Positions 1-64,000 of a stretch of DNA of 64,000 bases are shown one piece after another (within the stretch, counting starts at the first letter, position 1; the number at the start of each line of letters is the position of its first letter). The translations under genes and the position numbers were made by a program. Origin of the DNA: Sulfurimonas marina (GTDB taxonomy: Bacteria > Campylobacterota > Campylobacteria > Campylobacterales > Sulfurimonadaceae). The stretch is taken from positions 1,116,001 through 1,180,000 of the forward strand of contig NZ_CP041165.1 in assembly GCF_014905095.1 (NCBI RefSeq), read 5' to 3'. Under the pieces are notes generated by a model. That model had not been told where the DNA came from and made no database searches. It was given only the letters and a program-made list of their open reading frames with translations.

Positions 1-503
1 AAAGTAAAATAGACACAGGTGTAGGGTTTTTAGACCATATGCTTGAGAGCTTTTCAAAACACTCTTTAATAGACTTAGAGATAAGCTGTAAAGGGGATAC
101 ACATATCGATGATCACCACAGTGTAGAAGATGTAGGGATCGTACTTGGTGCACTGATCGCAGAAGCTATCTACCCTGTAAAAAATATGGAGCGTTTCGGA
201 AGTGCAAACATTGTTATGGATGAAGCGTGTGTATCTTGTGATCTAGACCTTAGCAACCGTCCGTTTTTAGTATATGAACTTGACGTAGTGGGTAAAGTAG
301 GGCACTTTGATACGGAACTCGTTGAAGAGTTTTTTAGAGCATTTGTATTAAACTCTAGAATCAGTGCACATATCATCGAGCTTCGTGGTAAAAACAAGCA
401 CCATATTATCGAAGCAGCTTTTAAATCTGTTGCGGTAGCGATTCGTCGTGCAACTGCGATAAATGAAAGAGTTGGCATTCCAAGTACAAAAGATGTTCTA
501 TGA
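1..503 (+). CDS. hisB: Imidazoleglycerol-phosphate dehydratase (5' end outside window)
   Basis: Catalyses dehydration of imidazole-glycerol phosphate in histidine biosynthesis. The reading frame is open from base 3 and encodes S-K-I-D-T-G-V-G-F-L-D-H before the first internal ATG at 39, so the gene is cut by the window edge rather than starting at 39. The two metal-binding motifs of the family are visible: D-D-H-H-S-V-E-D in the first half and K-N-K-H-H-I-I-E-A-A-F-K near the C-terminus. About 166 residues are present of a usual length near 190. It is the monofunctional form without a HisN phosphatase fusion. Its stop overlaps the kdsC start (ATGA), suggesting translational coupling with the LPS genes downstream. 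Confidence 0.95.
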   Translation, partial: SKIDTGVGFLDHMLESFSKHSLIDLEISCKGDTHIDDHHSVEDVGIVLGALIAEAIYPVKNMERFGSANIVMDEACVSCDLDLSNRPFLVYELDVVGKVGHFDTELVEEFFRAFVLNSRISAHIIELRGKNKHHIIEAAFKSVAVAIRRATAINERVGIPSTKDVL

Positions 504-1000
504 TCAAACTTCTAGTTTTAGACGTTGACGGTTGTTTAACTGATGGTAAGATTATCTACTCCAGTGACGGTGCAGAGAGTAAGAACTTTAATGTAAAAGA
601 CGGTCTTGCTATTACATCTTGGATTAGATTGGGCGGTCAGGTTGCGATTATTACGGGACGTAACTCTACGATCGTTGAAAGAAGAGCCAAAGAGCTTGGG
701 ATTCAACACCTTTCTCAAGGAGTGAAAGATAAAGCTACACTTTTAAAAGAGCTTGTAGAGAAGTTAAACCTGCAACCTTTTGAAGTAGCTGCTATCGGTG
801 ATGACTTTAACGACTACGAGATGCTGAACTTTGTAGGTAGAAGTTTTACCCCTAACGATGCACCTAAAGACATTCAAGTGCTTGTTGATGTTGTACTCTC
901 TCGCAAAGGGGGAGATGGTGCTGTTAGAGAGATGATAGATATGATCATAGAACAAAATGAACAAAAAGAGCAATTTTTATCTTTATGGATCAAAGGATAG
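500..1000 (+). CDS. kdsC: 3-deoxy-D-manno-octulosonate 8-phosphate phosphatase
   Basis: HAD-superfamily phosphatase that removes phosphate from Kdo-8-P to give Kdo, the inner-core sugar of lipopolysaccharide. Motif I D-V-D-G-C-L-T-D-G lies near the N-terminus and motif III I-G-D-D-F-N-D-Y-E-M near residue 97. The 166-residue length without a cap domain is typical of C0-type KdsC. The start overlaps the hisB stop by four bases. It is followed by lptC and lptA, so LPS sugar synthesis and LPS transport are in one operon, a common Campylobacterota arrangement. Confidence 0.95.
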   Translation: MIKLLVLDVDGCLTDGKIIYSSDGAESKNFNVKDGLAITSWIRLGGQVAIITGRNSTIVERRAKELGIQHLSQGVKDKATLLKELVEKLNLQPFEVAAIGDDFNDYEMLNFVGRSFTPNDAPKDIQVLVDVVLSRKGGDGAVREMIDMIIEQNEQKEQFLSLWIKG

Positions 1001-1003
1001 ACC

Positions 1004-1522
1004 ATTAATATCAATCTTTTTTTCATTCTTGTCATCAGCATATTGTTGTCAATCTTTTTTTTCTTTCAACCCCAAAAGATGACACAAAAAAGATTTGATG
1101 ACGTACCTTTGTTACACATTAAAGATTTTACGATGTATGAGCTTGATCCTGCAGGGGTAAAGACATTGATGCTTGGAAGTGAAGCTTTTAGATATAATGA
1201 CAGATATACTGTCGATAACATTGATCATACCGATAAATCTAAAAAGCACATATCGAATCTAAGAGCAGATTTCGGTGTATATAAAGATAATAAACTCGAT
1301 CTAGACGGTAATGTTACGCTGGTTAGAGATGATGGTTTGAGTTATAAGACACAAGAGGCGTTTTATTATAAAGATAAAGCTCTTTTTGTAACAGATACCG
1401 ATTATGTTCTTTCGCAAGGGAAAAACACCCTTCACGGGACTTATCTGGACCATAATAATTTAACTGGTAAAATACATTCTAAAAATATAAATGCAACATA
1501 TCATATAAAAGAGGCAAAATGA
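1004..1522 (+). CDS. lptC: LPS export protein LptC, probable ATT start
   Basis: LptC is a bitopic inner-membrane protein that hands LPS from the LptBFG transporter to periplasmic LptA. One N-terminal membrane segment is followed by a beta-jellyroll-type periplasmic domain. The first conventional start (TTG at 1043) has no ribosome binding site and cuts the membrane segment short. Extending in frame to ATT at 1004 gives M-N-I-N-L-F-F-I-L-V-I-S-I-L-L, a complete hydrophobic helix, and places it 5-8 bases after AAAGGA at 991-996. I prefer 1004; this is inference and TTG 1043 remains possible. It overlaps lptA by four bases. Confidence 0.8.
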   Translation: MNINLFFILVISILLSIFFFFQPQKMTQKRFDDVPLLHIKDFTMYELDPAGVKTLMLGSEAFRYNDRYTVDNIDHTDKSKKHISNLRADFGVYKDNKLDLDGNVTLVRDDGLSYKTQEAFYYKDKALFVTDTDYVLSQGKNTLHGTYLDHNNLTGKIHSKNINATYHIKEAK

Positions 1523-1998
1523 GATATATAATTTTCTTTACACTTTTAATACAAACATTTTTAAATGCTGAAGAGTTACAGATCAAGGCAAAAAGTTTTT
1601 ATGCAGATGAAAAAGCAGGATTTTCTGTTTTTGAAGGCTCTGTAAATATCGTAAAAGGGTATGATGAGCTTAATGCATCTAAAGTGACTGTATATATCGA
1701 TAAAGAAAAATCACCGACAAAGTTTATAGCAGAAGGTGACGTATCATTCAAAGTAAAAACAAAAGATGATGTAAAATATGAAGGGATAGCACAAAAAGCT
1801 ATCTATCTTCCAAATAAAAAAGAGTATAACTTTTATAAGAATGTTCATCTAAAACAACTTGGAGACAAAAAAGAGATCAAAGGTGATGAAGTTGTTCTAA
1901 ACATATCGGACAACAAAGCTTATGCAAAAGGTGCTGATAAAGAGCCTGTAATTATGATCTTTGAGTTTAAAGAAGAGACGAAAGAAGAGAACAAATGA
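1519..1998 (+). CDS. lptA: LPS transport periplasmic protein LptA
   Basis: Periplasmic bridge protein that carries LPS to the outer-membrane LptDE complex. A short signal peptide (residues 1-17, cleavage probably after L-N-A) precedes an OstA-like domain with the pattern L-Q-I-K-A-K-S-F-Y-A-D-E and the repeated F-E-G-x-V / A-E-G-D-V strands. The 159-residue length fits LptA. It is coupled to lptC upstream and engB downstream by four-base ATGA overlaps, so the five genes hisB to engB form one tight operon. Confidence 0.9.
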   Translation: MRYIIFFTLLIQTFLNAEELQIKAKSFYADEKAGFSVFEGSVNIVKGYDELNASKVTVYIDKEKSPTKFIAEGDVSFKVKTKDDVKYEGIAQKAIYLPNKKEYNFYKNVHLKQLGDKKEIKGDEVVLNISDNKAYAKGADKEPVIMIFEFKEETKEENK

Positions 1999-2612
1999 TA
2001 GAGATAGTCGATGCAAAATTTATAACTTCAGCACCAACTGTAAAGCAGGCGCCACCTTCGGAAGAACAAAACGAAGTAGTGTTTATGGCAAGAAGTAACG
2101 TAGGTAAAAGTTCTCTTTTAAATGCGTTAACAAACCATAAAGGGTTGGCTAAAGTATCTTCTACACCGGGTAAAACGAAGCTAATTAACTACTTTGATGT
2201 TACTTTTATCGATAGAGACACATCTGAAAAAAGTATTGCTAAGTTTGTCGATCTTCCTGGTTTTGGGTATGCAAAGGTTTCTAAATCTATGAAAAGTGAT
2301 TGGGAAAAGAACCTTACGGATTATATCTCACAAAGAGAGAACATCAAGATCTTTATCCATCTTATAGATTCAAGACATCCCCATTTAGATATAGATGTAG
2401 ATGTGGGTAATTTTCTTATTAACAATGCTACAGCGGATCAGTTCATTATACAGATCTTTACAAAGATAGACAAACTCAACCAAAAAGAGCAAAATGCCCT
2501 TCGTCGTGAGTTTCCAAATGCATTAATGGTATCTAGCTCTAAAAAGCGCGGTATCCATAAGATAGTAGATCTTATCTACAAGACTTTAAATGAGAACGTG
2601 AATGAAGATTGA
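1995..2612 (+). CDS. engB: Ribosome biogenesis GTPase EngB (YihA/YsxC)
   Basis: Small essential GTPase that assists 50S subunit assembly. G1 is S-N-V-G-K-S-S (near residue 34), G3 is D-L-P-G-F-G-Y-A-K, G4 is T-K-I-D and the C-terminal S-S-S-K fits G5. The 205-residue length is normal. The start overlaps the lptA stop. The coding end overlaps the start of the broken acetyltransferase gene at 2602 by 11 bases. Confidence 0.95.
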   Translation: MIEIVDAKFITSAPTVKQAPPSEEQNEVVFMARSNVGKSSLLNALTNHKGLAKVSSTPGKTKLINYFDVTFIDRDTSEKSIAKFVDLPGFGYAKVSKSMKSDWEKNLTDYISQRENIKIFIHLIDSRHPHLDIDVDVGNFLINNATADQFIIQIFTKIDKLNQKEQNALRREFPNALMVSSSKKRGIHKIVDLIYKTLNENVNED

Positions 2613-3062
2613 TTTCAGAAAAGCGACACTTGCCGACATCCCTAAAATGAGAGAACTGGTAATGCCAGAGGTGCAAAGCGGTGTTATCCTTGACAGAAGT
2701 GAAGATGAAATAGCGACATATCCGCTCTTACACTTTGGCATTTCATGGAGATGAACTTGTCGGCTTTTGTGCACTTCATATCCATACATCTTATTTAGCA
2801 GAAGTGCGATCACTTATCGTTAAAGATGGCTACCGTGGACAAAAAATAGGTGAAGAGCTTATTAAAAAGCTTCTAGATGAAGCAAAATCACTAGGTTTAC
2901 AAAAAGTACTCAGTTTAACATATAAACAATCATTTTTTGAAAGACTTGGTTTTGTAGAGATTCCAAAAGAGGACCCTCCCAGAACATAAAATTTGGGCTG
3001 ACTGTATTAAATGTAAACATTTTCCGATATGCAACGAAGTATCACTTATCAAGACACTGTAA
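2602..3062 (+). pseudogene. GNAT N-acetyltransferase (ArgA-like), two frameshifts
   Basis: Three reading-frame pieces together make one GNAT acetyltransferase. Piece 1 (2602 to about 2718) begins M-K-I-D-F-R-K-A-T-L-A-D-I-P. Piece 2 (about 2720-2978) holds the acetyl-CoA site V-K-D-G-Y-R-G-Q-K-I-G and Y-K-Q-S-F-F-E-R-L-G-F. Piece 3 (about 2979-3062) gives P-E-H-K-I-W-A-D-C-I-K-C-K-H-F-P, the Cys-rich tail of the short ArgA-like acetyltransferases of Campylobacterota. Each junction needs a +1 shift (one extra or two missing bases): near 2719, and in the C-rich stretch 2974-2980. I infer either a real pseudogene or two sequence errors. If real, an N-acetylglutamate synthase-like step of arginine synthesis may be lost here. 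Confidence 0.8.
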
Positions 3063-3481
3063 CTACTTTTTTTTATGTAGCAGCCTATATTGTGTATAGC
3101 TCTATAGCTACTATATACCCATTTTTGCCGCCTCTGTTTGCAGTACTATTTGTACTGTTTCTAAAAGCATTGGAGGAGCAAAACTTTTTAAATCTACTTT
3201 TTGTATCGTTTTGTCTGTTGATCTTTGAAGCAAATAACAGCTATATACTTTTTAGTTCTATTACCTTCTTTTACATACTCTATAAACTTGTAATGCCGAA
3301 AATCTATACTAGTTTTTCTTGTACTAACTGTATAAAAGTATCTTACATCCTTTTATCGTATATAGGGTATTTTTTCTTTATTTCATTTTTGGGGAATATT
3401 TTCTTATTCCCTTTACCTGATATAGATTACTATATAATTTACTATATAGTAATTGAGTTTTTTATAGTGAGTATATTATGA
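3029..3481 (+). CDS. MreD-like small membrane protein upstream of PBP2
   Basis: A 150-residue, very hydrophobic protein with about five predicted membrane segments and no soluble domain. Size, topology and its position overlapping the PBP2 start by four bases suggest an MreD-type partner of the cell-elongation machinery, but sequence identity alone does not prove this. The ATG at 3029 lies inside the 3' end of the acetyltransferase frame and has no clear ribosome binding site; no other ATG, GTG or TTG gives a longer or better-placed start. The end of the gene contains a run of TACTATATA repeats encoding Tyr/Ile. Confidence 0.6.
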   Translation: MQRSITYQDTVTTFFYVAAYIVYSSIATIYPFLPPLFAVLFVLFLKALEEQNFLNLLFVSFCLLIFEANNSYILFSSITFFYILYKLVMPKIYTSFSCTNCIKVSYILLSYIGYFFFISFLGNIFLFPLPDIDYYIIYYIVIEFFIVSIL

Positions 3482-5262
3482 AAGTAAAGTTTATTATTTT
3501 TGTATTTGCTTCTATTTGGTTAATGTTAATTACGCGGGTATTCTTCCTTGCAATTCAGTCAAACAACTACTACAGTGAACTCTCTCAAAACAATACTATA
3601 AAAGTTGAACAGATTGCACCTGTAAGAGGGGAGATTCTTGATATACATAATAATCCCGTTGCAATTAACAAGCTGGGTTTTAGGATCTCTCTTGCGCCAC
3701 ATCTTCTTTCAAAAAAGCAGAAAAAGAATTTTGAAGCTGAGATTGATCTTATAGTTAAACTTCTTCCTTCACTCGATCGTGAAAAAATTGAGAAAAACTA
3801 TAGAAAAAAAGATTCATTTTACAATCATAACTTTATTGAGGTTGTCCCTTTTATCCCATATGAAGAGATGACGCCTGTATATTCTATTTTAAATCTTAGA
3901 AAAAACATCAAGATCACTGCCGCACCAAAAAGGTTCTATCCATATAAAAACATTGCGGCTCATATGATCGGTTACGTTGCACGTGCAAATAAAAAAGATA
4001 TTGAAGAAAATCCGTTAGTGGATCTTATCGGCTACACAGGAAAAACAGGGATTGAAAAGTATTATAATGAGTACCTTCAAGGCACACCCGGGCAAAGAAA
4101 GATCAAAGTAAACGCCAATAACCAAGAGATAGAGCAACTCAACTATGTACCTGCAGATGAGAACAGAAAGCTGACTCTTAGTCTAGATATGGAGCTTCAA
4201 CAATATATCTCTAAACTCTTTGACGGAAAAGTTGGAACGTATGTTGTGATGGGTGTTGACGGTGCTATTCTCTCGGCGGGAAGTTTTCCTAACTACGATC
4301 TCAATATTTTCGTAAATGGAATGTCGCATCAGATGTATAATGAACTTTCATCAAGTTTAGACCATCCCTTTACAAATAAACTAGTTCACGGACTTTATCC
4401 ACCGGGCTCAACAATTAAGCCTGCTCTTGGACTTTTATATATTACAACTGATCTCAATGAGCGCTGGAGTGTTGACTGTAAATCAAGACTTCCTTTGGGA
4501 GGGCGTATCTTTAGATGTTGGAAACATCAAGGACACGGATATACAGAGATCGTAAAAGCTATACGTGAAAGTTGTGATGATTATTTTTATAAAGGGAGTT
4601 TAGTCCTTGGTAATCAAAAGATGAGTACAGGGCTTAAACGTTATAACTTAGGGGCAAAAACAGGAGTCGATCTTCCTAATGAGTTTATCGGTGTTGTCCC
4701 TTCTCGTGAATGGAAATACAATAAATATAAAAGAATCTGGAATGTTGGTGAGACATTAAATATGTCTATCGGACAGGGTGACTTCTTAACTACACCTATG
4801 CAAATCGCACAAATGACAGCATTGATGGCTACAGGTAAACTGCCAAAACCTCACTTTGCAAAATTTATTGGTGAGCAAGAAATAGAGGCTGAATATGAAG
4901 AGGTACTTACTAAAAAAGAGTCAGAGAAGCTTTCTATTATCCGTAAAGCAATGTATCAAGTGTGTAACAATCCTCACGGTACGGCTACACAGTATCTTCA
5001 TTCAAAAGTGACACTAGCAGGTAAAACAGGTACTGCACAGGTTATCGGGATTAAACAGGATATTAAAAAGCGTAAGTTAGAGCATGAACTGGCATACTAT
5101 AACCGTTCTCATGCATGGTTTACAACATACGGTCCTTATAAAAATCCTCAATATGTTGTAATGGCTATGGTTGAACACGGTGGGCACGGAGGACATGCAG
5201 CGGGTTCAATCGTATCAAATATATACAACAAGCTCTTAGAGCTTGGCTATATTAAAAAATAG
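3478..5262 (+). CDS. mrdA: Penicillin-binding protein 2, elongasome transpeptidase
   Basis: Inner-membrane DD-transpeptidase that cross-links peptidoglycan during cell elongation. One N-terminal membrane anchor (residues 5-25) precedes the dimerisation domain, marked by P-V-R-G-E-I-L-D near residue 48. The transpeptidase domain has all three active-site motifs: S311-T-I-K314, S365-C-D and K516-T-G. The 594-residue length is normal. No rodA is in the window. The gene is followed by a convergent antiporter only three bases away. Confidence 0.95.
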   Translation: MKVKFIIFVFASIWLMLITRVFFLAIQSNNYYSELSQNNTIKVEQIAPVRGEILDIHNNPVAINKLGFRISLAPHLLSKKQKKNFEAEIDLIVKLLPSLDREKIEKNYRKKDSFYNHNFIEVVPFIPYEEMTPVYSILNLRKNIKITAAPKRFYPYKNIAAHMIGYVARANKKDIEENPLVDLIGYTGKTGIEKYYNEYLQGTPGQRKIKVNANNQEIEQLNYVPADENRKLTLSLDMELQQYISKLFDGKVGTYVVMGVDGAILSAGSFPNYDLNIFVNGMSHQMYNELSSSLDHPFTNKLVHGLYPPGSTIKPALGLLYITTDLNERWSVDCKSRLPLGGRIFRCWKHQGHGYTEIVKAIRESCDDYFYKGSLVLGNQKMSTGLKRYNLGAKTGVDLPNEFIGVVPSREWKYNKYKRIWNVGETLNMSIGQGDFLTTPMQIAQMTALMATGKLPKPHFAKFIGEQEIEAEYEEVLTKKESEKLSIIRKAMYQVCNNPHGTATQYLHSKVTLAGKTGTAQVIGIKQDIKKRKLEHELAYYNRSHAWFTTYGPYKNPQYVVMAMVEHGGHGGHAAGSIVSNIYNKLLELGYIKK

Positions 5263-5265
5263 TTT

Positions 5266-6195
5266 TTAAACTATGTAGTGTTGTAGTAGAAGTGCTAAAA
5301 CAGTAAGTAGAAAAATTCCACCCGCTTTATTGTAAATTTTATTAGCAATTATAAACAGTAAAACAAGTGAAGCTGAAGTAAGAACTATAAGATCAAAAGA
5401 TGTTTTTTCAATGTTGATTCCTAGTGGATTTACCAGTGCAGCAGTTCCTAAAACCATAGAGAAGTTTGCAACATTTGAGCCGATAATATTACCGATACTC
5501 ATCTCTGCGTGACCTTTACGTACAGCAACGATAGAAACAATCAATTCAGGTAAAGAAGTCCCTAAAGAGATTAAGAACAGACCGATAATCCATTCACTAA
5601 CATCTAAAGCTCTTGCGATACTTGTTCCGCTCTCTACAACAAAGTGAGCACCGCCTATGGTAAATGCAAATCCTATAACTAAAAGAGTAATAGATTTAAA
5701 CCATCCAAATTTCTCTTTTTCCAGGTCTTCATCGATCTCTTCTTCTAGCTCCTCTTTAGAAGTTTTAAATAAAAAGAATAGGTAAGAAACCATCATTAAT
5801 GTAAATAACAGTCCGTCAAAGCGTCCAATTTCGCCGTCTTGAATCATAACAATGAAAATTATAACCGGGATAATCACCCATGCACTGTCAACTGCAAAAA
5901 GATCGCGTTTTGGTTTCATAGCTTTGGCAATTAAAAATACAATACCTAAAACCAATGTAATGTTAAAGGTAACACTACCTACAACATTTGCAACTGCCAT
6001 ATCGCTTTTCCCGTAATACGAAGCCATAACAGAAGCCGCCATCTCCGGTAGAGAAGTTCCAAAAGCTACCAGTGTAGCACCAATTACGAAGTGTGAAATA
6101 TTATAATGCAGAGCAATTCTTTCCGATTCTTTAATAATAAAATCGGCACCGTATATTAAAGCTGCCATAGCAACTAAGAAAACTATGTAGTCCAT
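5266..6195 (-). CDS. Calcium/sodium antiporter, CaCA family (YrbG-like)
   Basis: Inner-membrane cation exchanger. The two inverted alpha-repeats of the CaCA superfamily are clear: G-A-T-L-V-A-F-G-T-S-L-P-E near residue 39 with N-V-V-G-S-V-T-F-N, and L-I-S-L-G-T-S-L-P-E near residue 207 with N-I-I-G-S-N-V-A-N. The repeats are separated by an acidic loop (E-E-L-E-E-E-I-D-E-D-L-E). About ten membrane segments and 309 residues match YrbG-type exchangers. It lies two bases downstream of ybeY and is probably cotranscribed with it. The exchanged ion is assigned by family only. Confidence 0.88.
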   Translation of the reverse strand: MDYIVFLVAMAALIYGADFIIKESERIALHYNISHFVIGATLVAFGTSLPEMAASVMASYYGKSDMAVANVVGSVTFNITLVLGIVFLIAKAMKPKRDLFAVDSAWVIIPVIIFIVMIQDGEIGRFDGLLFTLMMVSYLFFLFKTSKEELEEEIDEDLEKEKFGWFKSITLLVIGFAFTIGGAHFVVESGTSIARALDVSEWIIGLFLISLGTSLPELIVSIVAVRKGHAEMSIGNIIGSNVANFSMVLGTAALVNPLGINIEKTSFDLIVLTSASLVLLFIIANKIYNKAGGIFLLTVLALLLQHYIV

Positions 6196-6197
6196 TT

Positions 6198-6617
6198 TTA
6201 TCCTTGTGTTCTAACTATTAAACTTGCAGGGAGTGAGAATTTTTTAATGAGCTTCTCTTCCATCTCTCTCATCTCTCCATTATCTACCTCATGATCGTAA
6301 CCAAGGATATGTAATAGTCCATGGATAAACAGGAGTGTAAACTCATCTTGTATGCTGTGCCCAAGTTCTTTAGACTTTTCTTCTACAAAATTTTTGGAGA
6401 TTATTATACTGCCAAGAGGGGAGAAAGGCATCTCTTCATAGGGGAAACTAAGTACATCAGTAGGATAGTCTTTATCTCTGTACTCTTTGTTGATTGTTTG
6501 GATGTCGTCGTTATCGGTAATGATAAGTTCGATCTCTTTTTTGGTGAGAGATTTCAAGATAGTTTCTAACTTTGAGAAATCTATCTCTAAATCTGTTTTA
6601 TTTTCTATATCTATCAT
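6198..6617 (-). CDS. ybeY: Endoribonuclease YbeY (rRNA maturation factor)
   Basis: Zinc-dependent endoribonuclease involved in 16S rRNA maturation and ribosome quality control. The diagnostic H-x3-H-x5-H motif is present as H-G-L-L-H-I-L-G-Y-D-H, and D-V-L-S-F-P-Y precedes it as in other YbeY proteins. The 139-residue length is normal. It is the first gene of a two-gene unit with the antiporter. Confidence 0.95.
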   Translation of the reverse strand: MIDIENKTDLEIDFSKLETILKSLTKKEIELIITDNDDIQTINKEYRDKDYPTDVLSFPYEEMPFSPLGSIIISKNFVEEKSKELGHSIQDEFTLLFIHGLLHILGYDHEVDNGEMREMEEKLIKKFSLPASLIVRTQG

Positions 6618-6635
6618 AAACGCAATTATAGCAAA

Positions 6636-6812
6636 TTACGCTTTGATATCTAGGTTTTTTCCTATACCTGCAAGTGCAGACGATGTTTGTTTTGTTTGTT
6701 GCGAAGAACTCTCTAAAACACCCAAGATACTTTTAGCAGCAGCATCTTGTGACTTTTTCATAACATCTACTTGAATAGAACCCATAGTAGAACCAGAACT
6801 AATCGTTGACAT
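6636..6812 (-). CDS. YjfB-like putative motility protein
   Basis: A 58-residue protein beginning M-S-T-I-S-S-G-S-T-M-G-S, then an amphipathic helix Q-V-D-V-M-K-K-S-Q-D-A-A-A-K and a polar Ser/Gln-rich second helix. This resembles the YjfB family of small putative motility proteins. The frame is open further upstream to 6851, but AAGGAG at 6820-6825 is spaced correctly for ATG 6812 and a TATAAT-type sequence lies just upstream, so the shorter start is chosen. It has no flagellar neighbours here; the function is unproven. Confidence 0.7.
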   Translation of the reverse strand: MSTISSGSTMGSIQVDVMKKSQDAAAKSILGVLESSSQQTKQTSSALAGIGKNLDIKA

Positions 6813-6895
6813 AAAAGCTCTCCTTATTATATATATAACGTAGTATAACATTAGATAAATTTAAAAAAAATTAAAATATATGTTAAGATTGCATT

Positions 6896-7570
6896 ATGAA
6901 AGAAACTATAAAAAAAGCAGTATGTATTATGAGTGGGGGGATGGATTCAACCCTTGCGGCTTATATGATGAAAAAAGAGGGCTATGAGATCGTAGGTGTT
7001 CATTTTAATTACGATCAAAGAACACAGGCAAAAGAGTTAGAGTGTTTTGAAGCAATTTGTAAAGAGCTTGAGGTAAAAGAGAAGTATGTACTTGATCTTG
7101 ATTTCTTTGCAAAACTGGGAGCTTCGGCACTTACCGATAAAAATATAGATGTACCCACTTCAGGAGTAGAAGAGGGAGTTCCTGTGACTTACGTCCCGTT
7201 TAGAAACGGTATTTTTCTCTCTATGGCAGCAGCAATTGCAGAAAAAGAGGGTGCAAGTGTCATAGCTATCGGTGTAGTGGAAGAGGATAGCAGCGGATAT
7301 CCTGATTGTCGTGAGAACTATATTGAAGCGATGCAAAGAGCTATTAATCTCGGAACAAAAGATGAGACAAACATAGAGATCAAAATGCCTCTTGTACATC
7401 TTAAAAAGTCTGAAATTGTTCAAGAAGCTGTAAATCTCGGTGTAGCGTTAGAGCTTACTTGGAGCTGTTATAAAAATGAAGATGCAGCTTGCGGTGTGTG
7501 TGACAGTTGTAGATTACGATTGAATGGATTCGAAAAAGCCGGAGTTACAGATCCCATAAAATATGAGTAA
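6896..7570 (+). CDS. queC: 7-cyano-7-deazaguanine synthase
   Basis: ATP-dependent enzyme that converts 7-carboxy-7-deazaguanine to preQ0 in queuosine synthesis. The PP-loop motif S13-G-G-M-D-S18 is at the N-terminus and the zinc site is formed by C-Y-K-N-E-D-A-A-C-G-V-C-D-S-C at the C-terminus. The 224-residue length is typical. It overlaps the downstream YgjP-like gene by eight bases. No preQ1 riboswitch is apparent in the short upstream gap. Confidence 0.95.
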   Translation: MKETIKKAVCIMSGGMDSTLAAYMMKKEGYEIVGVHFNYDQRTQAKELECFEAICKELEVKEKYVLDLDFFAKLGASALTDKNIDVPTSGVEEGVPVTYVPFRNGIFLSMAAAIAEKEGASVIAIGVVEEDSSGYPDCRENYIEAMQRAINLGTKDETNIEIKMPLVHLKKSEIVQEAVNLGVALELTWSCYKNEDAACGVCDSCRLRLNGFEKAGVTDPIKYE

Positions 7571-8078
7571 TACTAAGCAATATGAACTAGAAGTCATAGT
7601 TAATCCAAGACTAAAACATAGTTATATATCTATCTCTAAAGAGAAAAAAGTTGTTGTAAAAACACCTTCGCGATCGCAAAAGTTTGTCGAGAAAATTTTA
7701 GAAGAAAAAGCATCTTGGATCGCAAAAAAACTACAACAAACAGAGTCTATAAAGCTTTTAGATGAAACTCCTTTGCATACTTTAGAGTTTTTACAAAGCA
7801 GGGTAGAACACTATAGTTCTTTAATGGACCTGCAATACTCTGCGCTGAAGTTCAGAAAGATGAAAAGAAGATGGGGGAGTTGTAGTTCTAAAAGGGTTAT
7901 AACACTCAACAAAGAGCTTTTAAAGCTTGAGCAAAAGCTTATAGACTATGTCGTTGTACATGAGTTGGCTCACTTAATACATATGAACCATTCAAGGGCA
8001 TTTCATGCTTTAGTTGAAAAACATTTGCCCTATTCACAAACTCTTCGAAAAGAGTTACAAACAATTCGTATAGCCTAA
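7563..8078 (+). CDS. YgjP-like M48-type metalloprotein
   Basis: Member of the DUF45/YgjP family with a gluzincin-like metal site. The signature R-W-G-S-C is followed by V-V-H-E-L-A-H-L and N-H-S-R-A-F-H, giving HExxH plus a third histidine. Some family members have been reported to hydrolyse UTP, so the cellular role is uncertain. At 171 residues it is shorter than E. coli-type proteins of about 230, lacking part of the N-terminal region. It overlaps queC and ends one base from a convergent gene. Confidence 0.85.
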   Translation: MSNTKQYELEVIVNPRLKHSYISISKEKKVVVKTPSRSQKFVEKILEEKASWIAKKLQQTESIKLLDETPLHTLEFLQSRVEHYSSLMDLQYSALKFRKMKRRWGSCSSKRVITLNKELLKLEQKLIDYVVVHELAHLIHMNHSRAFHALVEKHLPYSQTLRKELQTIRIA

Positions 8079-8079
8079 A

Positions 8080-9297
8080 CTATTTTAAAATCTCAAAATC
8101 GTATTTACTTGAAGGGGACCAAAGCATCCATCCGTTTGTGTGAGTTTCATCAGCTGCTTTGATCTGTGCTTGGATCTCCTCTTTTTTATAGTAAACTTTT
8201 GAACGGGAATAATCTTTAAAGTACTGTAACCAAGGTCTTATTCTAAGAGGTGATATCTTGTCCTCTATATGTTTAATACTTCTATATATAACTATATAGG
8301 GGTGTTTTGCAGGATATTTTTTCCCAAATGATCCACTTGCAAACCCTGATGGATAAAGCATAGGGGCGATATAGTCGGCGTGTTTTGCCAAAGACTCTAT
8401 TGTTTGACCGATTCCGTTGTCATCTTTGCTCCAACACACATTGCCATAAATATCTACCGAGATAAAAACTCCATATTTTCGAAGTCTCTCTTGTGCAAGA
8501 TCGAGAAAGTTTCCTATCGCTTTAATACGGTTTTTTTGAGTATTTTCCTCTGCTAAACATAAACCCTCTTTAGCAGGAAAGCGTACATAATCAAAATTGA
8601 TCTCGTCAAATCCAACCTTTGCAGCTTCCTCAGCCATTCTTATAGCGTATTCATGGCTTCTTTTATCGTACGGATCAACCCATGCCATCTCATCATGGTT
8701 TCTCCAGATAGTTTTATTTGCATCATTTTTTTTGATCGCATATTCATAGTTATTTGAAGCCTGCAACTCATCTTTAAAAGTTACAATTCTTGCAATTGTG
8801 TAGATATTTCTATCTTTCAATCGCTTCATAAACTTTTCTATATCACGGTTTGTTCTTTTAAGATGTGCACCGTAACTATTTGCCTGTTTAAACTTTGTCC
8901 AAAAGAGGGTAGAGCCATACTCATTTTTTACATCTACCACTACTGCATTTATCTGAGTCGTTTCTATAAGATCTAATGCTTTTTTTAATCTCGGCGAGTT
9001 ATTCGAAGCGCCCCAAAAAGTTAGATATAAAGCTTTTACACGGATAGATTCAAGAGAAGTCACCGAGTTGTTTGTATCTTGGGATAATGTAGCAGGTCTA
9101 TACCCATACGCTTTTATATGGATCATCTTCTCATCTGTATCGATCGAGAAAGTTCCATTACTGTCACTTCTTACTGAGTGTTTTGAGTCACTTACGATAG
9201 CATCGGCAATAGGATTGGAGCTGTTTTTGTCAACTAACGTTCCATCCCAACCATACAGCGTTGCTGCTGCTGCAAAAAATAAAAAAAATTGTTTCAT
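8080..9297 (-). CDS. Putative glycoside hydrolase-like protein (DUF4015), exported
   Basis: A signal peptide (residues 1-16) is followed by a short carboxypeptidase-regulatory-like beta domain (about 18-75), then a TIM-barrel-type domain starting L-Y-L-T-F-W-G-A-S-N. Features of the DUF4015 putative glycosyl hydrolase family are V-V-V-D-V-K-N-E-Y-G, D-E-I-N-F-D-Y-V-R-F-P and S-V-D-I-Y-G-N-V-C-W. The acidic residues at strand ends suit a hydrolase, but no substrate is known. It is the last gene of a long minus-strand run and lies eight bases downstream of the TRAP-type binding protein. Confidence 0.8.
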   Translation of the reverse strand: MKQFFLFFAAAATLYGWDGTLVDKNSSNPIADAIVSDSKHSVRSDSNGTFSIDTDEKMIHIKAYGYRPATLSQDTNNSVTSLESIRVKALYLTFWGASNNSPRLKKALDLIETTQINAVVVDVKNEYGSTLFWTKFKQANSYGAHLKRTNRDIEKFMKRLKDRNIYTIARIVTFKDELQASNNYEYAIKKNDANKTIWRNHDEMAWVDPYDKRSHEYAIRMAEEAAKVGFDEINFDYVRFPAKEGLCLAEENTQKNRIKAIGNFLDLAQERLRKYGVFISVDIYGNVCWSKDDNGIGQTIESLAKHADYIAPMLYPSGFASGSFGKKYPAKHPYIVIYRSIKHIEDKISPLRIRPWLQYFKDYSRSKVYYKKEEIQAQIKAADETHTNGWMLWSPSSKYDFEILK

Positions 9298-9305
9298 GTC
9301 AGTAT

Positions 9306-10436
9306 TTATCTTTGATTTAAAAAATATCCTAAACTTACATCACTCCATGCTTTGGAGAGGTTTAGGTAATTGTCTATAGAGCTGTAAACTCTTGCAAAAT
9401 CTTTGTTTGCTTCACTTTGTTCTGCAAGAACTTCTTTAAGAGCTTTTCTGCCAGCATCCATAACATCTTGCGGAAACTGAGAAAGTTTTACATCCAACTC
9501 TTTTAACTGTTGTAATGCCTTTATATTCTCAGCGTGGAATTCATGCGTCATATTTGAGTTAAGCTCACTAGAAGCCACTTCGATCATAGATTTATGTTCA
9601 GATGCAAGTTTATCCCATGTCTGCTTGTTAAATGTCAGCTCCAGAACTGAACCCGGCTCATGCCATCCTGAGTAATAATATGGAGCAACTTTGTAAAAGC
9701 CCATCTTGATATCTAACGCCGGACCAACCCATTCAGTTGCATCGATCACGCCACGCTCTAAAGATGTGTAGATCTCACCTGCAGGGAGTAAAACAGGATT
9801 TACCCCAAGTTTGGCAAATACTTCTCCGCCAAGACCCGGTATACGCATCTTTAAACCCTTCATATCTTCTAAAGAGTTTATAGGATCTCTATACCATCCA
9901 CCCATTTGGATGTTTGTATTGCCCCCTAAAAAAGGGTAAAGGTTGTATTTTGCATAATACTCGCGCCAAAGATCAAGTCCTCCGCCGTAAGTCATCCAAG
10001 AGTTTACCTCTTCAGCAGTAAAACCAAAAGGGATCCCGCTAAAAAGAGAGAAAGCTGAGTTCTTTCCTTTCCAATAATACGGTCCTGAATGAAAAGCATC
10101 GATCTCTCCGCTAGAACACGCATCAAAAACAGCCAGGGCAGGGATCAATGTATTTTTCGGATATAGTTTGATCTCTAAACTTCCACCGCTGATCTCTTTT
10201 ACTCTTTGAACAAACTGCTCAACTCCCGTACCCATGATTGGAAAGTGTGCCGGCCAAGATGTAGCCAATTTTATAACGGTTTTTTTTGCTCTGTTAACAT
10301 GAACAGATTTATCACCGATGCTCTTTTGAGGGTGTTTAGAGTAGTCTATTGCTTGACGATTACTCTCATTACAGCCGTTTAAAGCGAGTGCACTCGATGT
10401 TACTGCAGCTGTCGTTAAAAAATCTCTTCTATTCAT
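9306..10436 (-). CDS. TRAP-type solute-binding protein (DctP family), Tat lipoprotein
   Basis: Extracytoplasmic solute receptor. The N-terminus has the twin-arginine motif N-R-R-D-F-L followed by a lipobox-like L-N-G-C at residue 22, so it is probably exported folded and lipid-anchored. The body has the DctP pattern, including the R-I-P-G-L-G-G-E-V segment and A-T-E-W-V-G-P-A, close to binding proteins for keto acids or sugar acids. No DctQ or DctM membrane subunit is adjacent, so the transporter partners must be elsewhere or absent. The 376-residue length is normal. Confidence 0.88.
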   Translation of the reverse strand: MNRRDFLTTAAVTSSALALNGCNESNRQAIDYSKHPQKSIGDKSVHVNRAKKTVIKLATSWPAHFPIMGTGVEQFVQRVKEISGGSLEIKLYPKNTLIPALAVFDACSSGEIDAFHSGPYYWKGKNSAFSLFSGIPFGFTAEEVNSWMTYGGGLDLWREYYAKYNLYPFLGGNTNIQMGGWYRDPINSLEDMKGLKMRIPGLGGEVFAKLGVNPVLLPAGEIYTSLERGVIDATEWVGPALDIKMGFYKVAPYYYSGWHEPGSVLELTFNKQTWDKLASEHKSMIEVASSELNSNMTHEFHAENIKALQQLKELDVKLSQFPQDVMDAGRKALKEVLAEQSEANKDFARVYSSIDNYLNLSKAWSDVSLGYFLNQR

Positions 10437-10448
10437 CTCTCTTCCTAA

Positions 10449-11468
10449 TTATGCAAAATCAAAAAGCGTAGTTTGCGGACTTAAGTTGATTGGTTGTGAC
10501 AAGATCGACTTATCAGTTCCAATAATTAGTGCAAAATGAAAACTATGCTCTTTTAAAATATTTCGTATCTCATTTTTATTTTTATACGTCACTATGTTGT
10601 ACGTATCTCTAAAAGCTTCATCTAAAGTGTTAAACTTCACTTGAGGGAGTATGTAAAGTACTCGTGCCCAATATGCCTGTTTATGGAGATACTCTATCTC
10701 ACTTTGTACAAAACTCTCACTAGTTTCAAAGATCAGTACCTTATCGCTTGTACCAAACTCTTTGATCTCAAAGTTTTTGTTTGTAAACACCGCTTCAAAA
10801 TGATCGATTGGTGTAAATTTTCGTAAACGAAAGTTGATCTTTAAACTTTTAAACAGATGTAATAACTGCTCTAAATAGGAGAGAAAGAACGGTGATATCA
10901 ACTGTCTTTCATAAAAAATATCATCATAGATAAAAGAGCTTTCAAACAGTGTCTGCTCAACAATATTAATATGCTCTATAACATTTGTCGGAAGAGGTTT
11001 AATCTTTGTAAATATATCTGCAGATGTTATTTGCGGACAAAAGAGTACGACACCGCCGTCTTCAATATTGTCCAATGATTGAAAAACAGATTTTATATCG
11101 CCTTCAAGTGCCAAAAATTTTGTTTCTGTAACAACTTGAAGTGCCAGCTTTAATATGATTTCATTCGATTCATAAACAGTAATGTTTTTATCGATAAGTT
11201 TAAAACGTAAAAGTCGTTTTAGCGATTCATCTAGATCTTGAACTTTGATCCAAGCTATTTCAGTATCACTGATCTGTGTCGGCTTGTTAAAAATAATCCC
11301 GTATGCACCGTTAAAAATAGCTTCATCAATAGAGTTTTCATCGTATGCTATAAAAAGATCACCTCTTTTTACATGTTTTGCATCAAAAACTATATGATTA
11401 AATTCACTTACAAAAGGGGAGTTTATAAGCTCTCCGTGTGTAAGTGCTAGGATATTTTCAAGTCTCAT
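10449..11468 (-). CDS. Conserved protein with MurF-like N-terminal domain
   Basis: A 339-residue protein. Residues 24-60 (F-D-A-K-H-V-K-R-G-D-L-F-I-A-Y then A-Y-G-I-I-F) resemble the UDP-MurNAc-peptide-binding first domain of MurF and MurE (D-S-R-x-V-x-x-G-D-L-F-I-A). The ATP-binding loop that follows in real Mur ligases (G-T-x-G-K-T/S) is not present; the corresponding stretch reads D-K-N-I-T-V-Y-E-S-N-E. I infer a non-catalytic relative. Its start overlaps the metG stop by four bases. The function is unknown. Confidence 0.65.
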   Translation of the reverse strand: MRLENILALTHGELINSPFVSEFNHIVFDAKHVKRGDLFIAYDENSIDEAIFNGAYGIIFNKPTQISDTEIAWIKVQDLDESLKRLLRFKLIDKNITVYESNEIILKLALQVVTETKFLALEGDIKSVFQSLDNIEDGGVVLFCPQITSADIFTKIKPLPTNVIEHINIVEQTLFESSFIYDDIFYERQLISPFFLSYLEQLLHLFKSLKINFRLRKFTPIDHFEAVFTNKNFEIKEFGTSDKVLIFETSESFVQSEIEYLHKQAYWARVLYILPQVKFNTLDEAFRDTYNIVTYKNKNEIRNILKEHSFHFALIIGTDKSILSQPINLSPQTTLFDFA

Positions 11469-13402
11469 CCAATAGGTGTACCCGCTTTTTTAGGTTTTTC
11501 CGGTCTTACTAAACATAAACCATCTTCATCTTTAGCAGCAAGAAGCATTCCCTCACTCATCATTCCCATAAGTTTTGCAGGTTTTAGGTTCGCTACTACA
11601 CAAACTTGAGTATTCATAAGGTCTTCAGGAGAGTAGAACTCTTTAATACCCGCTACCACTTGACGGTTTTTCCCTTCACCAAGATCTACTTGAAGTTTTA
11701 GTAGTTTTTTACTTTTTGGAACCTCTTCAGCTTCTACAACAGTACCAACTTTGAGTTTTGTTTCAAAGAATTGTCCGATCTCGATCAGATTGTCTTCCTC
11801 TTTTTCCTCTTTAGGTTCCTCTTTTTTAGCCTCTTTAGGAGGATTTGGCTCAGCTTTTGGAGCTTCCGGCATTAAAGGCTCTTCAATACGCGGGAAAAGT
11901 GGTGGAACTTTTTTGATATTAAATACTTTTAACAGTTTTTTATCAAGTACAAGCTCTTGGTAACTCTCATTGTTGATCGTAAAATCAAGTGCATCTGCAA
12001 TAGTAGCAGTAGTTTTTGGCATAATAGGGTGAAGCATCACTGCTGCTTTTGCTAAAATGTTTGCAACAAGTGCTACAGTTGCAAGGGCTTGATCTTTTTG
12101 ATCGTTTTTCATTTTTACCCACGGTTCATGCTCTTGGATAGCACCGTTTCCGATCGAGAAAAGTTTCCATAACTCTTCAAGGTATCTATGTGGCTGTAAG
12201 TTTTCCATGAAAGTATCTAAAGACTCAATAACCTCATTCATTTGAGCAAGCTCTTTAGCATGGTATTTTTCAACATCTACACTATCGATCTCAAAGTCGC
12301 TGTATTTTCCACTCATACCGATAATACGGTTAAGTAAGTTTCCAAGATCGTTGCTTAGTTCTGAATTGATACGATCGATGAATGCTCTTTGAGAGAAATC
12401 CCCATCTTGACCGAAAGGTACTTCACGAAGCATGAAGTATCTTAAGTTCTCAGCGCCGTAAGCATCTGCTACCTCTTTAGGAGAAACAACGTTTCCTTTA
12501 GATTTACTCATCTTCTCACCGTCACGTGTCCACCAACCGTGTGCACCGATGTGTTTTGGAAGAGGTAAGTCTAAACTCATTAAGAATGCCGGCCAGTAAA
12601 TAGCATGGAAACGTAAAATGTCTTTTCCTACAAGTTGAATGTCAGCAGGCCAAAAATCTTCCATTTTAGCATCGCCGTTACCATACCCTAGAGCCGTAAC
12701 ATAGTTGAGTAGGGCATCTAACCATACATACATAACGTGTTTGTCATCATTTAACTTTTCTGGCATTTGAACACCCCAAGTAAATGACGTACGTGTAACT
12801 GAAAGATCTTTTAGTCCGCTTTTTACAAAGTTAATTACTTCATTTGCACGTGATTTAGGCATGATAAAGTCAGGATTTTCTTCATAATGTTTTAAAAGTG
12901 CATCTTCATATTTTGAAAGTTTAAAGAAGTAACTCTCCTCTTTAACGATGTTTGTACTTCTACCGCAATCCGGGCAGAACTCTCCGTCGATTAGTTGAGT
13001 TTCCGGGAAGAAAGTTTCACAACTTACACAGTAGTGTCCTTCATATTCCCCTTTATATACATCACCTTTTTCATACATCTTCATAAATGCGTGCTGAACA
13101 CCTTTTTTATGGTCAGCATCAGTTGTACGGATAAACTTGTCATAGCTGATCTCAAACTCATCCCAAAGGTTTTTAAACGAAGCACTGATCTCATCAGCAA
13201 ACTGTTGTGTCGGTTTGTTGTTTTTTTGTGCAGACTCTTCGATCTTTTGACCGTGCTCATCAGTTCCAGTCAGAAAGAAAGTTTTCTCATTTTTCAGTCT
13301 GTAGAATCTTGCTAAAGAATCAGCTATAAAAGTTGTATATGCGTGCCCGATGTGAGCCTCTCCATTTACGTAATAAATCGGTGTTGTTATGTATTTACTC
13401 AA
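11465..13402 (-). CDS. metG: Methionyl-tRNA synthetase
   Basis: Class I aminoacyl-tRNA synthetase for methionine. A-H17-I-G-H20 and K-M-S-K-S (around residue 297) are the ATP-site signatures. The zinc knuckle C-V-S-C...C-P-D-C lies near residues 127-147. The C-terminal 100 residues form an EMAP/tRNA-binding domain (V-G-T-V-V-E-A-E-E to the end), joined by a Lys/Glu/Pro-rich linker. The 645-residue length is normal for a dimeric MetRS. It lies between a small Cys-rich protein and the MurF-like gene in the same transcription unit. Confidence 0.97.
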   Translation of the reverse strand: MSKYITTPIYYVNGEAHIGHAYTTFIADSLARFYRLKNEKTFFLTGTDEHGQKIEESAQKNNKPTQQFADEISASFKNLWDEFEISYDKFIRTTDADHKKGVQHAFMKMYEKGDVYKGEYEGHYCVSCETFFPETQLIDGEFCPDCGRSTNIVKEESYFFKLSKYEDALLKHYEENPDFIMPKSRANEVINFVKSGLKDLSVTRTSFTWGVQMPEKLNDDKHVMYVWLDALLNYVTALGYGNGDAKMEDFWPADIQLVGKDILRFHAIYWPAFLMSLDLPLPKHIGAHGWWTRDGEKMSKSKGNVVSPKEVADAYGAENLRYFMLREVPFGQDGDFSQRAFIDRINSELSNDLGNLLNRIIGMSGKYSDFEIDSVDVEKYHAKELAQMNEVIESLDTFMENLQPHRYLEELWKLFSIGNGAIQEHEPWVKMKNDQKDQALATVALVANILAKAAVMLHPIMPKTTATIADALDFTINNESYQELVLDKKLLKVFNIKKVPPLFPRIEEPLMPEAPKAEPNPPKEAKKEEPKEEKEEDNLIEIGQFFETKLKVGTVVEAEEVPKSKKLLKLQVDLGEGKNRQVVAGIKEFYSPEDLMNTQVCVVANLKPAKLMGMMSEGMLLAAKDEDGLCLVRPEKPKKAGTPIG

Positions 13403-13449
13403 TTTTTTTATCCTGTTAAAATTATTGTTGATATTTTATCAAATTTGTC

Positions 13450-13647
13450 TTAAAACTCAAATCCACCCGTATCACCCTTACTCATAGAGTTATACACGGC
13501 ATCTACATACTCTTTGCGAAGTTCACACCCTATATAGTGCTCACATTTGCTGCAACTCTCGGTATTGTGATCTTTTTGGCAGTTTTGAAGTTTTATGATC
13601 ATCTCATCAAGATAGATCTCAAATCTATCTTTTTCTTGATTAGCCAT
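13450..13647 (-). CDS. Small conserved cysteine-containing protein
   Basis: A 65-residue soluble protein with four cysteines ([19 protein letters not shown]), a plausible metal or Fe-S site. It overlaps the fbp 3' end by eight bases and precedes metG, so it is cotranscribed. I do not recognise a characterised family; small proteins of this type occur beside fbp/metG in related genomes as far as I recall, but no function can be given. Confidence 0.65.
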
Positions 13648-14482
13648 TTTGAGAATAAACCTCTTTAACTCTTGCTATCTCATATTTTGAACCGAAGAAA
13701 CATGGAGATGTATCGTGAAGGTGTCTGTACCCAAGCTCTAAAAGTCTACCTTTTCCATCGATCGCTTCACCGCCTGCTTTTTCATATACAAAAGCAAAAG
13801 GGAATACTTCAAATAAACGGCGAAGTTTACCTTCTGGTTTATCGCTAGTTCCAGGGTAGCTGAACAGTCCGCCCCCTTTAAGTAAGATCTGGTGAAGGTC
13901 AGGTACCATACCACCTGAATAACGTAGACGGTATCCCTCTTTAAAGAAAGAATCTACCATCTCTTTATGGTACGGTTCCCAGTTTTGCTGCGTACCGCCC
14001 GGAGCGTTAAGTTTCCCTTTCTCTGTAAGTCTAATCTCTTTAACATACTCAAAATCACCAGCTTGAAGAAGATAAAGTTTTACTTTGTTTTGAGCAAATA
14101 CCATCTCAACTCTCGGTCCATATACTACATAACAAGATGCAACCATGTTTTCAGCACCGAAACCGCCTTCATAGATCCCAAAAATTGAACCAACACTTAA
14201 GTTTACATCTACAAGAGATGAACCATCTAACGGATCGTAAGAGATGAAATATTTCCCGTCTGCGTGTAACTCTTCAGCGTGTTCTTTCTCTTCAGAAGAG
14301 ATTGTATGTACTGCAGCTACTTTTGAAAACTCCTCTTCAATGATCATGTCACATTGAATGTCTAACTGAAGTTGAGTTTCTCCAGAAGAGTTCTCTTGTT
14401 GTGAGTACCCAATATCTTTAATATCTATAGCATTTTTAATTCTTTTTGCACTTCTTTGTATCGCGTCAAATACTTGATTCAT
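13640..14482 (-). CDS. fbp: Fructose-1,6-bisphosphatase class I
   Basis: Hydrolyses fructose-1,6-bisphosphate in gluconeogenesis, needed by an autotroph to make sugars from fixed carbon. The metal-binding motif Y-D-P-L-D-G-S-S (near residue 79) is intact, preceded by S-S-E-E-K-E. The sugar-phosphate-binding [12 protein letters not shown] and G-G-G-L-F-S-Y-P match the family. The length of 280 is slightly short of the usual 330, as in related bacteria. It follows mobB by 14 bases. Confidence 0.93.
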
Positions 14483-14496
14483 CTTTTTTCCTTTGT

Positions 14497-15000
14497 TTAA
14501 ACTTGTTTTGCGTTTTTAAATATCCAAGATATCACTTCGTCTGGATCGTTGAGATTGAGCATATCTACATCACTAGGTACTTTATAATCAACGATATTGA
14601 TACTATCGTCAATCGCCAAAGCATTCATGAAAGGGAAGTAATCCTCATCAATAGTTTTTCTAAAGATACTTATCCTTGGGAGTGGTAACCCTTTTAACCC
14701 TTCAACGAGTAAAACATCGAAGTGATTAAAAAGCCTGATCATCTCATCAAGTGATGATTCCCTTTGAGAAAAGTAAGTTGTTCTGTTTGAAGATGTTACG
14801 ATCACTTCAGCGCCCGTGTCACTGAACTTGTAACTGTCTTTTCCCTCAACATCAAACCTAGCTTTATCTTTGGGATCGTGCTTGATGATTGCAACTTCCA
14901 ACCCGTGTTCATGGATCAGTTTTCTTGCAACTTTAAGTATTAATGTAGTTTTTCCGCTATTAGAAGGTCCTGTAAAACCTACTGCTAATCTTTTTTCCAT
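14497..15000 (-). CDS. mobB: Molybdopterin-guanine dinucleotide biosynthesis adaptor MobB
   Basis: P-loop GTPase-like protein that assists MobA in attaching GMP to molybdopterin. Walker [10 protein letters not shown] is at residue 10, and I-I-K-H-D is the typical MobB segment. The 167-residue length fits. It is the first gene of the minus-strand run mobB-fbp-metG. A molybdenum cofactor role implies molybdoenzymes elsewhere in the genome, such as nitrate or polysulfide reductases (inference). Confidence 0.92.
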
Positions 15001-15065
15001 TGTCGACTTTTTAAAATTTTTAGTAATTATACAGAAGATGAGTTTAAATAAGCTATAATTTCGGC

Positions 15066-15530
15066 ATGAAAATAATAGTAAGTTCCCTAATCGTAATAAG
15101 TTTGTTTACATCGTGTGTCGATAAAAACGGATTTGATAATTTTAATTTTACCCCTGAACAAGAGCAGTGGGAAAACAACCAGATAAATTCTCGAATCAAT
15201 GACGATCAACAACTCCAAGGGACGGTTACTGCCGTATATTTAAATAAAGTAATGCCAAATCTTTATAAAGAGGGAGAGTATTTTTACATATCTCTCTACC
15301 TCAAAGACAGCTCTCAAGAGCTCACTTTTACATTAAACGATCAACCTTCAATATATCTGGAAAAGCTGCCAAACAACGATGAGTTTAAGAAGTTCACAAA
15401 CACTACAAATAAATGGAACAGATACTATCTGGTAGGGTTTTTAGAACAAAAAGATGATGATACTTTGAGTTTGGAAGTTAAAAACGAAAAACTGTTTTCA
15501 AATAAAATGGTTTTTAAGAAGGATGAATAA
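15066..15530 (+). CDS. Hypothetical lipoprotein
   Basis: A 154-residue protein with a lipoprotein signal ending L-F-T-S-C at residue 17, so it is probably anchored in a membrane facing the periplasm. The body is polar and beta-rich, with repeated Y-F-Y-I-S-L-Y-L-K-D-type strands; I recognise no family. A CTATAAT promoter element lies just upstream (about 15053). It stands alone between divergent mobB and convergent yggT. Confidence 0.7.
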   Translation: MKIIVSSLIVISLFTSCVDKNGFDNFNFTPEQEQWENNQINSRINDDQQLQGTVTAVYLNKVMPNLYKEGEYFYISLYLKDSSQELTFTLNDQPSIYLEKLPNNDEFKKFTNTTNKWNRYYLVGFLEQKDDDTLSLEVKNEKLFSNKMVFKKDE

Positions 15531-15540
15531 GACAACTCTT

Positions 15541-15819
15541 TTAGAGATGTCTTAAAAGTGAACTAAGTATCACTATCACTACTTGCAGCGCTATAATAAT
15601 TACAAGCGGTGCCAGGTCAAGTCCGTTAAAGTTTGTAGGGATATATCTCCTTACAAGCGCATACGCAGGGTTTGTGATTCTATATAAGAACTGTACAATA
15701 GGATTGTACGGATCAGGATTTACAAAACTAAGTAACGCCGCGATAATAATCACCCATATATATACATTAATAAGCGATATTAAAATACCGCCTAAGCCTA
15801 CAATAATTTCTGATAACAT
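15541..15819 (-). CDS. YggT family membrane protein
   Basis: A 92-residue protein with two membrane segments and the family pattern L-S-F-V-N-P-D-P-Y-N-P-I-V-Q-F-L-Y-R-I-T-N-P. YggT proteins have been linked to membrane organisation and osmotic stress; the exact job is unclear. It shares one base with the end of the GluRS-like gene upstream and is cotranscribed with it. Confidence 0.88.
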   Translation of the reverse strand: MLSEIIVGLGGILISLINVYIWVIIIAALLSFVNPDPYNPIVQFLYRITNPAYALVRRYIPTNFNGLDLAPLVIIIALQVVIVILSSLLRHL

Positions 15820-17060
15820 TATACAAACTCCCCAAGATAATTTTTAATATATTTATAGATCTCCGCCAAATCTGGACCTTGTTGTGCATTTGAAAGTAAA
15901 ACTCTTAAAGGTTTAAGGATCTTTTCTTCTGTTAAACCTGTTTGTTCTACTATATAGTTTTTTATATCGTTAAACTCTTCAAAATGTGGTGCATTTTTTA
16001 CAGATGCTACGATCTTATCATAATCTTCTTGCAGCTCACTAGGCACATCTCTTTTTTCAAATATAGGTGCAATTTTTGTTTTTAACCCTCTAGTAGTTTC
16101 TACTTCATCAACGTAAAGGCGTGCTAGTTCTCCGATCTCTGCATCTGCGAAACCAACATAACGAGAGAGCTCTTTTGCATCCATTTTTTTCAACTGTTGT
16201 TTGTTAATCTCTTTTAGTTTTTCAAGATCAAATACTACAGGCAGTGGTGATAATTTTGTAAGATCAAACTGCTCTACAGCCTCTTCAAGATCCATTGAAA
16301 TTAAATAGTTTACGATAGCTTCTGGAAGGTAACCTTGCTCTAAAAGTGATGTAACACTTGGAATATCATCGCCAGTAAGAGGCGGGATATGTGCGTATTC
16401 TACTTTTTTATCATACTGTAGGGCATCTCTAACGTAAATCTGTTTTGGAGCAGATTCTATGTGATCTTGGTCTTGGATAACTAAAGAGATATCGTTTAGC
16501 ATATCATCAACAGCCGAAGCAAAATCAGCCATAGGAGTCTTGTCCTGCTTTAGGATCATAAAACTGTCGATCGTATCGGCTTTAAATGTTAACTCACCTT
16601 GGATCGCATCTGTAACCGTAATATCTTTTTTAGGTCTGTGGATACGTACCGTAAAAGGGTTTGTATTGTCGATCACGAGTTCAGCAGGCAAGTTAGCACA
16701 TGCATCGTCATAAAGGTACGGTTTGTTTGCAGCCTCAGCTTCATCCATTTTGCTTTGGATCCAGTCAGGTGAACAGAAACAGCTAAACGCTTTTTTCTCA
16801 TGCATAAGCTGCAGAGCCATAGCAGAGTGGAAACGGAAGTTTTGACTTTCATGGATCGTTTGCGTGTATCTGATCCCGAAAAGATCGAGAATATCGAGGT
16901 ACTCTTTATCTTTCCCTTCTATATTGTTTCTTGTACTTGTATCGTCAACTCTTACAATTAGGTTCTCTTTACGCTGCTGGGCAACTATAAAGTTTATGAG
17001 AGCAACTCTTAAGTCCCCAAGCTCCATATCGCGAGTAGGGCTGAAAGCAAATCTTAACAT
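15819..17060 (-). CDS. gltX2: GluRS2-type glutamyl-tRNA synthetase homologue, catalytic motifs lost
   Basis: Full-length (413 residues) and aligns along its length with the Campylobacterota GluRS2, which in Helicobacter charges tRNA-Gln with glutamate. Key sites are altered. The HIGH-type motif reads D-M-E-L-G-D. The first substrate segment is R-F-A-F-S-P-T-R instead of R-F-A-P-S-P-T-G. The R-G-E-D-H segment reads Q-D-Q-D-H. The KMSKR loop is gone, with L-T-G-D-D-I-P-S-V-T-S directly followed by L-L-E-Q-G-Y-L-P-E-A-I. The C-terminal anticodon-binding part is retained and there are no internal stops. I infer a pseudo-enzyme that no longer aminoacylates; the gene symbol reflects ancestry, not activity. 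It is followed by yggT. Confidence 0.82.
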   Translation of the reverse strand: MLRFAFSPTRDMELGDLRVALINFIVAQQRKENLIVRVDDTSTRNNIEGKDKEYLDILDLFGIRYTQTIHESQNFRFHSAMALQLMHEKKAFSCFCSPDWIQSKMDEAEAANKPYLYDDACANLPAELVIDNTNPFTVRIHRPKKDITVTDAIQGELTFKADTIDSFMILKQDKTPMADFASAVDDMLNDISLVIQDQDHIESAPKQIYVRDALQYDKKVEYAHIPPLTGDDIPSVTSLLEQGYLPEAIVNYLISMDLEEAVEQFDLTKLSPLPVVFDLEKLKEINKQQLKKMDAKELSRYVGFADAEIGELARLYVDEVETTRGLKTKIAPIFEKRDVPSELQEDYDKIVASVKNAPHFEEFNDIKNYIVEQTGLTEEKILKPLRVLLSNAQQGPDLAEIYKYIKNYLGEFV

Positions 17061-17393
17061 CTATATTCCTGCATAATATATTTTTCGGAATTCTATCAAA
17101 TTTTACCTAATAGGGTAATAAAGGAAGATTTCATAAGCTCTAGTCTAATATATTTAACATTTTGATAAAATATTATAGATATACGTTAATAGTTCTACAT
17201 AAAAAACAATACAAAAATCTTATAAAATATTGCAAATTGTAATATTTTTATATAATAATCCCATGTTAAGCACATTAATATACTTTAATGGTATTACATC
17301 AAAAATAATTAAATATTAAGTCATTCTATAGCTAACTTGTATATAATGTACTACTAATAAATAGTTATGTAATCAATATGAAAGAGAAATAAT
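17061..17393. other. 333-bp AT-rich gap between gltX2 and the cassette-like insert
   Basis: No gene is seen. The gap contains a weak hairpin (arms AAAATATT at 17224-17231 and AATATTTT at 17241-17248), a TATAAT at 17251-17256 directly after it, and a second promoter-like TATATAAT near 17341 ahead of the 17394 gene. GTTAAGC near 17265 matches the R' box consensus of integron sites but is too short to count alone. The gltX2 promoter should lie at the left end. Confidence 0.5.
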
Positions 17394-18401
17394 ATGAATG
17401 ATTTAGGCTATCCAGAAAGAACTTCGAGACAGAGTATGGGACAAAAAGGAGAAGCATATATTGATTTTCTAATTTCAAATGTTTTTGACTGGATTTATAG
17501 ACCCGTACATCAAGAAATGGACTTTGGAATTGATGGTTATATTGATATCGTAAATGACACACAAGTAACAGGTTTAAGCATAGGTGTTCAAATAAAATCT
17601 GGTAGTTCATATGTATCTAAGAGAACAAGCGGCGGTATAAAATATGAAGGGAATAATAAGCATCTAAATTTTTATTTAAATCATAAAATCCCAGTTATTT
17701 TAATTGTTGTTGACAATGATTGCAATAATGCATTTTGGGTTGAGTTTGACATTGAAAAAACCACACCTACAACATCTGGATGGTGGATTGAAATACCTGA
17801 AAAAAATATAATTAATATTGACACTAAGCCTTTATGGGAAAATATTGCGGGTGTTCCTGAAGATTTTTCTGACAAAGTTCAAAAGACATGGATGGAATCT
17901 GAATTAATTCAAAATTCTGACCTACTCATTTTTTCTATTCCAAAAGAAGATGTAGATACTGGTTCTATGGATACAGTCTCGGAAATTATTAAAAAGCTGT
18001 CAAAAAACAAAAAAATGCTACTAGACAAAAGGTCATCAGTAGAAATATTTTTTCCTGATTATGATAATGATGAAAGAGAACTCTATGATATACCTGAAAT
18101 TAGACATTGGTTTCAAAATTCAATGGCTCAAAAAATACCTTGGTTTTATTTTTTAAATGGAAAAAATTTAACTATTGGACTGAGTTTATTATTTACTTGT
18201 TGTGTGAATGTAAAGCGTGTAAAAGTTGTTAACAATATACATAAACTTGAGCCTAATCGAGAAGAAATTGAAGAATGGATGAATGAAAATTTCATTAATC
18301 TCAATATTTTCACTGAAAAAAATGACATAGACTTGGAAATAAATAAAGAAGTGAGCAATACAATGGGTGGAGCATTTATGAAAATGTTTTCAAATATCTA
18401 A
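17394..18401 (+). CDS. DUF4365 domain protein, PD-(D/E)XK nuclease-like
   Basis: A 335-residue soluble protein. Residues 15-120 match the DUF4365 pattern: S-M-G-Q-K-G-E-A-Y-I-D-F-L, then D-F-G-I-D-G-Y-I-D-I, then G-V-Q-I-K-S-G, then a segment ending P-V-I-L-I-V-V-D and F-W-V-E-F. Glu, Asp and Q-x-K fall in the order of a PD-(D/E)XK nuclease active site. The C-terminal two thirds are unrecognised. DUF4365 proteins are often found near defence or mobile genes. The gene is AT-rich and followed eight bases after its stop by a 19-bp attC-like half-site that recurs after the next gene. Confidence 0.78.
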   Translation: MNDLGYPERTSRQSMGQKGEAYIDFLISNVFDWIYRPVHQEMDFGIDGYIDIVNDTQVTGLSIGVQIKSGSSYVSKRTSGGIKYEGNNKHLNFYLNHKIPVILIVVDNDCNNAFWVEFDIEKTTPTTSGWWIEIPEKNIINIDTKPLWENIAGVPEDFSDKVQKTWMESELIQNSDLLIFSIPKEDVDTGSMDTVSEIIKKLSKNKKMLLDKRSSVEIFFPDYDNDERELYDIPEIRHWFQNSMAQKIPWFYFLNGKNLTIGLSLLFTCCVNVKRVKVVNNIHKLEPNREEIEEWMNENFINLNIFTEKNDIDLEINKEVSNTMGGAFMKMFSNI

Positions 18402-18408
18402 ATACAAT

Positions 18409-18429
18409 ACCTAACAAATCAGTGGAGCC
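18409..18429 (+). repeat. attC-like half-site, copy 1
   Basis: ACCTAAC at 18409-18415 matches the integron R'' consensus RYYYAAC, and the 19 bases CTAACAAATCAGTGGAGCC (18411-18429) recur exactly at 19467-19485. The right-hand half of an attC site (inverted arm and GTTRRRY) is not recognisable in the 30 bases before the next gene, so this copy is incomplete or degenerate. Confidence 0.55.
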
Positions 18430-18459
18430 CAATCAAAAAGTCGAAAGGTAATAGTTCAA

Positions 18460-19470
18460 ATGAAAAAATGGTTTATTGGTTACCTTAAACAACATGATGA
18501 AAACCATCTGAAATACACTCTGATTGAAGAGATAGATAATAAAGATTTTAGGGAAAAAATAAAAAGAGTATATGATTATGAATATTTAGAAAATTTATTT
18601 TTATTCATAATCAAGAACTTTCAAGACTTCCAAGAATCAATAAAAAACCTAGATACCGACAGTAAGAATAATATTGATGACAATATTAATAACTACTACC
18701 TACAACATCATCAAATTGACATTCAAAGAACATTTTTCAATTTAATAAATTCATACAAACTATCCATAGATCATATAAAGCACACTTTGTCATCCTATGA
18801 AGATAAAGAAGAACAACACTATCAATTCTTATCCAAAATAGCATCATTCTATTATGATACTTTTGCAGGCTATAAAATAATAGAAAACCTCAGGAATTAT
18901 TGTCAACATAGAAGCTTGGCACCACTAGAAATCATTAGAGATTCAGAAGGCAACGTGAAAATTTTTATAACTAAAGAAGCTTTAGTGGAAGATAAAAAAA
19001 TCAGAAATAAAATAAAATCTGAATTAGATAGTGATATTCCTTTTAATTTTATATATTTAGTTATAGAGTGGTTTGAAAAGATACAAGAAATATATAACTA
19101 TTATTTTGATTTATTTGCAGAGTATTCAAAAGACGAAGCCGAATATTTATTATCATATTTTCAACCTGTTAAAAAGGAAATAGATAACAATAATTTAGAA
19201 TTGTACTTATTGGCTGGACACGATGAAAGTCATATAGATCAATATAGCTTTTTACCCACAGAAATCGCTATCAAGATAATTAATAGAACTAAAAAAGAGG
19301 ATTTCAAGAACAATATAGAGTTTATTTCAACTTTTGTTAAAGATTATATAAAAGAACAAGAAGAAAATGAAAATTTCACCAAAATGTTAAAAGAACATGG
19401 CTTGAAACTACCTGAATTTGACACTATTACTTTGAGTGCCATAAACCGATATTTAAAAGGGAAAGGCTAA
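18460..19470 (+). CDS. Unrecognised protein with HEPN-type R-N-x3-H motif
   Basis: A 336-residue, Lys/Glu/Asn-rich, mostly helical soluble protein with no membrane segment or signal. I recognise no named family. Residues 138-152 (Y-K-I-I-E-N-L-R-N-Y-C-Q-H-R-S) contain R145-N146-x3-H150, the form of the catalytic Rx4-6H motif of HEPN ribonucleases, where the residue after Arg is usually polar, and it sits at a helix end as in those proteins. A HEPN-like RNase is therefore possible but unproven. The gene is AT-rich like its upstream neighbour, starts 11 bases after GAAAGG, and is followed by a complete attC-like site. Confidence 0.6.
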   Translation: MKKWFIGYLKQHDENHLKYTLIEEIDNKDFREKIKRVYDYEYLENLFLFIIKNFQDFQESIKNLDTDSKNNIDDNINNYYLQHHQIDIQRTFFNLINSYKLSIDHIKHTLSSYEDKEEQHYQFLSKIASFYYDTFAGYKIIENLRNYCQHRSLAPLEIIRDSEGNVKIFITKEALVEDKKIRNKIKSELDSDIPFNFIYLVIEWFEKIQEIYNYYFDLFAEYSKDEAEYLLSYFQPVKKEIDNNNLELYLLAGHDESHIDQYSFLPTEIAIKIINRTKKEDFKNNIEFISTFVKDYIKEQEENENFTKMLKEHGLKLPEFDTITLSAINRYLKGKG

Positions 19471-19533
19471 CAAATCAGTGGAGCCAATAAATTACCCTGC
19501 GGGCAATTTATTGGCTCATTTTAAACGTTAAAC
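19465..19533 (+). other. Candidate integron attC recombination site
   Basis: A 69-bp element right after the 18460 gene. The left end has TAAC (19468-19471, box GGCTAAC) and the right end GTTAAAC (19527-19533, matching GTTRRRY). Between them, GAGCCAATAAATT (19481-19493) and AATTTATTGGCTC (19505-19517) are perfect 13-bp inverted arms, with CCC-TGC-GGG inside. The two half-sites from TAAC to GAGCC and GGCTC to GTTA are both 18 bases long, as expected for attC. The same sequence could act as a hairpin terminator for the convergent genes, since the stem is followed by ATTTT. The last bases form the rbsK stop codon. Confidence 0.55.
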
Positions 19534-20400
19534 ATCAACTCCTAATCTTGGTATAGAATCCGCAGCTCCTTTTCTTGTAACACAAATACTTGCAGCTTTT
19601 ACAGCTGTTTTTAGACATTTTTCTATTCTTTTTCCGCGTGAAAGCTCGGCTAAAAAGTAACCTATAAAAGTATCACCCGCTCCCGTAGTATCTACCGCCT
19701 TTACTTTGAGTGCATCTACTTTTATAGTTTGTTTGCCTTGAGAGTAGATCACACCTTTTTTGCCAAGCGTTAAAACAACGGCACTTTTTGGGTAAAGCTT
19801 ATCCATCGCTTTTATGATCTTCATAGGCTTTTTCTCACCGCTAAGAGCTTCGCCTTCTGTTTCGTTTATTATAAATATATCTACAAGCTCAAGAGGATAT
19901 TCTTTAACGGCATCACTCATCGGGGCAGGGTTAAAAACAACTTTTAGATCTTTATCTTTTGTTTGTTTTAGTATTTTATCAACCGAGTTTATCTCATTTT
20001 GTAAAAGTACGATGTCACCTGCATTTGCACTTTTGAGTGCTTCTTTTATATCACTAGATTTAAATGTCAGATTTGCCCCGCCGTGGATGATGATCGCATT
20101 TTCCCCCTCAGAATTTACCTGTATAATTGCATGTCCCGTAGGGGCTTTAACTATTTTGACAAGATGCGTATCTATACCTTCTTTTTCCATCTTCTCTTGC
20201 AGCCAAATACCGTCTAATCCTATTTTTCCCACATGGAGCACATCTGCATTTGCACGCGCCAAGGCTATCGACTGGTTAGCCCCTTTACCGCCGCTAAAAA
20301 CAGCATAGTTCTTACTGCTAAGCGTTTCACCCGGACGAACAAAATGATCTACATCATATACATGATCTATGTTTATGGAACCGAAATTGATTATTTTCAT
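19528..20400 (-). CDS. rbsK: Ribokinase (PfkB family)
   Basis: Phosphorylates ribose at O5. PfkB signature 1 (G-G-K-G-A-N-Q-S-I-A-L-A-R) is near residue 37 and signature 2 (D-T-T-G-A-G-D-T-F-I-G-Y-F) near residue 236, with the catalytic Asp in G-A-G-D. The 290-residue length is slightly short of E. coli RbsK (309). It is monocistronic and no ribose transporter is adjacent, so it may act on ribose from nucleoside turnover. Its stop codon lies in the right end of the attC-like element. Confidence 0.9.
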   Translation of the reverse strand: MKIINFGSINIDHVYDVDHFVRPGETLSSKNYAVFSGGKGANQSIALARANADVLHVGKIGLDGIWLQEKMEKEGIDTHLVKIVKAPTGHAIIQVNSEGENAIIIHGGANLTFKSSDIKEALKSANAGDIVLLQNEINSVDKILKQTKDKDLKVVFNPAPMSDAVKEYPLELVDIFIINETEGEALSGEKKPMKIIKAMDKLYPKSAVVLTLGKKGVIYSQGKQTIKVDALKVKAVDTTGAGDTFIGYFLAELSRGKRIEKCLKTAVKAASICVTRKGAADSIPRLGVDV

Positions 20401-20493
20401 AAGTACTCCTGCTTCTTACTATGCATATTATAAGCTCATATGGGGTAAAATGCAATTTTTATAAAGTTTCATAATCAAAAAGGTTTAATAATA

Positions 20494-22752
20494 ATGAGTG
20501 AGCATAAGGATTTTTTACGCACTATTGTCGAAGAGGACTTAAAGTCGGGCAAATATAAAGAGATCATTACAAGGTTTCCCCCTGAGCCAAACGGCTTTCC
20601 TCACATCGGACATGCTAAATCTATCGCTATTAACTTTGGGATCGCACGTGACTACAACGGTTACTGTAACCTTAGAATGGACGACACTAACCCTACAACT
20701 GAAGACACAAAATACGTTGAGGCTCTTAAAGATGCCGTAGAGTGGTTAGGGTTTGAGTGGAAAGACAACGTTCGTTATACGTCTGATTATTTTGACAAAC
20801 TTTACGAATATGCAATAGAGCTTGTGAAAATGGGTAAAGCTTACGTTGATTCACTTGACCAAGAGACGATGAAAGAGTACCACGGTACAGTTACACAGCC
20901 GGGACGTCGCAGTGAGTATGCTGAGCGTTCTGTTGAAGAGAATCTTGACCTATTAGAGAGAATGAAAAACGGTGAGTTTAAAGACGGCGAGCATGTTCTT
21001 CGTGCCAAGATAGATATGTCTGCACCAAATATGAAGATGCGTGATCCTATTCTTTACCGTATCCGTCATGCTCACCACTACAGAGCAGGGGACAAGTGGG
21101 CGATCTACCCTTTATATGATTTTGGTCACTGTTTATCTGACTATATCGAAGGTGTGACTCATTCGATCTGTACGCTTGAATTTGAAAACAATCGTGAGGT
21201 GTACGACTGGGTACTTGACACTCTGAAACTTGAACCGCCGCGCCCTTACCAGCATGAATTTGCAAGACTTGGGATCAACTACACGGTTATGAGTAAAAGA
21301 AAGCTTTTAGAGCTTGTAAACGGTAACTATGTAAGCGGTTGGGACGATCCACGTCTTCCTACGATCGCAGGATACAGAAGAAGAGGGTATACACCTGAAT
21401 CTATTTTAAACTTTTGTGATTCTATAGGTATTGCAAAAGCAAACTCAACTGTTGATGTTGCACAGCTTGAGTTTGCGATCAGAGATGATCTAAATACTAA
21501 AGTACCGCGTGTAATGACGGTACTTGATCCTCTAAAAGTTACGATCAAGAACTATGAGGGCAGCGAAGAGCTAGAAGCTTCATACTATCCTGAAGATGTA
21601 CCAAAAGAGGGTTCAAGAAAGATACCTTTCTCTAAAACTATCTACATAGAGCGTGAAGACTTTTCAGAGAATCCTCCAAAAGGATACTTCCGTCTTACAC
21701 CTGAGCAGCCTGTACGTCTAAAACATGCTTACATTATCACATGTAAAGAGATTGTAAAAGATGCTGATGGAAACATCACAGAGATTATAGCTGAGTACAA
21801 TCCTGAGTCTAAAAGTGGATCAGACACTAGCGGTATAAAAGTAAAAAGTGCGATCCAGTGGGTAGATGCTGCATCTGCTAAAACAGTAGAAGTAAGACTT
21901 TATGACAGACTCTATAAAAATGAAGCACCTGAAGGACTTGAAGATCTTAATCCTGATTCGTTAAAAATTATCAAAAATGCTTTAATCGAACCAGCTGTTA
22001 TCACAGAGAGACCAGATGAGAGATTTCAGTTTGAAAGACAAGGGTACTTCTACGCTGATCCTGTTGATTATACAGATGAAAACCCGGTATTTAACAAGAT
22101 CGTAGGTCTTAAAGACTCTTATGCTAAAAAAGAAAAAGCACCAAGAGGTGAGCGTAAACCGCAAGAGAAAAAAGTGCAAATTGACGGTGAAGTAGAGCCT
22201 ATGAGTGAAGCAGAGCAGGCACTTTTTAACAGATATACTACTGAACTAAAATTAAATAATATGGTTGCAGATATTTTAGCTCGTGATAAGCAGCTTTCAG
22301 ACTTTTATCTTGAAGCTATCAGTTTATCTACAGTTAATCCAAATCCGGTTGGACTGGCTAACATTGTGACAAATGAAGTAGCCAGAGAATTAAAAGATAA
22401 GTCGAAAGATGAGTTAAAATTCAATCCTGTACAAATAGGTGAACTCTCAAAAATGGTTGAGGATGGGACTATCTCAAATAAAATTGCTAAGCAAGTATTT
22501 GAAGAGATGGTAAAAAGCGGAGAAAATCCTGCACAAGTAGTTGAAGCTAAAGGACTTATACAAATAAGTGATCCTGCACAAATTTCACCTATTATTGATG
22601 AGATAATTGAGAAAAATCCGGACAATGTAGAAAAATTTAAAGCAGGAAATACAAAACTGTTAGGTTTCTTTGTAGGACAGGTGCTAAAAGCAACAGGTGG
22701 CAAAGCAAATCCACAAGTTGTAAATAAGCTTGTAGCCGAAAAATTACAATAG
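20494..22752 (+). CDS. glnS: Glutaminyl-tRNA synthetase with C-terminal YqeY/GatB-tail domain
   Basis: Charges tRNA-Gln directly with glutamine. The class I motifs are intact: P-H37-I-G-H40 and V-M-S-K-R around residue 267. Residues from about 340 to 560 form the beta-barrel anticodon-binding domains. From about residue 575 to the end (752) the sequence is a YqeY/GatB C-terminal-type helical domain (L-N-N-M-V-A-D-I-L ... G-T-I-S-N-K-I-A-K-Q-V-F-E-E-M), which most GlnRS lack but Deinococcus-type GlnRS carries; there it helps tRNA binding. The presence of GlnRS means the transamidation route is not needed for tRNA-Gln. It is followed by a hairpin terminator. Confidence 0.95.
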   Translation: MSEHKDFLRTIVEEDLKSGKYKEIITRFPPEPNGFPHIGHAKSIAINFGIARDYNGYCNLRMDDTNPTTEDTKYVEALKDAVEWLGFEWKDNVRYTSDYFDKLYEYAIELVKMGKAYVDSLDQETMKEYHGTVTQPGRRSEYAERSVEENLDLLERMKNGEFKDGEHVLRAKIDMSAPNMKMRDPILYRIRHAHHYRAGDKWAIYPLYDFGHCLSDYIEGVTHSICTLEFENNREVYDWVLDTLKLEPPRPYQHEFARLGINYTVMSKRKLLELVNGNYVSGWDDPRLPTIAGYRRRGYTPESILNFCDSIGIAKANSTVDVAQLEFAIRDDLNTKVPRVMTVLDPLKVTIKNYEGSEELEASYYPEDVPKEGSRKIPFSKTIYIEREDFSENPPKGYFRLTPEQPVRLKHAYIITCKEIVKDADGNITEIIAEYNPESKSGSDTSGIKVKSAIQWVDAASAKTVEVRLYDRLYKNEAPEGLEDLNPDSLKIIKNALIEPAVITERPDERFQFERQGYFYADPVDYTDENPVFNKIVGLKDSYAKKEKAPRGERKPQEKKVQIDGEVEPMSEAEQALFNRYTTELKLNNMVADILARDKQLSDFYLEAISLSTVNPNPVGLANIVTNEVARELKDKSKDELKFNPVQIGELSKMVEDGTISNKIAKQVFEEMVKSGENPAQVVEAKGLIQISDPAQISPIIDEIIEKNPDNVEKFKAGNTKLLGFFVGQVLKATGGKANPQVVNKLVAEKLQ

Positions 22753-22804
22753 TTTACTATATAGTAAATTATATAGACTAGTTCTTTTACACTGGTCTAT
22801 TTTG
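22753..22804 (+). terminator. glnS rho-independent terminator and adjacent palindrome
   Basis: TAGACTAGT (22774-22782) pairs with ACTGGTCTA (22791-22799) with one G-T pair and is followed by TTTT. Just before it, starting right after the glnS stop, is the perfect 16-bp palindrome TTTACTATATAGTAAA (22753-22768). Confidence 0.7.
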
Positions 22805-22949
22805 TAATAGAATAGGGCAACCCTTTAGGGTTACCATTATGCATATAATCTGTTAAGATTTTGCAAGTCTAACTATTTAAAATTTCTTCAATATTTTGAA
22901 ATTTTATACAAGTAAATTGAAATTTGATTGTTTTAAAAAGGAGAATATT

Positions 22950-23024
22950 TGGTGACCCCACGGAGACTCGAACTCCGGTAACATGGATGAAAACCATGGA
23001 TCCTAACCGCTAGACGATGGGGCC
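22950..23024 (-). tRNA. tRNA-Glu (anticodon TTC)
   Basis: Reads GGCCCCATCGTCTAGCGG... on the minus strand, with the conserved T-loop GTTCGAGTC. The acceptor stem GGCCCCA pairs with TGGGGTC (one G-U pair). The anticodon loop is TTTTCAT with anticodon TTC, flanked by CATGG/CCATG. The 3' CCA is encoded. The gene stands alone, 4 bases downstream of a hairpin with T4. Confidence 0.96.
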
Positions 23025-23059
23025 AAAAGGCTCAACTATTTTGTTGAGCCGAAATTATA
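23025..23059 (-). terminator. Hairpin terminator upstream of tRNA-Glu, with TATAAT
   Basis: On the minus strand GGCTCAAC and GTTGAGCC (23050-23043 and 23036-23029) form a perfect 8-bp stem followed by TTTT, then the tRNA begins. TATAAT at 23059-23054 directly precedes the stem. The hairpin probably ends transcripts of the regulator gene at 23102, while the TATAAT is the tRNA promoter and would start RNA inside the left arm. Confidence 0.65.
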
Positions 23060-23101
23060 TAGATAATATACTTAAAAATCTCTTAAGTATGCGCTATTTT
23101 T

Positions 23102-23647
23102 CTAGTCGTAAAAACTACGTAATGCTCTAATAATAACTGCATTTTTAGAGATACTTTCAGCTTTAGCATTATCGTTTACAGTTTCATAAAGATCTAAAGG
23201 AAGTGAAATTGAGAAAGTTTTTGTCTCAACTTTTTTCTTTTTAGCGATCATTGCTACAACATTTCCAAGTAATTCAATGATTTTCTTAGTATCGATTGGT
23301 TTTTGGATAAAGCTGTTTACACCAACTTCGATTGATTCAGAGATTTTCTCCATATCGTTACTTGCAGAGATTACGATGATGATTTGATCTTTATTCATCT
23401 CTCTAATTTTACGAGAAAGTTCAATACCGTCCATTCCTGGCATGATGATATCTACAAATACAACATCTGGTTGTTGTTTTTCATATAATTTTAAAGCACT
23501 TTCACCGTCAAAACAAGATTCTACACCTGAGAAAAAGTTTTTAAAAGTTGAACTTAACAGTTCGTTTGTTACTTTTTCATCTTCAACTACTAAAGCTGTT
23601 AACTTTTTTGTTTGTTCCGTTAATTTAATTAAATCCATATTGTTCAT
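23102..23647 (-). CDS. Response regulator: receiver plus ribbon-helix-helix domain
   Basis: A 181-residue orphan regulator. Residues 15-135 form a receiver domain with acidic pair E22-D23, phospho-acceptor D66 in V-F-V-D-I-I-M-P-G-M-D-G, the Ser/Thr in V-I-S-A-S-N and the Lys in I-Q-K-P-I-D. Residues 144-181 (F-S-I-S-L-P-L-D-L-Y-E-T-V ... S-K-N-A-V-I-I-R-A-L-R-S-F) look like a MetJ/Arc/CopG ribbon-helix-helix DNA-binding domain instead of the usual winged helix. No kinase gene is adjacent, so the signal is unknown. RHH domains bind as dimers, so phosphorylation may control dimerisation (inference). Confidence 0.82.
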   Translation of the reverse strand: MNNMDLIKLTEQTKKLTALVVEDEKVTNELLSSTFKNFFSGVESCFDGESALKLYEKQQPDVVFVDIIMPGMDGIELSRKIREMNKDQIIIVISASNDMEKISESIEVGVNSFIQKPIDTKKIIELLGNVVAMIAKKKKVETKTFSISLPLDLYETVNDNAKAESISKNAVIIRALRSFYD

Positions 23648-23723
23648 AATTAATTCCTCACAAAATATTTCAGATATTATAACAAAAAATTAGTTAATGT
23701 TATTAACAAAATGAAACAACTTT

Positions 23724-23930
23724 TTATTTTGTTTTAAATTGTTCTAACCATTCTGTGTCAGCTTCTTTAGAATCCTCTTTCTGATTTAAAAGAGAATCTA
23801 TGATTCCTATAAGTGTTTCTTCGTCCATAAACTCTAAAAGAGCAGGGTTAATAGAGGTTTGTGAAACACCTTGATAAGTATTGAGCAAATTTTGTATATC
23901 TTTTATAAGATCTTGCTTTCTTTTGGTCAT
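23724..23930 (-). CDS. Small conserved helical protein, unknown function
   Basis: A 68-residue acidic, helical protein (D-L-I-K-D-I-Q-N-L-L-N-T-Y ... D-E-E-T-L-I-G-I-I-D-S-L-L). It has no signal, membrane segment or recognised motif. It lies 76 bases upstream of the receiver-RHH regulator on the same strand and may be cotranscribed with it. Confidence 0.55.
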   Translation of the reverse strand: MTKRKQDLIKDIQNLLNTYQGVSQTSINPALLEFMDEETLIGIIDSLLNQKEDSKEADTEWLEQFKTK

Positions 23931-24009
23931 AAAAATAATTCCTATATATAATTTGTTCGTATTTTACATAAAAAACTATTAGATACACAAACTCTGCACA
24001 CTTCCTTAT

Positions 24010-24033
24010 TATAATAAGACAATAAAAGAGGAG
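24010..24033 (+). promoter_or_regulatory. Promoter and ribosome binding site of the copper operon
   Basis: TATAAT at 24010-24015 is a perfect -10 box and GAGGAG at 24028-24033 sits six bases before ATG 24040. No clear CueR-type dyad is visible upstream, so the regulator is not evident. Confidence 0.6.
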
Positions 24034-24039
24034 TAGATA

Positions 24040-25785
24040 ATGAGTTTGAACAGTTCTAAAATTTCAAGACGACAATTTGTGAAGGGGATCGCAGTATCTT
24101 CCCTTGTTGCTGCGAACTTTATAGACCTATCTGCCAAAGAAACTGATCTTAATTTTGAACAAAATTCCGTGTTAAGCGGAGATGAGTTTTCTTTGCATAT
24201 TGCTTCTACACCTGTAAATATCACCGGAACTCCGGCAATGGCAACAACTGTCAATGGGCTTATCCCGGGACCAATACTCAAACTTAAAGAGGGGCAGAAT
24301 GTAACAATACACGTCACAAACCATCTCAATGTAGATACCTCAATCCATTGGCACGGTATTATTTTACCTACCAATATGGATGGCGTTCCAGGAATAAGCT
24401 TTAATGGTATTAAGCCGGGTGAAACATTTACCTATAAGTTTAAAATACAACAAAGCGGTACATTTTGGTACCACAGCCATTCCGGATTTCAAGAACAAAC
24501 AGGTGTTTATGGAGCTATTGTGATAGACCCTATAGAAAAAGATCCCTATCAATATGATAAAGATTATGTGATAACTCTATCTGACTGGTCAGATGAAAAG
24601 CCAAGCTCTGTATATAGAAAACTCAAAATATCATCTGACTATTACAATTTTAAACAACGTACTGTCGGTGACTTTTTTGAAGAAGTGAAAGAGAAGGGTT
24701 TCTTTACAGCATTTAATGAAAGAAAGATGTGGAACAATATGACCATGACAGACAGAGATCTCTCAGATGTCACCGGATATACCTATACATATCTTATGAA
24801 TGGAAAGCTTCCTGCTGAAAAACTAAAAATCGTTTTTAAAAACGGAGAAAAGATCAGACTCCGCTTTATAAACAGTGCAGCTATGACATTCTTTGATCTG
24901 CGAATACCCGGACTTAAAATGAAAGTGATTGCATCTGATGGGAATAATGTCCAGCCTGTAGAAGTTGATGAGTTTAGAATAGGGGTGGCAGAAACATACG
25001 ATGTGATTGTCGAACCAGAACCAAATACCGCCTACGCTGTTTTTGCACAAAGCCTTGACAGGAGTGGTTATGCCCTTGGAGCTTTGACTTACGATCCTAA
25101 TGTTACGGCACAAACGCCAAAAATGGATCCTCTCCCTATACTTACCCATGTAGATATGGGAATGGGGATGGGTAATATGGAACATGCTCACGAAAAATCT
25201 TCAACAACAATGAAATGTGGAGCGGGAATGAAAATGCCTGCTAAAAAACCTATAAAGAAATCAGATATTCCCGTTACTCCATTAGAAGAAGCCAGAGGTA
25301 TACAGACAACAATGAGAGCTATGAATCCTCAATATAGACTGGATGATCCAGGTGTCGGATTGAGAGACAACGGCAGAAAAGTACTTACATATGCCGATCT
25401 AAAATCGCTCCGTTCAACTATGCATGACAGATATCCCGATCGCGAGATCATTTTACATCTAACCGGCAATATGGAAAGGTATATGTGGTCTATTAACGGG
25501 ATTGCTTATAAGGATGCTAAAGATCTAGAGTTTAAATATGGTGAGAGACTGAGAATTACTTACATTAATGACACGATGATGAATCATCCTATGCACCTTC
25601 ACGGTATGTGGAGTGACTTAGAAACCGGAGATGAGAATCATCTGGTAAGAAAACACACCATTATAGTACAGCCGGGTTCTAAGATTAGTTTTCGTGTTAA
25701 TGTAGATGCAAAAGGTTCTTGGGCTTATCATTGTCATCTGCTGTATCATATGTCCGGCATGTTTAGAAAAGTCGTAGTACTGTGA
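24040..25785 (+). CDS. copA: Multicopper oxidase, CopA/PcoA-type, Tat-exported
   Basis: Periplasmic copper oxidase that protects by oxidising Cu(I). A twin-arginine signal (S-R-R-Q-F-V-K-G) is at the N-terminus. The copper ligands are H-W-H-G and Y-H-S-H in the first cupredoxin domain and H-P-M-H-L-H-G and H-C-H-L-L-Y-H-M-S-G-M in the last, giving type 1, 2 and 3 sites. A Met/His-rich loop (M-G-M-G-M-G-N-M-E-H-A-H) near residue 370 probably binds copper. The 581-residue length is typical. It heads an operon with copB and a copper ATPase. The symbol follows Pseudomonas CopA, not the ATPase. Confidence 0.92.
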   Translation: MSLNSSKISRRQFVKGIAVSSLVAANFIDLSAKETDLNFEQNSVLSGDEFSLHIASTPVNITGTPAMATTVNGLIPGPILKLKEGQNVTIHVTNHLNVDTSIHWHGIILPTNMDGVPGISFNGIKPGETFTYKFKIQQSGTFWYHSHSGFQEQTGVYGAIVIDPIEKDPYQYDKDYVITLSDWSDEKPSSVYRKLKISSDYYNFKQRTVGDFFEEVKEKGFFTAFNERKMWNNMTMTDRDLSDVTGYTYTYLMNGKLPAEKLKIVFKNGEKIRLRFINSAAMTFFDLRIPGLKMKVIASDGNNVQPVEVDEFRIGVAETYDVIVEPEPNTAYAVFAQSLDRSGYALGALTYDPNVTAQTPKMDPLPILTHVDMGMGMGNMEHAHEKSSTTMKCGAGMKMPAKKPIKKSDIPVTPLEEARGIQTTMRAMNPQYRLDDPGVGLRDNGRKVLTYADLKSLRSTMHDRYPDREIILHLTGNMERYMWSINGIAYKDAKDLEFKYGERLRITYINDTMMNHPMHLHGMWSDLETGDENHLVRKHTIIVQPGSKISFRVNVDAKGSWAYHCHLLYHMSGMFRKVVVL

Positions 25786-25798
25786 GAGGATGGAGATT

Positions 25799-26485
25799 AT
25801 GAATAAAGTATTATTATCAACAATCTTAACATTGGGTTTAGCAACATCTTCTATTGCAAGTATGGATGATGATCCTTTACGTGCTACGGTAATGGTAGAT
25901 AATCTTGAATACCAAACCAATGATGAAAAAAGTTTGATGTGGGATAGTTATGCATATGTTGGTTATGACATACATAAACTATATCTCTATTCAGAAGGTG
26001 AAAAGGGTAAGGATCAATCTTCTGCCGATAGTGAAAACCAATTGGTCTACTCCCGTGCGATCTCTCCGTTTTGGGATCTGCAGTTTGGTGTCGATTACGA
26101 TAAATCTGGCGGGGCTGATCAAACATGGGGAGTTATAGGGGTTCAAGGTTTGGCACCATACTTTTTTGAAACACGTGCAGTTATTCTTTTAGGTAAAAGA
26201 GGAAGTATGGGTGTAAGAGCTGATCTAGAGTATGAAGCGCTTATAACGCAGAAACTTATCTTGACACCAAGTATCGCATTTTCTGCATACTCTAAAGATA
26301 ATGAAGAGATGGAGATCGGAAGCGGATTTTCAAATATACAAGCAGGGATGAGATTACGTTATGAGATAAGAAGAGAGTTTGCTCCATATATAGGAGTAGA
26401 ATGGAATAAGAATCTTGGAAAAACTGATGATATCTCACCCCTAAATGAAACATATGCAACATTTGGTTTAAGGGTATGGTTTTAA
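25799..26485 (+). CDS. copB: Copper resistance protein B, outer membrane
   Basis: CopB-family outer-membrane beta-barrel protein of about 228 residues with a signal peptide ending near S-I-A-S. Features are D-D-P-L-R-A-T-V-M, Y-V-G-Y-D-I-H-K-L-Y-L-Y-S-E-G-E, and a terminal Phe (L-R-V-W-F) typical of barrels. An ATG lies nine bases earlier at 25790, but AGAGG at 25785-25789 is correctly spaced only for ATG 25799, so that start is chosen. The gene lacks the long Met/His-rich N-terminal region of Pseudomonas CopB. It works with the multicopper oxidase upstream. Confidence 0.88.
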   Translation: MNKVLLSTILTLGLATSSIASMDDDPLRATVMVDNLEYQTNDEKSLMWDSYAYVGYDIHKLYLYSEGEKGKDQSSADSENQLVYSRAISPFWDLQFGVDYDKSGGADQTWGVIGVQGLAPYFFETRAVILLGKRGSMGVRADLEYEALITQKLILTPSIAFSAYSKDNEEMEIGSGFSNIQAGMRLRYEIRREFAPYIGVEWNKNLGKTDDISPLNETYATFGLRVWF

Positions 26486-26507
26486 AGAATAAAAGCAAGG
26501 ATTTGTA

Positions 26508-28655
26508 ATGAATGAGCAAAGAAACTTAGAGAGCAACGGCTATACCTGTCCTATGCATCCTGAGATCATACAAGATCATCCAGGCAGTTGTCCCAAATGC
26601 GGAATGGCTTTAGAGCCTATTATAGTTGAAGCAACAGATGAGAGTAACAGCGAATTAAACTATATGGAACAACGCTTCTGGATCGGCTTACTTTTTACCT
26701 TACCAGTTTTTACCGTGTCTATGCTCAATGACTTAGTTCCTGAGTACTTACCGCAAAATATTACTATGTATCAAATGCAATGGTTTTTATTTCTTTTATC
26801 TACCCCTGTCATACTTTGGGGTGGATGGCCGTTTTTAATAAGAGGATATGAATCTATAAAAACACTAAATCTTAATATGTTTACCCTGATCGCAATCGGT
26901 GTCATTACTGCTTATCTTTATAGTATAGTAGCTTTGTTTTCTCCTGAACTCTTTCCACCTCTTATGCAAACAAAAGATGGGTTGGTACATGTCTATTTTG
27001 AAGCGGCAGCGGTTATTACAACCTTAGTACTTTTAGGACAAGTCTTAGAACTGCGAGCTAGAAATAAAACAAACTCTGCTATTAAAACCCTGTTAAACCT
27101 CGCACCAAAACAGGCTCATCGCATAATCGATGGAGCCGGTAATGAAGAGACCATAAATCTTGATCTTATTCAAGTAGATGATATGCTGAGAATTAAACCC
27201 GGGGAAAAGATCCCTGTAGACGGCATTGTGCTGGAGGGAAAAAGTAATGTTGATGAATCTATGATTACGGGAGAGCCTTTACTGGTTGCTAAAAGTATAG
27301 ATGATCCTTTAATCGGTGCTACCCTTAACAAAAACAGCACATTAGTGATGAGAGCTGAACGCATAGGAAGTGATACTATGCTTGCACAGATCATACATAT
27401 GGTTGCTCTTGCCCAACGTTCACGTGCACCTATTCAAAAATTAGCAGATACGGTATCTGGTTATTTTGTACCAACTGTTGTACTAGTCGCTATATTAGCT
27501 TTTTTTGGATGGTGGTTTTTCGGTCCTGAACCTCGTTTAGCTTATGCCATTGTATCGGCAGTCTCGGTTTTAATTATTGCCTGTCCATGTGCACTAGGTC
27601 TTGCAACCCCTATCTCCATTATGGTTGGAACAGGTAGGGCAGCCCTTTCTGGAATACTGATCAAAGATGCAAAAAACCTTGAAACAATGGAGAAAATCAA
27701 TACATTAGTTGTAGATAAAACAGGAACTCTTACAGAAGGAAAACCTAAAGTTACCAGTTTTATTTTGGCTAATGATCTCTTTAATGAAAGCGAATTGTCT
27801 AAGTTTGCTGCCAGCATAGAGCTTTTGAGTGAGCATCCACTGGCAGAAGCGATAGTCGAATATGCTAAAGAGAAAACAATTAACCTCTCTAATGTAGAGA
27901 AGTTTCAAGCTGTTGCCGGTAAAGGTATTCAAGGGATAGTTGAGAATAAAATGGTTGTATTAGGGAGTGAAGAGTTCTTAAACTCTCTGGGTATTGAAAC
28001 TACAGTGCTTATAGAACAAGCTGATAAATTGCGAAAAGAGGGCAAAGGTGTCATGTTTTTAGCTATAGATTTTCAATTTAGTGCCATTATAGGTATAGAA
28101 GATCCGATCAAAGAAACATCTATAGCAGCTATTAAACAGCTAAAAGAGGAGGGGATAAAGATTGTAATGCTCAGTGGAGACAATGAAACCACGGCCAATA
28201 CAGTAGCAAAAAAACTAAACATCGATACAGTTTATGCGAAAATTATGCCTGATGGCAAAGCAAAAGTGATCCAAAAACTGCAAGAGGAGGGGGCGGTTGT
28301 CGCTATGGCGGGTGATGGGATAAACGATGCACCTGCTCTTGCTCAAGCAGATATAGGTATTGCTATGGGTACGGGAACAGATGTCGCTATTGAAAGTGCT
28401 GGAGTAACATTAATCAAAGGTGATCTGCTTGGTATTGTAAAGGTATTAAAACTCAGCCGTGCCACGATGCAAAACATTAAACAAAATCTCTTCTTTGCAT
28501 TTATATACAATAGTATTGGTGTTCCTATTGCAGCAGGGGTGTTTTATCCGTTCTTTGGAATTTTACTTTCACCGATTATTGCGGCAACGGCAATGAGTTT
28601 TAGTTCGGTATCTGTTATTGTTAATGCTTTGCGTTTAAAAAACATAAAAATATAA
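26508..28655 (+). CDS. Cu(I)-exporting P1B-1-type ATPase
   Basis: Inner-membrane copper pump. The N-terminus has a heavy-metal-binding domain (Y-T-C-P-M-H-P-E ... C-P-K-C-G-M-A-L-E-P) in place of an HMA domain. Then come eight membrane segments, the actuator T-G-E-P, the metal site C-P-C-A-L-G near residue 360, D-K-T-G-T near 403, S-E-H-P-L-A and G-D-G-I-N-D-A-P. In the last two segments N-x6-Y-N-x4-P and M-S-F-S-S match the Cu(I) class signature, so copper or silver specificity is well supported. The 715-residue length is normal. It is the third gene of the copper operon. Confidence 0.93.
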   Translation: MNEQRNLESNGYTCPMHPEIIQDHPGSCPKCGMALEPIIVEATDESNSELNYMEQRFWIGLLFTLPVFTVSMLNDLVPEYLPQNITMYQMQWFLFLLSTPVILWGGWPFLIRGYESIKTLNLNMFTLIAIGVITAYLYSIVALFSPELFPPLMQTKDGLVHVYFEAAAVITTLVLLGQVLELRARNKTNSAIKTLLNLAPKQAHRIIDGAGNEETINLDLIQVDDMLRIKPGEKIPVDGIVLEGKSNVDESMITGEPLLVAKSIDDPLIGATLNKNSTLVMRAERIGSDTMLAQIIHMVALAQRSRAPIQKLADTVSGYFVPTVVLVAILAFFGWWFFGPEPRLAYAIVSAVSVLIIACPCALGLATPISIMVGTGRAALSGILIKDAKNLETMEKINTLVVDKTGTLTEGKPKVTSFILANDLFNESELSKFAASIELLSEHPLAEAIVEYAKEKTINLSNVEKFQAVAGKGIQGIVENKMVVLGSEEFLNSLGIETTVLIEQADKLRKEGKGVMFLAIDFQFSAIIGIEDPIKETSIAAIKQLKEEGIKIVMLSGDNETTANTVAKKLNIDTVYAKIMPDGKAKVIQKLQEEGAVVAMAGDGINDAPALAQADIGIAMGTGTDVAIESAGVTLIKGDLLGIVKVLKLSRATMQNIKQNLFFAFIYNSIGVPIAAGVFYPFFGILLSPIIAATAMSFSSVSVIVNALRLKNIKI

Positions 28656-28661
28656 ACAGAA

Positions 28662-28874
28662 TCAGTGTTTTAGATTCTCTTTCATTCGTTGATACTCTTC
28701 ATCATCTATTTCGCCGTTAGCATATCGTTTATCTAAGATATCTCTTGCTGAAGGTTCTTGATTCTTATTTTGCATATTATTTACAAAATAAAACAATACA
28801 ACCGCTACAAGTATTAGTATGATCCATCCAAATCCCATCATAAACCCCCATCCATTCATATCAAACCCATGCAT
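28662..28874 (-). CDS. SHOCT domain membrane protein
   Basis: A 70-residue protein with one membrane segment (about residues 8-32) and a C-terminal SHOCT motif (I-L-D-K-R-Y-A-N-G-E-I-D-D-E-E-Y). Such small proteins are common beside copper and metal resistance genes. It ends seven bases from the copper ATPase, convergent to it. Confidence 0.85.
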   Translation of the reverse strand: MHGFDMNGWGFMMGFGWIILILVAVVLFYFVNNMQNKNQEPSARDILDKRYANGEIDDEEYQRMKENLKH

Positions 28875-28998
28875 AGCTTTCTCCTTGAGTTTGTATTTTC
28901 AGATATTATACTATTTATTTGTGCGGTATTTGTGGTAAAAGAGGAGAACAAAGATTACTATATATGTTTTGGTTAACATAATGTATATTCTCTTGAAA

Positions 28999-29634
28999 TT
29001 ATTTTATAGGTTTTTGGAAGTATCCTCCATCTTTATATATGAGTCCATTCAATATAATGTCCTTTTCACTCCACGTTGTTTTAATGTACTGCTTAACATT
29101 TATATCAGAAACACTCATCTTACTTTTATTATATGCTTTGACACTATATATGAACTTTTCATCTTTTAGAGCTTTAACACTTTCTTCAAAGATATCCTTG
29201 GTAGCTCCATATACTAATTTGATTCTCTTTCTATTTATGTTTTCTATTATTAGATATACAATGGCACCGTCACTATTATTTTCTTCTAGTGCAAATATAC
29301 TGATATTTCCTTTTGTATACTTCTTATGATATTTGTAGTTGTTAAAGCCAATACGAACAATATTTTGAATATTGCCATCAAACTTATAGCCTGGTGCAGC
29401 TTTTAGCTCTTCTACAGTAAGTATATCACCACTATCCGCTAAATAGATATTGCGCCCTATTTTAATATTACTTAATTTTAATATCCCTTTATATATGCTC
29501 TGTCCTGGGATCTTTACGATAGCTTTTTCTTTGTTAATTAATTTGATTGTATGGTTATTATAGTTGATATGCGGGGAACTGCATGATGTGCAGAAAAAAA
29601 TGATAGAAACGGATAAAAGAATCTTTTTAAACAT
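28999..29634 (-). CDS. Hypothetical lipoprotein
   Basis: A 211-residue protein with a lipoprotein signal ending F-F-C-T-S-C at residue 18. The rest is beta-rich and Lys/Ile-rich with no recognised motif. AT content is high. It lies just downstream of the RNase P RNA gene on the same strand, 15 bases from its 3' end, so read-through is possible. Confidence 0.65.
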   Translation of the reverse strand: MFKKILLSVSIIFFCTSCSSPHINYNNHTIKLINKEKAIVKIPGQSIYKGILKLSNIKIGRNIYLADSGDILTVEELKAAPGYKFDGNIQNIVRIGFNNYKYHKKYTKGNISIFALEENNSDGAIVYLIIENINRKRIKLVYGATKDIFEESVKALKDEKFIYSVKAYNKSKMSVSDINVKQYIKTTWSEKDIILNGLIYKDGGYFQKPIK

Positions 29635-29649
29635 TATATCCCTTTAAAA

Positions 29650-29966
29650 GCATAAGAATAAGCCGAGTTTTGTATCGATAGCATTAATCTACTACACAAT
29701 TTACATCGTGTCTCTAGCGAAGCAATAGCAATTGTAAGACGCTAACCATCTGCTTCTTGCTGCCATGTTGGGTTTACAAGCTCTCTATGTTGCCATAAAG
29801 ACTGGTGGTCTCTTACACCGCCTTTTCACCTTTACCACTAAGTGGAAGTAATATTTCTGTTGCACTTTCCCTCGTATTACTACGGCCATTCGTTAAATGG
29901 AACATTGTCTTACAGCAGCTCGGACTTTCCTCTTGAGTTTGACCCCAAGTCACTATCTTCTTATGC
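29650..29966 (-). ncRNA. rnpB: RNase P RNA
   Basis: Catalytic RNA that matures tRNA 5' ends. On the minus strand the conserved GAGGAAAGTCCGAGCTGC block follows the 5' end, and AGGGAAAGTGCAACAGAAA, GGTAAAGGTGAAAAGG and GGTGTAAGAGACCACC mark the following conserved regions. The 5' GCATAAGAA (29966-29958) pairs exactly with the 3' TTCTTATGC (29658-29650) as helix P1, fixing the ends to a few bases. The length of about 317 nt fits a somewhat reduced A-type molecule. A TATCAT -10 box at 29979-29974 lies at the right distance for its promoter. Confidence 0.93.
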
Positions 29967-30015
29967 TTGCAAAATGATACTCAAATTAAAATTTAAAAGC
30001 GCTTATTTTCTATAT

Positions 30016-30123
30016 GAACACTTGTTCTTTTCTTCTTTTATTTATATGAACAAGTGTTCTTTTTATACTAAGCTTATATTAACAATTGTTCATATATAAT
30101 TCTAGTTATATTAACAAATGTTC
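30016..30123 (+). promoter_or_regulatory. Four tandem TetR-type operators, 32-bp spacing
   Basis: GAACACTTGTTC (30016-30027), GAACAAGTGTTC (30048-30059), AACAATTGTT (30081-30090) and AACAAATGTT (30113-30122) are related palindromes. Their centres are 30021.5, 30053.5, 30085.5 and 30117.5, exactly 32 bp apart. TATAAT at 30095-30100 lies between copies 3 and 4, so binding should repress tetR. Copies 1 and 2 are outer ones towards rnpB. Confidence 0.8.
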
Positions 30124-30146
30124 ATATTCAATAAAAAGGAGTTTAA

Positions 30147-30767
30147 ATGCCTGAAAATAGGGATTTAAAAAAAAGAACCGGAACAAAAGACAAGATACTA
30201 AAAGTGGCAAATACCCTCTTCTGTAACCATGGTTATAAGGCTACAAGCGTAAGAAAAATTGCTTCAGAAGTAGGTATTAGAGAGAGTGCTTTATATAATC
30301 ATTTTAAAAACAAAGAAGCTATCTTTTTAGAGGTTGCAAAGAGTATATTTAACTCCCCTTTTTCATTTAAAGAGGATGAGATTAAAGAGCTTGCAAGTAG
30401 AGGAAAACCTTTTTTACAAAAGTTTGCAATGCAATATAAGATGCTTACGTTTGATAAAAAGAGCGAAAGTATGTTTAAACTACTCATTATAGAGCTTATG
30501 CAAAATGAGCAGCTTAGAGAGCAGTTTATGGTTCAATTCCACCATAACAATATAAAAACGCTCTCAGAGGCATTTTTTATCATGATGCAAAACAATTTAA
30601 TCAAGTCAAACGATCCAATGATGGTATCTTATGAGTTTTTATCTACCCTATTCTATATAAGGTTCCAGATCACCCTGCTTCGATTTGATTCTAAATCTGC
30701 TGATTCTTTATCTACTCAGTTTGAAAGACATGTAGACTTTTTCTGGGAAAGTATTAAAAGTAGTTAA
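30147..30767 (+). CDS. TetR/AcrR family transcriptional regulator
   Basis: A 206-residue repressor-type protein. Residues 14-60 form the TetR helix-turn-helix (K-D-K-I-L-K-V-A-N-T-L-F, then T-S-V-R-K-I-A-S-E-V-G-I-R-E-S-A-L-Y-N-H-F). The C-terminal ligand domain is unassigned. Four palindromic operators occupy its promoter, pointing to autoregulation. No efflux pump or enzyme gene is next to it, so its other targets lie outside this window or it acts on the neighbouring rnpB promoter. Confidence 0.9.
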   Translation: MPENRDLKKRTGTKDKILKVANTLFCNHGYKATSVRKIASEVGIRESALYNHFKNKEAIFLEVAKSIFNSPFSFKEDEIKELASRGKPFLQKFAMQYKMLTFDKKSESMFKLLIIELMQNEQLREQFMVQFHHNNIKTLSEAFFIMMQNNLIKSNDPMMVSYEFLSTLFYIRFQITLLRFDSKSADSLSTQFERHVDFFWESIKSS

Positions 30768-30800
30768 TATTAAATATTATATAATATTAACTACTTGCAT

Positions 30801-30831
30801 AAAAAAAAGCAGCCCTATTTCTAGAGCTGCT
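30801..30831 (-). terminator. Rho-independent terminator of the oor operon
   Basis: On the minus strand AGCAGC (30831-30826) and GCTGCT (30813-30808) form a stem with a 12-base loop, followed by a T run (30808-30801 complement). It lies 19 bases after the oorC stop. Confidence 0.85.
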
Positions 30832-30849
30832 GAACTAAATAAAATCTAA

Positions 30850-31410
30850 TTATTTAGCTGCTAATGCTTCTTGAGCGTATTTTTCACCTAAGTCATAAGC
30901 TTTTTTATTCGCTTCATGTACTTTAGCTGGTACTTTAGAAAGCATAACTTCAATTAAGTGATCTCTTTCTAAAGGTTTGATGATAGTATTAGCAATTGCA
31001 AGAGCAACAACAGATTGAGTAATAACGTTACCAACCTCTTCTTTTGCAATAGTAATAATAGGAATCTCAATGATATTCCAAGTTTTTCTATCTTCATCTG
31101 TTGGATGAACAAGATTTGGATCGATAACAATTGTTCCACCTGGAGTTACACCATCTTTAAATAGGTTGTAACTTGCTTGTGCAACAGAAAGCATAAAATC
31201 AATCTCACCATCATTTGCATATGGGTAGAAAATTTCATCATCATCTAAAGTAATATCAACAACTGTTGGACCACCACGTACCTGTGAAGTATACGTAGCA
31301 GTTTTTAGTCCGTGTCCACCAGCTTTAATTTTCGCAGCAGCAAAAATCTCTCCAGCAAGAAGAACACCCTGTCCACCAACACCTGTAAATCTCATTATTT
31401 GTCTAGCCAT
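30850..31410 (-). CDS. oorC: 2-oxoglutarate:acceptor oxidoreductase, gamma subunit
   Basis: Gamma-type subunit of the four-subunit oxidoreductase that interconverts 2-oxoglutarate and succinyl-CoA with a low-potential electron carrier. F-T-G-V-G-G-Q-G-V-L-L-A-G is the family's N-terminal nucleotide-fold motif and S-Q-V-R-G-G-P is conserved. The 186-residue length is typical. It is last in oorDABC, 15 bases after oorB, and is followed by a strong terminator. Confidence 0.94.
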   Translation of the reverse strand: MARQIMRFTGVGGQGVLLAGEIFAAAKIKAGGHGLKTATYTSQVRGGPTVVDITLDDDEIFYPYANDGEIDFMLSVAQASYNLFKDGVTPGGTIVIDPNLVHPTDEDRKTWNIIEIPIITIAKEEVGNVITQSVVALAIANTIIKPLERDHLIEVMLSKVPAKVHEANKKAYDLGEKYAQEALAAK

Positions 31411-31425
31411 TGTGTGTTCTCCTTG

Positions 31426-32283
31426 TTATATTTTCTTAGCAAAGTCGTCTTGAGTGATTACTTTACGTTTACCTTGATGTACAGCGATAATATCTGCATA
31501 CATATCACAGTACTCTCTAACTTCTTTGTCTTCTTTTAAGATACCAGTTGGGAAAACGTTAAGTTTTTCTTCTTCCGGTAATGCATCATATTTTTTCTTA
31601 GGCATAGTAATGCTGTCGATCCACTCTAGGTTTTCCATAGCAGATTGCATTTTATTTTTACGTCCAAGGTTAATATGACAGTTAGACATAATATCTAAGA
31701 AAGAGAAACCTCTATGCTCTAAAGCTTTTACGAAAATTTTCTCAAGTTTCTTAGGATCTAACATTGTCTCACGTGCAACAAAAGAAGCACCAGAAGCGAT
31801 ACCAAGATCACAAGCGTTGAAAGTTGGATCGATGTTACCAGCTTTTTGAGAAACAGTCCACATACCCTGAGGAGTAGTTGGAGATGTTTGTGAGTTTGTT
31901 AAACCATAGATGAAGTTATTGATGATAATTAAAGTAATATCAATATTTCTTCTAGCACCGTGAATAGTGTGGTTACCACCGATAGCAAGTGCATCACCGT
32001 CACCAGCAACACAAACAACATATTTGTCTGGGTGAACAAGTTTGATACCTGTAGCAAATGCAACAGTTCTACCGTGAGTTGTATGTACAGTGTTGAAGTC
32101 TACATAAGACGAGAAACGTCCAGAACAACCAATACCAGAAACTACACAAATGTCATCTTGACTAATTCCAAGCTTATCTACTGCACGGATAAAAGCCTTT
32201 AAGATAACACCGTCACCACAACCCCAACACCATAGTGTTGGCATTTTTTCAAGTCTTAAATATTTATCATAATTAAATGCCAT
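31426..32283 (-). CDS. oorB: 2-oxoglutarate:acceptor oxidoreductase, beta subunit
   Basis: Thiamine-diphosphate-binding subunit. L-W-C-W-G-C-G-D-G is at the N-terminus and the TPP/Mg motif is G-D-G-D-A-L-A-I-G ... I-I-I-N-N-F-I-Y-G-L-T-N-S-Q. The 285-residue length is normal. The enzyme is sensitive to oxygen in most relatives and can run reductively in the reverse TCA cycle. It starts one base after oorA stops. Confidence 0.95.
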   Translation of the reverse strand: MAFNYDKYLRLEKMPTLWCWGCGDGVILKAFIRAVDKLGISQDDICVVSGIGCSGRFSSYVDFNTVHTTHGRTVAFATGIKLVHPDKYVVCVAGDGDALAIGGNHTIHGARRNIDITLIIINNFIYGLTNSQTSPTTPQGMWTVSQKAGNIDPTFNACDLGIASGASFVARETMLDPKKLEKIFVKALEHRGFSFLDIMSNCHINLGRKNKMQSAMENLEWIDSITMPKKKYDALPEEEKLNVFPTGILKEDKEVREYCDMYADIIAVHQGKRKVITQDDFAKKI

Positions 32284-32284
32284 C

Positions 32285-33436
32285 TTAGAATACCTCTTTT
32301 ACTTTGTTTACAATTTCATATGGAGAGATAGCTCTACCATTAACTTTGTATAGACCTTCAATGTCAAGTCTACCAGATACACGCTCTACTTCTTCAGTAT
32401 ATTGTCTGATATTTAACTCAACACAAAGAACATTTTTGATTTTGTCTGTATACTTTTTCATAGTATCAGCCGGACTTGGCCATAAAGTAATTGGTCTAAA
32501 TAAACCAGCTTTGATACCTTCAGCTCTTAAGTGACGAATAGCCTCTTTAGCTGCAAGAGAAACAGAACCGTAAGCGATGATAAGTACTTCACCCTCTTCA
32601 CCAGTTAAGTCATCTAACATAAACTCTTCGTTAGACTCAATCTCATCTGTATGCATCATAACTTTATCTTCAAGTCTTTGAATTAGTTTACGACAAGTTT
32701 CAATCTCTTCAGTTGGGAATCCCATAGCATCATGGTGAAGACCTGTAAAGTGATATCTGTAACCTTGGAACATTGGGTTAAGAACTGCCGGTTGATCAGC
32801 TTCACACTCATAAGGTCTATAATCTTCCGGAGCACCGTCAAATGTTTTTCTTGGAACGATTCCAGCTTTTACATCTTCAGCAGTTGGAAGCATAGCTTTA
32901 CCATGCATGTGACCAATTGTTTCATCTAATAATACGAATACCGGTTGCATGAATCTGTCAGCTAAGTTGAATGCACGAACAGTTTCAGTATAACATTCAG
33001 CTAAGTTACCAGCACATAAAGTGATTGAACGGTAGTCACCATGAGACGGGTTTTTCGCCTGACGAACGTCACCTTGAGATACACGAGTTGGAAGACCAGT
33101 TGATGGACCACCACGCATAACGTTTACAACAACTAAAGGAACTTCAGCCATTTGAGCAAGACCAAGGTTTTCAGCTTTTAGTGAAATACCAGGACCTGAA
33201 GTAGCTGTCATAGTACGAACACCAGCCATACCAGCACCAGCAGCCGCAGCAACACCAGCGATCTCATCTTCCATCTGAATTGCAGTACCGCCAACAGCCG
33301 GTAATAAATCAGAAATTGTGTGCATTACTTCTGATGAAGGAGTAATTGGATATCCTCCGAAAAATCTACATCCAGCATCAACCGCCGCGATTGCAGCCAG
33401 GTCATTACCAGTTGAAATTACTTCTCTTAATGCCAT
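32285..33436 (-). CDS. oorA: 2-oxoglutarate:acceptor oxidoreductase, alpha subunit
   Basis: Alpha subunit supplying the pyrimidine-binding part of the TPP site. G-Y-P-I-T-P-S-S-E and Q-M-E-D-E-I-A are the conserved N-terminal motifs, followed by T-A-T-S-G-P-G-I-S-L-K and G-G-P-S-T-G-L-P-T. The 383-residue length is normal. It overlaps the oorD stop by one base. Confidence 0.95.
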   Translation of the reverse strand: MALREVISTGNDLAAIAAVDAGCRFFGGYPITPSSEVMHTISDLLPAVGGTAIQMEDEIAGVAAAAGAGMAGVRTMTATSGPGISLKAENLGLAQMAEVPLVVVNVMRGGPSTGLPTRVSQGDVRQAKNPSHGDYRSITLCAGNLAECYTETVRAFNLADRFMQPVFVLLDETIGHMHGKAMLPTAEDVKAGIVPRKTFDGAPEDYRPYECEADQPAVLNPMFQGYRYHFTGLHHDAMGFPTEEIETCRKLIQRLEDKVMMHTDEIESNEEFMLDDLTGEEGEVLIIAYGSVSLAAKEAIRHLRAEGIKAGLFRPITLWPSPADTMKKYTDKIKNVLCVELNIRQYTEEVERVSGRLDIEGLYKVNGRAISPYEIVNKVKEVF

Positions 33437-33771
33437 TACTTAACTCCTTGTTGATCTAGAGACATATAGTTGTTTGCAATAATTTTTGCTTGACGCTCTT
33501 TAGCCTCATCAGTTAATTTTGCAAATTTATAATCTTTTTTACTTGCTACATAGATAGCAAAATCTGGACATGTAAGTTCACACTCATTACATCCAATACA
33601 AGCCTCAGGATGATCGATTGAGATCATTGCTCCTAAAGTTGATGTTGAATCATATCTCATACCTAGTACACCTGATGGACATACCGATACACAAATATCA
33701 CATGCTTTACAATTCGCAGTATTTACCCATACTGGATCATTGTTAACATTTTCAGTCATTCCACTTGCCAT
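33436..33771 (-). CDS. oorD: 2-oxoglutarate:acceptor oxidoreductase, delta (ferredoxin) subunit
   Basis: A 111-residue protein with two 4Fe-4S motifs: C-K-A-C-D-I-C-V-S-V-C-P and C-I-G-C-N-E-C-E-L-T-C-P. It delivers electrons to or from the oorABC core. The order D-A-B-C matches the Helicobacter operon. GAGGAG precedes the start. A 157-base gap separates it from sucD. Confidence 0.95.
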   Translation of the reverse strand: MASGMTENVNNDPVWVNTANCKACDICVSVCPSGVLGMRYDSTSTLGAMISIDHPEACIGCNECELTCPDFAIYVASKKDYKFAKLTDEAKERQAKIIANNYMSLDQQGVK

Positions 33772-33872
33772 TTATTCTCCTCTTGTCAAATACAAATATA
33801 ATTCGTATGTTACTCTTAGTAATAACAGATTATCTAATTTTTATTAACTTTCTCATTAATTGTGCTGTTAAC

Positions 33873-33910
33873 GCTCACCTCGTGTATAAAATAGTTACAC
33901 ATTGGTAAGC
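33873..33910. repeat. Nested inverted repeat between sucD and oorD
   Basis: GTGTA (33882-33886) and TACAC (33896-33900) are inverted, and outside them GCTCACC (33873-33879) and GGTAAGC (33904-33910) pair at six of seven positions. No T run follows in the operon direction, so it looks like an RNA-processing or pausing element, or an operator for an oor promoter, rather than a terminator. Confidence 0.4.
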
Positions 33911-33928
33911 TCACACTGCCGGAAAGCC

Positions 33929-34801
33929 TTATTTTTTTAGAACTTCTGCTACTGCCTTACCTATTTCTGCAGGTGAAACAACAACTTTAACACCAGCAGC
34001 TTCTAAAGCTTCCATTTTTTCTTTCGCTGTACCAGCAGAACCAGAAACGATTGCACCAGCATGACCCATACGTTTCCCTTTAGGAGCAGTTTGACCAGCG
34101 ATAAATGCAACAACAGGTTTAGTAATGTTTTCTTTAATGAAAGCAGCAGCTTGGATCTCTAAATCCCCACCGATTTCACCAATCATTACGATTGCTTCAG
34201 TTTCCGGATCTTCTTCGAACATTGGAAGAAGTTGTTTGTATGAAAGACCGATAATCGGGTCCCCACCAATACCAACTGCAGTAGTAATACCAAATCCTTC
34301 ATTACATACTTGGTTTGCACCTTCGTAAGTTAATGTACCAGATTTAGAGATAAGACCTACATTACCTTTTTTGAAAATCATACCAGGCATGATTCCTATT
34401 TTACACTCTTCTGCAGTAATAATACCAGGACAGTTTGGCCCGATAGTTTTCATGTTGTGTTTAGTAGCATATGCTTTTGCAGCTTGCATGTCACGAACAG
34501 GAGCACCTTCAGTAATTACAACTGCAAGTTCAATACCAGCATCAGCAGCTTCCATTACAGCATCTGCAACAAATGCAGGTGGAACGAAAATCATAGAAAC
34601 AGTAGCACCAGTAGTAGCTACTGCATCTTTTACAGTATTGAAAACAGGTTTACCAAGGTGTTCTTGACCACCTTTGTTTGGTGTAACACCACCAACAATT
34701 TGAGTTCCGTATGCTAAACATTGCTCAGCATGGAAAGTACCCTCTTTCCCTGTGAAACCTTGTACAATTACTTTTGTATCTTTATTTACTAAAATACTCA
34801 T
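33929..34801 (-). CDS. sucD: Succinyl-CoA synthetase, alpha subunit
   Basis: Binds CoA and carries the phosphohistidine. The CoA-fold motif [12 protein letters not shown] is at the N-terminus, P-N-C-P-G-I and I-G-G-D-P follow, and the active His is in [10 protein letters not shown] near residue 246. The 290-residue length is exact for the family. It starts five bases after sucC ends. Confidence 0.97.
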
Positions 34802-34806
34802 CTAAA

Positions 34807-35979
34807 TTACTCTCCTTTCGCTGCAGCTACTGCTTTTGCAGCACCGTCTGCTAAATCTGTTGCTGCAATTACGTTTTCAATTCCAGCGTTTTTAAGAATC
34901 TCTGCTGCCTCTGGTGCATTTGTACCATCAAGACGAACAATTACCGGTACATGTACATCAGTAAGTTTAGTTGCTTCTAAAATACCGTTTGCAATACGAT
35001 CACATCTTACGATACCACCGAAGATATTTACGAAGATTGCTTTTACGTTAGGGTTTTTAAGAATAATCTCAAAACCTTTTGCAACAGTTTCAGCGTTTGC
35101 AGAACCACCAACATCAAGGAAGTTTGCAGGTGTACCACCCATATAGTTAATTGTATCCATAGTACCCATCGCAAGACCAGCACCATTTACCATACAACCA
35201 ATTTCACCATCAAGAGATACATAAGAAAGACCATAACGGCTTGCTTCTCTCTCATCAGGATCCTCTTCAGAGATATCTCTCATATCTTCGATATCAGGGT
35301 GACGTCCAAGAGCAGAATCATCAAATCCCATTTTACCGTCAAGTGCTAAGAATTCACCTGCACCAGTTTTAATAAGTGGATTGATCTCGATCATCTCTGC
35401 ATCATTGTCCATATATACATTGTATAAAGCTTTTGCAAATTTTAAAAAGTTCTTTTGCTCAACTTTATCAGTGATACCTAATCCGAATAATAATTCTCTA
35501 CCGTGGAAACCTTGAAAACCGATAGCTGGATCAACAGCAACTTTTACGATTTTTTCCGGAGTCTCTTCAGCTACTTTTTCAATCTCCATACCACCTTCAG
35601 TAGAAGCCATGATTACAGGCATCTCTTTAGCACGGTCAAGTACTACACCAAGATATAACTCATCTTTAATGTCTGCACCCTCTTCGATGTAAACTTTTTG
35701 AACCAGTTTACCCTCTGGTCCAGTTTGGTGAGTTACCAGTTGCATACCTAAAATTTCAGATGCAAGTGTTTTTACTTCCTCTAAAGACTTAGCAAGTTTT
35801 ACACCACCGCCAAGACCACGTCCACCAGCGTGAATTTGAGCTTTTACAACCCAAATGTTTCCACCAAGTTCTTGAGCATTTAAAAATGCTTGCTCTGGCG
35901 TATTTGCCACAATACCTCTTGGTGTTGGTACACCATATTTAGCAAAAATTTGTTTTGCTTGATATTCATGTATATTCAT
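34807..35979 (-). CDS. sucC: Succinyl-CoA synthetase, beta subunit
   Basis: ATP-grasp subunit that binds nucleotide and forms succinyl phosphate. The N-terminus M-N-I-H-E-Y-Q-A-K is typical, H-A-G-G-R-G and E-I-N-P-L are the ATP/Mg segments, and G-A-G-L-A-M-G-T-M-D and N-I-F-G-G-I lie in the C-terminal ligase domain. The 390-residue length is normal. It lies 27 bases downstream of fumC. Confidence 0.97.
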   Translation of the reverse strand: MNIHEYQAKQIFAKYGVPTPRGIVANTPEQAFLNAQELGGNIWVVKAQIHAGGRGLGGGVKLAKSLEEVKTLASEILGMQLVTHQTGPEGKLVQKVYIEEGADIKDELYLGVVLDRAKEMPVIMASTEGGMEIEKVAEETPEKIVKVAVDPAIGFQGFHGRELLFGLGITDKVEQKNFLKFAKALYNVYMDNDAEMIEINPLIKTGAGEFLALDGKMGFDDSALGRHPDIEDMRDISEEDPDEREASRYGLSYVSLDGEIGCMVNGAGLAMGTMDTINYMGGTPANFLDVGGSANAETVAKGFEIILKNPNVKAIFVNIFGGIVRCDRIANGILEATKLTDVHVPVIVRLDGTNAPEAAEILKNAGIENVIAATDLADGAAKAVAAAKGE

Positions 35980-36006
35980 TTATTCTCCTTGTTTTAAAGT
36001 GGACGC

Positions 36007-37398
36007 TTACGCTTTTGGCGCAATCATCTCTTCTGGTTTTACATATTCATCAAACTGCTCTGCAGTTAAAAGACCAAGCTCAATTGCTGTAGCTTTTAAT
36101 GTAGAGTTGTTTTTATGTGCAGTTTTTGCAATTTTTGCTGCATTTTCATAACCGATATATGGGTTAAGTGCAGTAACTAACATTAATGAATCATGTAAGA
36201 AATGATCAATTTTTGCTTCATTTGGCATAATTCCAACTGCAGCGTTATCATTAAATGAAACGATTGAGTCACTTAAAAGTCTTACAGATTGTAAGAAGTT
36301 GTAAGCGATTACCGGTTTAAATACATTTAACTCAAAGTTACCTTGAGATGCTGCAAAACCGATAGTTGCATCGTTACCCATAACTTGACAAGTAACCATA
36401 GTTACCGCTTCAGATTGAGTTGGATTTACTTTACCAGGCATAATAGATGAACCCGGCTCATTTTCAGGGATAGAGATCTCACCAAGACCACATCTAGGGC
36501 CAGATGCCAACCATCTAACATCATTAGCAATTTTCATCATATCTGCAGCTAAAGCTTTTAATGCACCGTGAGCGAATACTAATGCATCGTGAGAAGTTAA
36601 AGCATGAAATTTATTTGGAGCTGTAATAAAATCATGACCAGTTAACTCTGAAAGTTTTTTAGCTACTCTTTCACCTAATTCAGGGTGAGCATTTAAACCT
36701 GTACCAACAGCTGTACCACCAAGAGCAAGTTCACGAACAGCTTCTAATGAATCTTTAGCCATTTTTTCAGACTTAGCAAGCATCTCTACCCATCCGCTGA
36801 TCTCTTGACCAAGTGTAAGCGGAGTAGCATCTTGAAGGTGTGTACGACCGATTTTTACGATCGAGTTAAACGCTTCAGATTTTGCTTGTAAAGTTGCTTT
36901 TAGTTTAGCGATAGCCGGTAATAATCTCTCTTCAACTGCAATAACAGAAGCTACGTGTAAAGCTGTCGGGTATGTATCGTTTGAACTTTGAGATTTATTT
37001 ACATCATCATTTGGATGTACTAATTTCTCTTTTCTGAAATCACCACCTAAAATTTCAGTGGCACGATTTGCAAGAACTTCATTATTGTTCATGTTCGATT
37101 GTGTACCTGAACCTGTTTGCCATACAACTAGAGGATAGTTTCCATCAAGTTTTCCAGCAAGCATATCATCAGCAGCTTGTGCAATAGCATCAGCTTTTGC
37201 AGCATCAAGTTTCCCAAGATCTTTATTTACTAAAGCTACTGCTTTTTTAAGATATGAGAATGCTCTTGTAATTTCATACGGCATTGTTTCTTCGCCGATT
37301 TTAAAGTTTTGAATAGATCTTTGTGTTTGTGCAGCCCAGTAAGCATCTACCGGAACTTGCATTTCACCCATTGTATCTTTTTCTATACGTGTACTCAT
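36007..37398 (-). CDS. fumC: Fumarate hydratase class II
   Basis: Oxygen-stable, iron-free fumarase. The signature [13 protein letters not shown] is intact, and R-T-H-L-Q-D-A-T-P and the N-terminal [12 protein letters not shown] match. The 463-residue length is normal. Six bases separate it from mdh upstream. Confidence 0.96.
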
Positions 37399-37404
37399 AA
37401 GTTA

Positions 37405-38361
37405 TTATTTCCCTTCAAAAAAGTTATTTTTATTTAAAGTATCGATTAGTGTTTGAACAGAATCGCAAGATTTTTTGAACATATCTTTCTCTTTGTCATC
37501 TAACGTTACTTCAATAATTTTTTCAGCACCTTTAGCTCCAAGCATTACAGGTACACCAGATACAACATCGCTATATCCGTATTCACCGTCAAGATAAACC
37601 GCACATGGGTGAATCTGTTTTGTATCTTTTAAGATAGCCTCAACCATGATTGCAGTTGATTTAGCAGGTGCATAATATGCTGAACCTGTTTTTAAATAAC
37701 CTACGATCTCAGCACCACCGTGACGAGTACGATCAACGATCTCGTCAATCTCATCTTGGCTTAATACATCTGAAAGAGGTACACCTGCTACAGTTGAGTA
37801 TCTTGGTAACGGAACCATATCGTCACCGTGACCACCCATAACTGAAGCACGGATTTGACCTCCGCCGTATCCTAGTTTCTCTTGAATAAATGCTGCCATT
37901 CTTGAACTATCTAAAATACCAGCCATTCCGATTACACGGCTTCTATCGAAACCACTCTCTTTTAATGCAACGTAAGTCATTGCATCTAACGGGTTAGATA
38001 CCATGATAATTACTGCATTTGGAGAATATTTTGCTATTCCTTGAATAACATCTCTTGTGATATTTGCATTGATCATAAGTAGATCATCTCTACTCATACC
38101 AGGAAGTCTTGGGCTTCCTGCTGTTACAACAACTACATCACAATCAACTAGATCTGACATCTCTTCTGCAACACTAACAACTGTATGACTTCTTACAGCC
38201 GATGCAGCTTGAGACATATCTAGAGCTTTACCTTTTGCTACATCAATCTTATTATCACGTAGGATAATTTCATGACAAGATCCAAGCATTGCGAGAGAAT
38301 AAGCTACCGTCGCTCCAACGTTACCAGCTCCTACTATCCCTACTCTTTTACCTTGATTCAT
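37405..38361 (-). CDS. mdh: Malate dehydrogenase (LDH-like type)
   Basis: NAD-dependent interconversion of malate and oxaloacetate. The nucleotide-binding G-A-G-N-V-G is at residues 11-16, [15 protein letters not shown] is the substrate loop, and the catalytic His lies in [10 protein letters not shown]. The 318-residue length and motifs are those of the tetrameric, LDH-like MDH. A structured gap upstream separates it from icd. Confidence 0.95.
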
Positions 38362-38471
38362 TTACGCTCCTTGATATTATATACTATGACACACATTTAG
38401 ATACACTTAAACAATATGTGCGAACACACAACACTTAAGTATACTACGTGCCATATTAAGGTGAGGTTATT

Positions 38472-38543
38472 TTTCACCTTTTATATAAAACAACCTTCGG
38501 TGTTTCATATAAAAAGTGAAAGCTACATGCAAAAAGCATGTAG
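38472..38543 (-). terminator. Two tandem hairpins between icd and mdh
   Basis: Read in the direction of icd transcription, CTACATGC/GCATGTAG arms (38543-38536 and 38530-38523, perfect 8 bp) come first. A longer hairpin follows with 21-base arms at 38521-38501 and 38492-38472 that match at 19 positions around the loop bases 38493-38500. They probably end icd transcription, letting mdh use its own promoter. Confidence 0.7.
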
Positions 38544-38558
38544 TTTTCTAAAACGATA

Positions 38559-40733
38559 TTATATAGCGTCGATAATAGCGTTTAATGTAGCAGATGGACG
38601 CATAGCTTTTTCAGCTTTTGCATCATCTGGATGGAAGTATCCACCGATGTCTTGAGGTTTACCTTCAGCAGCTAAAAGCTCAGACATAATTTTATCTTCA
38701 TTTTCAACAAGTGCTTGTGCAACTGGAGCAAATTTAGCAGCTAATTCTGCATTGTCAGATTCAGCAAGAGCTTTTGCCCAGTATTGTGCTACATAGAAGT
38801 GAGAAGCTTTATTATCAGGCTCTCCACATTTTCTTGATGGAGCTTTATTGTTACCAAGGTAACCGTCATTTGCAGCATCAAGACCAGCAGTAACAGCAGC
38901 TAGTTTATCTGAATTGTGTTTTTGAGCAATAAATCTTAAAGACTCAGCAAGTGCTAAGAACTCACCAAGTGAATCCCAACGTAAGTGCCCTTCTTCTAAG
39001 AATTGATCAACGTGTTTTGGAGCAGAACCACCAGCACCAGTTTCATATAATCCACCACCAGCTAATAATGGTACGATTGATAACATTTTCGCAGATGTTC
39101 CAAGCTCTAAAATTGGGTACATATCAGTTAAGTGGTCACGTAAAACGTTACCAGTAACAGCGATAGTATCTTCACCTTTACGGATACGAGCATTTGTAAA
39201 ACGTGTAGCATCTGTAACATTCATGATTTGAATATCTAAACCTGATGTATCGTGATCTTTTAGGTAAGTGTTTACTTTTTTGATCATTTCAGCATCGTGA
39301 GCACGGTTTTCATCTAACCAGAATACTGCAGGGATACCTTCGATACGAGTTCTTTCAACAGTTAAACGAACCCAGTCACGAATTGGAATATCTTTAGCAC
39401 GAGACATTCTCCAGATATCACCAGCTTCACAGTCAAAGCTCATTAATTCAGTACCATCTTCAGCAGTTACAGTAACTTTACCAGCTTCTGCAAGCTCGAA
39501 AGTTGTTGGGTGAGAACCATACTCTTCAGCTTTTTGAGCCATAAGACCGATATTTTGCATAGTACCCATAGTTGTTACATCGTATTGACCGTTTTTAACA
39601 CAATCAGCTACCATCTCAGCATGGAACATACCGTAAGTTGAATCAGGAATAACAGCAACAGTTTCTAATGCGTCACCGTTTCTATCCCATTGTTTACCAC
39701 CTTCACGAACAACAACCGGCATAGAAGCATCAATAATGATGTCATTTGAAGCGTTGAAGTTTGTAGTACCTTTATCAGAGTCAACCATAGCAATTTTAGG
39801 AGCATCAGCTTCTACAACAGCTTGGAAAGCAGCTTTGATTTCAGCTTCTTGAGCGTGACCAGCAATTTTCTTCTCTAAGTCTGACATACCAAGGTTAGGA
39901 TTTACACCTAATTCTTTGAAAAGATCAGCATATTTAGTGAAAACTTCTTCGAAGAAAATTTCAAAACCGTGACCAAACATGATAGGGTCAGAGATTTTCA
40001 TCATAGTAGCTTTTAAGTGAAGTGACCAGATAAGACCTTCAGCTTTTGCTTCATCAATTGTTTTTCTATAGAAATCACGTAATGCAGCAACAGACATGAA
40101 AGTACCGTCAAGGATTTCACCTTCTAATGCATCAACAGTTTTAAGTTCTTTACCATTTAAAGCGATAGTAACTTTTTGTGCTTTATCCATAGTAACAGAT
40201 TTTTCATTACCATAGAAATCACCATTTCCACTCATATGTGCTACACGAGCTTTAGAGTTTTCAGCATATGGCTTAAGTCTATGTGGATTGTTTTTAGCAA
40301 AGTTTTTAACTGCTTTTGCCGCACGACGATCAGAGTTACCTTCACGAAGTACCGGGTTAACAGCTGAACCTAAACAAACACTATATTTAGCTTGAATTGC
40401 TTCTTCTTCAGCATTTGCTGGATTTTCAGGATAGTTAGGAATATCATAACCTTGACCTTGAAGTTCAGCAATACAGTCTTTTAACTGTCCTACAGAAGCA
40501 GAAATGTTTGGAAGTTTGATAATGTTTGCATCTTCTTGAAGTACTACTTCACCAAGTTTAGATAGTTCATCTTCTGCAAGACCCATTGCCGCAAGTACAC
40601 GACCTGCAAGAGAAATATCACTAGTAACCACTTCTACACCTGCTTCTTTAGTGAAAGCATTAACGATTGGTAATAGAGAGTAAGTTGCTAAAGCCGGAGC
40701 TTCATCAATTTTTGACCAAATAATTTTTGACAT
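38559..40733 (-). CDS. icd: Isocitrate dehydrogenase, monomeric NADP-dependent
   Basis: Interconverts isocitrate and 2-oxoglutarate; in reductive TCA bacteria the reaction fixes CO2. The 724-residue, single-chain form is unlike the 400-residue dimeric enzyme. Family segments include S-N-D-I-I-I-D-A-S-M-P, S-G-N-G-D-F-Y-G and G-A-G-G-S-A-P-K-H-V-D-Q. AAGGA precedes the start. The gene lies just upstream of mdh on the same strand but is set apart by two hairpins. Confidence 0.96.
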   Translation of the reverse strand: MSKIIWSKIDEAPALATYSLLPIVNAFTKEAGVEVVTSDISLAGRVLAAMGLAEDELSKLGEVVLQEDANIIKLPNISASVGQLKDCIAELQGQGYDIPNYPENPANAEEEAIQAKYSVCLGSAVNPVLREGNSDRRAAKAVKNFAKNNPHRLKPYAENSKARVAHMSGNGDFYGNEKSVTMDKAQKVTIALNGKELKTVDALEGEILDGTFMSVAALRDFYRKTIDEAKAEGLIWSLHLKATMMKISDPIMFGHGFEIFFEEVFTKYADLFKELGVNPNLGMSDLEKKIAGHAQEAEIKAAFQAVVEADAPKIAMVDSDKGTTNFNASNDIIIDASMPVVVREGGKQWDRNGDALETVAVIPDSTYGMFHAEMVADCVKNGQYDVTTMGTMQNIGLMAQKAEEYGSHPTTFELAEAGKVTVTAEDGTELMSFDCEAGDIWRMSRAKDIPIRDWVRLTVERTRIEGIPAVFWLDENRAHDAEMIKKVNTYLKDHDTSGLDIQIMNVTDATRFTNARIRKGEDTIAVTGNVLRDHLTDMYPILELGTSAKMLSIVPLLAGGGLYETGAGGSAPKHVDQFLEEGHLRWDSLGEFLALAESLRFIAQKHNSDKLAAVTAGLDAANDGYLGNNKAPSRKCGEPDNKASHFYVAQYWAKALAESDNAELAAKFAPVAQALVENEDKIMSELLAAEGKPQDIGGYFHPDDAKAEKAMRPSATLNAIIDAI

Positions 40734-40855
40734 ATCATGTCCTTGTGTTTATTTTAATCCACTTATCTTATGGATTTTACAAGTTTAATGATATCACTAA
40801 GATTGGCAATTTGTACAAAGCTGTGCAAAACATTGCCGTTTATTTTCAAAATGTT

Positions 40856-41809
40856 TCATTTGGTAGCATTTTGTATGTTACGTATGTGTGTAGAATAGTT
40901 ACATGTGAAGTCGTGAACCCCCTTTTTAGACTTCATAAAGTATAAATAGTTAGTTTTAGCAGGGAATATTGCTGCACGTATTGCTTCAAAGCTTACATTG
41001 CAAATGGGAATTTTTGGAACACCTTTATGTATATAAGTATTGTAAAGGGACTTATCGTTTCTAATTCTACTCGGTGTTACTTTTAAATGGGAGTACTTTC
41101 CATAATTTAAACTTCCATCCATTTGTAACTTCATTCCCTTTTTTAGTCTATTGTATACAACAGAGCTTACTAAGGGCATCTCTTCATTATTTGCTGATTC
41201 TTTTTGTATCACTGATGCTATAGATAAATACTGAAACCATTTTTTTTCATTGTATGTTCCAAACACTTTATAAGAATACTCTTTCATTCTTTTAATTGAA
41301 AGCTTTAATAATAAAGATATCAACTCTTTTTCTGTTATACCTATTGGGATCTTATAAGTGTTTGGAACCAATATACCCTCTTGTATAGGAGACTGTTTTA
41401 AAAACTCCTCCTCAAGCGTATTAAAGTCTAATCCTAAATTCTCAGACAATTGTTGTAAAAAGATATAAGTGGTCTCACCAGGAATAAGTGTTACATTTTG
41501 TAGTGCCGCTTTTGCTTTTGTTAACTTATATAAAAAGTCCGCTTTTGTATTTATAGTATCACCCATATCAATCCAGCCGCTTTGAGGTGAACCTATGATT
41601 CGTAACATATATGAATCAAGTTTTGAAATATCATAAGTGTTCTTGTGTAAATGTGATATAATTTGGTTTATAGAGCCCTTAGGAATATATAGAACTCTGG
41701 GCGTTTGAATAGGCTTGTTTAGGTAATAAATGAAAGATACAATAATAATTAACACTATATCTAAAATCCATTCTGCGATCATAAGCTTTCTGTCTTTTGT
41801 CATTTTCAC
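40856..41809 (-). CDS. mltG: Endolytic murein transglycosylase MltG
   Basis: Inner-membrane lytic transglycosylase that cuts nascent glycan strands. One N-terminal membrane segment (residues 12-30) precedes a YceG/MltG domain with L-I-P-G-E-T-T, the catalytic Glu in A-S-V-I-Q-K-E-S, V-Y-N-R-L-K-K-G-M-K-L-Q-M-D-G-S-L-N-Y-G, and P-A-K-T-N-Y-L-Y-F. The start is GTG at 41809 or ATG at 41803; AAGAG fits the ATG. Either way the 5' end overlaps the divergent gene at 41730 by 74-80 bases. The 317-residue length is normal. Confidence 0.9.
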   Translation of the reverse strand: MKMTKDRKLMIAEWILDIVLIIIVSFIYYLNKPIQTPRVLYIPKGSINQIISHLHKNTYDISKLDSYMLRIIGSPQSGWIDMGDTINTKADFLYKLTKAKAALQNVTLIPGETTYIFLQQLSENLGLDFNTLEEEFLKQSPIQEGILVPNTYKIPIGITEKELISLLLKLSIKRMKEYSYKVFGTYNEKKWFQYLSIASVIQKESANNEEMPLVSSVVYNRLKKGMKLQMDGSLNYGKYSHLKVTPSRIRNDKSLYNTYIHKGVPKIPICNVSFEAIRAAIFPAKTNYLYFMKSKKGVHDFTCNYSTHIRNIQNATK

Positions 41810-44800
41810 TCTTATATTTGTTTTTATAGTTCTTCAAAACGGTTTATATCTTGAAGATGTTTCAATATCAAATATTAATATAAAAAAGCTTTATATAAAA
41901 TGGGATCAGAAGTTAAATCTTTATGTTGATCAACTCCAAATATCTCCAACTACAGAACAAAAAACAGATTTTTCTACTCATGAGTTAACATACTATACAA
42001 AAAACTTTTACCATCTTATAACTCTTTTTGACTCTATCGTTATAAGCCACCTGCACTATAATGAGTTTAAAGGTGAAATACAGTACAAATCAGACAAAAA
42101 GTTACAACTGAAGCTAGACTCTGCAAAAACTCATATAGATACAGCTCTCTCTTTTAACGAGAAGCTGACAAATATCGAGATTAAAAAGTTCCAATCAAAC
42201 AATGTTACGGCTAATGGAAATATCTATCTAGATATGTTTACATTAGATACATATTCAAAAATCGATCTTCATATAAATAATGATGCAAATCTTACATTAT
42301 ATACATCTGCGAATACTTCAAAGTTAAAGTATAAACTCTTCTCTCACAATCAAATTCAGGATGTAAAGAAGATTATCCGTCAAGTTCCGCTCCCTAAAGA
42401 GGTACACTACTGGGTATTTGATGCAATAGAGCTTGAAAACTTTGAGATATACACCCTAAACGGTTTTATAGAGTTCAATGATCTCAAAAATGCCTACAAA
42501 AAGTTACATGTAACAGCTTCAGCAAATAAACTAAACTATACATATAACCCCAAACTAGATGCTGTGCATACAGACCACACTGACTTAGAGTTTAAAGAGG
42601 GTGTTTTATACATTAGACCTAAAGAAGCACTCTCATATAGTTTCGATATGCAGGAAAGCTGGCTGAAAATCGATTTTACAAAGCAAGAAGAGCTTCTGAC
42701 ACTCTTTTTAAAGTTTTCACCACAGCTTGATGATGATATTCTCAACGTATTAAAAACATACAAGATCTCTTTACCTATGAAACAAAACAGCGGTGAAGGC
42801 GTAGATACAAACTTAACACTGGCAGTTGGTCTAAAAACCATAGATGTAGACGCTCAGGGAACTTTTTACAATAAAAAAGGAAACTTTCACTATCTTGGTC
42901 AAGATATAGATATACAAAATCTAAAACTTTCTCTCAACAACTATGATATCAAAGTAAAAGATATGTCTGCCAGTTATAAAAATATGATCAATGCAAAGGT
43001 TGATATCAATTACAATGCGAAAGAGGCTCAAGGGGATGTTAAACTAAGAATTACTAAAGCACAACTGCAAAAACAACTGAAACTTGCAAAAAAACCGCTT
43101 CTTGCTACATACTATATAGATCCAAAACAGGATATTCTCTCTATTGAGGGTTCATCTTGGCTCTACAACAATACACCGATCAAGATCGATAAAATCGACA
43201 TGCCTTTAGATCTCAACAGTTTTCAACTCCATATACCGACCTCTTATTTTAGCATTAAAGATATTTCAGACGGGTTTTTCTCAGGGGATATCGATCTCAA
43301 AAAAGTTATCGCAAATCTTGAATTTGATATTTTGAACTTTCAATATAACGGTATCAAATCTACTCAATCAAATACACCGCTTAAACTTCAGTATAAAGAT
43401 AGTGTTTTAACACTCAATGCTCTTGACGATATCTTTTTACAGGCGGTGAGCAGTGAACTTAAACTCTCAAAACTAAGTCTAAAACTTGAAGATCAGAACC
43501 TTTATATACAAAGTCCCCTTCTCACTTTTGGAAAATTTACACAGGCAAGAGTAAATACAAAGTATGATCTATCAACAAATAAAGCACATTTTAGTTTAAA
43601 TGATTTAATCATAAGAAATCCTAAAAACAATAAAATCATCTATAAAAATAAAAAAGTATTACTCAATGCTTCGATCGAAGATGATAAGATTCGTATAGCT
43701 TCTACAGAACTGCGATCTACATTTAATCTCGATAGTAAACAGTGGTCTTTGAAGCTTCACTCATTAGAAAACCTCTATAGACAATCTGATCTTATGCAAA
43801 AATACCACCTTACAGACGGTAAAGTAAATATATATAAAAAGTCAAATGAAGAGATCACTAGATTTAAAGCAGAGCTCAACTATCCGTATAAGCTGTTATA
43901 TGAGAACAATAAACCGGTTGATCTTTACAAGATTGAAGGAAAACTGACAACAAAACAAAATGTTTATATTCAAGTGAATAAGACTATAGATATAGCAGTT
44001 GAGGATAATGTAGACATTAATATACATGACAGTAACATATCTTTACCTCATACAATCGAATTTCTTTCAAGTATCGACAGTAACGACTCTAATAGCTCTA
44101 AAGGAGCCGCAAATGTTAATATAACGGCATCAAACTCTAATATCTACCTTGGAGATAATAGATATGCTATATCGGATGATCTAAAAATTCAATATCACGA
44201 TCATATCCTTACAGCCCAACTGCAGCACCTCAATGGTAAGGCAGGGTTTAAACTTGAAAACAATCAGTTCCATTTATACGGAGAGGGTTTTAACGATAAA
44301 TTTATGGATAGACTCTTTACATTTTCAAAATTTAAAGACGGAACTTTTGACTTTAATGTTCACGGTTCTTTAGATAAATACAGCGGAGTCTTTTTAATAG
44401 AAAAAAGTACACTGCTTGATTATGTACTTCTAAACAATGTACTTGCGTTTATCAATACCGTCCCTTCGTTAATCACTTTTTCCGTACCTGGTTACAGTAA
44501 AAACGGTCTCTATATGAACCATACATACTTGAAATTTGATTACAATAAAGGGATCTACGATATTAACGAGATGTATATGGACTCAAAAGAGCTCAAAATC
44601 TCTGCAAACGGTAAAGTAAATCTGAAAAACGACAGCGTAGATATGGAGATGAATTTACAAACTGATCTTGCAAGCGACGTATCGAAAATACCGCTTGTAG
44701 GTTATATTATTTTTGACGGTAAGGCAATTTCGACAAGTGTGAAGATTACAGGGAAGTTAAGTGATCCGAAAATCAATTCAGCACTTGCAAAAGAGGTGAT

Positions 44801-44861
44801 TGTCGCTCCTTTAAATATAATCAAAAGAACGCTCAAACTCCCGTTTAAGATATTTGAATAG
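41730..44861 (+). CDS. AsmA/YhdP-like (DUF3971) envelope protein
   Basis: A 1043-residue protein with one N-terminal membrane helix (about residues 17-38) and a long periplasmic, beta-strand-rich body of repeated I-x-A-x-G-x-V-type strands. The C-terminal 200 residues (N-V-H-G-S-L-D-K-Y-S ... A-N-G-K-V-N-L-K-N-D-S-V-D-M) match the AsmA-like C-terminal region of YhdP-type proteins, which are thought to help move phospholipids between membranes. ATG 41730 with TTTAGG eight bases upstream is the only usable start; no other ATG, GTG or TTG precedes the membrane helix. Its 5' end lies inside the mltG coding region on the other strand. Confidence 0.85.
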   Translation: MKDTIIINTISKIHSAIISFLSFVIFTLIFVFIVLQNGLYLEDVSISNINIKKLYIKWDQKLNLYVDQLQISPTTEQKTDFSTHELTYYTKNFYHLITLFDSIVISHLHYNEFKGEIQYKSDKKLQLKLDSAKTHIDTALSFNEKLTNIEIKKFQSNNVTANGNIYLDMFTLDTYSKIDLHINNDANLTLYTSANTSKLKYKLFSHNQIQDVKKIIRQVPLPKEVHYWVFDAIELENFEIYTLNGFIEFNDLKNAYKKLHVTASANKLNYTYNPKLDAVHTDHTDLEFKEGVLYIRPKEALSYSFDMQESWLKIDFTKQEELLTLFLKFSPQLDDDILNVLKTYKISLPMKQNSGEGVDTNLTLAVGLKTIDVDAQGTFYNKKGNFHYLGQDIDIQNLKLSLNNYDIKVKDMSASYKNMINAKVDINYNAKEAQGDVKLRITKAQLQKQLKLAKKPLLATYYIDPKQDILSIEGSSWLYNNTPIKIDKIDMPLDLNSFQLHIPTSYFSIKDISDGFFSGDIDLKKVIANLEFDILNFQYNGIKSTQSNTPLKLQYKDSVLTLNALDDIFLQAVSSELKLSKLSLKLEDQNLYIQSPLLTFGKFTQARVNTKYDLSTNKAHFSLNDLIIRNPKNNKIIYKNKKVLLNASIEDDKIRIASTELRSTFNLDSKQWSLKLHSLENLYRQSDLMQKYHLTDGKVNIYKKSNEEITRFKAELNYPYKLLYENNKPVDLYKIEGKLTTKQNVYIQVNKTIDIAVEDNVDINIHDSNISLPHTIEFLSSIDSNDSNSSKGAANVNITASNSNIYLGDNRYAISDDLKIQYHDHILTAQLQHLNGKAGFKLENNQFHLYGEGFNDKFMDRLFTFSKFKDGTFDFNVHGSLDKYSGVFLIEKSTLLDYVLLNNVLAFINTVPSLITFSVPGYSKNGLYMNHTYLKFDYNKGIYDINEMYMDSKELKISANGKVNLKNDSVDMEMNLQTDLASDVSKIPLVGYIIFDGKAISTSVKITGKLSDPKINSALAKEVIVAPLNIIKRTLKLPFKIFE

Positions 44862-44871
44862 GTTTTAAAAC

Positions 44872-46074
44872 CTATTCGTTACGCAATACAGTTAAAATAT
44901 CTACCTCGCTCGCTTTTTTAGCGGGATAATAAGAAGATAATACAACAATTACAAATGCACCTGAGACGATCATAAAAAAGTCGCTCATATCAAGGTCAAG
45001 TGGAAGTGTTGCAGTTGGATACACATCTTTTGGAAGATCGATAATATCAAATGTCCCAAGAACCCATATACCGCTAAGACCAAGAACTACACCTGCAATT
45101 ATTCCGCTAATTCCTATAACTATACCTAGGTATAAGAACACTTTTTTGATCTCTGCAGTTGTAGTACCAAGGGAGAGTAAAAGTGCGATCTCCCCTCTTC
45201 TGTTCATTACAGTCATAAGAAGTGATGAGATAATATTAATAGATGCGATCAAGATAATAAGCATTAAAACAATAAATAAAGAGGTTTTTTCCATCTCTAA
45301 AGCGGCAAAAAAGTTTACATTGTCTTGCCACCACCCTTTAATGCTTACACTAACAGGTAACTCCTCTGCAATTTGTACAATATCCTCTCTTGGATTCTCA
45401 GAGTAGATATGGATACCGTCATACATATCTGAAGGCATATGAAGCAGTGTCTGCAGTGCTGCTAAAGATGTATAGTGATACGCTTTATCATACGCTGATA
45501 GCCCTGAATCAAATGTTGATTGTACATGGAATCTTTTTAGTTTTGGCGTTACGCTAAAACCGCCCGGCTCAACATTTGTAAAGATATACATAAGCTTGTC
45601 ACCCTTGCTAAGCATATACTCTTCCTGCAAAGATTTTCCGACAATTACATCAAACTTATTAAACTGCTGATCCCCTATAGCTTTTTTAAGGACACTATTT
45701 ACATTTGCTTCATCTTGAAAATCTACACCGAAGATATAGCCTCCCTCTAGTTTCGAGCCGCTTTTTGAGATCACTGCTGATTGTACATAGGGACTAAAAT
45801 GTAAATTTGGAAATTTTGATTCTAATTCAATAAGGAGTTCTTGATTAACAGAACCGTAGAACTTTGGTAAAACTGTTAAAGGATAATTCATAATAGTGAG
45901 TTTCTTTTTAAACTCATTATCAAAGCCGTTCATAAGTGCCATGGCGATAAGAAGCACCATAACACCTAAAGTGATACCTAAAAAAGCTAAAAGTGCAGAG
46001 ATAAAGATAAAAGGTTGTTCTTTATCAAAGCGCAGAAACTTTTTTACTAGATATGTAACTAAATTCTTTTTCAA
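44872..46074 (-). CDS. Lipoprotein-releasing ABC transporter permease, LolC/LolE family
   Basis: FtsX-like permease of 400 residues with four membrane segments: one near the N-terminus ([16 protein letters not shown]), a large periplasmic domain, then three near the C-terminus ending [24 protein letters not shown] is typical of LolC/E. Campylobacterota usually have a single LolC/E-type permease acting as a homodimer (family knowledge). The ATPase LolD is not adjacent. It overlaps the secA stop by four bases, and lolA lies just beyond secA. Confidence 0.88.
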
Positions 46075-48653
46075 GATGCAAATACACCTTTTTTAGGACC
46101 GCTTTTACCACAACACTGTTTGTACTTTTTACCGCTTCCACATGGACATGGATCGTTTCTTGCCGGTTTTTTCGACGTTACACTTTCATCATCACTACCA
46201 CTGCTTGAAAGATTCAGTTGTGCTAATGCATCTTGTTGTTTTTGACGTTCAGCCAACTCCTCTGCAAGTCTTGCAGCTTCTTCCTCAGCAGAGTCAACTT
46301 TAAACTGAATAATTTGTAATGTTTTGATAACGTTTAGTTTCAGACTTTGTGTAAGTTCCGTAAAGAGGTTATATGCCTCTTTTTTATACTCAACCAATGG
46401 ATCTTTTTGGTTATATGCACGTAAACGGATACCTGTTTTCATACCGTCCATTGCATAAAGATGATCTCTCCACGCATTGTCTAGCTCTCTTAGATAAAGC
46501 TCTCTAGCAACATCGTTTCTTGTCTCTTCATCTAGAATTGACATCTTTTCATCATATGAAGCTTTTACACCCTCTAAGATATGTGTGTAGAGTTTTTCAT
46601 ACTCTAAAGATTTTAGAGAATCTGCATCTACAAAAGTATTGATCTCCTCTTGAAGAAGCTCTGCAAGTTTTTCTAAATTATAATCCTCTTCAGGAAGTCC
46701 GTCGTAGATACCTGCTTCACCAAGTATGTATGCGATATATTCTTCTCTGATCTCATCCACTTTTGTAGCGATGTCGTACTCGTTATCAAGAAGCTGATTT
46801 CTAAATCTGTAGATGATTTTTCTCTGCTCATTTGCAACATCATCATACTCTAGAATATGCTTACGACCTTCATAGTGCATATTTTCAACTTTTTTCTGCG
46901 CTTTTTCAACCGCACGAGTTACCATTTTAGATTCTATATATTCGCCGTCTTCAACACCTAGTCTCTCCATAATAGACTTGATCTTGTCAGATCCGAAAAT
47001 ACGAAGTAAGTTATCTTCTAAAGAGAGGTAAAATTGAGTTATACCAGGATCACCCTGACGACCTGAACGTCCACGAAGCTGATTGTCAATACGACGGTTT
47101 TCATGTCTTTCCGTACCTACAATATATAAACCGCCAAGTGCGCGTACTTCATCGTTTACTTTAATATCAACACCACGACCCGCCATATTTGTAGCGATCG
47201 TTACAGCACCTTTTTTACCTGCATCCTTAATGATCTCACCCTCTTGCTCGTGATTCTTAGCATTTAGTACAGTGTGTGGAATCTTCTCTTGTTTAAGTAG
47301 CTGGTGTAACACTTCAGACTTTTCGATCGAAGCTGTACCGATAAGAACAGGCTGTCCGTTTGCCTGAAGTTCTTTAATCTTTGCAATTACAGCATTAAAC
47401 TTCTCAATCTCAGTTTTGTAAATAAGGTCATTTAAGTCTTGTCTTGCGATCGGAATATTTGTAGGGATAGATACAACATCCAGGCTGTAAATTTGTGCAA
47501 GTTCCGTTGCTTCAGTTTCAGCCGTACCCGTCATACCCGCTAACTTGTCATACATTCTAAAGTAGTTTTGGAAAGTAATATCTGCAAGTGTTTGCGTTTC
47601 CTCTTTGATCTCAACGCCCTCTTTTGCTTCTAACGCTTGGTGAAGCCCTTCAGAGAAACGTCTCCCTTCGCTTAAACGTCCCGTAAACTCATCTACGATC
47701 ACTACTTCGTTGTTTCTTACAACATAATCAACATCGTTTTCGAAAACGTAGTTTGCTTTAAGAGCTTGGTCTAAAACGTGTGAAAGTGAAGAGTTCTCAA
47801 CACTGTAAAGGTTTTCAACTTCAAAAAGCTCTTCAGCTTTTGTGATCCCCTCTTCAGTCAATAAAACAATTTTATCTTTTTCATCTACCGTAAAATGTGT
47901 CTCTTTTTCTAAGCCGAGCGCTACCGAGTTTGCACGGATATAATCCTGCATTTTATGGTTCGTTGGACCTGAAATAATTAAAGGTGTTCTAGCCTCATCA
48001 ATTAAAATAGAGTCAACTTCATCGATTACAACAAAGTTGTGCTGACGCTGCACCTGATTCTCTTTAGAGTAGCTCATATTGTCTCTTAGATAATCAAATC
48101 CAAACTCATTATTTGTACCGTAAGTGATATCGGCATCGTAAGCAGCTTTTTTCTCAGCAGCATCGTGCATATCTTCAAGTATCGTACCGACACTGTAACC
48201 TAAGAAGTTATAAAGTGGAGACATCTCACTCGAGTCACGCTTAGCAAGATAATCATTAACTGTAACAAGATGTACGCCCTTACCTTCCATAGCATTAAGG
48301 ATAATAGGAAGAGTCGCAACAAGTGTTTTCCCCTCACCTGTTTTCATCTCAGAGATTTTTCCCTCATGTAAAACCATACCACCTACAAGCTGAACATCAA
48401 AATGTCTCATACCAAGAACACGTTTAGAAGCTTCTCTTGTAATAGCAAATGAGTCGTTTAAAACATCATCAAGTGTCTTTTCACCGCTTAATACTGCCTC
48501 TTTTAAACCATTAAATGCAGACTTTAAAGCATCATCATCTAAAGCCCCGTATTTTTCTTCGAGTTCGTTTATATTTTTTACACGTTTTAAATATTTTTTT
48601 AATTCTCTATCGTTAGCTGTACCGATAATCTTACCAAATAATGCTTGTAGCAT
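46071..48653 (-). CDS. secA: Preprotein translocase ATPase SecA
   Basis: Motor ATPase of the Sec export channel. Walker A is E-M-K-T-G-E-G-K-T, followed by the DEAD-type V-I-D-E-V-D and the helicase motif [11 protein letters not shown]. The C-terminal zinc site is [13 protein letters not shown]. The frame is open to 48773, but the first 40 codons there are unlike SecA; ATG 48653 (M-L-Q-A-L-F-G-K-I) with GGAG upstream is the family start, giving 860 residues. A 32-bp palindrome lies in the leader. Confidence 0.97.
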
Positions 48654-48667
48654 CTCCAACCTTATAT

Positions 48668-48699
48668 AAATCACTATATAGTTTGTTATATAGTGATTT
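48668..48699. repeat. 32-bp palindrome in the secA-lolA intergenic region
   Basis: AAATCACTATATA (48668-48680) and TATATAGTGATTT (48687-48699) are perfect 13-bp inverted arms around GTTTGT. It lies 15 bases upstream of the secA start, so it would be in the secA leader RNA or be an operator near its promoter. Confidence 0.75.
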
Positions 48700-48757
48700 G
48701 AAATTGCTATAATTCTATCACAGAAAAGTTTACAGAAAGTATAAATAGCTTCTCTGC

Positions 48758-48785
48758 TATAATTAAAAATCATATAAATATAGGA
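48758..48785 (+). promoter_or_regulatory. lolA promoter and ribosome binding site
   Basis: TATAAT at 48758-48763 and AGGA at 48782-48785 are well placed for ATG 48792. A second GCTATAATT copy near 48706 may be an additional promoter. Confidence 0.55.
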
Positions 48786-48791
48786 ATAATA

Positions 48792-49307
48792 ATGAAATTA
48801 AACCTCTTACTTGTGCTTTTAAGTTCATGCGCTTTTGCAAATATTACAGAGTTGACAAGTTTTCAAGCTGACTTTGAACAAAGCATTACAGATGAGAAAA
48901 ACAAAAAGATTGTTTACAAAGGAGATATTCAAGCTTCTCAGCCCCATTATGCGCTTTGGAAATACGACAATCCGATAGAAAAAACAGTTTATGTTCTAAA
49001 AAACAGAGTTATCATGATAGAGCCTGATCTAGAGCAGGCAATTATAAAAACAATCGATAGTAATTTTGACTTTTTTGCTTTAATAAAAAGTGCAAAAGAG
49101 ATTAAAAAAGATACATACACGGCAACATTCAACAATATCAAATACACTATATATACAAAAGGTATTAAAATCGAGTCAATCGCTTATGTTGATGAGTTTG
49201 AAAACGAAGTAACTATTATGTTTAAAAATCAGAAAGTGAATGAAAAAGTAGATTTAAATATCTTTAACCCTTATATTCCGCAAGGATTCGATATTATCAG
49301 AGATTAA
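48792..49307 (+). CDS. lolA: Outer-membrane lipoprotein carrier protein LolA
   Basis: Periplasmic chaperone that carries lipoproteins from LolCDE to the outer membrane. A signal peptide (residues 1-16, ending C-A-F-A) is followed by F-Q-A-D-F-E-Q-S-I and [20 protein letters not shown], the LolA pattern. The 171-residue length is slightly short, as in other Campylobacterota. The stop codon lies inside a terminator hairpin. Confidence 0.9.
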
Positions 49308-49331
49308 GAGCTAAAAACTCTTAATCTTTTC
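49301..49331 (+). terminator. lolA terminator overlapping the stop codon
   Basis: AGATTAAGAG (49301-49310) pairs perfectly with CTCTTAATCT (49318-49327) around CTAAAAA and is followed by TTTTC. The lolA TAA (49305-49307) is inside the left arm. Confidence 0.75.
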
Positions 49332-49334
49332 AAG

Positions 49335-49357
49335 CTACAAACTATGCTAGTTTGTAG
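49335..49357 (-). terminator. Hairpin containing the acnB stop codon
   Basis: CTACAAACTA (49335-49344) and TAGTTTGTAG (49348-49357) are perfect 10-bp arms around TGC. The acnB stop (49342-49344 on the minus strand) is in the stem. The T run after it is weak, so its strength as a terminator is uncertain. Confidence 0.6.
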
Positions 49358-51888
49358 TCTTGGATTAGGTTGAAGTTTAGATATTTATAGATATCTGCTT
49401 CTTTACCTACAATTTTCTTCGTTAAGTTTAAGTACTCTTCTTTAGTTGGAATTTTTCCAAGAAGTGAACATACAGCAGCTAACTCTGCAGAACCAAGATA
49501 AACTTGAGCACCTTTACCTAAACGGTTATCGAAGTTACGAGTAGATGTTGAGAATACAACAGCATTGTCAGCAACACGCGCTTGGTTACCCATACATAAT
49601 GAACATCCAGGGATCTCTGTTCTAGCACCAGCAGCACCAAATAGAGCGTAGTAACCCTCTTCAGTTAATTGTTTCTCATCCATTTTTGTCGGAGGACATA
49701 CCCATAGACGACCTGGAACAGCACCTTCACCTTTAAGAACTTCACCAAGAGCACGGTAGTGACCGATGTTTGTCATACAAGAACCAACGAATACTTCATC
49801 AATGTTAGTTGGTCTATCAGAAGCAAGAACTTCACTTAATGTAGCAACATCATCCGGATCATTAGGACAAGCTAAGATCGGTTCAGTAATTTGGTCTAGA
49901 TCAATTTCGATTACTGCAGCGTATTCAGCATCAGCATCCGGCTCCATTAATTGTGGGTTTTCTAACCACTCTTCCATTTTCGTAATACGACGAGCAAGAG
50001 TTCTGTGATCTTCATATCCAGCGTCAATCATAGATTGAAGAAGAACGATGTTAGATTTTAAGTACTCAATTACAGGCTCTTTGTCTAATCTTACTGTACA
50101 AGCAGCAGCTGAACGCTCAGCAGAAGCATCAGAAAGCTCAAACGCTTGCTCAGCTTTTAAAGTTGGTAAACCTTCGATCTCTAAGATACGACCAGCAAAG
50201 ATATTTTTCTTACCTTTTTTCTCAACTGTTAAAAGACCCTCTTTAATAGCTTGGTGAGGAATAGCATTTACAAGGTCACGTAAAGTGATACCCGGTTGCA
50301 TTTCACCTTTGAATCTTACAAGAACAGACTCTGGCATAGTAAGTGGCATAGAACCAGTAACACCAGCGAATGCAACGATACCTGAACCACCAGGGAAAGA
50401 GATACCAATTGGGAAACGTGTATGTGAATCCGCACCAGTACCAACAGTATCTGGAAGAACCATTCTATTTAACCAAGAGTGGATAACACCATCACCCGGA
50501 CGTAAAGCAACACCACTTCTCATTGAGATAAAGTCTGGTAAAGTGTTATGCATTGTAACATCTGACGGTTTTGGATATGCCGCAGTGTGACAGAAAGATT
50601 GCATTACTAAGTCAGCGTTGAATCCAAGAGCAGCAAGTTCTTTGATCTCATCACGAGTCATAGGACCAGTTGTATCTTGAGAACCAACAGTACTCATCTC
50701 TGGCTCACAGTACATACCTGGACGAACACCTTCCATACCACAAGCTTTACCAACCATTTTTTGAGCTAAAGTATAACCTTTACCGTTATCAGCCGGTTGC
50801 TCAGCAGTTAAGAAGATATCAGATGAACCCATACCTAGAACTGAACGAGCTTTTGAAGTTAAACCACGACCGATGATTAACGGAATACGACCACCAGCAC
50901 GAACTTCGTCAGTAATAGTATTTGGACGTAAGCTAAATGTTGCAATACACTCACCGTTTTTGTGAGCTTCACCTTTATATGGATAGATCTCTACAACATC
51001 ACCAGTTTCCATATTTGTAACATCTAACTCTAATGGTAATGCACCAGAATCTTCACAAGTAGCGAAGAAAATCGGAGCGATAATACCACCAAGAACTACA
51101 CCACCAGTACGTTTGTTTGGAACACCTGGAATATCTTCACCCATGTGCCATTGAACAGAGTTAACACCAGACTTTCTTGAAGAACCAGTACCAACAACAT
51201 CACCAACATAAGCAACAGGGTGACCTTTTGTTTTTAGTTCATTGATAGTCTCAATCGGGTTATCCATTTTAGCAACAAGCATAGAGTTTGCATGTAAAGG
51301 GATATCTGAACGAGTAAACGCTTCAGATGCTGGAGATAAATCATCCGTATTTGTTTCACCAGGAACTTTAAATACAGATACAGTGATCTTTTCAGCTAAT
51401 GCAGGTTTTGAAGTAAACCACTCTGCATTTGCCCATGAAGTCATAACCTCAGTAGCAGCAGCGTTACCAGCTTTGTGTAACTCTTCTACGTCATTAAATG
51501 CATCATAAACAAGTAAAGTGTGAGAAAGTGCTTTAACAGCAGCTTTTACAACAGCTTCATTTTTTGAACTTAATGAGTTTACTAATGGTTTCACATTGTA
51601 ACCACCAAGCATAGTTCCAAGCATTTCAACTGCTTTTTCAGGAGCAATTGCAGCTACGTGATGCTCTTCCATTGCTAGTTCATTTAAGAATCCAGCTTTT
51701 ACATAAGCAGCATCATCAACACCTGGAGATACACGGTTTTCAAGAAGTTCTAACATCTCTTCAACATATTCACCAGTTTTGATAAATTCGATTACCTCTT
51801 CTGTTTGTTTAACAGTAAGTGGTAGTGGAGGAACGCCTAAAGCTTCTCTTTCTGCTACGTGAGCAGCATATTCTTCTCTAAATCCCAT
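49342..51888 (-). CDS. acnB: Aconitate hydratase B
   Basis: 4Fe-4S enzyme interconverting citrate and isocitrate. The 848-residue AcnB layout has the HEAT-like and swivel domains first. Cluster Cys motifs are G-S-C-M-T-N-I-G and [10 protein letters not shown] near the C-terminus. It complements the icd-mdh-fumC-suc-oor block about 9 kb away and acts in the same cycle. It is monocistronic. Confidence 0.96.
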
Positions 51889-51999
51889 TTTTGATTCCTG
51901 TTTTGGTTTAAATTTAAAAAATTATAACCAATAAAAAAGGAAGATACTACACAGTGTTACTAATCGATACAAAAAAATGTTACTTTTCGAAAAATATGT

Positions 52000-52326
52000 T
52001 TATTTTTGTAACATATCGCTTTCTAGCTTGATAGATTGCTCCACTTGTAGGAGCTGATCTTGGTACCATTTGGTACTTTTTAGCTGTGGAAATGCTTCTG
52101 ACATCACTTGAAGTGGAGTATCTTCCCACTCACTAGAATCTTGTGTGATATTCCAGCCTAGCTGATTGAGTACATAAGAAAATATCTGATTTAAAATATT
52201 GTAAGAAGATTGGATAGCTTCTTTATCGTTACTTTTCTCATGTTGCAGGATATTCTTCACGATCTGTTTACGCAAGTCTCTGTTATATTGCTCTTTTAAA
52301 GATTGAACTATCTCTTCTGGTTTCAT
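52000..52326 (-). CDS. Hypothetical helical protein
   Basis: A 108-residue soluble, charged, helical protein with no motif I recognise. Its start overlaps the stop of the PH-like protein by four bases, placing it in the ftsK transcription unit. The function is unknown. Confidence 0.6.
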   Translation of the reverse strand: MKPEEIVQSLKEQYNRDLRKQIVKNILQHEKSNDKEAIQSSYNILNQIFSYVLNQLGWNITQDSSEWEDTPLQVMSEAFPQLKSTKWYQDQLLQVEQSIKLESDMLQK

Positions 52327-52814
52327 TTTTTCATACCTTTGTTATTTGTTTTATTTGAATAGTGTGTAGCACTTACAATGTCACCGATAATTGCTCTATG
52401 ATACTCATACGGCCGTTTAATATTTCTAATTACGTAACGTCCGCCTGAAGTTGTTAAAACCTCTAAAGTACCCACATCTAAAAATTTTGAAATCGGTTTG
52501 ATATATATAGTACGGATTTCATCAAGTTCTATTGGAAAGATTTCGGGAGTTTTTTTCCCTTTTAAAATGATGAGACGCTTATTTGTAAGTAAACAGTGGT
52601 AAGAGGCTTTCTCTTTTATCTCTTGCATATGGACATAAAAAGTTCGAATGATTAAGACAATGCCGATAACACCGATTTGAAGCTCTTGCCCTATAAATAA
52701 AAGTGCAGCTCCCAAAAGATACAAAGAGATAATACCGTTGTAATATGTCTTAGATATCTCAGCTTGTACCTGAATCTCTTCATCTTTATGTAAAGTCTTT
52801 GTAAACTCTTGCAT
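52323..52814 (-). CDS. Bacterial PH-domain membrane protein
   Basis: A 163-residue protein with two hydrophobic segments (about residues 28-60) followed by a bacterial pleckstrin-like domain (Y-H-C-L-L-T-N-K-R-L-I-I-L-K-G then D-E-I-R-T-I-Y-I). It starts directly at the ftsK stop (TAA-ATG), so it is translationally coupled. No specific function is known. Confidence 0.72.
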   Translation of the reverse strand: MQEFTKTLHKDEEIQVQAEISKTYYNGIISLYLLGAALLFIGQELQIGVIGIVLIIRTFYVHMQEIKEKASYHCLLTNKRLIILKGKKTPEIFPIELDEIRTIYIKPISKFLDVGTLEVLTTSGGRYVIRNIKRPYEYHRAIIGDIVSATHYSNKTNNKGMKK

Positions 52815-55034
52815 TTACACTATCTCTCTAATCCCTTTTGCATTCGGAGCAGACAATATTCCCTCTTGTTCAAGCTGTTCTATCACTCTTGCAGATCTGT
52901 TGTAACCGATTTGGAGTTTTCTTTGAAGGTAAGAGATCGATGTTTTACGATCGTTAAGTACTACGCTTTTTGCCTCTTCAAAAAGAGGATCTAATTCTTC
53001 AAACACTTCACTTCTTTCAGATGAATCACTATTATCCTCAACTAAAAAGCTTTTGTCGTAGTTAGGTTCTCTTTGAGACTTAATAAACTCTACGATCTCT
53101 TCGATCTCCTCTTCAGTACTCCATGGAGCATGAAGACGTACAAGTCCAGTTGCACCCGGAGGTGTAAAAAGCATATCCCCGCGTCCAAGTAAAGACTCTG
53201 CACCCATTTGATCCAAGATAATTTTAGAATCAACTTTTTGCCCTACTCTGTAAGAGATACGTGAAGGAAGGTTTGCTTTGATAAGACCCGTTACAACATC
53301 CACAGATGGTCTTTGCGTTGCAACAATCAAGTGAATCCCAGAAGCTCTTGCCATCTGTGCAAGTCTTGCAATTGAGTGTTCAACATCTTTTCCACTTGTC
53401 ATCATAAGGTCTGCTAACTCATCAATGATAACTACAATATAAGGGAACGGTTCATATCCACCCTTCTTCGCTTTCTCATTATAGTTTTCAATGTTTTTAG
53501 TACGTGTATCAGCCATTGCTGCATAACGGCGTTCCATTTCGTTTACCATGTTACTTAATGCTGCAATCGCCTGCTTAGGTTTTGTAATAACCGGAGTCAG
53601 TAGATGCGGAATGTCATTGTAGATCGAAAACTCCAGCATTTTCGGGTCAATCATTAAAAGACGCAGCTGATCAGGTGAGTTTTTATATAGTAATGAAAGG
53701 ATCATCGCATTGATACCGACAGACTTACCACTACCTGTTGTTCCTGCAATAAGCAAGTGTGGAAGCTTTTTTAGATCTGTTACGAAAGGTTTCCCTACAA
53801 TATCTTTTCCAAGTGCAATAGTAAGCGGTGAAGATGAATTTTGAAACAGTTTGTCATCTAACAGTTCGCGTAAGTAGATAGTCTCAACTGTATCGTTTGG
53901 TATCTCGATCCCAACTACATCTTTACCCGGAATCGGTGCCTGAATACGGATCGTCTCAGCTGAAAGTGCCATAGCAAGGTCATCTTGTAGGTTTAGAATC
54001 TTACTTACTTTTACGTTTGCAGCAGGTTTAAACTCAAAAGTAGAAACAACAGGCCCTGCATAGGTACGAACAACATCACCGTCTATTTTAAAATGTCCAA
54101 GTTTTTCTATAAGATCACTAATTTTCCCGTCAAGTTCACTCTCATCAACTGACTTTGAAGATTTTGACGGCTTTTGTAAAAAGTCCAATTTCGGCAATTT
54201 AAAGTTCTTTGGTTTCTCTGTTTTTCCCTGTTCAATCCCCTCTAGAAGTTTTTTATTTTCCTCTAGCTCTTCTACAATTACCGTATTTTTTTGCTCTTTG
54301 ATCTCATTTGCAAGTTCTAAAATGTTTTGTTTATTTTTTGTGTCTTGTCTTAAAAATGCAGGTTTGTCAATCTCTTCTTCTATGTTCTCGTCGATCTCAT
54401 AGTGTGGAATTGTATGTTCTTGCGTCGGTGTTTCTATAACCTCTTCAACACTCTCAACAGCAGTATTACTCTGCTGTTCAACTGCTGTTTCCTCTTCAAC
54501 TACATCTTCTACACGGCTTTCTTCTTCTTTTAGAGTTGTTTGTACGGGAGCCTCTTCAAATGAGTGCTGTGTAGTGGGATTACGTTTTACAGATTCCATT
54601 AGATGGGCAATAAGTTCAGAAGTATCTTTTTCAAATACAATCACTATAGCCACAAGTGTGATCACAAACCAGAAAACCCATAAACCGAACATCCCGATAT
54701 AAGGAGAGAGAAAGTCTACAAAATCACCGCCAAATTTTCCTCGAAATTCATTTTCGATCAAAAGAGCCTGTGCTAAAAGGGAAGAAAAAAGGATTAAAAA
54801 AGAAGCTATGCTTATTTCAGCTTTGCGAATATCAAAACTGATATCCTTGTAAAGCTTATAAAGCGGGTAAAGTAACACGAAAAGGTATAGGTACGATATA
54901 TAACCAAAATATTGATGGTTAAACGATGCAAAACTTACACCGAAACTTCCCATTAACGAAGTAGTTCCTAAAATCGTAGCAAAACCTAAATAAACTAAAA
55001 CACCAAATACAAATATAAAAAAAGTATCCCTCAA
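52815..55034 (-). CDS. ftsK: DNA translocase FtsK
   Basis: Septal DNA pump that segregates the chromosome terminus. Four N-terminal membrane segments (residues 1-140) are followed by an acidic linker and the motor with Walker A G-T-T-G-S-G-K-S near residue 432 and Walker B I-V-V-I-I-D-E-L-A-D-L. The C-terminal gamma winged helix is S-I-S-Y-L-Q-R-K-L-Q-I-G-Y-N-R-S-A-R. The 739-residue length is typical of the phylum. The start is TTG at 55034 with AAAGG about ten bases upstream. Confidence 0.95.
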   Translation of the reverse strand: MRDTFFIFVFGVLVYLGFATILGTTSLMGSFGVSFASFNHQYFGYISYLYLFVLLYPLYKLYKDISFDIRKAEISIASFLILFSSLLAQALLIENEFRGKFGGDFVDFLSPYIGMFGLWVFWFVITLVAIVIVFEKDTSELIAHLMESVKRNPTTQHSFEEAPVQTTLKEEESRVEDVVEEETAVEQQSNTAVESVEEVIETPTQEHTIPHYEIDENIEEEIDKPAFLRQDTKNKQNILELANEIKEQKNTVIVEELEENKKLLEGIEQGKTEKPKNFKLPKLDFLQKPSKSSKSVDESELDGKISDLIEKLGHFKIDGDVVRTYAGPVVSTFEFKPAANVKVSKILNLQDDLAMALSAETIRIQAPIPGKDVVGIEIPNDTVETIYLRELLDDKLFQNSSSPLTIALGKDIVGKPFVTDLKKLPHLLIAGTTGSGKSVGINAMILSLLYKNSPDQLRLLMIDPKMLEFSIYNDIPHLLTPVITKPKQAIAALSNMVNEMERRYAAMADTRTKNIENYNEKAKKGGYEPFPYIVVIIDELADLMMTSGKDVEHSIARLAQMARASGIHLIVATQRPSVDVVTGLIKANLPSRISYRVGQKVDSKIILDQMGAESLLGRGDMLFTPPGATGLVRLHAPWSTEEEIEEIVEFIKSQREPNYDKSFLVEDNSDSSERSEVFEELDPLFEEAKSVVLNDRKTSISYLQRKLQIGYNRSARVIEQLEQEGILSAPNAKGIREIV

Positions 55035-55094
55035 ACTAACTAACCTTTAAAATGTATACAAATTTTAAAAGAAGTATAGCCAAAAATGTTCCAA

Positions 55095-57182
55095 TTATAT
55101 ATAGTTAACCAGACTTAAGTCTGAAACTTTCCCTACAGTTGAGAGCATCGCTTGATAGTTGATCGTTAATTGCTGTAATTTTAAAGATGCTTCAGCTATA
55201 TCTGTATCGATCACTGACGAACGTAATGTTTGTGTTGTAACATCTAAAATTTGAACTCTTTGTAAAGACTGATCAAGCGTATTTGACTGAGCCCCTACTC
55301 TCGCATGCATACTGAAAAAATGATCTTGAAGGGCATCCATACGCGCGATCGCATTTTCCATCCCTAGACTTCTCTCAGTCCCTGTCTCTGCATCAGGAAA
55401 AACTTTATACTCTTCAACAGAACGAATCATCTCATCAAGTGATTTAAAAAAGTCATTTTTCGGATCTTTGATCGTCAATGAGTTATTTGCATTAAAAGCT
55501 ACAACAGAAGGATCAGCAGTAAAATCTCCGCTGTTTGTATCATACATAGAGATACTCGCTTGCGTATTACCGTTTGTAAGGTCTTTAAATGCAATTTTTC
55601 CATCGTATGTAAGATATGAGTCTCCACTTAGACGTGAATCTTCTATAGCGGTATCGTAATCTGCGTCTGTTGCACCTGCCGGAAGATTACCTGTAACAGC
55701 CATATTGATTACGTCAAGTAGTTGCTGGTATGTTACTTCATCAGCATCCGTTGCAACTCTACCCGTTGTATCCATATTGAATATATCGTAAGTAGTGGCA
55801 CCGATATTATCCACAAATGTTGAACCTGCACTATCTAGATTGATCGTAATATCATAAGGGTTTACACCGTCAATCGTAGTACCTGTTAAACGTAATTGTG
55901 TACCGTCAAGTGTATCGGCAGTCCCTTGAGAAAGGTCAAACACCTCCGATAGTTTCGTTGCAGGCTCTGCAAAACCATTTGTATCTTTTATGATTTGAGG
56001 TACGTTTGATGAGATCGTTGAACCGTCAATACTAAAAGCTGTTCGATCGTAAACTAAACCTTCAATATTTGCCGGTGCACCGGTTGCTGAAGTAAACCCT
56101 GACTTTGTAAACTCTCTAACATAAAGGTCTGGATTTGCAGCTGTTGATGTAAGATTTATAATATTGTCAAAACTGCTTTCACCACTGTCTAAAGCATCGA
56201 TGGTAGCAACATCAGCTGCTGCACCACCACTAAAGTCTACCGCACCCACCATATGAAAATCGATGTTTGATGAACCGTTTATTTTATCTTGAATAACGAT
56301 CTGACCCGTACTATTTAGTGAAACGTTTACAACCTGTTTTGCACCGGTATTGCCATATAGTTTTCCGATCTCATTAAGAAGGTCACTTACTTTATCGTTA
56401 TCTGATAACGACACTTTACTATTGAAGTTGGTACCGTCACTTTTTGTACCGCGTAGATAAAAATAGTATGTGTTTGCAGGTGCACTTGTGTTGTCCGTAT
56501 CACCCATAAACTGTCTCATATCACTTGATGCCGATAATTCTTCAGTATCTGCAGCAGTTGCTTGTAATGCCGGATATTTCATAAGAAGGTTTGTACTTAC
56601 AACATTTGTAGTTATTTGACGGTTTACAGAAGTGTTCTCACCTAAAAACAGATCAGCGCCTGAGATATTGAACTGTTGTTTGTTGTTTGAACCTACAAAC
56701 GCATCAAGTCTGTCATCATTTCCCTGATAGATACCGTTGTCGTCAATCGGCTGAACATCAAGTGCTGAACCTGAAAAAAGGTACTTTCCACCAATTGAAG
56801 TATTTGCTAAGCTTCTTAAGTTTTTCTCTATCCCTCTTAACTCACTGGCAATAGCATTTCTTGCAGTTTCATCGTTAGTGTCATTCGATCCTTGTAATAG
56901 TAGCGTTCTAAAACGGTTCATAAGATCACTAAACTCATTCATGATCGAATCTGTTTGATTTGAGACTTTATAACCGTTTTCCGTACTTAACTTTATTTGT
57001 GAGAGGATTGTGATCTCGTTGTCTAAACGCATTGTTTGTGCGAATACGGGTACATCTTCATTTGCGTATTGGATCTTTAGTCCAGATGATATCTGTTTAT
57101 TTACATCAAAAAGCTCATTATTTATATTTGTACTGTTCTTTTGATATATACTGTTGTAAAACATACTTGGTGTTACACGCAT
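55095..57182 (-). CDS. flgL: Flagellar hook-filament junction protein FlgL
   Basis: Hook-associated protein 3. The N-terminal coil begins M-R-V-T-P-S-M-F-Y-N and the C-terminal coil (L-Q-R-V-Q-I-L-D-V-T-T-Q-T-L-R-S-S) resembles flagellin. A long Thr/Asp/Ser-rich central insertion makes it 695 residues, about twice Salmonella FlgL but usual in Campylobacterota. An ATG lies 18 bases upstream (57200), but GGAGG is spaced correctly only for 57182. A sigma-54 promoter lies just upstream. Confidence 0.93.
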   Translation of the reverse strand: MRVTPSMFYNSIYQKNSTNINNELFDVNKQISSGLKIQYANEDVPVFAQTMRLDNEITILSQIKLSTENGYKVSNQTDSIMNEFSDLMNRFRTLLLQGSNDTNDETARNAIASELRGIEKNLRSLANTSIGGKYLFSGSALDVQPIDDNGIYQGNDDRLDAFVGSNNKQQFNISGADLFLGENTSVNRQITTNVVSTNLLMKYPALQATAADTEELSASSDMRQFMGDTDNTSAPANTYYFYLRGTKSDGTNFNSKVSLSDNDKVSDLLNEIGKLYGNTGAKQVVNVSLNSTGQIVIQDKINGSSNIDFHMVGAVDFSGGAAADVATIDALDSGESSFDNIINLTSTAANPDLYVREFTKSGFTSATGAPANIEGLVYDRTAFSIDGSTISSNVPQIIKDTNGFAEPATKLSEVFDLSQGTADTLDGTQLRLTGTTIDGVNPYDITINLDSAGSTFVDNIGATTYDIFNMDTTGRVATDADEVTYQQLLDVINMAVTGNLPAGATDADYDTAIEDSRLSGDSYLTYDGKIAFKDLTNGNTQASISMYDTNSGDFTADPSVVAFNANNSLTIKDPKNDFFKSLDEMIRSVEEYKVFPDAETGTERSLGMENAIARMDALQDHFFSMHARVGAQSNTLDQSLQRVQILDVTTQTLRSSVIDTDIAEASLKLQQLTINYQAMLSTVGKVSDLSLVNYI

Positions 57183-57223
57183 AACAGACCTCCGACTCAT
57201 TTATTCGTAATAATAGCTACTTA

Positions 57224-57238
57224 GCAATAAAAGTACCA
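57224..57238 (-). promoter_or_regulatory. Sigma-54 promoter of flgL
   Basis: The minus strand reads TGGTACTTTTATTGC, matching the -24/-12 consensus TGGCAC-N5-TTGC with one change and the exact GG-N10-GC spacing. The predicted start is about 30 bases before the flgL ATG. Sigma-54 control of middle flagellar genes is established in this phylum. Confidence 0.8.
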
Positions 57239-57306
57239 TAATGAGACTATATCGGCAAAAATTATTTATTTTTAAGTAACATATGATTATTATTTCAGGC
57301 AATTAA

Positions 57307-57390
57307 GCCAGCGTGGTGGAATGGTAGACACGACGGATTCAAAATCCGTTATCTTCGGATGTGGGGGTTCAAGTCCCCCCGCTGGTACCA
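57307..57390 (+). tRNA. tRNA-Leu (anticodon CAA)
   Basis: An 84-base class II tRNA with encoded CCA. The acceptor stem is GCCAGCG/CGCTGGT and the anticodon stem-loop ACGGA-TTCAAAA-TCCGT has anticodon CAA. A long variable arm (around TATCTTCGGATG) and GGGGGTTCAAGTCCCCC complete it. Its 3' end is one base from the stop codon of the convergent methyltransferase gene. Confidence 0.96.
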
Positions 57391-57391
57391 C

Positions 57392-58171
57392 TTAAGAATA
57401 TATAAGTTTATACATCATAATAGATGCTGCGACACTCACATTAAAACTTTTAATCCCCTCGACCATTTCTATCTTTACGGTTTTATCACAATGTTCTAGT
57501 ATCTCTTTAGAGATTCCTTTTCCCTCGTGTCCCATAATTAAGACCCATTTTTCGGGTACTTCAAGTTTTGCCAACTCTATAGACTCATTGGTAACTTCAG
57601 CTGCTAAAATAGTATAACCTGCTTGCTTGAGGGCTTCAATGGTTTCAATGATATTTTCATAGATATGTATCTGTAACTTAGAAACATACCCCATAGATAC
57701 ACGCAGAGATCGCCTAGAATAAGGATGAGGGCCTTGTTTGGGAAGGAGATAAGAGTTTACCCCTAAAGCAGCAGCAGAGCGGGCAATGGAACCGACATTT
57801 TGTGTAGATGAGATTTCATCTAGCATAATTATTTTATCGCCTAGTGCATCTAATGGTGTAGGCTCGGGACGAATGCCGTGCATCATAGCATTATGGTGTA
57901 CGGTATGACCTACAATACTTTCAAGTTCTTTCTTAGTAGCAACATATAACTTTTCTATATCTTTTTTTCGTATTAGATCCTCAAACTCTTCATAGTACTC
58001 TTTTGTAGATAAAATACTTTTAATCTCTAGATCGGATTCAAGCAGTAGATTTATCACTTTTGGTGAATCGGCAATAAAGCTATTGTCCTCAGTAAATGCA
58101 TTGTCTCGCAACTGTTTATAGATCTGTAATTCGGGAATATTTATATCCTCAATCTCGATTAAATTCAACAT
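57392..58171 (-). CDS. SpoU/TrmH-family RNA 2'-O-methyltransferase
   Basis: Knotted methyltransferase acting on rRNA or tRNA. Motif 1 is N-V-G-S-I-A-R-S-A-A-A-L-G, motif 2 L-I-M-G-H-E-G-K-G-I-S and motif 3 I-K-S-F-N-V-S-V-A-A-S. An N-terminal substrate-binding domain is present. ATG 58171 follows AGGTGG; an ATG at 58189 has no such site, so 259 residues are chosen. The specific target nucleotide cannot be told. It lies downstream of tex. Confidence 0.88.
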   Translation of the reverse strand: MLNLIEIEDINIPELQIYKQLRDNAFTEDNSFIADSPKVINLLLESDLEIKSILSTKEYYEEFEDLIRKKDIEKLYVATKKELESIVGHTVHHNAMMHGIRPEPTPLDALGDKIIMLDEISSTQNVGSIARSAAALGVNSYLLPKQGPHPYSRRSLRVSMGYVSKLQIHIYENIIETIEALKQAGYTILAAEVTNESIELAKLEVPEKWVLIMGHEGKGISKEILEHCDKTVKIEMVEGIKSFNVSVAASIMMYKLIYS

Positions 58172-58193
58172 CTTTTTTCCACCTATCATTTTT

Positions 58194-60290
58194 TTAGATT
58201 AGACTCAGCCCAATCTTCCCTTTTTCGTTATCGACACTTACCACTTCAATTTTTGGCAGATATTGATTGAGTGAGAGCACTTCAAGCGGATGTTTGATCC
58301 TTTTTTCACTCATTTTTGAGATATGGATCATCCCGTCATTTTTAAGTCCTATATCTACAAATGCTCCAAAGTCGGCTATATTTCGCACTACACCTGAAAC
58401 AAAACTGCCCACTTTTAACATTTTAATGTCACGCAGTCCCTCTTTAAACGGGATAGCCGGTAACTCTTCCCTTGGATCAAATCCGGGCTTTAACAACTCT
58501 TTGATGATATCTTTTAGAGTATCTTCCCCAACGCCAAGTTCTTTAGAGAGCATTGTTACATCTGCAGTTTTAAGATCAACTCCATCCAACCTCTTGGCTA
58601 CACCGTAACTCTCAGGGTGGATCCCGCTATTGTCAAAAACCGTTTCTCCATCTTTTATGCGGATAAACCCTGCGGCTTGCTCATAAGCTTTTTTCCCTAA
58701 GCCCTTTACGTTTAAAAGCTGCTCTTTAGAGGTAAAGTTACCATTCTCATCTCTATAACTAATGATGTTCTGTGCTAGTTTTGGAGTTATGCCCGCTATA
58801 TGAGAAAGTAAAGAGAGTGACGCAGAGTTAATGTCAACGCCCACGCGGTTAACCAGATCCTCTGTTACATCACCCAGTTTTTTCTCTAGAAGCTTTTGAT
58901 TTACATCGTGTTGATACTGCCCTATTCCCAAAGATTTCGGATCAATCTTTACAAGTGCCGCCATAGGATCACGAAGACGTTGTGCTATGGAGATCGCACC
59001 GCGGATCGTTACATCAAGATCAGGATACTCCTGAGCTGCGATCTTTGAAGCAGAATACACGGAAGCGCCCGCTTCTGAAACAACTGTATAGATAAGTTTT
59101 ACACCCTCTTGTGCGTTGAGTTTTGCGAAGAACTCCTGAGTCTCTCTTGAAGCGGTACCGTTACCGATAGCTACACCGTCTATAGTGTACTTTTTATGAA
59201 GTTCCAGTACTTTTCTTTTTGAGGCTTCATAGTCGTTTTGCGGCTCGGTCGGGTATATGACAGCTGATTCAAGATAGTTTCCGTTCTCATCAATGACTGC
59301 GAGTTTACACCCTGTACGATATGCAGGATCAACCCCTAAAAGAACTTTTTTGCTTACAGGAGGTGTCATAAGAAGTTGACCGAGATTTTTGCCAAATACC
59401 CCGATTGCTGCGAGATCGGCTTTCTCTTTTAGTTCGCTGTGTACTTCTCGCTCAATAGAAGGTAATAAAAGTCTTTTGAGTCCATCTGTATAGGCCTTTT
59501 CTAAGTACTCTTTAGAGCTTGAGGCATATTTTGGAATTTTGTAGTGTCTAATGTTTTCTTCTATTCTCTCAATATCTATACCGATTTTTGCTGAGAGCTG
59601 TTTCTCATTAACTCCTCTCATGATCGCCAAATATCTGTGAGATGGAATATACGCAATTTTTTCGCTGCTGCCTACAAAGTTTTTATATACGCCGTTTTCA
59701 TCAAGAGTTTTTGTCTTTTTAACCTCTAAAACTCCGTGACGAAGCATAGTGTTTCTTATGTATTCCCTCTCTTTAGGGTTTTCAGCGTAGCGTTCTGCCA
59801 AGATATCTTGCGCACCTTGTAAGGCTTCATCAACGTTTTTTACTTTTGCATTTATGAATTTTTTGGCTTCAACTTTTAAAGCCTCTGTTGTAAGTTTAGC
59901 TTTTTGAAGTGTATTTGCAAGTGGTGTGAGTCCGTTTGCGATCGCAGTTGCCGCACGGGAGTTTTTTTTCTCTTTATAAGGACGGTAGATATCTTCTAGT
60001 TCCCGTAAGCTTTGGGCATCTTCTATACTTTTTTGTAACTCATCGCTCAAAACTGCCCTCTCAGATATAAGACGTGAGATCTCAGCTTTTCTCTCCAGAA
60101 GATTTTTAACTCCGTTGTATATTGTCTCAAACTCACGAAGCACTTCATCATCAGCTCCCCCTGTCATCTCTTTACGATAACGTGCGATAAAAGGGATAGT
60201 GGAGCCTTCCTCAAGAAGTTTTAAAATATTTGATACATATTCTTTTTGTAGATTTGTTTTTTTACTAAGTAGATTAATAAGATTTTGCAT
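58194..60290 (-). CDS. tex: RNA-binding transcription accessory protein Tex
   Basis: A 698-residue Tex protein: N-terminal helical part, YqgF-like domain (L-L-G-V-D-P-A-Y-R-T-G-C), helix-hairpin-helix region (V-G-V-D-I-N-S-A-S-L-S-L-L-S) and C-terminal S1 domain (F-G-A-F-V-D-I-G-L-K-N-D-G-M-I-H-I-S). It binds nucleic acids and affects transcription; the exact role is unclear. The C-terminal tail after S1 is short compared with longer Tex forms. Confidence 0.93.
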   Translation of the reverse strand: MQNLINLLSKKTNLQKEYVSNILKLLEEGSTIPFIARYRKEMTGGADDEVLREFETIYNGVKNLLERKAEISRLISERAVLSDELQKSIEDAQSLRELEDIYRPYKEKKNSRAATAIANGLTPLANTLQKAKLTTEALKVEAKKFINAKVKNVDEALQGAQDILAERYAENPKEREYIRNTMLRHGVLEVKKTKTLDENGVYKNFVGSSEKIAYIPSHRYLAIMRGVNEKQLSAKIGIDIERIEENIRHYKIPKYASSSKEYLEKAYTDGLKRLLLPSIEREVHSELKEKADLAAIGVFGKNLGQLLMTPPVSKKVLLGVDPAYRTGCKLAVIDENGNYLESAVIYPTEPQNDYEASKRKVLELHKKYTIDGVAIGNGTASRETQEFFAKLNAQEGVKLIYTVVSEAGASVYSASKIAAQEYPDLDVTIRGAISIAQRLRDPMAALVKIDPKSLGIGQYQHDVNQKLLEKKLGDVTEDLVNRVGVDINSASLSLLSHIAGITPKLAQNIISYRDENGNFTSKEQLLNVKGLGKKAYEQAAGFIRIKDGETVFDNSGIHPESYGVAKRLDGVDLKTADVTMLSKELGVGEDTLKDIIKELLKPGFDPREELPAIPFKEGLRDIKMLKVGSFVSGVVRNIADFGAFVDIGLKNDGMIHISKMSEKRIKHPLEVLSLNQYLPKIEVVSVDNEKGKIGLSLI

Positions 60291-60320
60291 AAAGGGTACT
60301 TTTTCGCAATTATACTTAGT

Positions 60321-60351
60321 TACAATTAAAATATGATATATTTTAATTGTA
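60321..60351. repeat. 31-bp palindrome between tex and the ICMT-like gene
   Basis: TACAATTAAAATAT (60321-60334) and ATATTTTAATTGTA (60338-60351) are perfect 14-bp inverted arms around GAT. It is centred between two divergent starts (60290 and 60392) and could be an operator. Confidence 0.75.
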
Positions 60352-60391
60352 TAGATAAGAGTTTGAACAGTTAAATAAAAAGGTCTCGACT

Positions 60392-61099
60392 ATGATTAAC
60401 CAGGAATCTAAAATAAAATTCAAACCATCTCAATGGTTCGGTGTAGTTACAGCTTACCTTTTGGTGCCCCTTATTCTCTTAGTTTGCGGATGGGATCTCT
60501 ATTGGTGGCAGGCATGGGTTTATCTTGTGCTTATAGTTACAGCCGGTATAGTGAGTCGCATATTGGCAGAACAAAGACATCCTGGAATTTTGATTGAACG
60601 CTCTAAATACTTTAAGGCTAGCGATGTAAAGCCTTGGGATAAGCTACTGGGTACATTAATGGCACTCAGCATATCATTTCCCCTTGCCATAGTTGCAGGC
60701 CTCGATCACCGTTTTTCATTCTCTTCACCCTTTCCTATTTGGGTAAATTTACTCGGCTTTGTTTTGATTGCATTTGGATATGCCTTTGCTTCATGGGCTT
60801 TGATTGAGAATCGTTTCTTTAGCACTTTTGTACGTATACAAAAAGATCGAGAACATAAAGTATGCAAGAGCGGTCCTTATAAAATTGTACGCCATCCAGG
60901 CTATGCAGGAAACCTTTTAGCACTTCCAGGGATTGTTCTTGCTTTAAATTCTCTGTGGACATTGATTCCTGTACTCATAGCTCTAATTATTACTGTAATA
61001 AGAACGGAGTTAGAGGACAAAACTCTTCAAAAGGAACTGCAGGGGTATAAAGAATATGTACAACAGGTGAGATATAAACTGTTTCCAGGAATATATTAG
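60392..61099 (+). CDS. Isoprenylcysteine carboxyl methyltransferase-like membrane protein
   Basis: A 235-residue integral membrane protein with about five or six membrane segments. The C-terminal G-P-Y-K-I-V-R-H-P-G-Y-A-G-N is the SAM-binding signature of the ICMT/PEMT-type family. The substrate in bacteria is unknown. Its TAG stop overlaps the convergent gene's TAA by two bases. Confidence 0.83.
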   Translation: MINQESKIKFKPSQWFGVVTAYLLVPLILLVCGWDLYWWQAWVYLVLIVTAGIVSRILAEQRHPGILIERSKYFKASDVKPWDKLLGTLMALSISFPLAIVAGLDHRFSFSSPFPIWVNLLGFVLIAFGYAFASWALIENRFFSTFVRIQKDREHKVCKSGPYKIVRHPGYAGNLLALPGIVLALNSLWTLIPVLIALIITVIRTELEDKTLQKELQGYKEYVQQVRYKLFPGIY

Positions 61100-61833
61100 A
61101 GCTTAGAGATCAATTCAAAACCGTTTTCACACCCTCGCAAATAGCCGGAACCAAAAAGGTTGTAGTGATTTAGATAATGGTATAGATTATAGATGATTTT
61201 TTTTGTTTCGTAAGCTTTGCTTTTTGGGTATGCTTTCTCATAACTCTCGTAAAAAACAGAAGAAAACCCTCCAAACATCTCACTCATAGCAAGGTCTACC
61301 TCCCGATCAGCGAAATAGACAGCGGGATCGATCAGCCATACGTTCTCTTTATCGTACAGTACGTTTCCACTCCATAAGTCACCGTGGATAAGGCTTGGAT
61401 GTTTTGTATATTCATTTAGAAAATCTTGCAGTTTTGCTTTATTGTTTTGCAGTAATGCCAAAAAGATTTTTTGAACCTCTCCGTTTTGGATAAGTGAAAT
61501 TTGATATGCAAGTCTATACTCCACAAAAAAACTTCCCCAATCTTTTGAGAGTACATTCTTTTGTGGATTATGCCCAATGTAGTTATCTTTCTCATAACCG
61601 TAAGACTCGTGATTTTTTTGATGCAGTAATGCGAGCCCTTTACCAAGAGCTATAAAATGCTCTTTGGTTGGCTCTACATCATCTATATACTGCACATGAA
61701 GTTCGTTTTCATTTACCAAGTTAAACTCAGGTACAGAGATATATGGGTTATCTTGCAATTCTTGTTGCAAGAGTCTTAACCCATCTGCCTCCTCTTTTGC
61801 CGACTGACTATGTTTGACAAACATTTTTTGCAT
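61096..61833 (-). CDS. Fructosamine-kinase-like protein
   Basis: APH-fold kinase of the fructosamine/ketosamine kinase family, which repairs glycated amines. The catalytic loop is L-I-H-G-D-L-W-S-G-N-V-L and the metal-binding segment W-L-I-D-P-A-V-Y-F-A-D-R-E-V-D-L-A-M. At 245 residues it lacks most of the N-terminal glycine-rich lobe (it begins near F-V-K); typical members have about 288. It may be a reduced but active form. It starts six bases after the FtsH-like gene and is coupled to it. Confidence 0.82.
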   Translation of the reverse strand: MQKMFVKHSQSAKEEADGLRLLQQELQDNPYISVPEFNLVNENELHVQYIDDVEPTKEHFIALGKGLALLHQKNHESYGYEKDNYIGHNPQKNVLSKDWGSFFVEYRLAYQISLIQNGEVQKIFLALLQNNKAKLQDFLNEYTKHPSLIHGDLWSGNVLYDKENVWLIDPAVYFADREVDLAMSEMFGGFSSVFYESYEKAYPKSKAYETKKIIYNLYHYLNHYNLFGSGYLRGCENGFELISKL

Positions 61834-61839
61834 CTTGCT

Positions 61840-64000
61840 CTATTTTTTCTTCATAGCTCTGTTGATGATTTTTTTGAGTTCCTCACCGTCGATCACCTCT
61901 TTTTTGATCAGTCTTTTTGCAACCGCTTCAATAGCAGGCCATAAGCGTTTAACCTCTCTTTGGGTTTTGTGTTTTGCCTCTTCGATCCAGGCAATCATAC
62001 GCTCCTCTATTCGTCTTGAGAAAAGTTTTCGATCGTAAGCTGATTCCACGCCGCTTACATTGAGGTATCCGATCTCATCATCCATCCCAAAAAGAGCAAC
62101 TGCGGCATACACCTGCATACTGGCAACTTCAAGGTCGTTGATAGCTCCAGTCTCCATCCCCTCTTCTCCAAACTTCTCCATTTTTGCTATACGTCCGGCT
62201 AAAAGGACACACACATCGTTAAAAAGTTCCTCTTTTGAAGTAGCATCGACATAGTCATCGTTATGGTACGATACAAACCCCAAAGTCTCGCTTCTTGGAG
62301 CTACCGTTACCTGCTCTATTTTAATATCGGGCAGTAAGAAGAAAGAGAGCACTGCATGTCCCGCTTCATGGTACGCAGTTTTTGCCATTGACTTCTCGAT
62401 ATCCCGGATCTGTTTGTTCTCTAATTTAGCTCCATATTTTATAATATTAATTTGCTCTAATAAGATCTCTTCTGTAAGTTCTTTAAGCCCTTTTCGTGCG
62501 GCTTGCAGGGCTGCTTCTTGCCCTATACGTTGCAGTTCGTTTCCGCTGAGACCTGAAATGTAGCGAACAACTTTCTCCACATCTATCTTTTTGTCATGCG
62601 GTTTTTTGAGTACCTCCTCTATGAAAAAGCGTCTTGCTTCCATATCAAGCTTCGGTACCTCTATCCGGATATCTATACGTCCCGCTTTACTAAGTTCTTC
62701 AGGAATATTTTCAACATTGCTAAGTGTTGCTATTGTAAACACAGGAGATTCAAAACTCCCGTTTAAAACATCTAGCTCCTCTTCAACAGGATGGGTACTC
62801 ATAAGAGAGATTACACCGCTCATCACTCCCGGTGTGTCTATATCTTCTAAAAGTACGATTGCAGGAGCTGCAGCAAATGCCTGTGCATATGCTTTATGAA
62901 TTTTCGCTGCATCAAAAAGTTCCGCACCGCTTACAACAATGTAGGGCATATCGCTCTCGTTAGCAAAAGCACGTGCCAAAAGCTTTTTTCCCATACCATG
63001 AGGACCGTATAAGAACATCCCCTTAGGCGGTGTCATATCGAACTGTTTTAGACGATCCGGCTCTTTTAAAAGAGCAAGTACCTCTTTAAGCTCATCTTTC
63101 ACCCGCTGTTGTCCCGCAACATCTGAGAACTTAATATCTGAAACATGTAGAGCATCGGGAGTTAAGATGGAGAGCTTCTCTTTTGCGTAAAAAGCGTTTT
63201 TGATCTTACACGTTACACTTTTATTCTCTTGTGTAATTTCCCAATCAAGAGTGATGCGCATATGTTGTTGAGAGATCTTTTTAATGAAAAGGTGCTGCTC
63301 TTTAAGCACATTGTTTACAAACTCCATTGCTTCATCTAAAACATCAAAATGGATCCCTTCAAGCTCAGGTGTTACTTTGAGAGCTTCATATACCTGTGTA
63401 AATATAAGCTCCGGTATTTTTTGAATAATATGTCTAGCATTTATGTAAGGTGAGAGTGAGAGTGTCAGCAATGATGCAAACTTGTCAAAGTTTGAGTACT
63501 CGATCTCCATTTTTGAATCTTTTGCAAAGTGCTGTGACATCTCATGAATCGTTCTTGCAGCTATCTTGATAAGTGCTGAGAGAGAAAGACGGTTAAACGG
63601 GATAACAGTATACTCATTTAAAAGTGAAAGCAGCTTTTTATCAAAAGCCTCCTCTTTCATACCGTTTACCATTACATACTCTTGGGCAAGCTTCTCCATA
63701 AGGTAAGTGTGTGCTTGAAGCCTATCTGTTTTTAGAAGCTCTTTAAAGTCTTGTCTCTGTACAATTGAGCCAAGCTTTGTAGTTGTCATAATAACAACAA
63801 CCTGAGAGAAATCAATTTCATTTACCTCATTACCGCCAAAGAGCGAGTACAAAGCCAGCTGTGTTTGAAAATCCCCTTTTTCTATATCTTCAAAGATCAA
63901 TATAGATTTTGGATTTTCTCTGACAAATTCAACTACTTCGGAAGAGATAGATGGCAGGGAAAACTGCTCCATTCCCATAGAGACATTACCGCTGTATTGT
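61840..64000 (-). CDS. ClpB-like AAA module fused to FtsH-type protease (5' end outside window)
   Basis: The frame is open to the window edge, so the first ATG at 63978 is not necessarily the start. Numbering from that Met, residues 1-145 resemble a ClpA/B second AAA domain (S-I-L-I-F-E-D-I-E-K, V-V-V-I-M-T-T-T-K-L-G-S). Residues 284-500 are an FtsH-type AAA domain, and 530-712 an M41 zinc protease with H537-E-A-G-H541 and third ligand D615 in A-I-N-D-L-E. In the FtsH-type domain, Walker A is G-P-H-G-M-G-K-K (Ser/Thr replaced by Lys), Walker B L-L-E-D-I-D, and the SRH reads A-G-R-I-D-I-R. No FtsH membrane segments are seen in the visible part. I infer a second, specialised FtsH-like protein with an intact protease site and reduced ATPase. 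Confidence 0.82.
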   Translation of the reverse strand, partial: QYSGNVSMGMEQFSLPSISSEVVEFVRENPKSILIFEDIEKGDFQTQLALYSLFGGNEVNEIDFSQVVVIMTTTKLGSIVQRQDFKELLKTDRLQAHTYLMEKLAQEYVMVNGMKEEAFDKKLLSLLNEYTVIPFNRLSLSALIKIAARTIHEMSQHFAKDSKMEIEYSNFDKFASLLTLSLSPYINARHIIQKIPELIFTQVYEALKVTPELEGIHFDVLDEAMEFVNNVLKEQHLFIKKISQQHMRITLDWEITQENKSVTCKIKNAFYAKEKLSILTPDALHVSDIKFSDVAGQQRVKDELKEVLALLKEPDRLKQFDMTPPKGMFLYGPHGMGKKLLARAFANESDMPYIVVSGAELFDAAKIHKAYAQAFAAAPAIVLLEDIDTPGVMSGVISLMSTHPVEEELDVLNGSFESPVFTIATLSNVENIPEELSKAGRIDIRIEVPKLDMEARRFFIEEVLKKPHDKKIDVEKVVRYISGLSGNELQRIGQEAALQAARKGLKELTEEILLEQINIIKYGAKLENKQIRDIEKSMAKTAYHEAGHAVLSFFLLPDIKIEQVTVAPRSETLGFVSYHNDDYVDATSKEELFNDVCVLLAGRIAKMEKFGEEGMETGAINDLEVASMQVYAAVALFGMDDEIGYLNVSGVESAYDRKLFSRRIEERMIAWIEEAKHKTQREVKRLWPAIEAVAKRLIKKEVIDGEELKKIINRAMKKK

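Follow-up and report, generated by a model that had tools for sequence, protein, structure and literature searches.

Two neighbouring genes of the window – the whole 64,000-nucleotide stretch analysed, bases 1,116,001-1,180,000 of a single-contig genome of 2.26 Mb – raise the question of whether they are integron cassettes and, if so, how they came to lie where they do. ORF1 (17394-18401) and ORF2 (18460-19470) are AT-rich, are read from the same strand and each stand upstream of one copy of a 19-mer (CTAACAAATCAGTGGAGCC, at 18411-18429 and 19467-19485). The repeat had been reported in an earlier note on this DNA and is indeed present at both places; it found no match in 100 shuffles, and a genome-wide search, which the same note had proposed, returned the two window copies and no third anywhere in the 2.26 Mb. 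The pair sits between two genes that we take, by reading, to be gltX2 (15819-17060, minus strand) and rbsK (19528-20400, minus strand). In steps of 500 bases, G+C content is 25-32% over 17000-19499 compared with 32-42% over 13000-16999 and 19500-22999. The features discussed below are as follows.

17061..17185, no strand assigned: relic of the ancestral spacer between divergent gltX2 and glnS; right end approximate
17365..17393, plus strand: possible start of cassette 1; GTTATGT, a short leader, then ATG, resembling the GTTAnnn cassette starts of relatives
17394..18401, plus strand: ORF1, 335 aa; DUF4365 and a CRR6/DUF1817-like domain; cassette cargo
18409..18444, plus strand: truncated attC of the CAATCAAAAA subtype, reduced to R''-L'' and the left arm of the stem
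18460..19470, plus strand: ORF2, 336 aa; no known family, LRNYCQH motif; cassette cargo
19465..19533, plus strand: complete attC, 69 bp; model score, fold and L-box covariation
19528..20400, minus strand: rbsK-like kinase, the right neighbour; stop codon supplied by the R' box of the attC

On the left, 17061..17185 retains a glnS-promoter-like stretch, and its motifs match, by eye, those between gltX2 and glnS in 13 relatives. Where cassette 1 begins, possibly at 17365..17393, is a guess; neither an attC nor an attI was found to the left of it. Rfam matches at gathering score across the whole window were confined to RNase P and two tRNAs, and a search of the window for an integrase remnant found none.

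The 69-bp element at 19465-19533 is an attC site, as both its anatomy and its membership of a family – by sequence and by structure – attest. It opens with an R'' box, GGCTAAC (19465-19471, with TAAC at 19468-19471), and closes with the complementary R' box, GTTAAAC (19527-19533); between them lies a perfect 13-bp stem (GAGCCAATAAATT/AATTTATTGGCTC, 19481-19493/19505-19517). The consensus of the R'' box is RYYYAAC, from which GGCTAAC departs at one base. TAAC/GTTA ends, GTTAAAC and stem are all as first described, and the attC reading then placed on them is right. So is the gene-then-attC plan: the stop codon of ORF2 falls within the R'' box, and relatives share the arrangement. The bottom strand, folded as DNA, reaches -16.3 kcal/mol compared with -5.6 +/- 1.9 for shuffled sequences (z -5.7), and -15.3 kcal/mol when the R boxes are forced to pair. 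On the L'' side an unpaired G can be read from the sequence at 19480 or, equivalently, 19481. At 69 nt, and with a bottom strand that forms a hairpin, the element falls inside the 57-142 nt range given for attC in the accessible part of PMC2727003, where an L'' G that has no partner and is extrahelical in the folded bottom strand is described as an attC hallmark.

Family membership was established across a set of 99 genomes, comprising the genome itself and 98 relatives. BLAST with the 81 bp of 19460-19540 gave matches in 42 of the 99 (own genome included), often several per genome and approximately 0.5-4 kb apart (for example in G004 C32, G011, G012, G039 and G005). A covariance model, R1, built from 26 sites of the group with the window site among them, recovered 96 sites from 23 sources (E <= 1e-5; the count takes in the 26 used to build it), and within each source the sites share one strand. 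The window site scores 85.1 bits, a value that is partly circular given its place among the 26; BLAST matches, covariation and association with integrases depend less on R1.

Because the 16-pair RNAalifold structure in R1 leaves the L-box partly unpaired, the outer L-box was tested separately. For this we used 56 distinct sites from 26 sources, with a stem of at least 7 bp and selected blind to the outer L-box, which are related rather than independent; the null was provided by 1000 shuffles of right arms among sites. With one R''-side base unpaired, 168 of 224 positions are Watson-Crick pairs, compared with a shuffle mean of 110 +/- 5.5 and a maximum of 129. Four other registers gave 56, 49, 86 and 34 of 224, and the 86 (register +1), set against its own shuffle maximum of 76, is a far weaker excess. 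This analysis supersedes an earlier run restricted, after fixing the geometry, to 28 of 65 distinct sites (37 dropped). The sites listed by the finder range from 67 to approximately 137 bp, again within 57-142 nt, the top of the stem is variable, and the bases that follow GTTA differ between sites. Some long attC-like sites with large variable tops (L036:9667-9802, L039:10735-10871 and L033:6779-6912, approximately 134-137 bp) stand beside short ones on the same stretches.

The window attC was also compared with one from a class 1 integron, which closes the 3' end of the aac(6')-Ib4 gene carried by pJBCL41 (L167:5675-5746). There the L'-R' half is identical, by eye, at 14 of 16 positions over CTCAT.T.AAACGTTA, whereas the L'' half and the stem are unlike those of the window attC, and R1 finds no match in it at E <= 1. 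Three plasmid loci of other phyla yielded one attC with the finder, too few for an other-phyla model.

Sites of this family keep company with integron integrases. Eight of 20 stretches fetched from relatives carry one (the query itself plus seven at 73-85% identity to it), 0.6-8.5 kb from the nearest R1 site; these stretches were picked for attC hits or integrases and are not a random sample. Chromosomal integrons of relatives (L033, L034, L035, L037) have the same attC type and the same gene-then-attC plan as the locus; they keep intI with the array, whereas the present genome is without it. A less biased count comes from a survey of 397 Campylobacterota genomes, all at least 90% complete and the own genome among them. 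R1 attC at E <= 1e-4 are present in 93 of the 397 and in 30 of 68 genera, with site counts that are lower bounds (at most 12 candidates scored per genome, under stricter filters). The integron-integrase model TIGR02249 matches 39 genomes at E <= 1e-60 and 34 over its curated cut-off, figures from which some integrases of draft genomes may be missing. Of the 39 integrase genomes 36 are attC-positive, as against 57 of the other 358 (Fisher p 2e-22, nominal since the genomes are related). The view that integrons are not typical of this group, expressed in the earlier note, does not hold against 93 attC-positive and 34 integrase-positive genomes, and Campylobacterota already appear in the list of phyla with integrons in the part of PMC8618304 available, where three routes to CALINs are also given.

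Within the genome itself, the best match to TIGR02249 reaches 63.8 bits, far below the cut-off of 265, and none is found at E <= 1e-60. The earlier note had reported no integrase gene in the window, and this absence of an integron integrase extends to the whole genome. With intI absent in cis, the locus is not a complete integron. Among the 99 genomes 24 exceed the cut-off, compared with none of 14 control genomes; all 14 controls match below it, none at E <= 1e-60, through proteins that we presume to be ordinary Xer-like recombinases. Four relatives carry integron-integrase genes that are apparently broken, with split matches or internal stops (G016 C48; G047 C1:671209-672110; G055 C27; G054 C1:1289402-1290139), and integrase loss may be in progress in several relatives.

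R1 also finds at least two further attC in the same genome, a lower bound since 150 of 1140 candidates were scored. One (C1:1213916-1213987, 44.6 bits; L108:4917-4988) directly follows a lone ORF of 213 aa, is next to what we take, by reading, to be a hydrogenase gene, and has an R'' box decayed to TAGC; the other (C1:1255901-1255973, 44.5 bits; L109:4902-4974) lies just after a single ORF of 191 aa and has a decayed R' box. The two look like separate lone cassettes.

The first copy of the repeat is less complete. Judged by its sequence, 18409-18444 is the left-hand part of an attC of a second subtype and more than a chance 19-mer, because 18412-18444 agrees at 30 of 33 aligned positions with a complete CAATCAAAAA-subtype attC (L034:6249-6319), all within the left half of that site. 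It has no right half and no fold (z 0.97). This had been conceded as the main weakness of a cassette reading, and the half is indeed missing; the 30/33 match points to a real attC in which a deletion, as we infer, removed the right half together with the start of the ORF2 cassette.

The history of the junction can be followed in relatives. Among 29 gltX2 loci (L075-L103), 13 have a measured divergent glnS gap, and all 13 of these adjacent pairs lack the insert, with gaps of 93-185 bp (those of L098 and L102 are identical in sequence). In two others (L091, L094) glnS is near and in tandem; the remaining 14, some of them at contig ends, have no glnS within the flank and are uninformative. An R1 search of the 13 and four other gltX2 loci returned a single match, at E 0.97. 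Comparing this junction in sister strains had been suggested at the outset, and the insert proves not to be conserved at the locus. Close copies of ORF1 or ORF2 are likewise absent from the 98 relatives (one weak match to ORF1, zero to ORF2). As to the right neighbour, rbsK has matches at E <= 1e-3 in 14 of 60 genomes searched; besides the own genome a close one (85% identical) is found only in the sister species G002, the others being at most 36% identical, and rbsK may itself be a late arrival at the junction.

In G002 four complete attC precede rbsK (array L072:3875-7890) and the cassettes are quite different. One encodes a protein of 347 aa with an RNxxxH motif (RNKIVH); the others we take, by reading, to be YCII-like, glyoxalase-like, a small membrane protein, PhzF-like and acetyltransferase-like. 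No integrase of G002 exceeds the TIGR02249 cut-off. Directly at the 3' end of its rbsK is a short stretch resembling an R'' box (L072:7863-7875); it could be left over from the last attC or be due to chance. On the simplest account, an array already stood next to rbsK in an ancestor, its cassettes were replaced over time, and it lost its integrase or was parted from it.

Together these data make us confident that what survives here is a small piece of an integron cassette array, now immobilised. Integron recombination is established knowledge (PMC2727003, in the part accessible), and by that mechanism an integron integrase would have joined circular cassettes by recombining their attC sites, folded from the bottom strand, and so have brought ORF1 and ORF2, with an attC behind each, up to the 3' end of rbsK. 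A later deletion would have left the first attC without its right half and the second cassette without its beginning. With no integron integrase left in the genome the pair would now be frozen, and the one complete attC might still be usable if an integrase entered.

In a variant of this reading, an integrase supplied in trans put the cassettes off-target into a non-attI (attG-like) chromosomal site, and the locus was never part of an integron; we regard this as rather unlikely. It draws on the two other attC of this genome, which stand alone with one ORF before each, and these keep it a rival for part of the story. Consistent with it, 57 of the 93 attC-positive genomes have no integrase match at E <= 1e-60, and some of their sites are scattered (G265, G423); insertion at attG (Loot 2024) is cited in the accessible parts of PMC12444791 and PMC11023631. 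Against it, the four-attC array before the same rbsK in G002 suggests that an array was inherited at this place, and nothing attG-like was recognised at the left junction. That 19465-19533 is a transcription terminator and the 19-bp repeat incidental is very improbable: a strong stem between two convergent genes would suit such a role, but its R boxes, covarying L-box and cassette setting are found again in genome after genome, and the 19-mer has no chance expectation. As a candidate Rho-independent terminator the element was rejected, the only site listed in 17000-20600 being 20027-20040; a terminator-only score, named beforehand as something that would count against attC, was thus not obtained. 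We give equally little credence to a miniature transposon or dispersed palindromic repeat, which could account for an inverted repeat with lone copies in the genome but not for copies in relatives that lie approximately 0.5-4 kb apart in one orientation, on stretches often bearing integron integrases, with bases after GTTA that vary by site and with attC in 36 of 39 integrase genomes.

Taken as a remnant of a cassette array, the locus comprises one complete and one half attC. This places it below the default of IntegronFinder 2.0, which according to the available part of PMC9024848 defines a CALIN as at least two attC without an integrase. The CALIN-like remnant suggested earlier thus stands as an integrase-less cassette remnant and falls as a formal CALIN, having 1.5 attC. 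CALINs of Xanthomonas (PMC12444791, as far as accessible) and of Sulfurimonas autotrophica (a table in PMC10295459, seen in part) likewise consist of attC cassettes with no integrase nearby; the present locus differs from them in its one complete attC and half of another, and its genome is without any integrase. The same portion of PMC10295459 reports an In0 as well as the CALIN in S. autotrophica. With integrons listed for the phylum and a CALIN reported in the genus, the notability claimed for the remnant was overstated: the locus is known in kind, an ordinary relic of a gene-capture system already described.

The cargo looks, from its domains and motifs, nuclease-like. ORF1 matches PF14280 (DUF4365) at E 1.6e-33 (116.2 bits, cut-off 24.3), a domain that we take, by reading, to be PD-(D/E)XK-like (DFGIDG...VQIKSG), and above cut-off PF08847 (E 3.2e-7), a CRR6/DUF1817-like domain; the NCBIfam CRR6 match is below its own cut-off. 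A Pseudanabaena plasmid protein annotated as DUF4365 + DUF1817 has the same architecture (34% over 97%). The closest PADLOC model is an Argonaute-associated nuclease (Aga_REase, E 3e-21), and a PDB match to DREN-APAZ (9jsb) is weak (E 0.018). ORF1 thus shares its N-terminal domain with the DUF4365 nuclease domain of DREN-APAZ, a short-Argonaute partner, and of Aga_REase, and differs from both in ending with the CRR6/DUF1817-like domain. In G028 a weak DUF4365 relative (E 6.9e-4) begins just after a 45-bit attC.

ORF2 has no Pfam match over cut-off, no NCBIfam match at E <= 0.1 and, among plasmids, zero matches at E 1e-5. It has matches in eight of the 397 genomes: its own, six weak (E 1.8e-4 to 8.3e-4) and one convincing, in G193 (25%, E 4.5e-15). 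The G193 homolog, whose start lies 14 bp downstream of a 76.2-bit attC, shares the LRNYCQH, which we take for a HEPN-like RNxxxH motif; that ORF2 is a HEPN-type RNase is possible, a guess from this motif. A single-sequence structure model (mean pLDDT 46) was too poor for use. A role in phage defence, for which the pair would be candidates, would fit nuclease-like cargo.

The wider pool of attC in Campylobacterota is the more interesting result. What began with one locus ended in a sequence signature by which attC are recognised in 93 of 397 genomes, and 57 of the 93 have no clear integrase. The part of PMC8352920 available describes eleven taxon-specific attC models, none for Campylobacterota, so that with the signature it becomes testable where the cassettes of these bacteria and of their plasmids come from. 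Among the literature matches listed, a search that mostly excluded subscription papers, none describes a phylum-wide spread of this attC type. Tentatively, and with rather less than even confidence, we suggest that Campylobacterota keep a phylum-wide cassette pool of their own, with one attC type, which moves between chromosome and plasmid (Aliarcobacter, Sulfurospirillum) and is often scattered after integrase loss, and that ORF1 and ORF2 are an unexplored nuclease-type cargo from it, probably directed against phages.

A stricter DNA pattern, applied to named genomes, picked out 48 stretches, 44 titled Campylobacterota or Epsilonproteobacteria and 4 otherwise; the genera include Sulfurimonas, Sulfuricurvum, Sulfurospirillum, Sulfurovum, Arcobacter, Poseidonibacter and Halarcobacter. 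In viral contigs the pattern occurred 0 times. It is also seen in contigs of metagenome-assembled genomes (MAGs) titled Gracilibacteria, Proteobacteria, Flavobacteriaceae and Gammaproteobacteria (L121, L122, L135, L144), either transferred cassettes or misbinned, and, unexpectedly, in two contigs (L110, L142) of a MAG titled Helicobacter pylori PMSS1, possibly misnamed. A search of 72,556 plasmid records with the window attC gave three matches at E <= 1e-3. Each of them is from Campylobacterota, and the site examined on each plasmid lies immediately downstream of a same-strand gene: two from Aliarcobacter cryaerophilus (L171:5001-5063 and L173:4001-4058; mussel and chicken meat) and one from Sulfurospirillum (L172:5001-5067). 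On one of the Aliarcobacter plasmids (L171) a TIR-domain gene lies near the attC.
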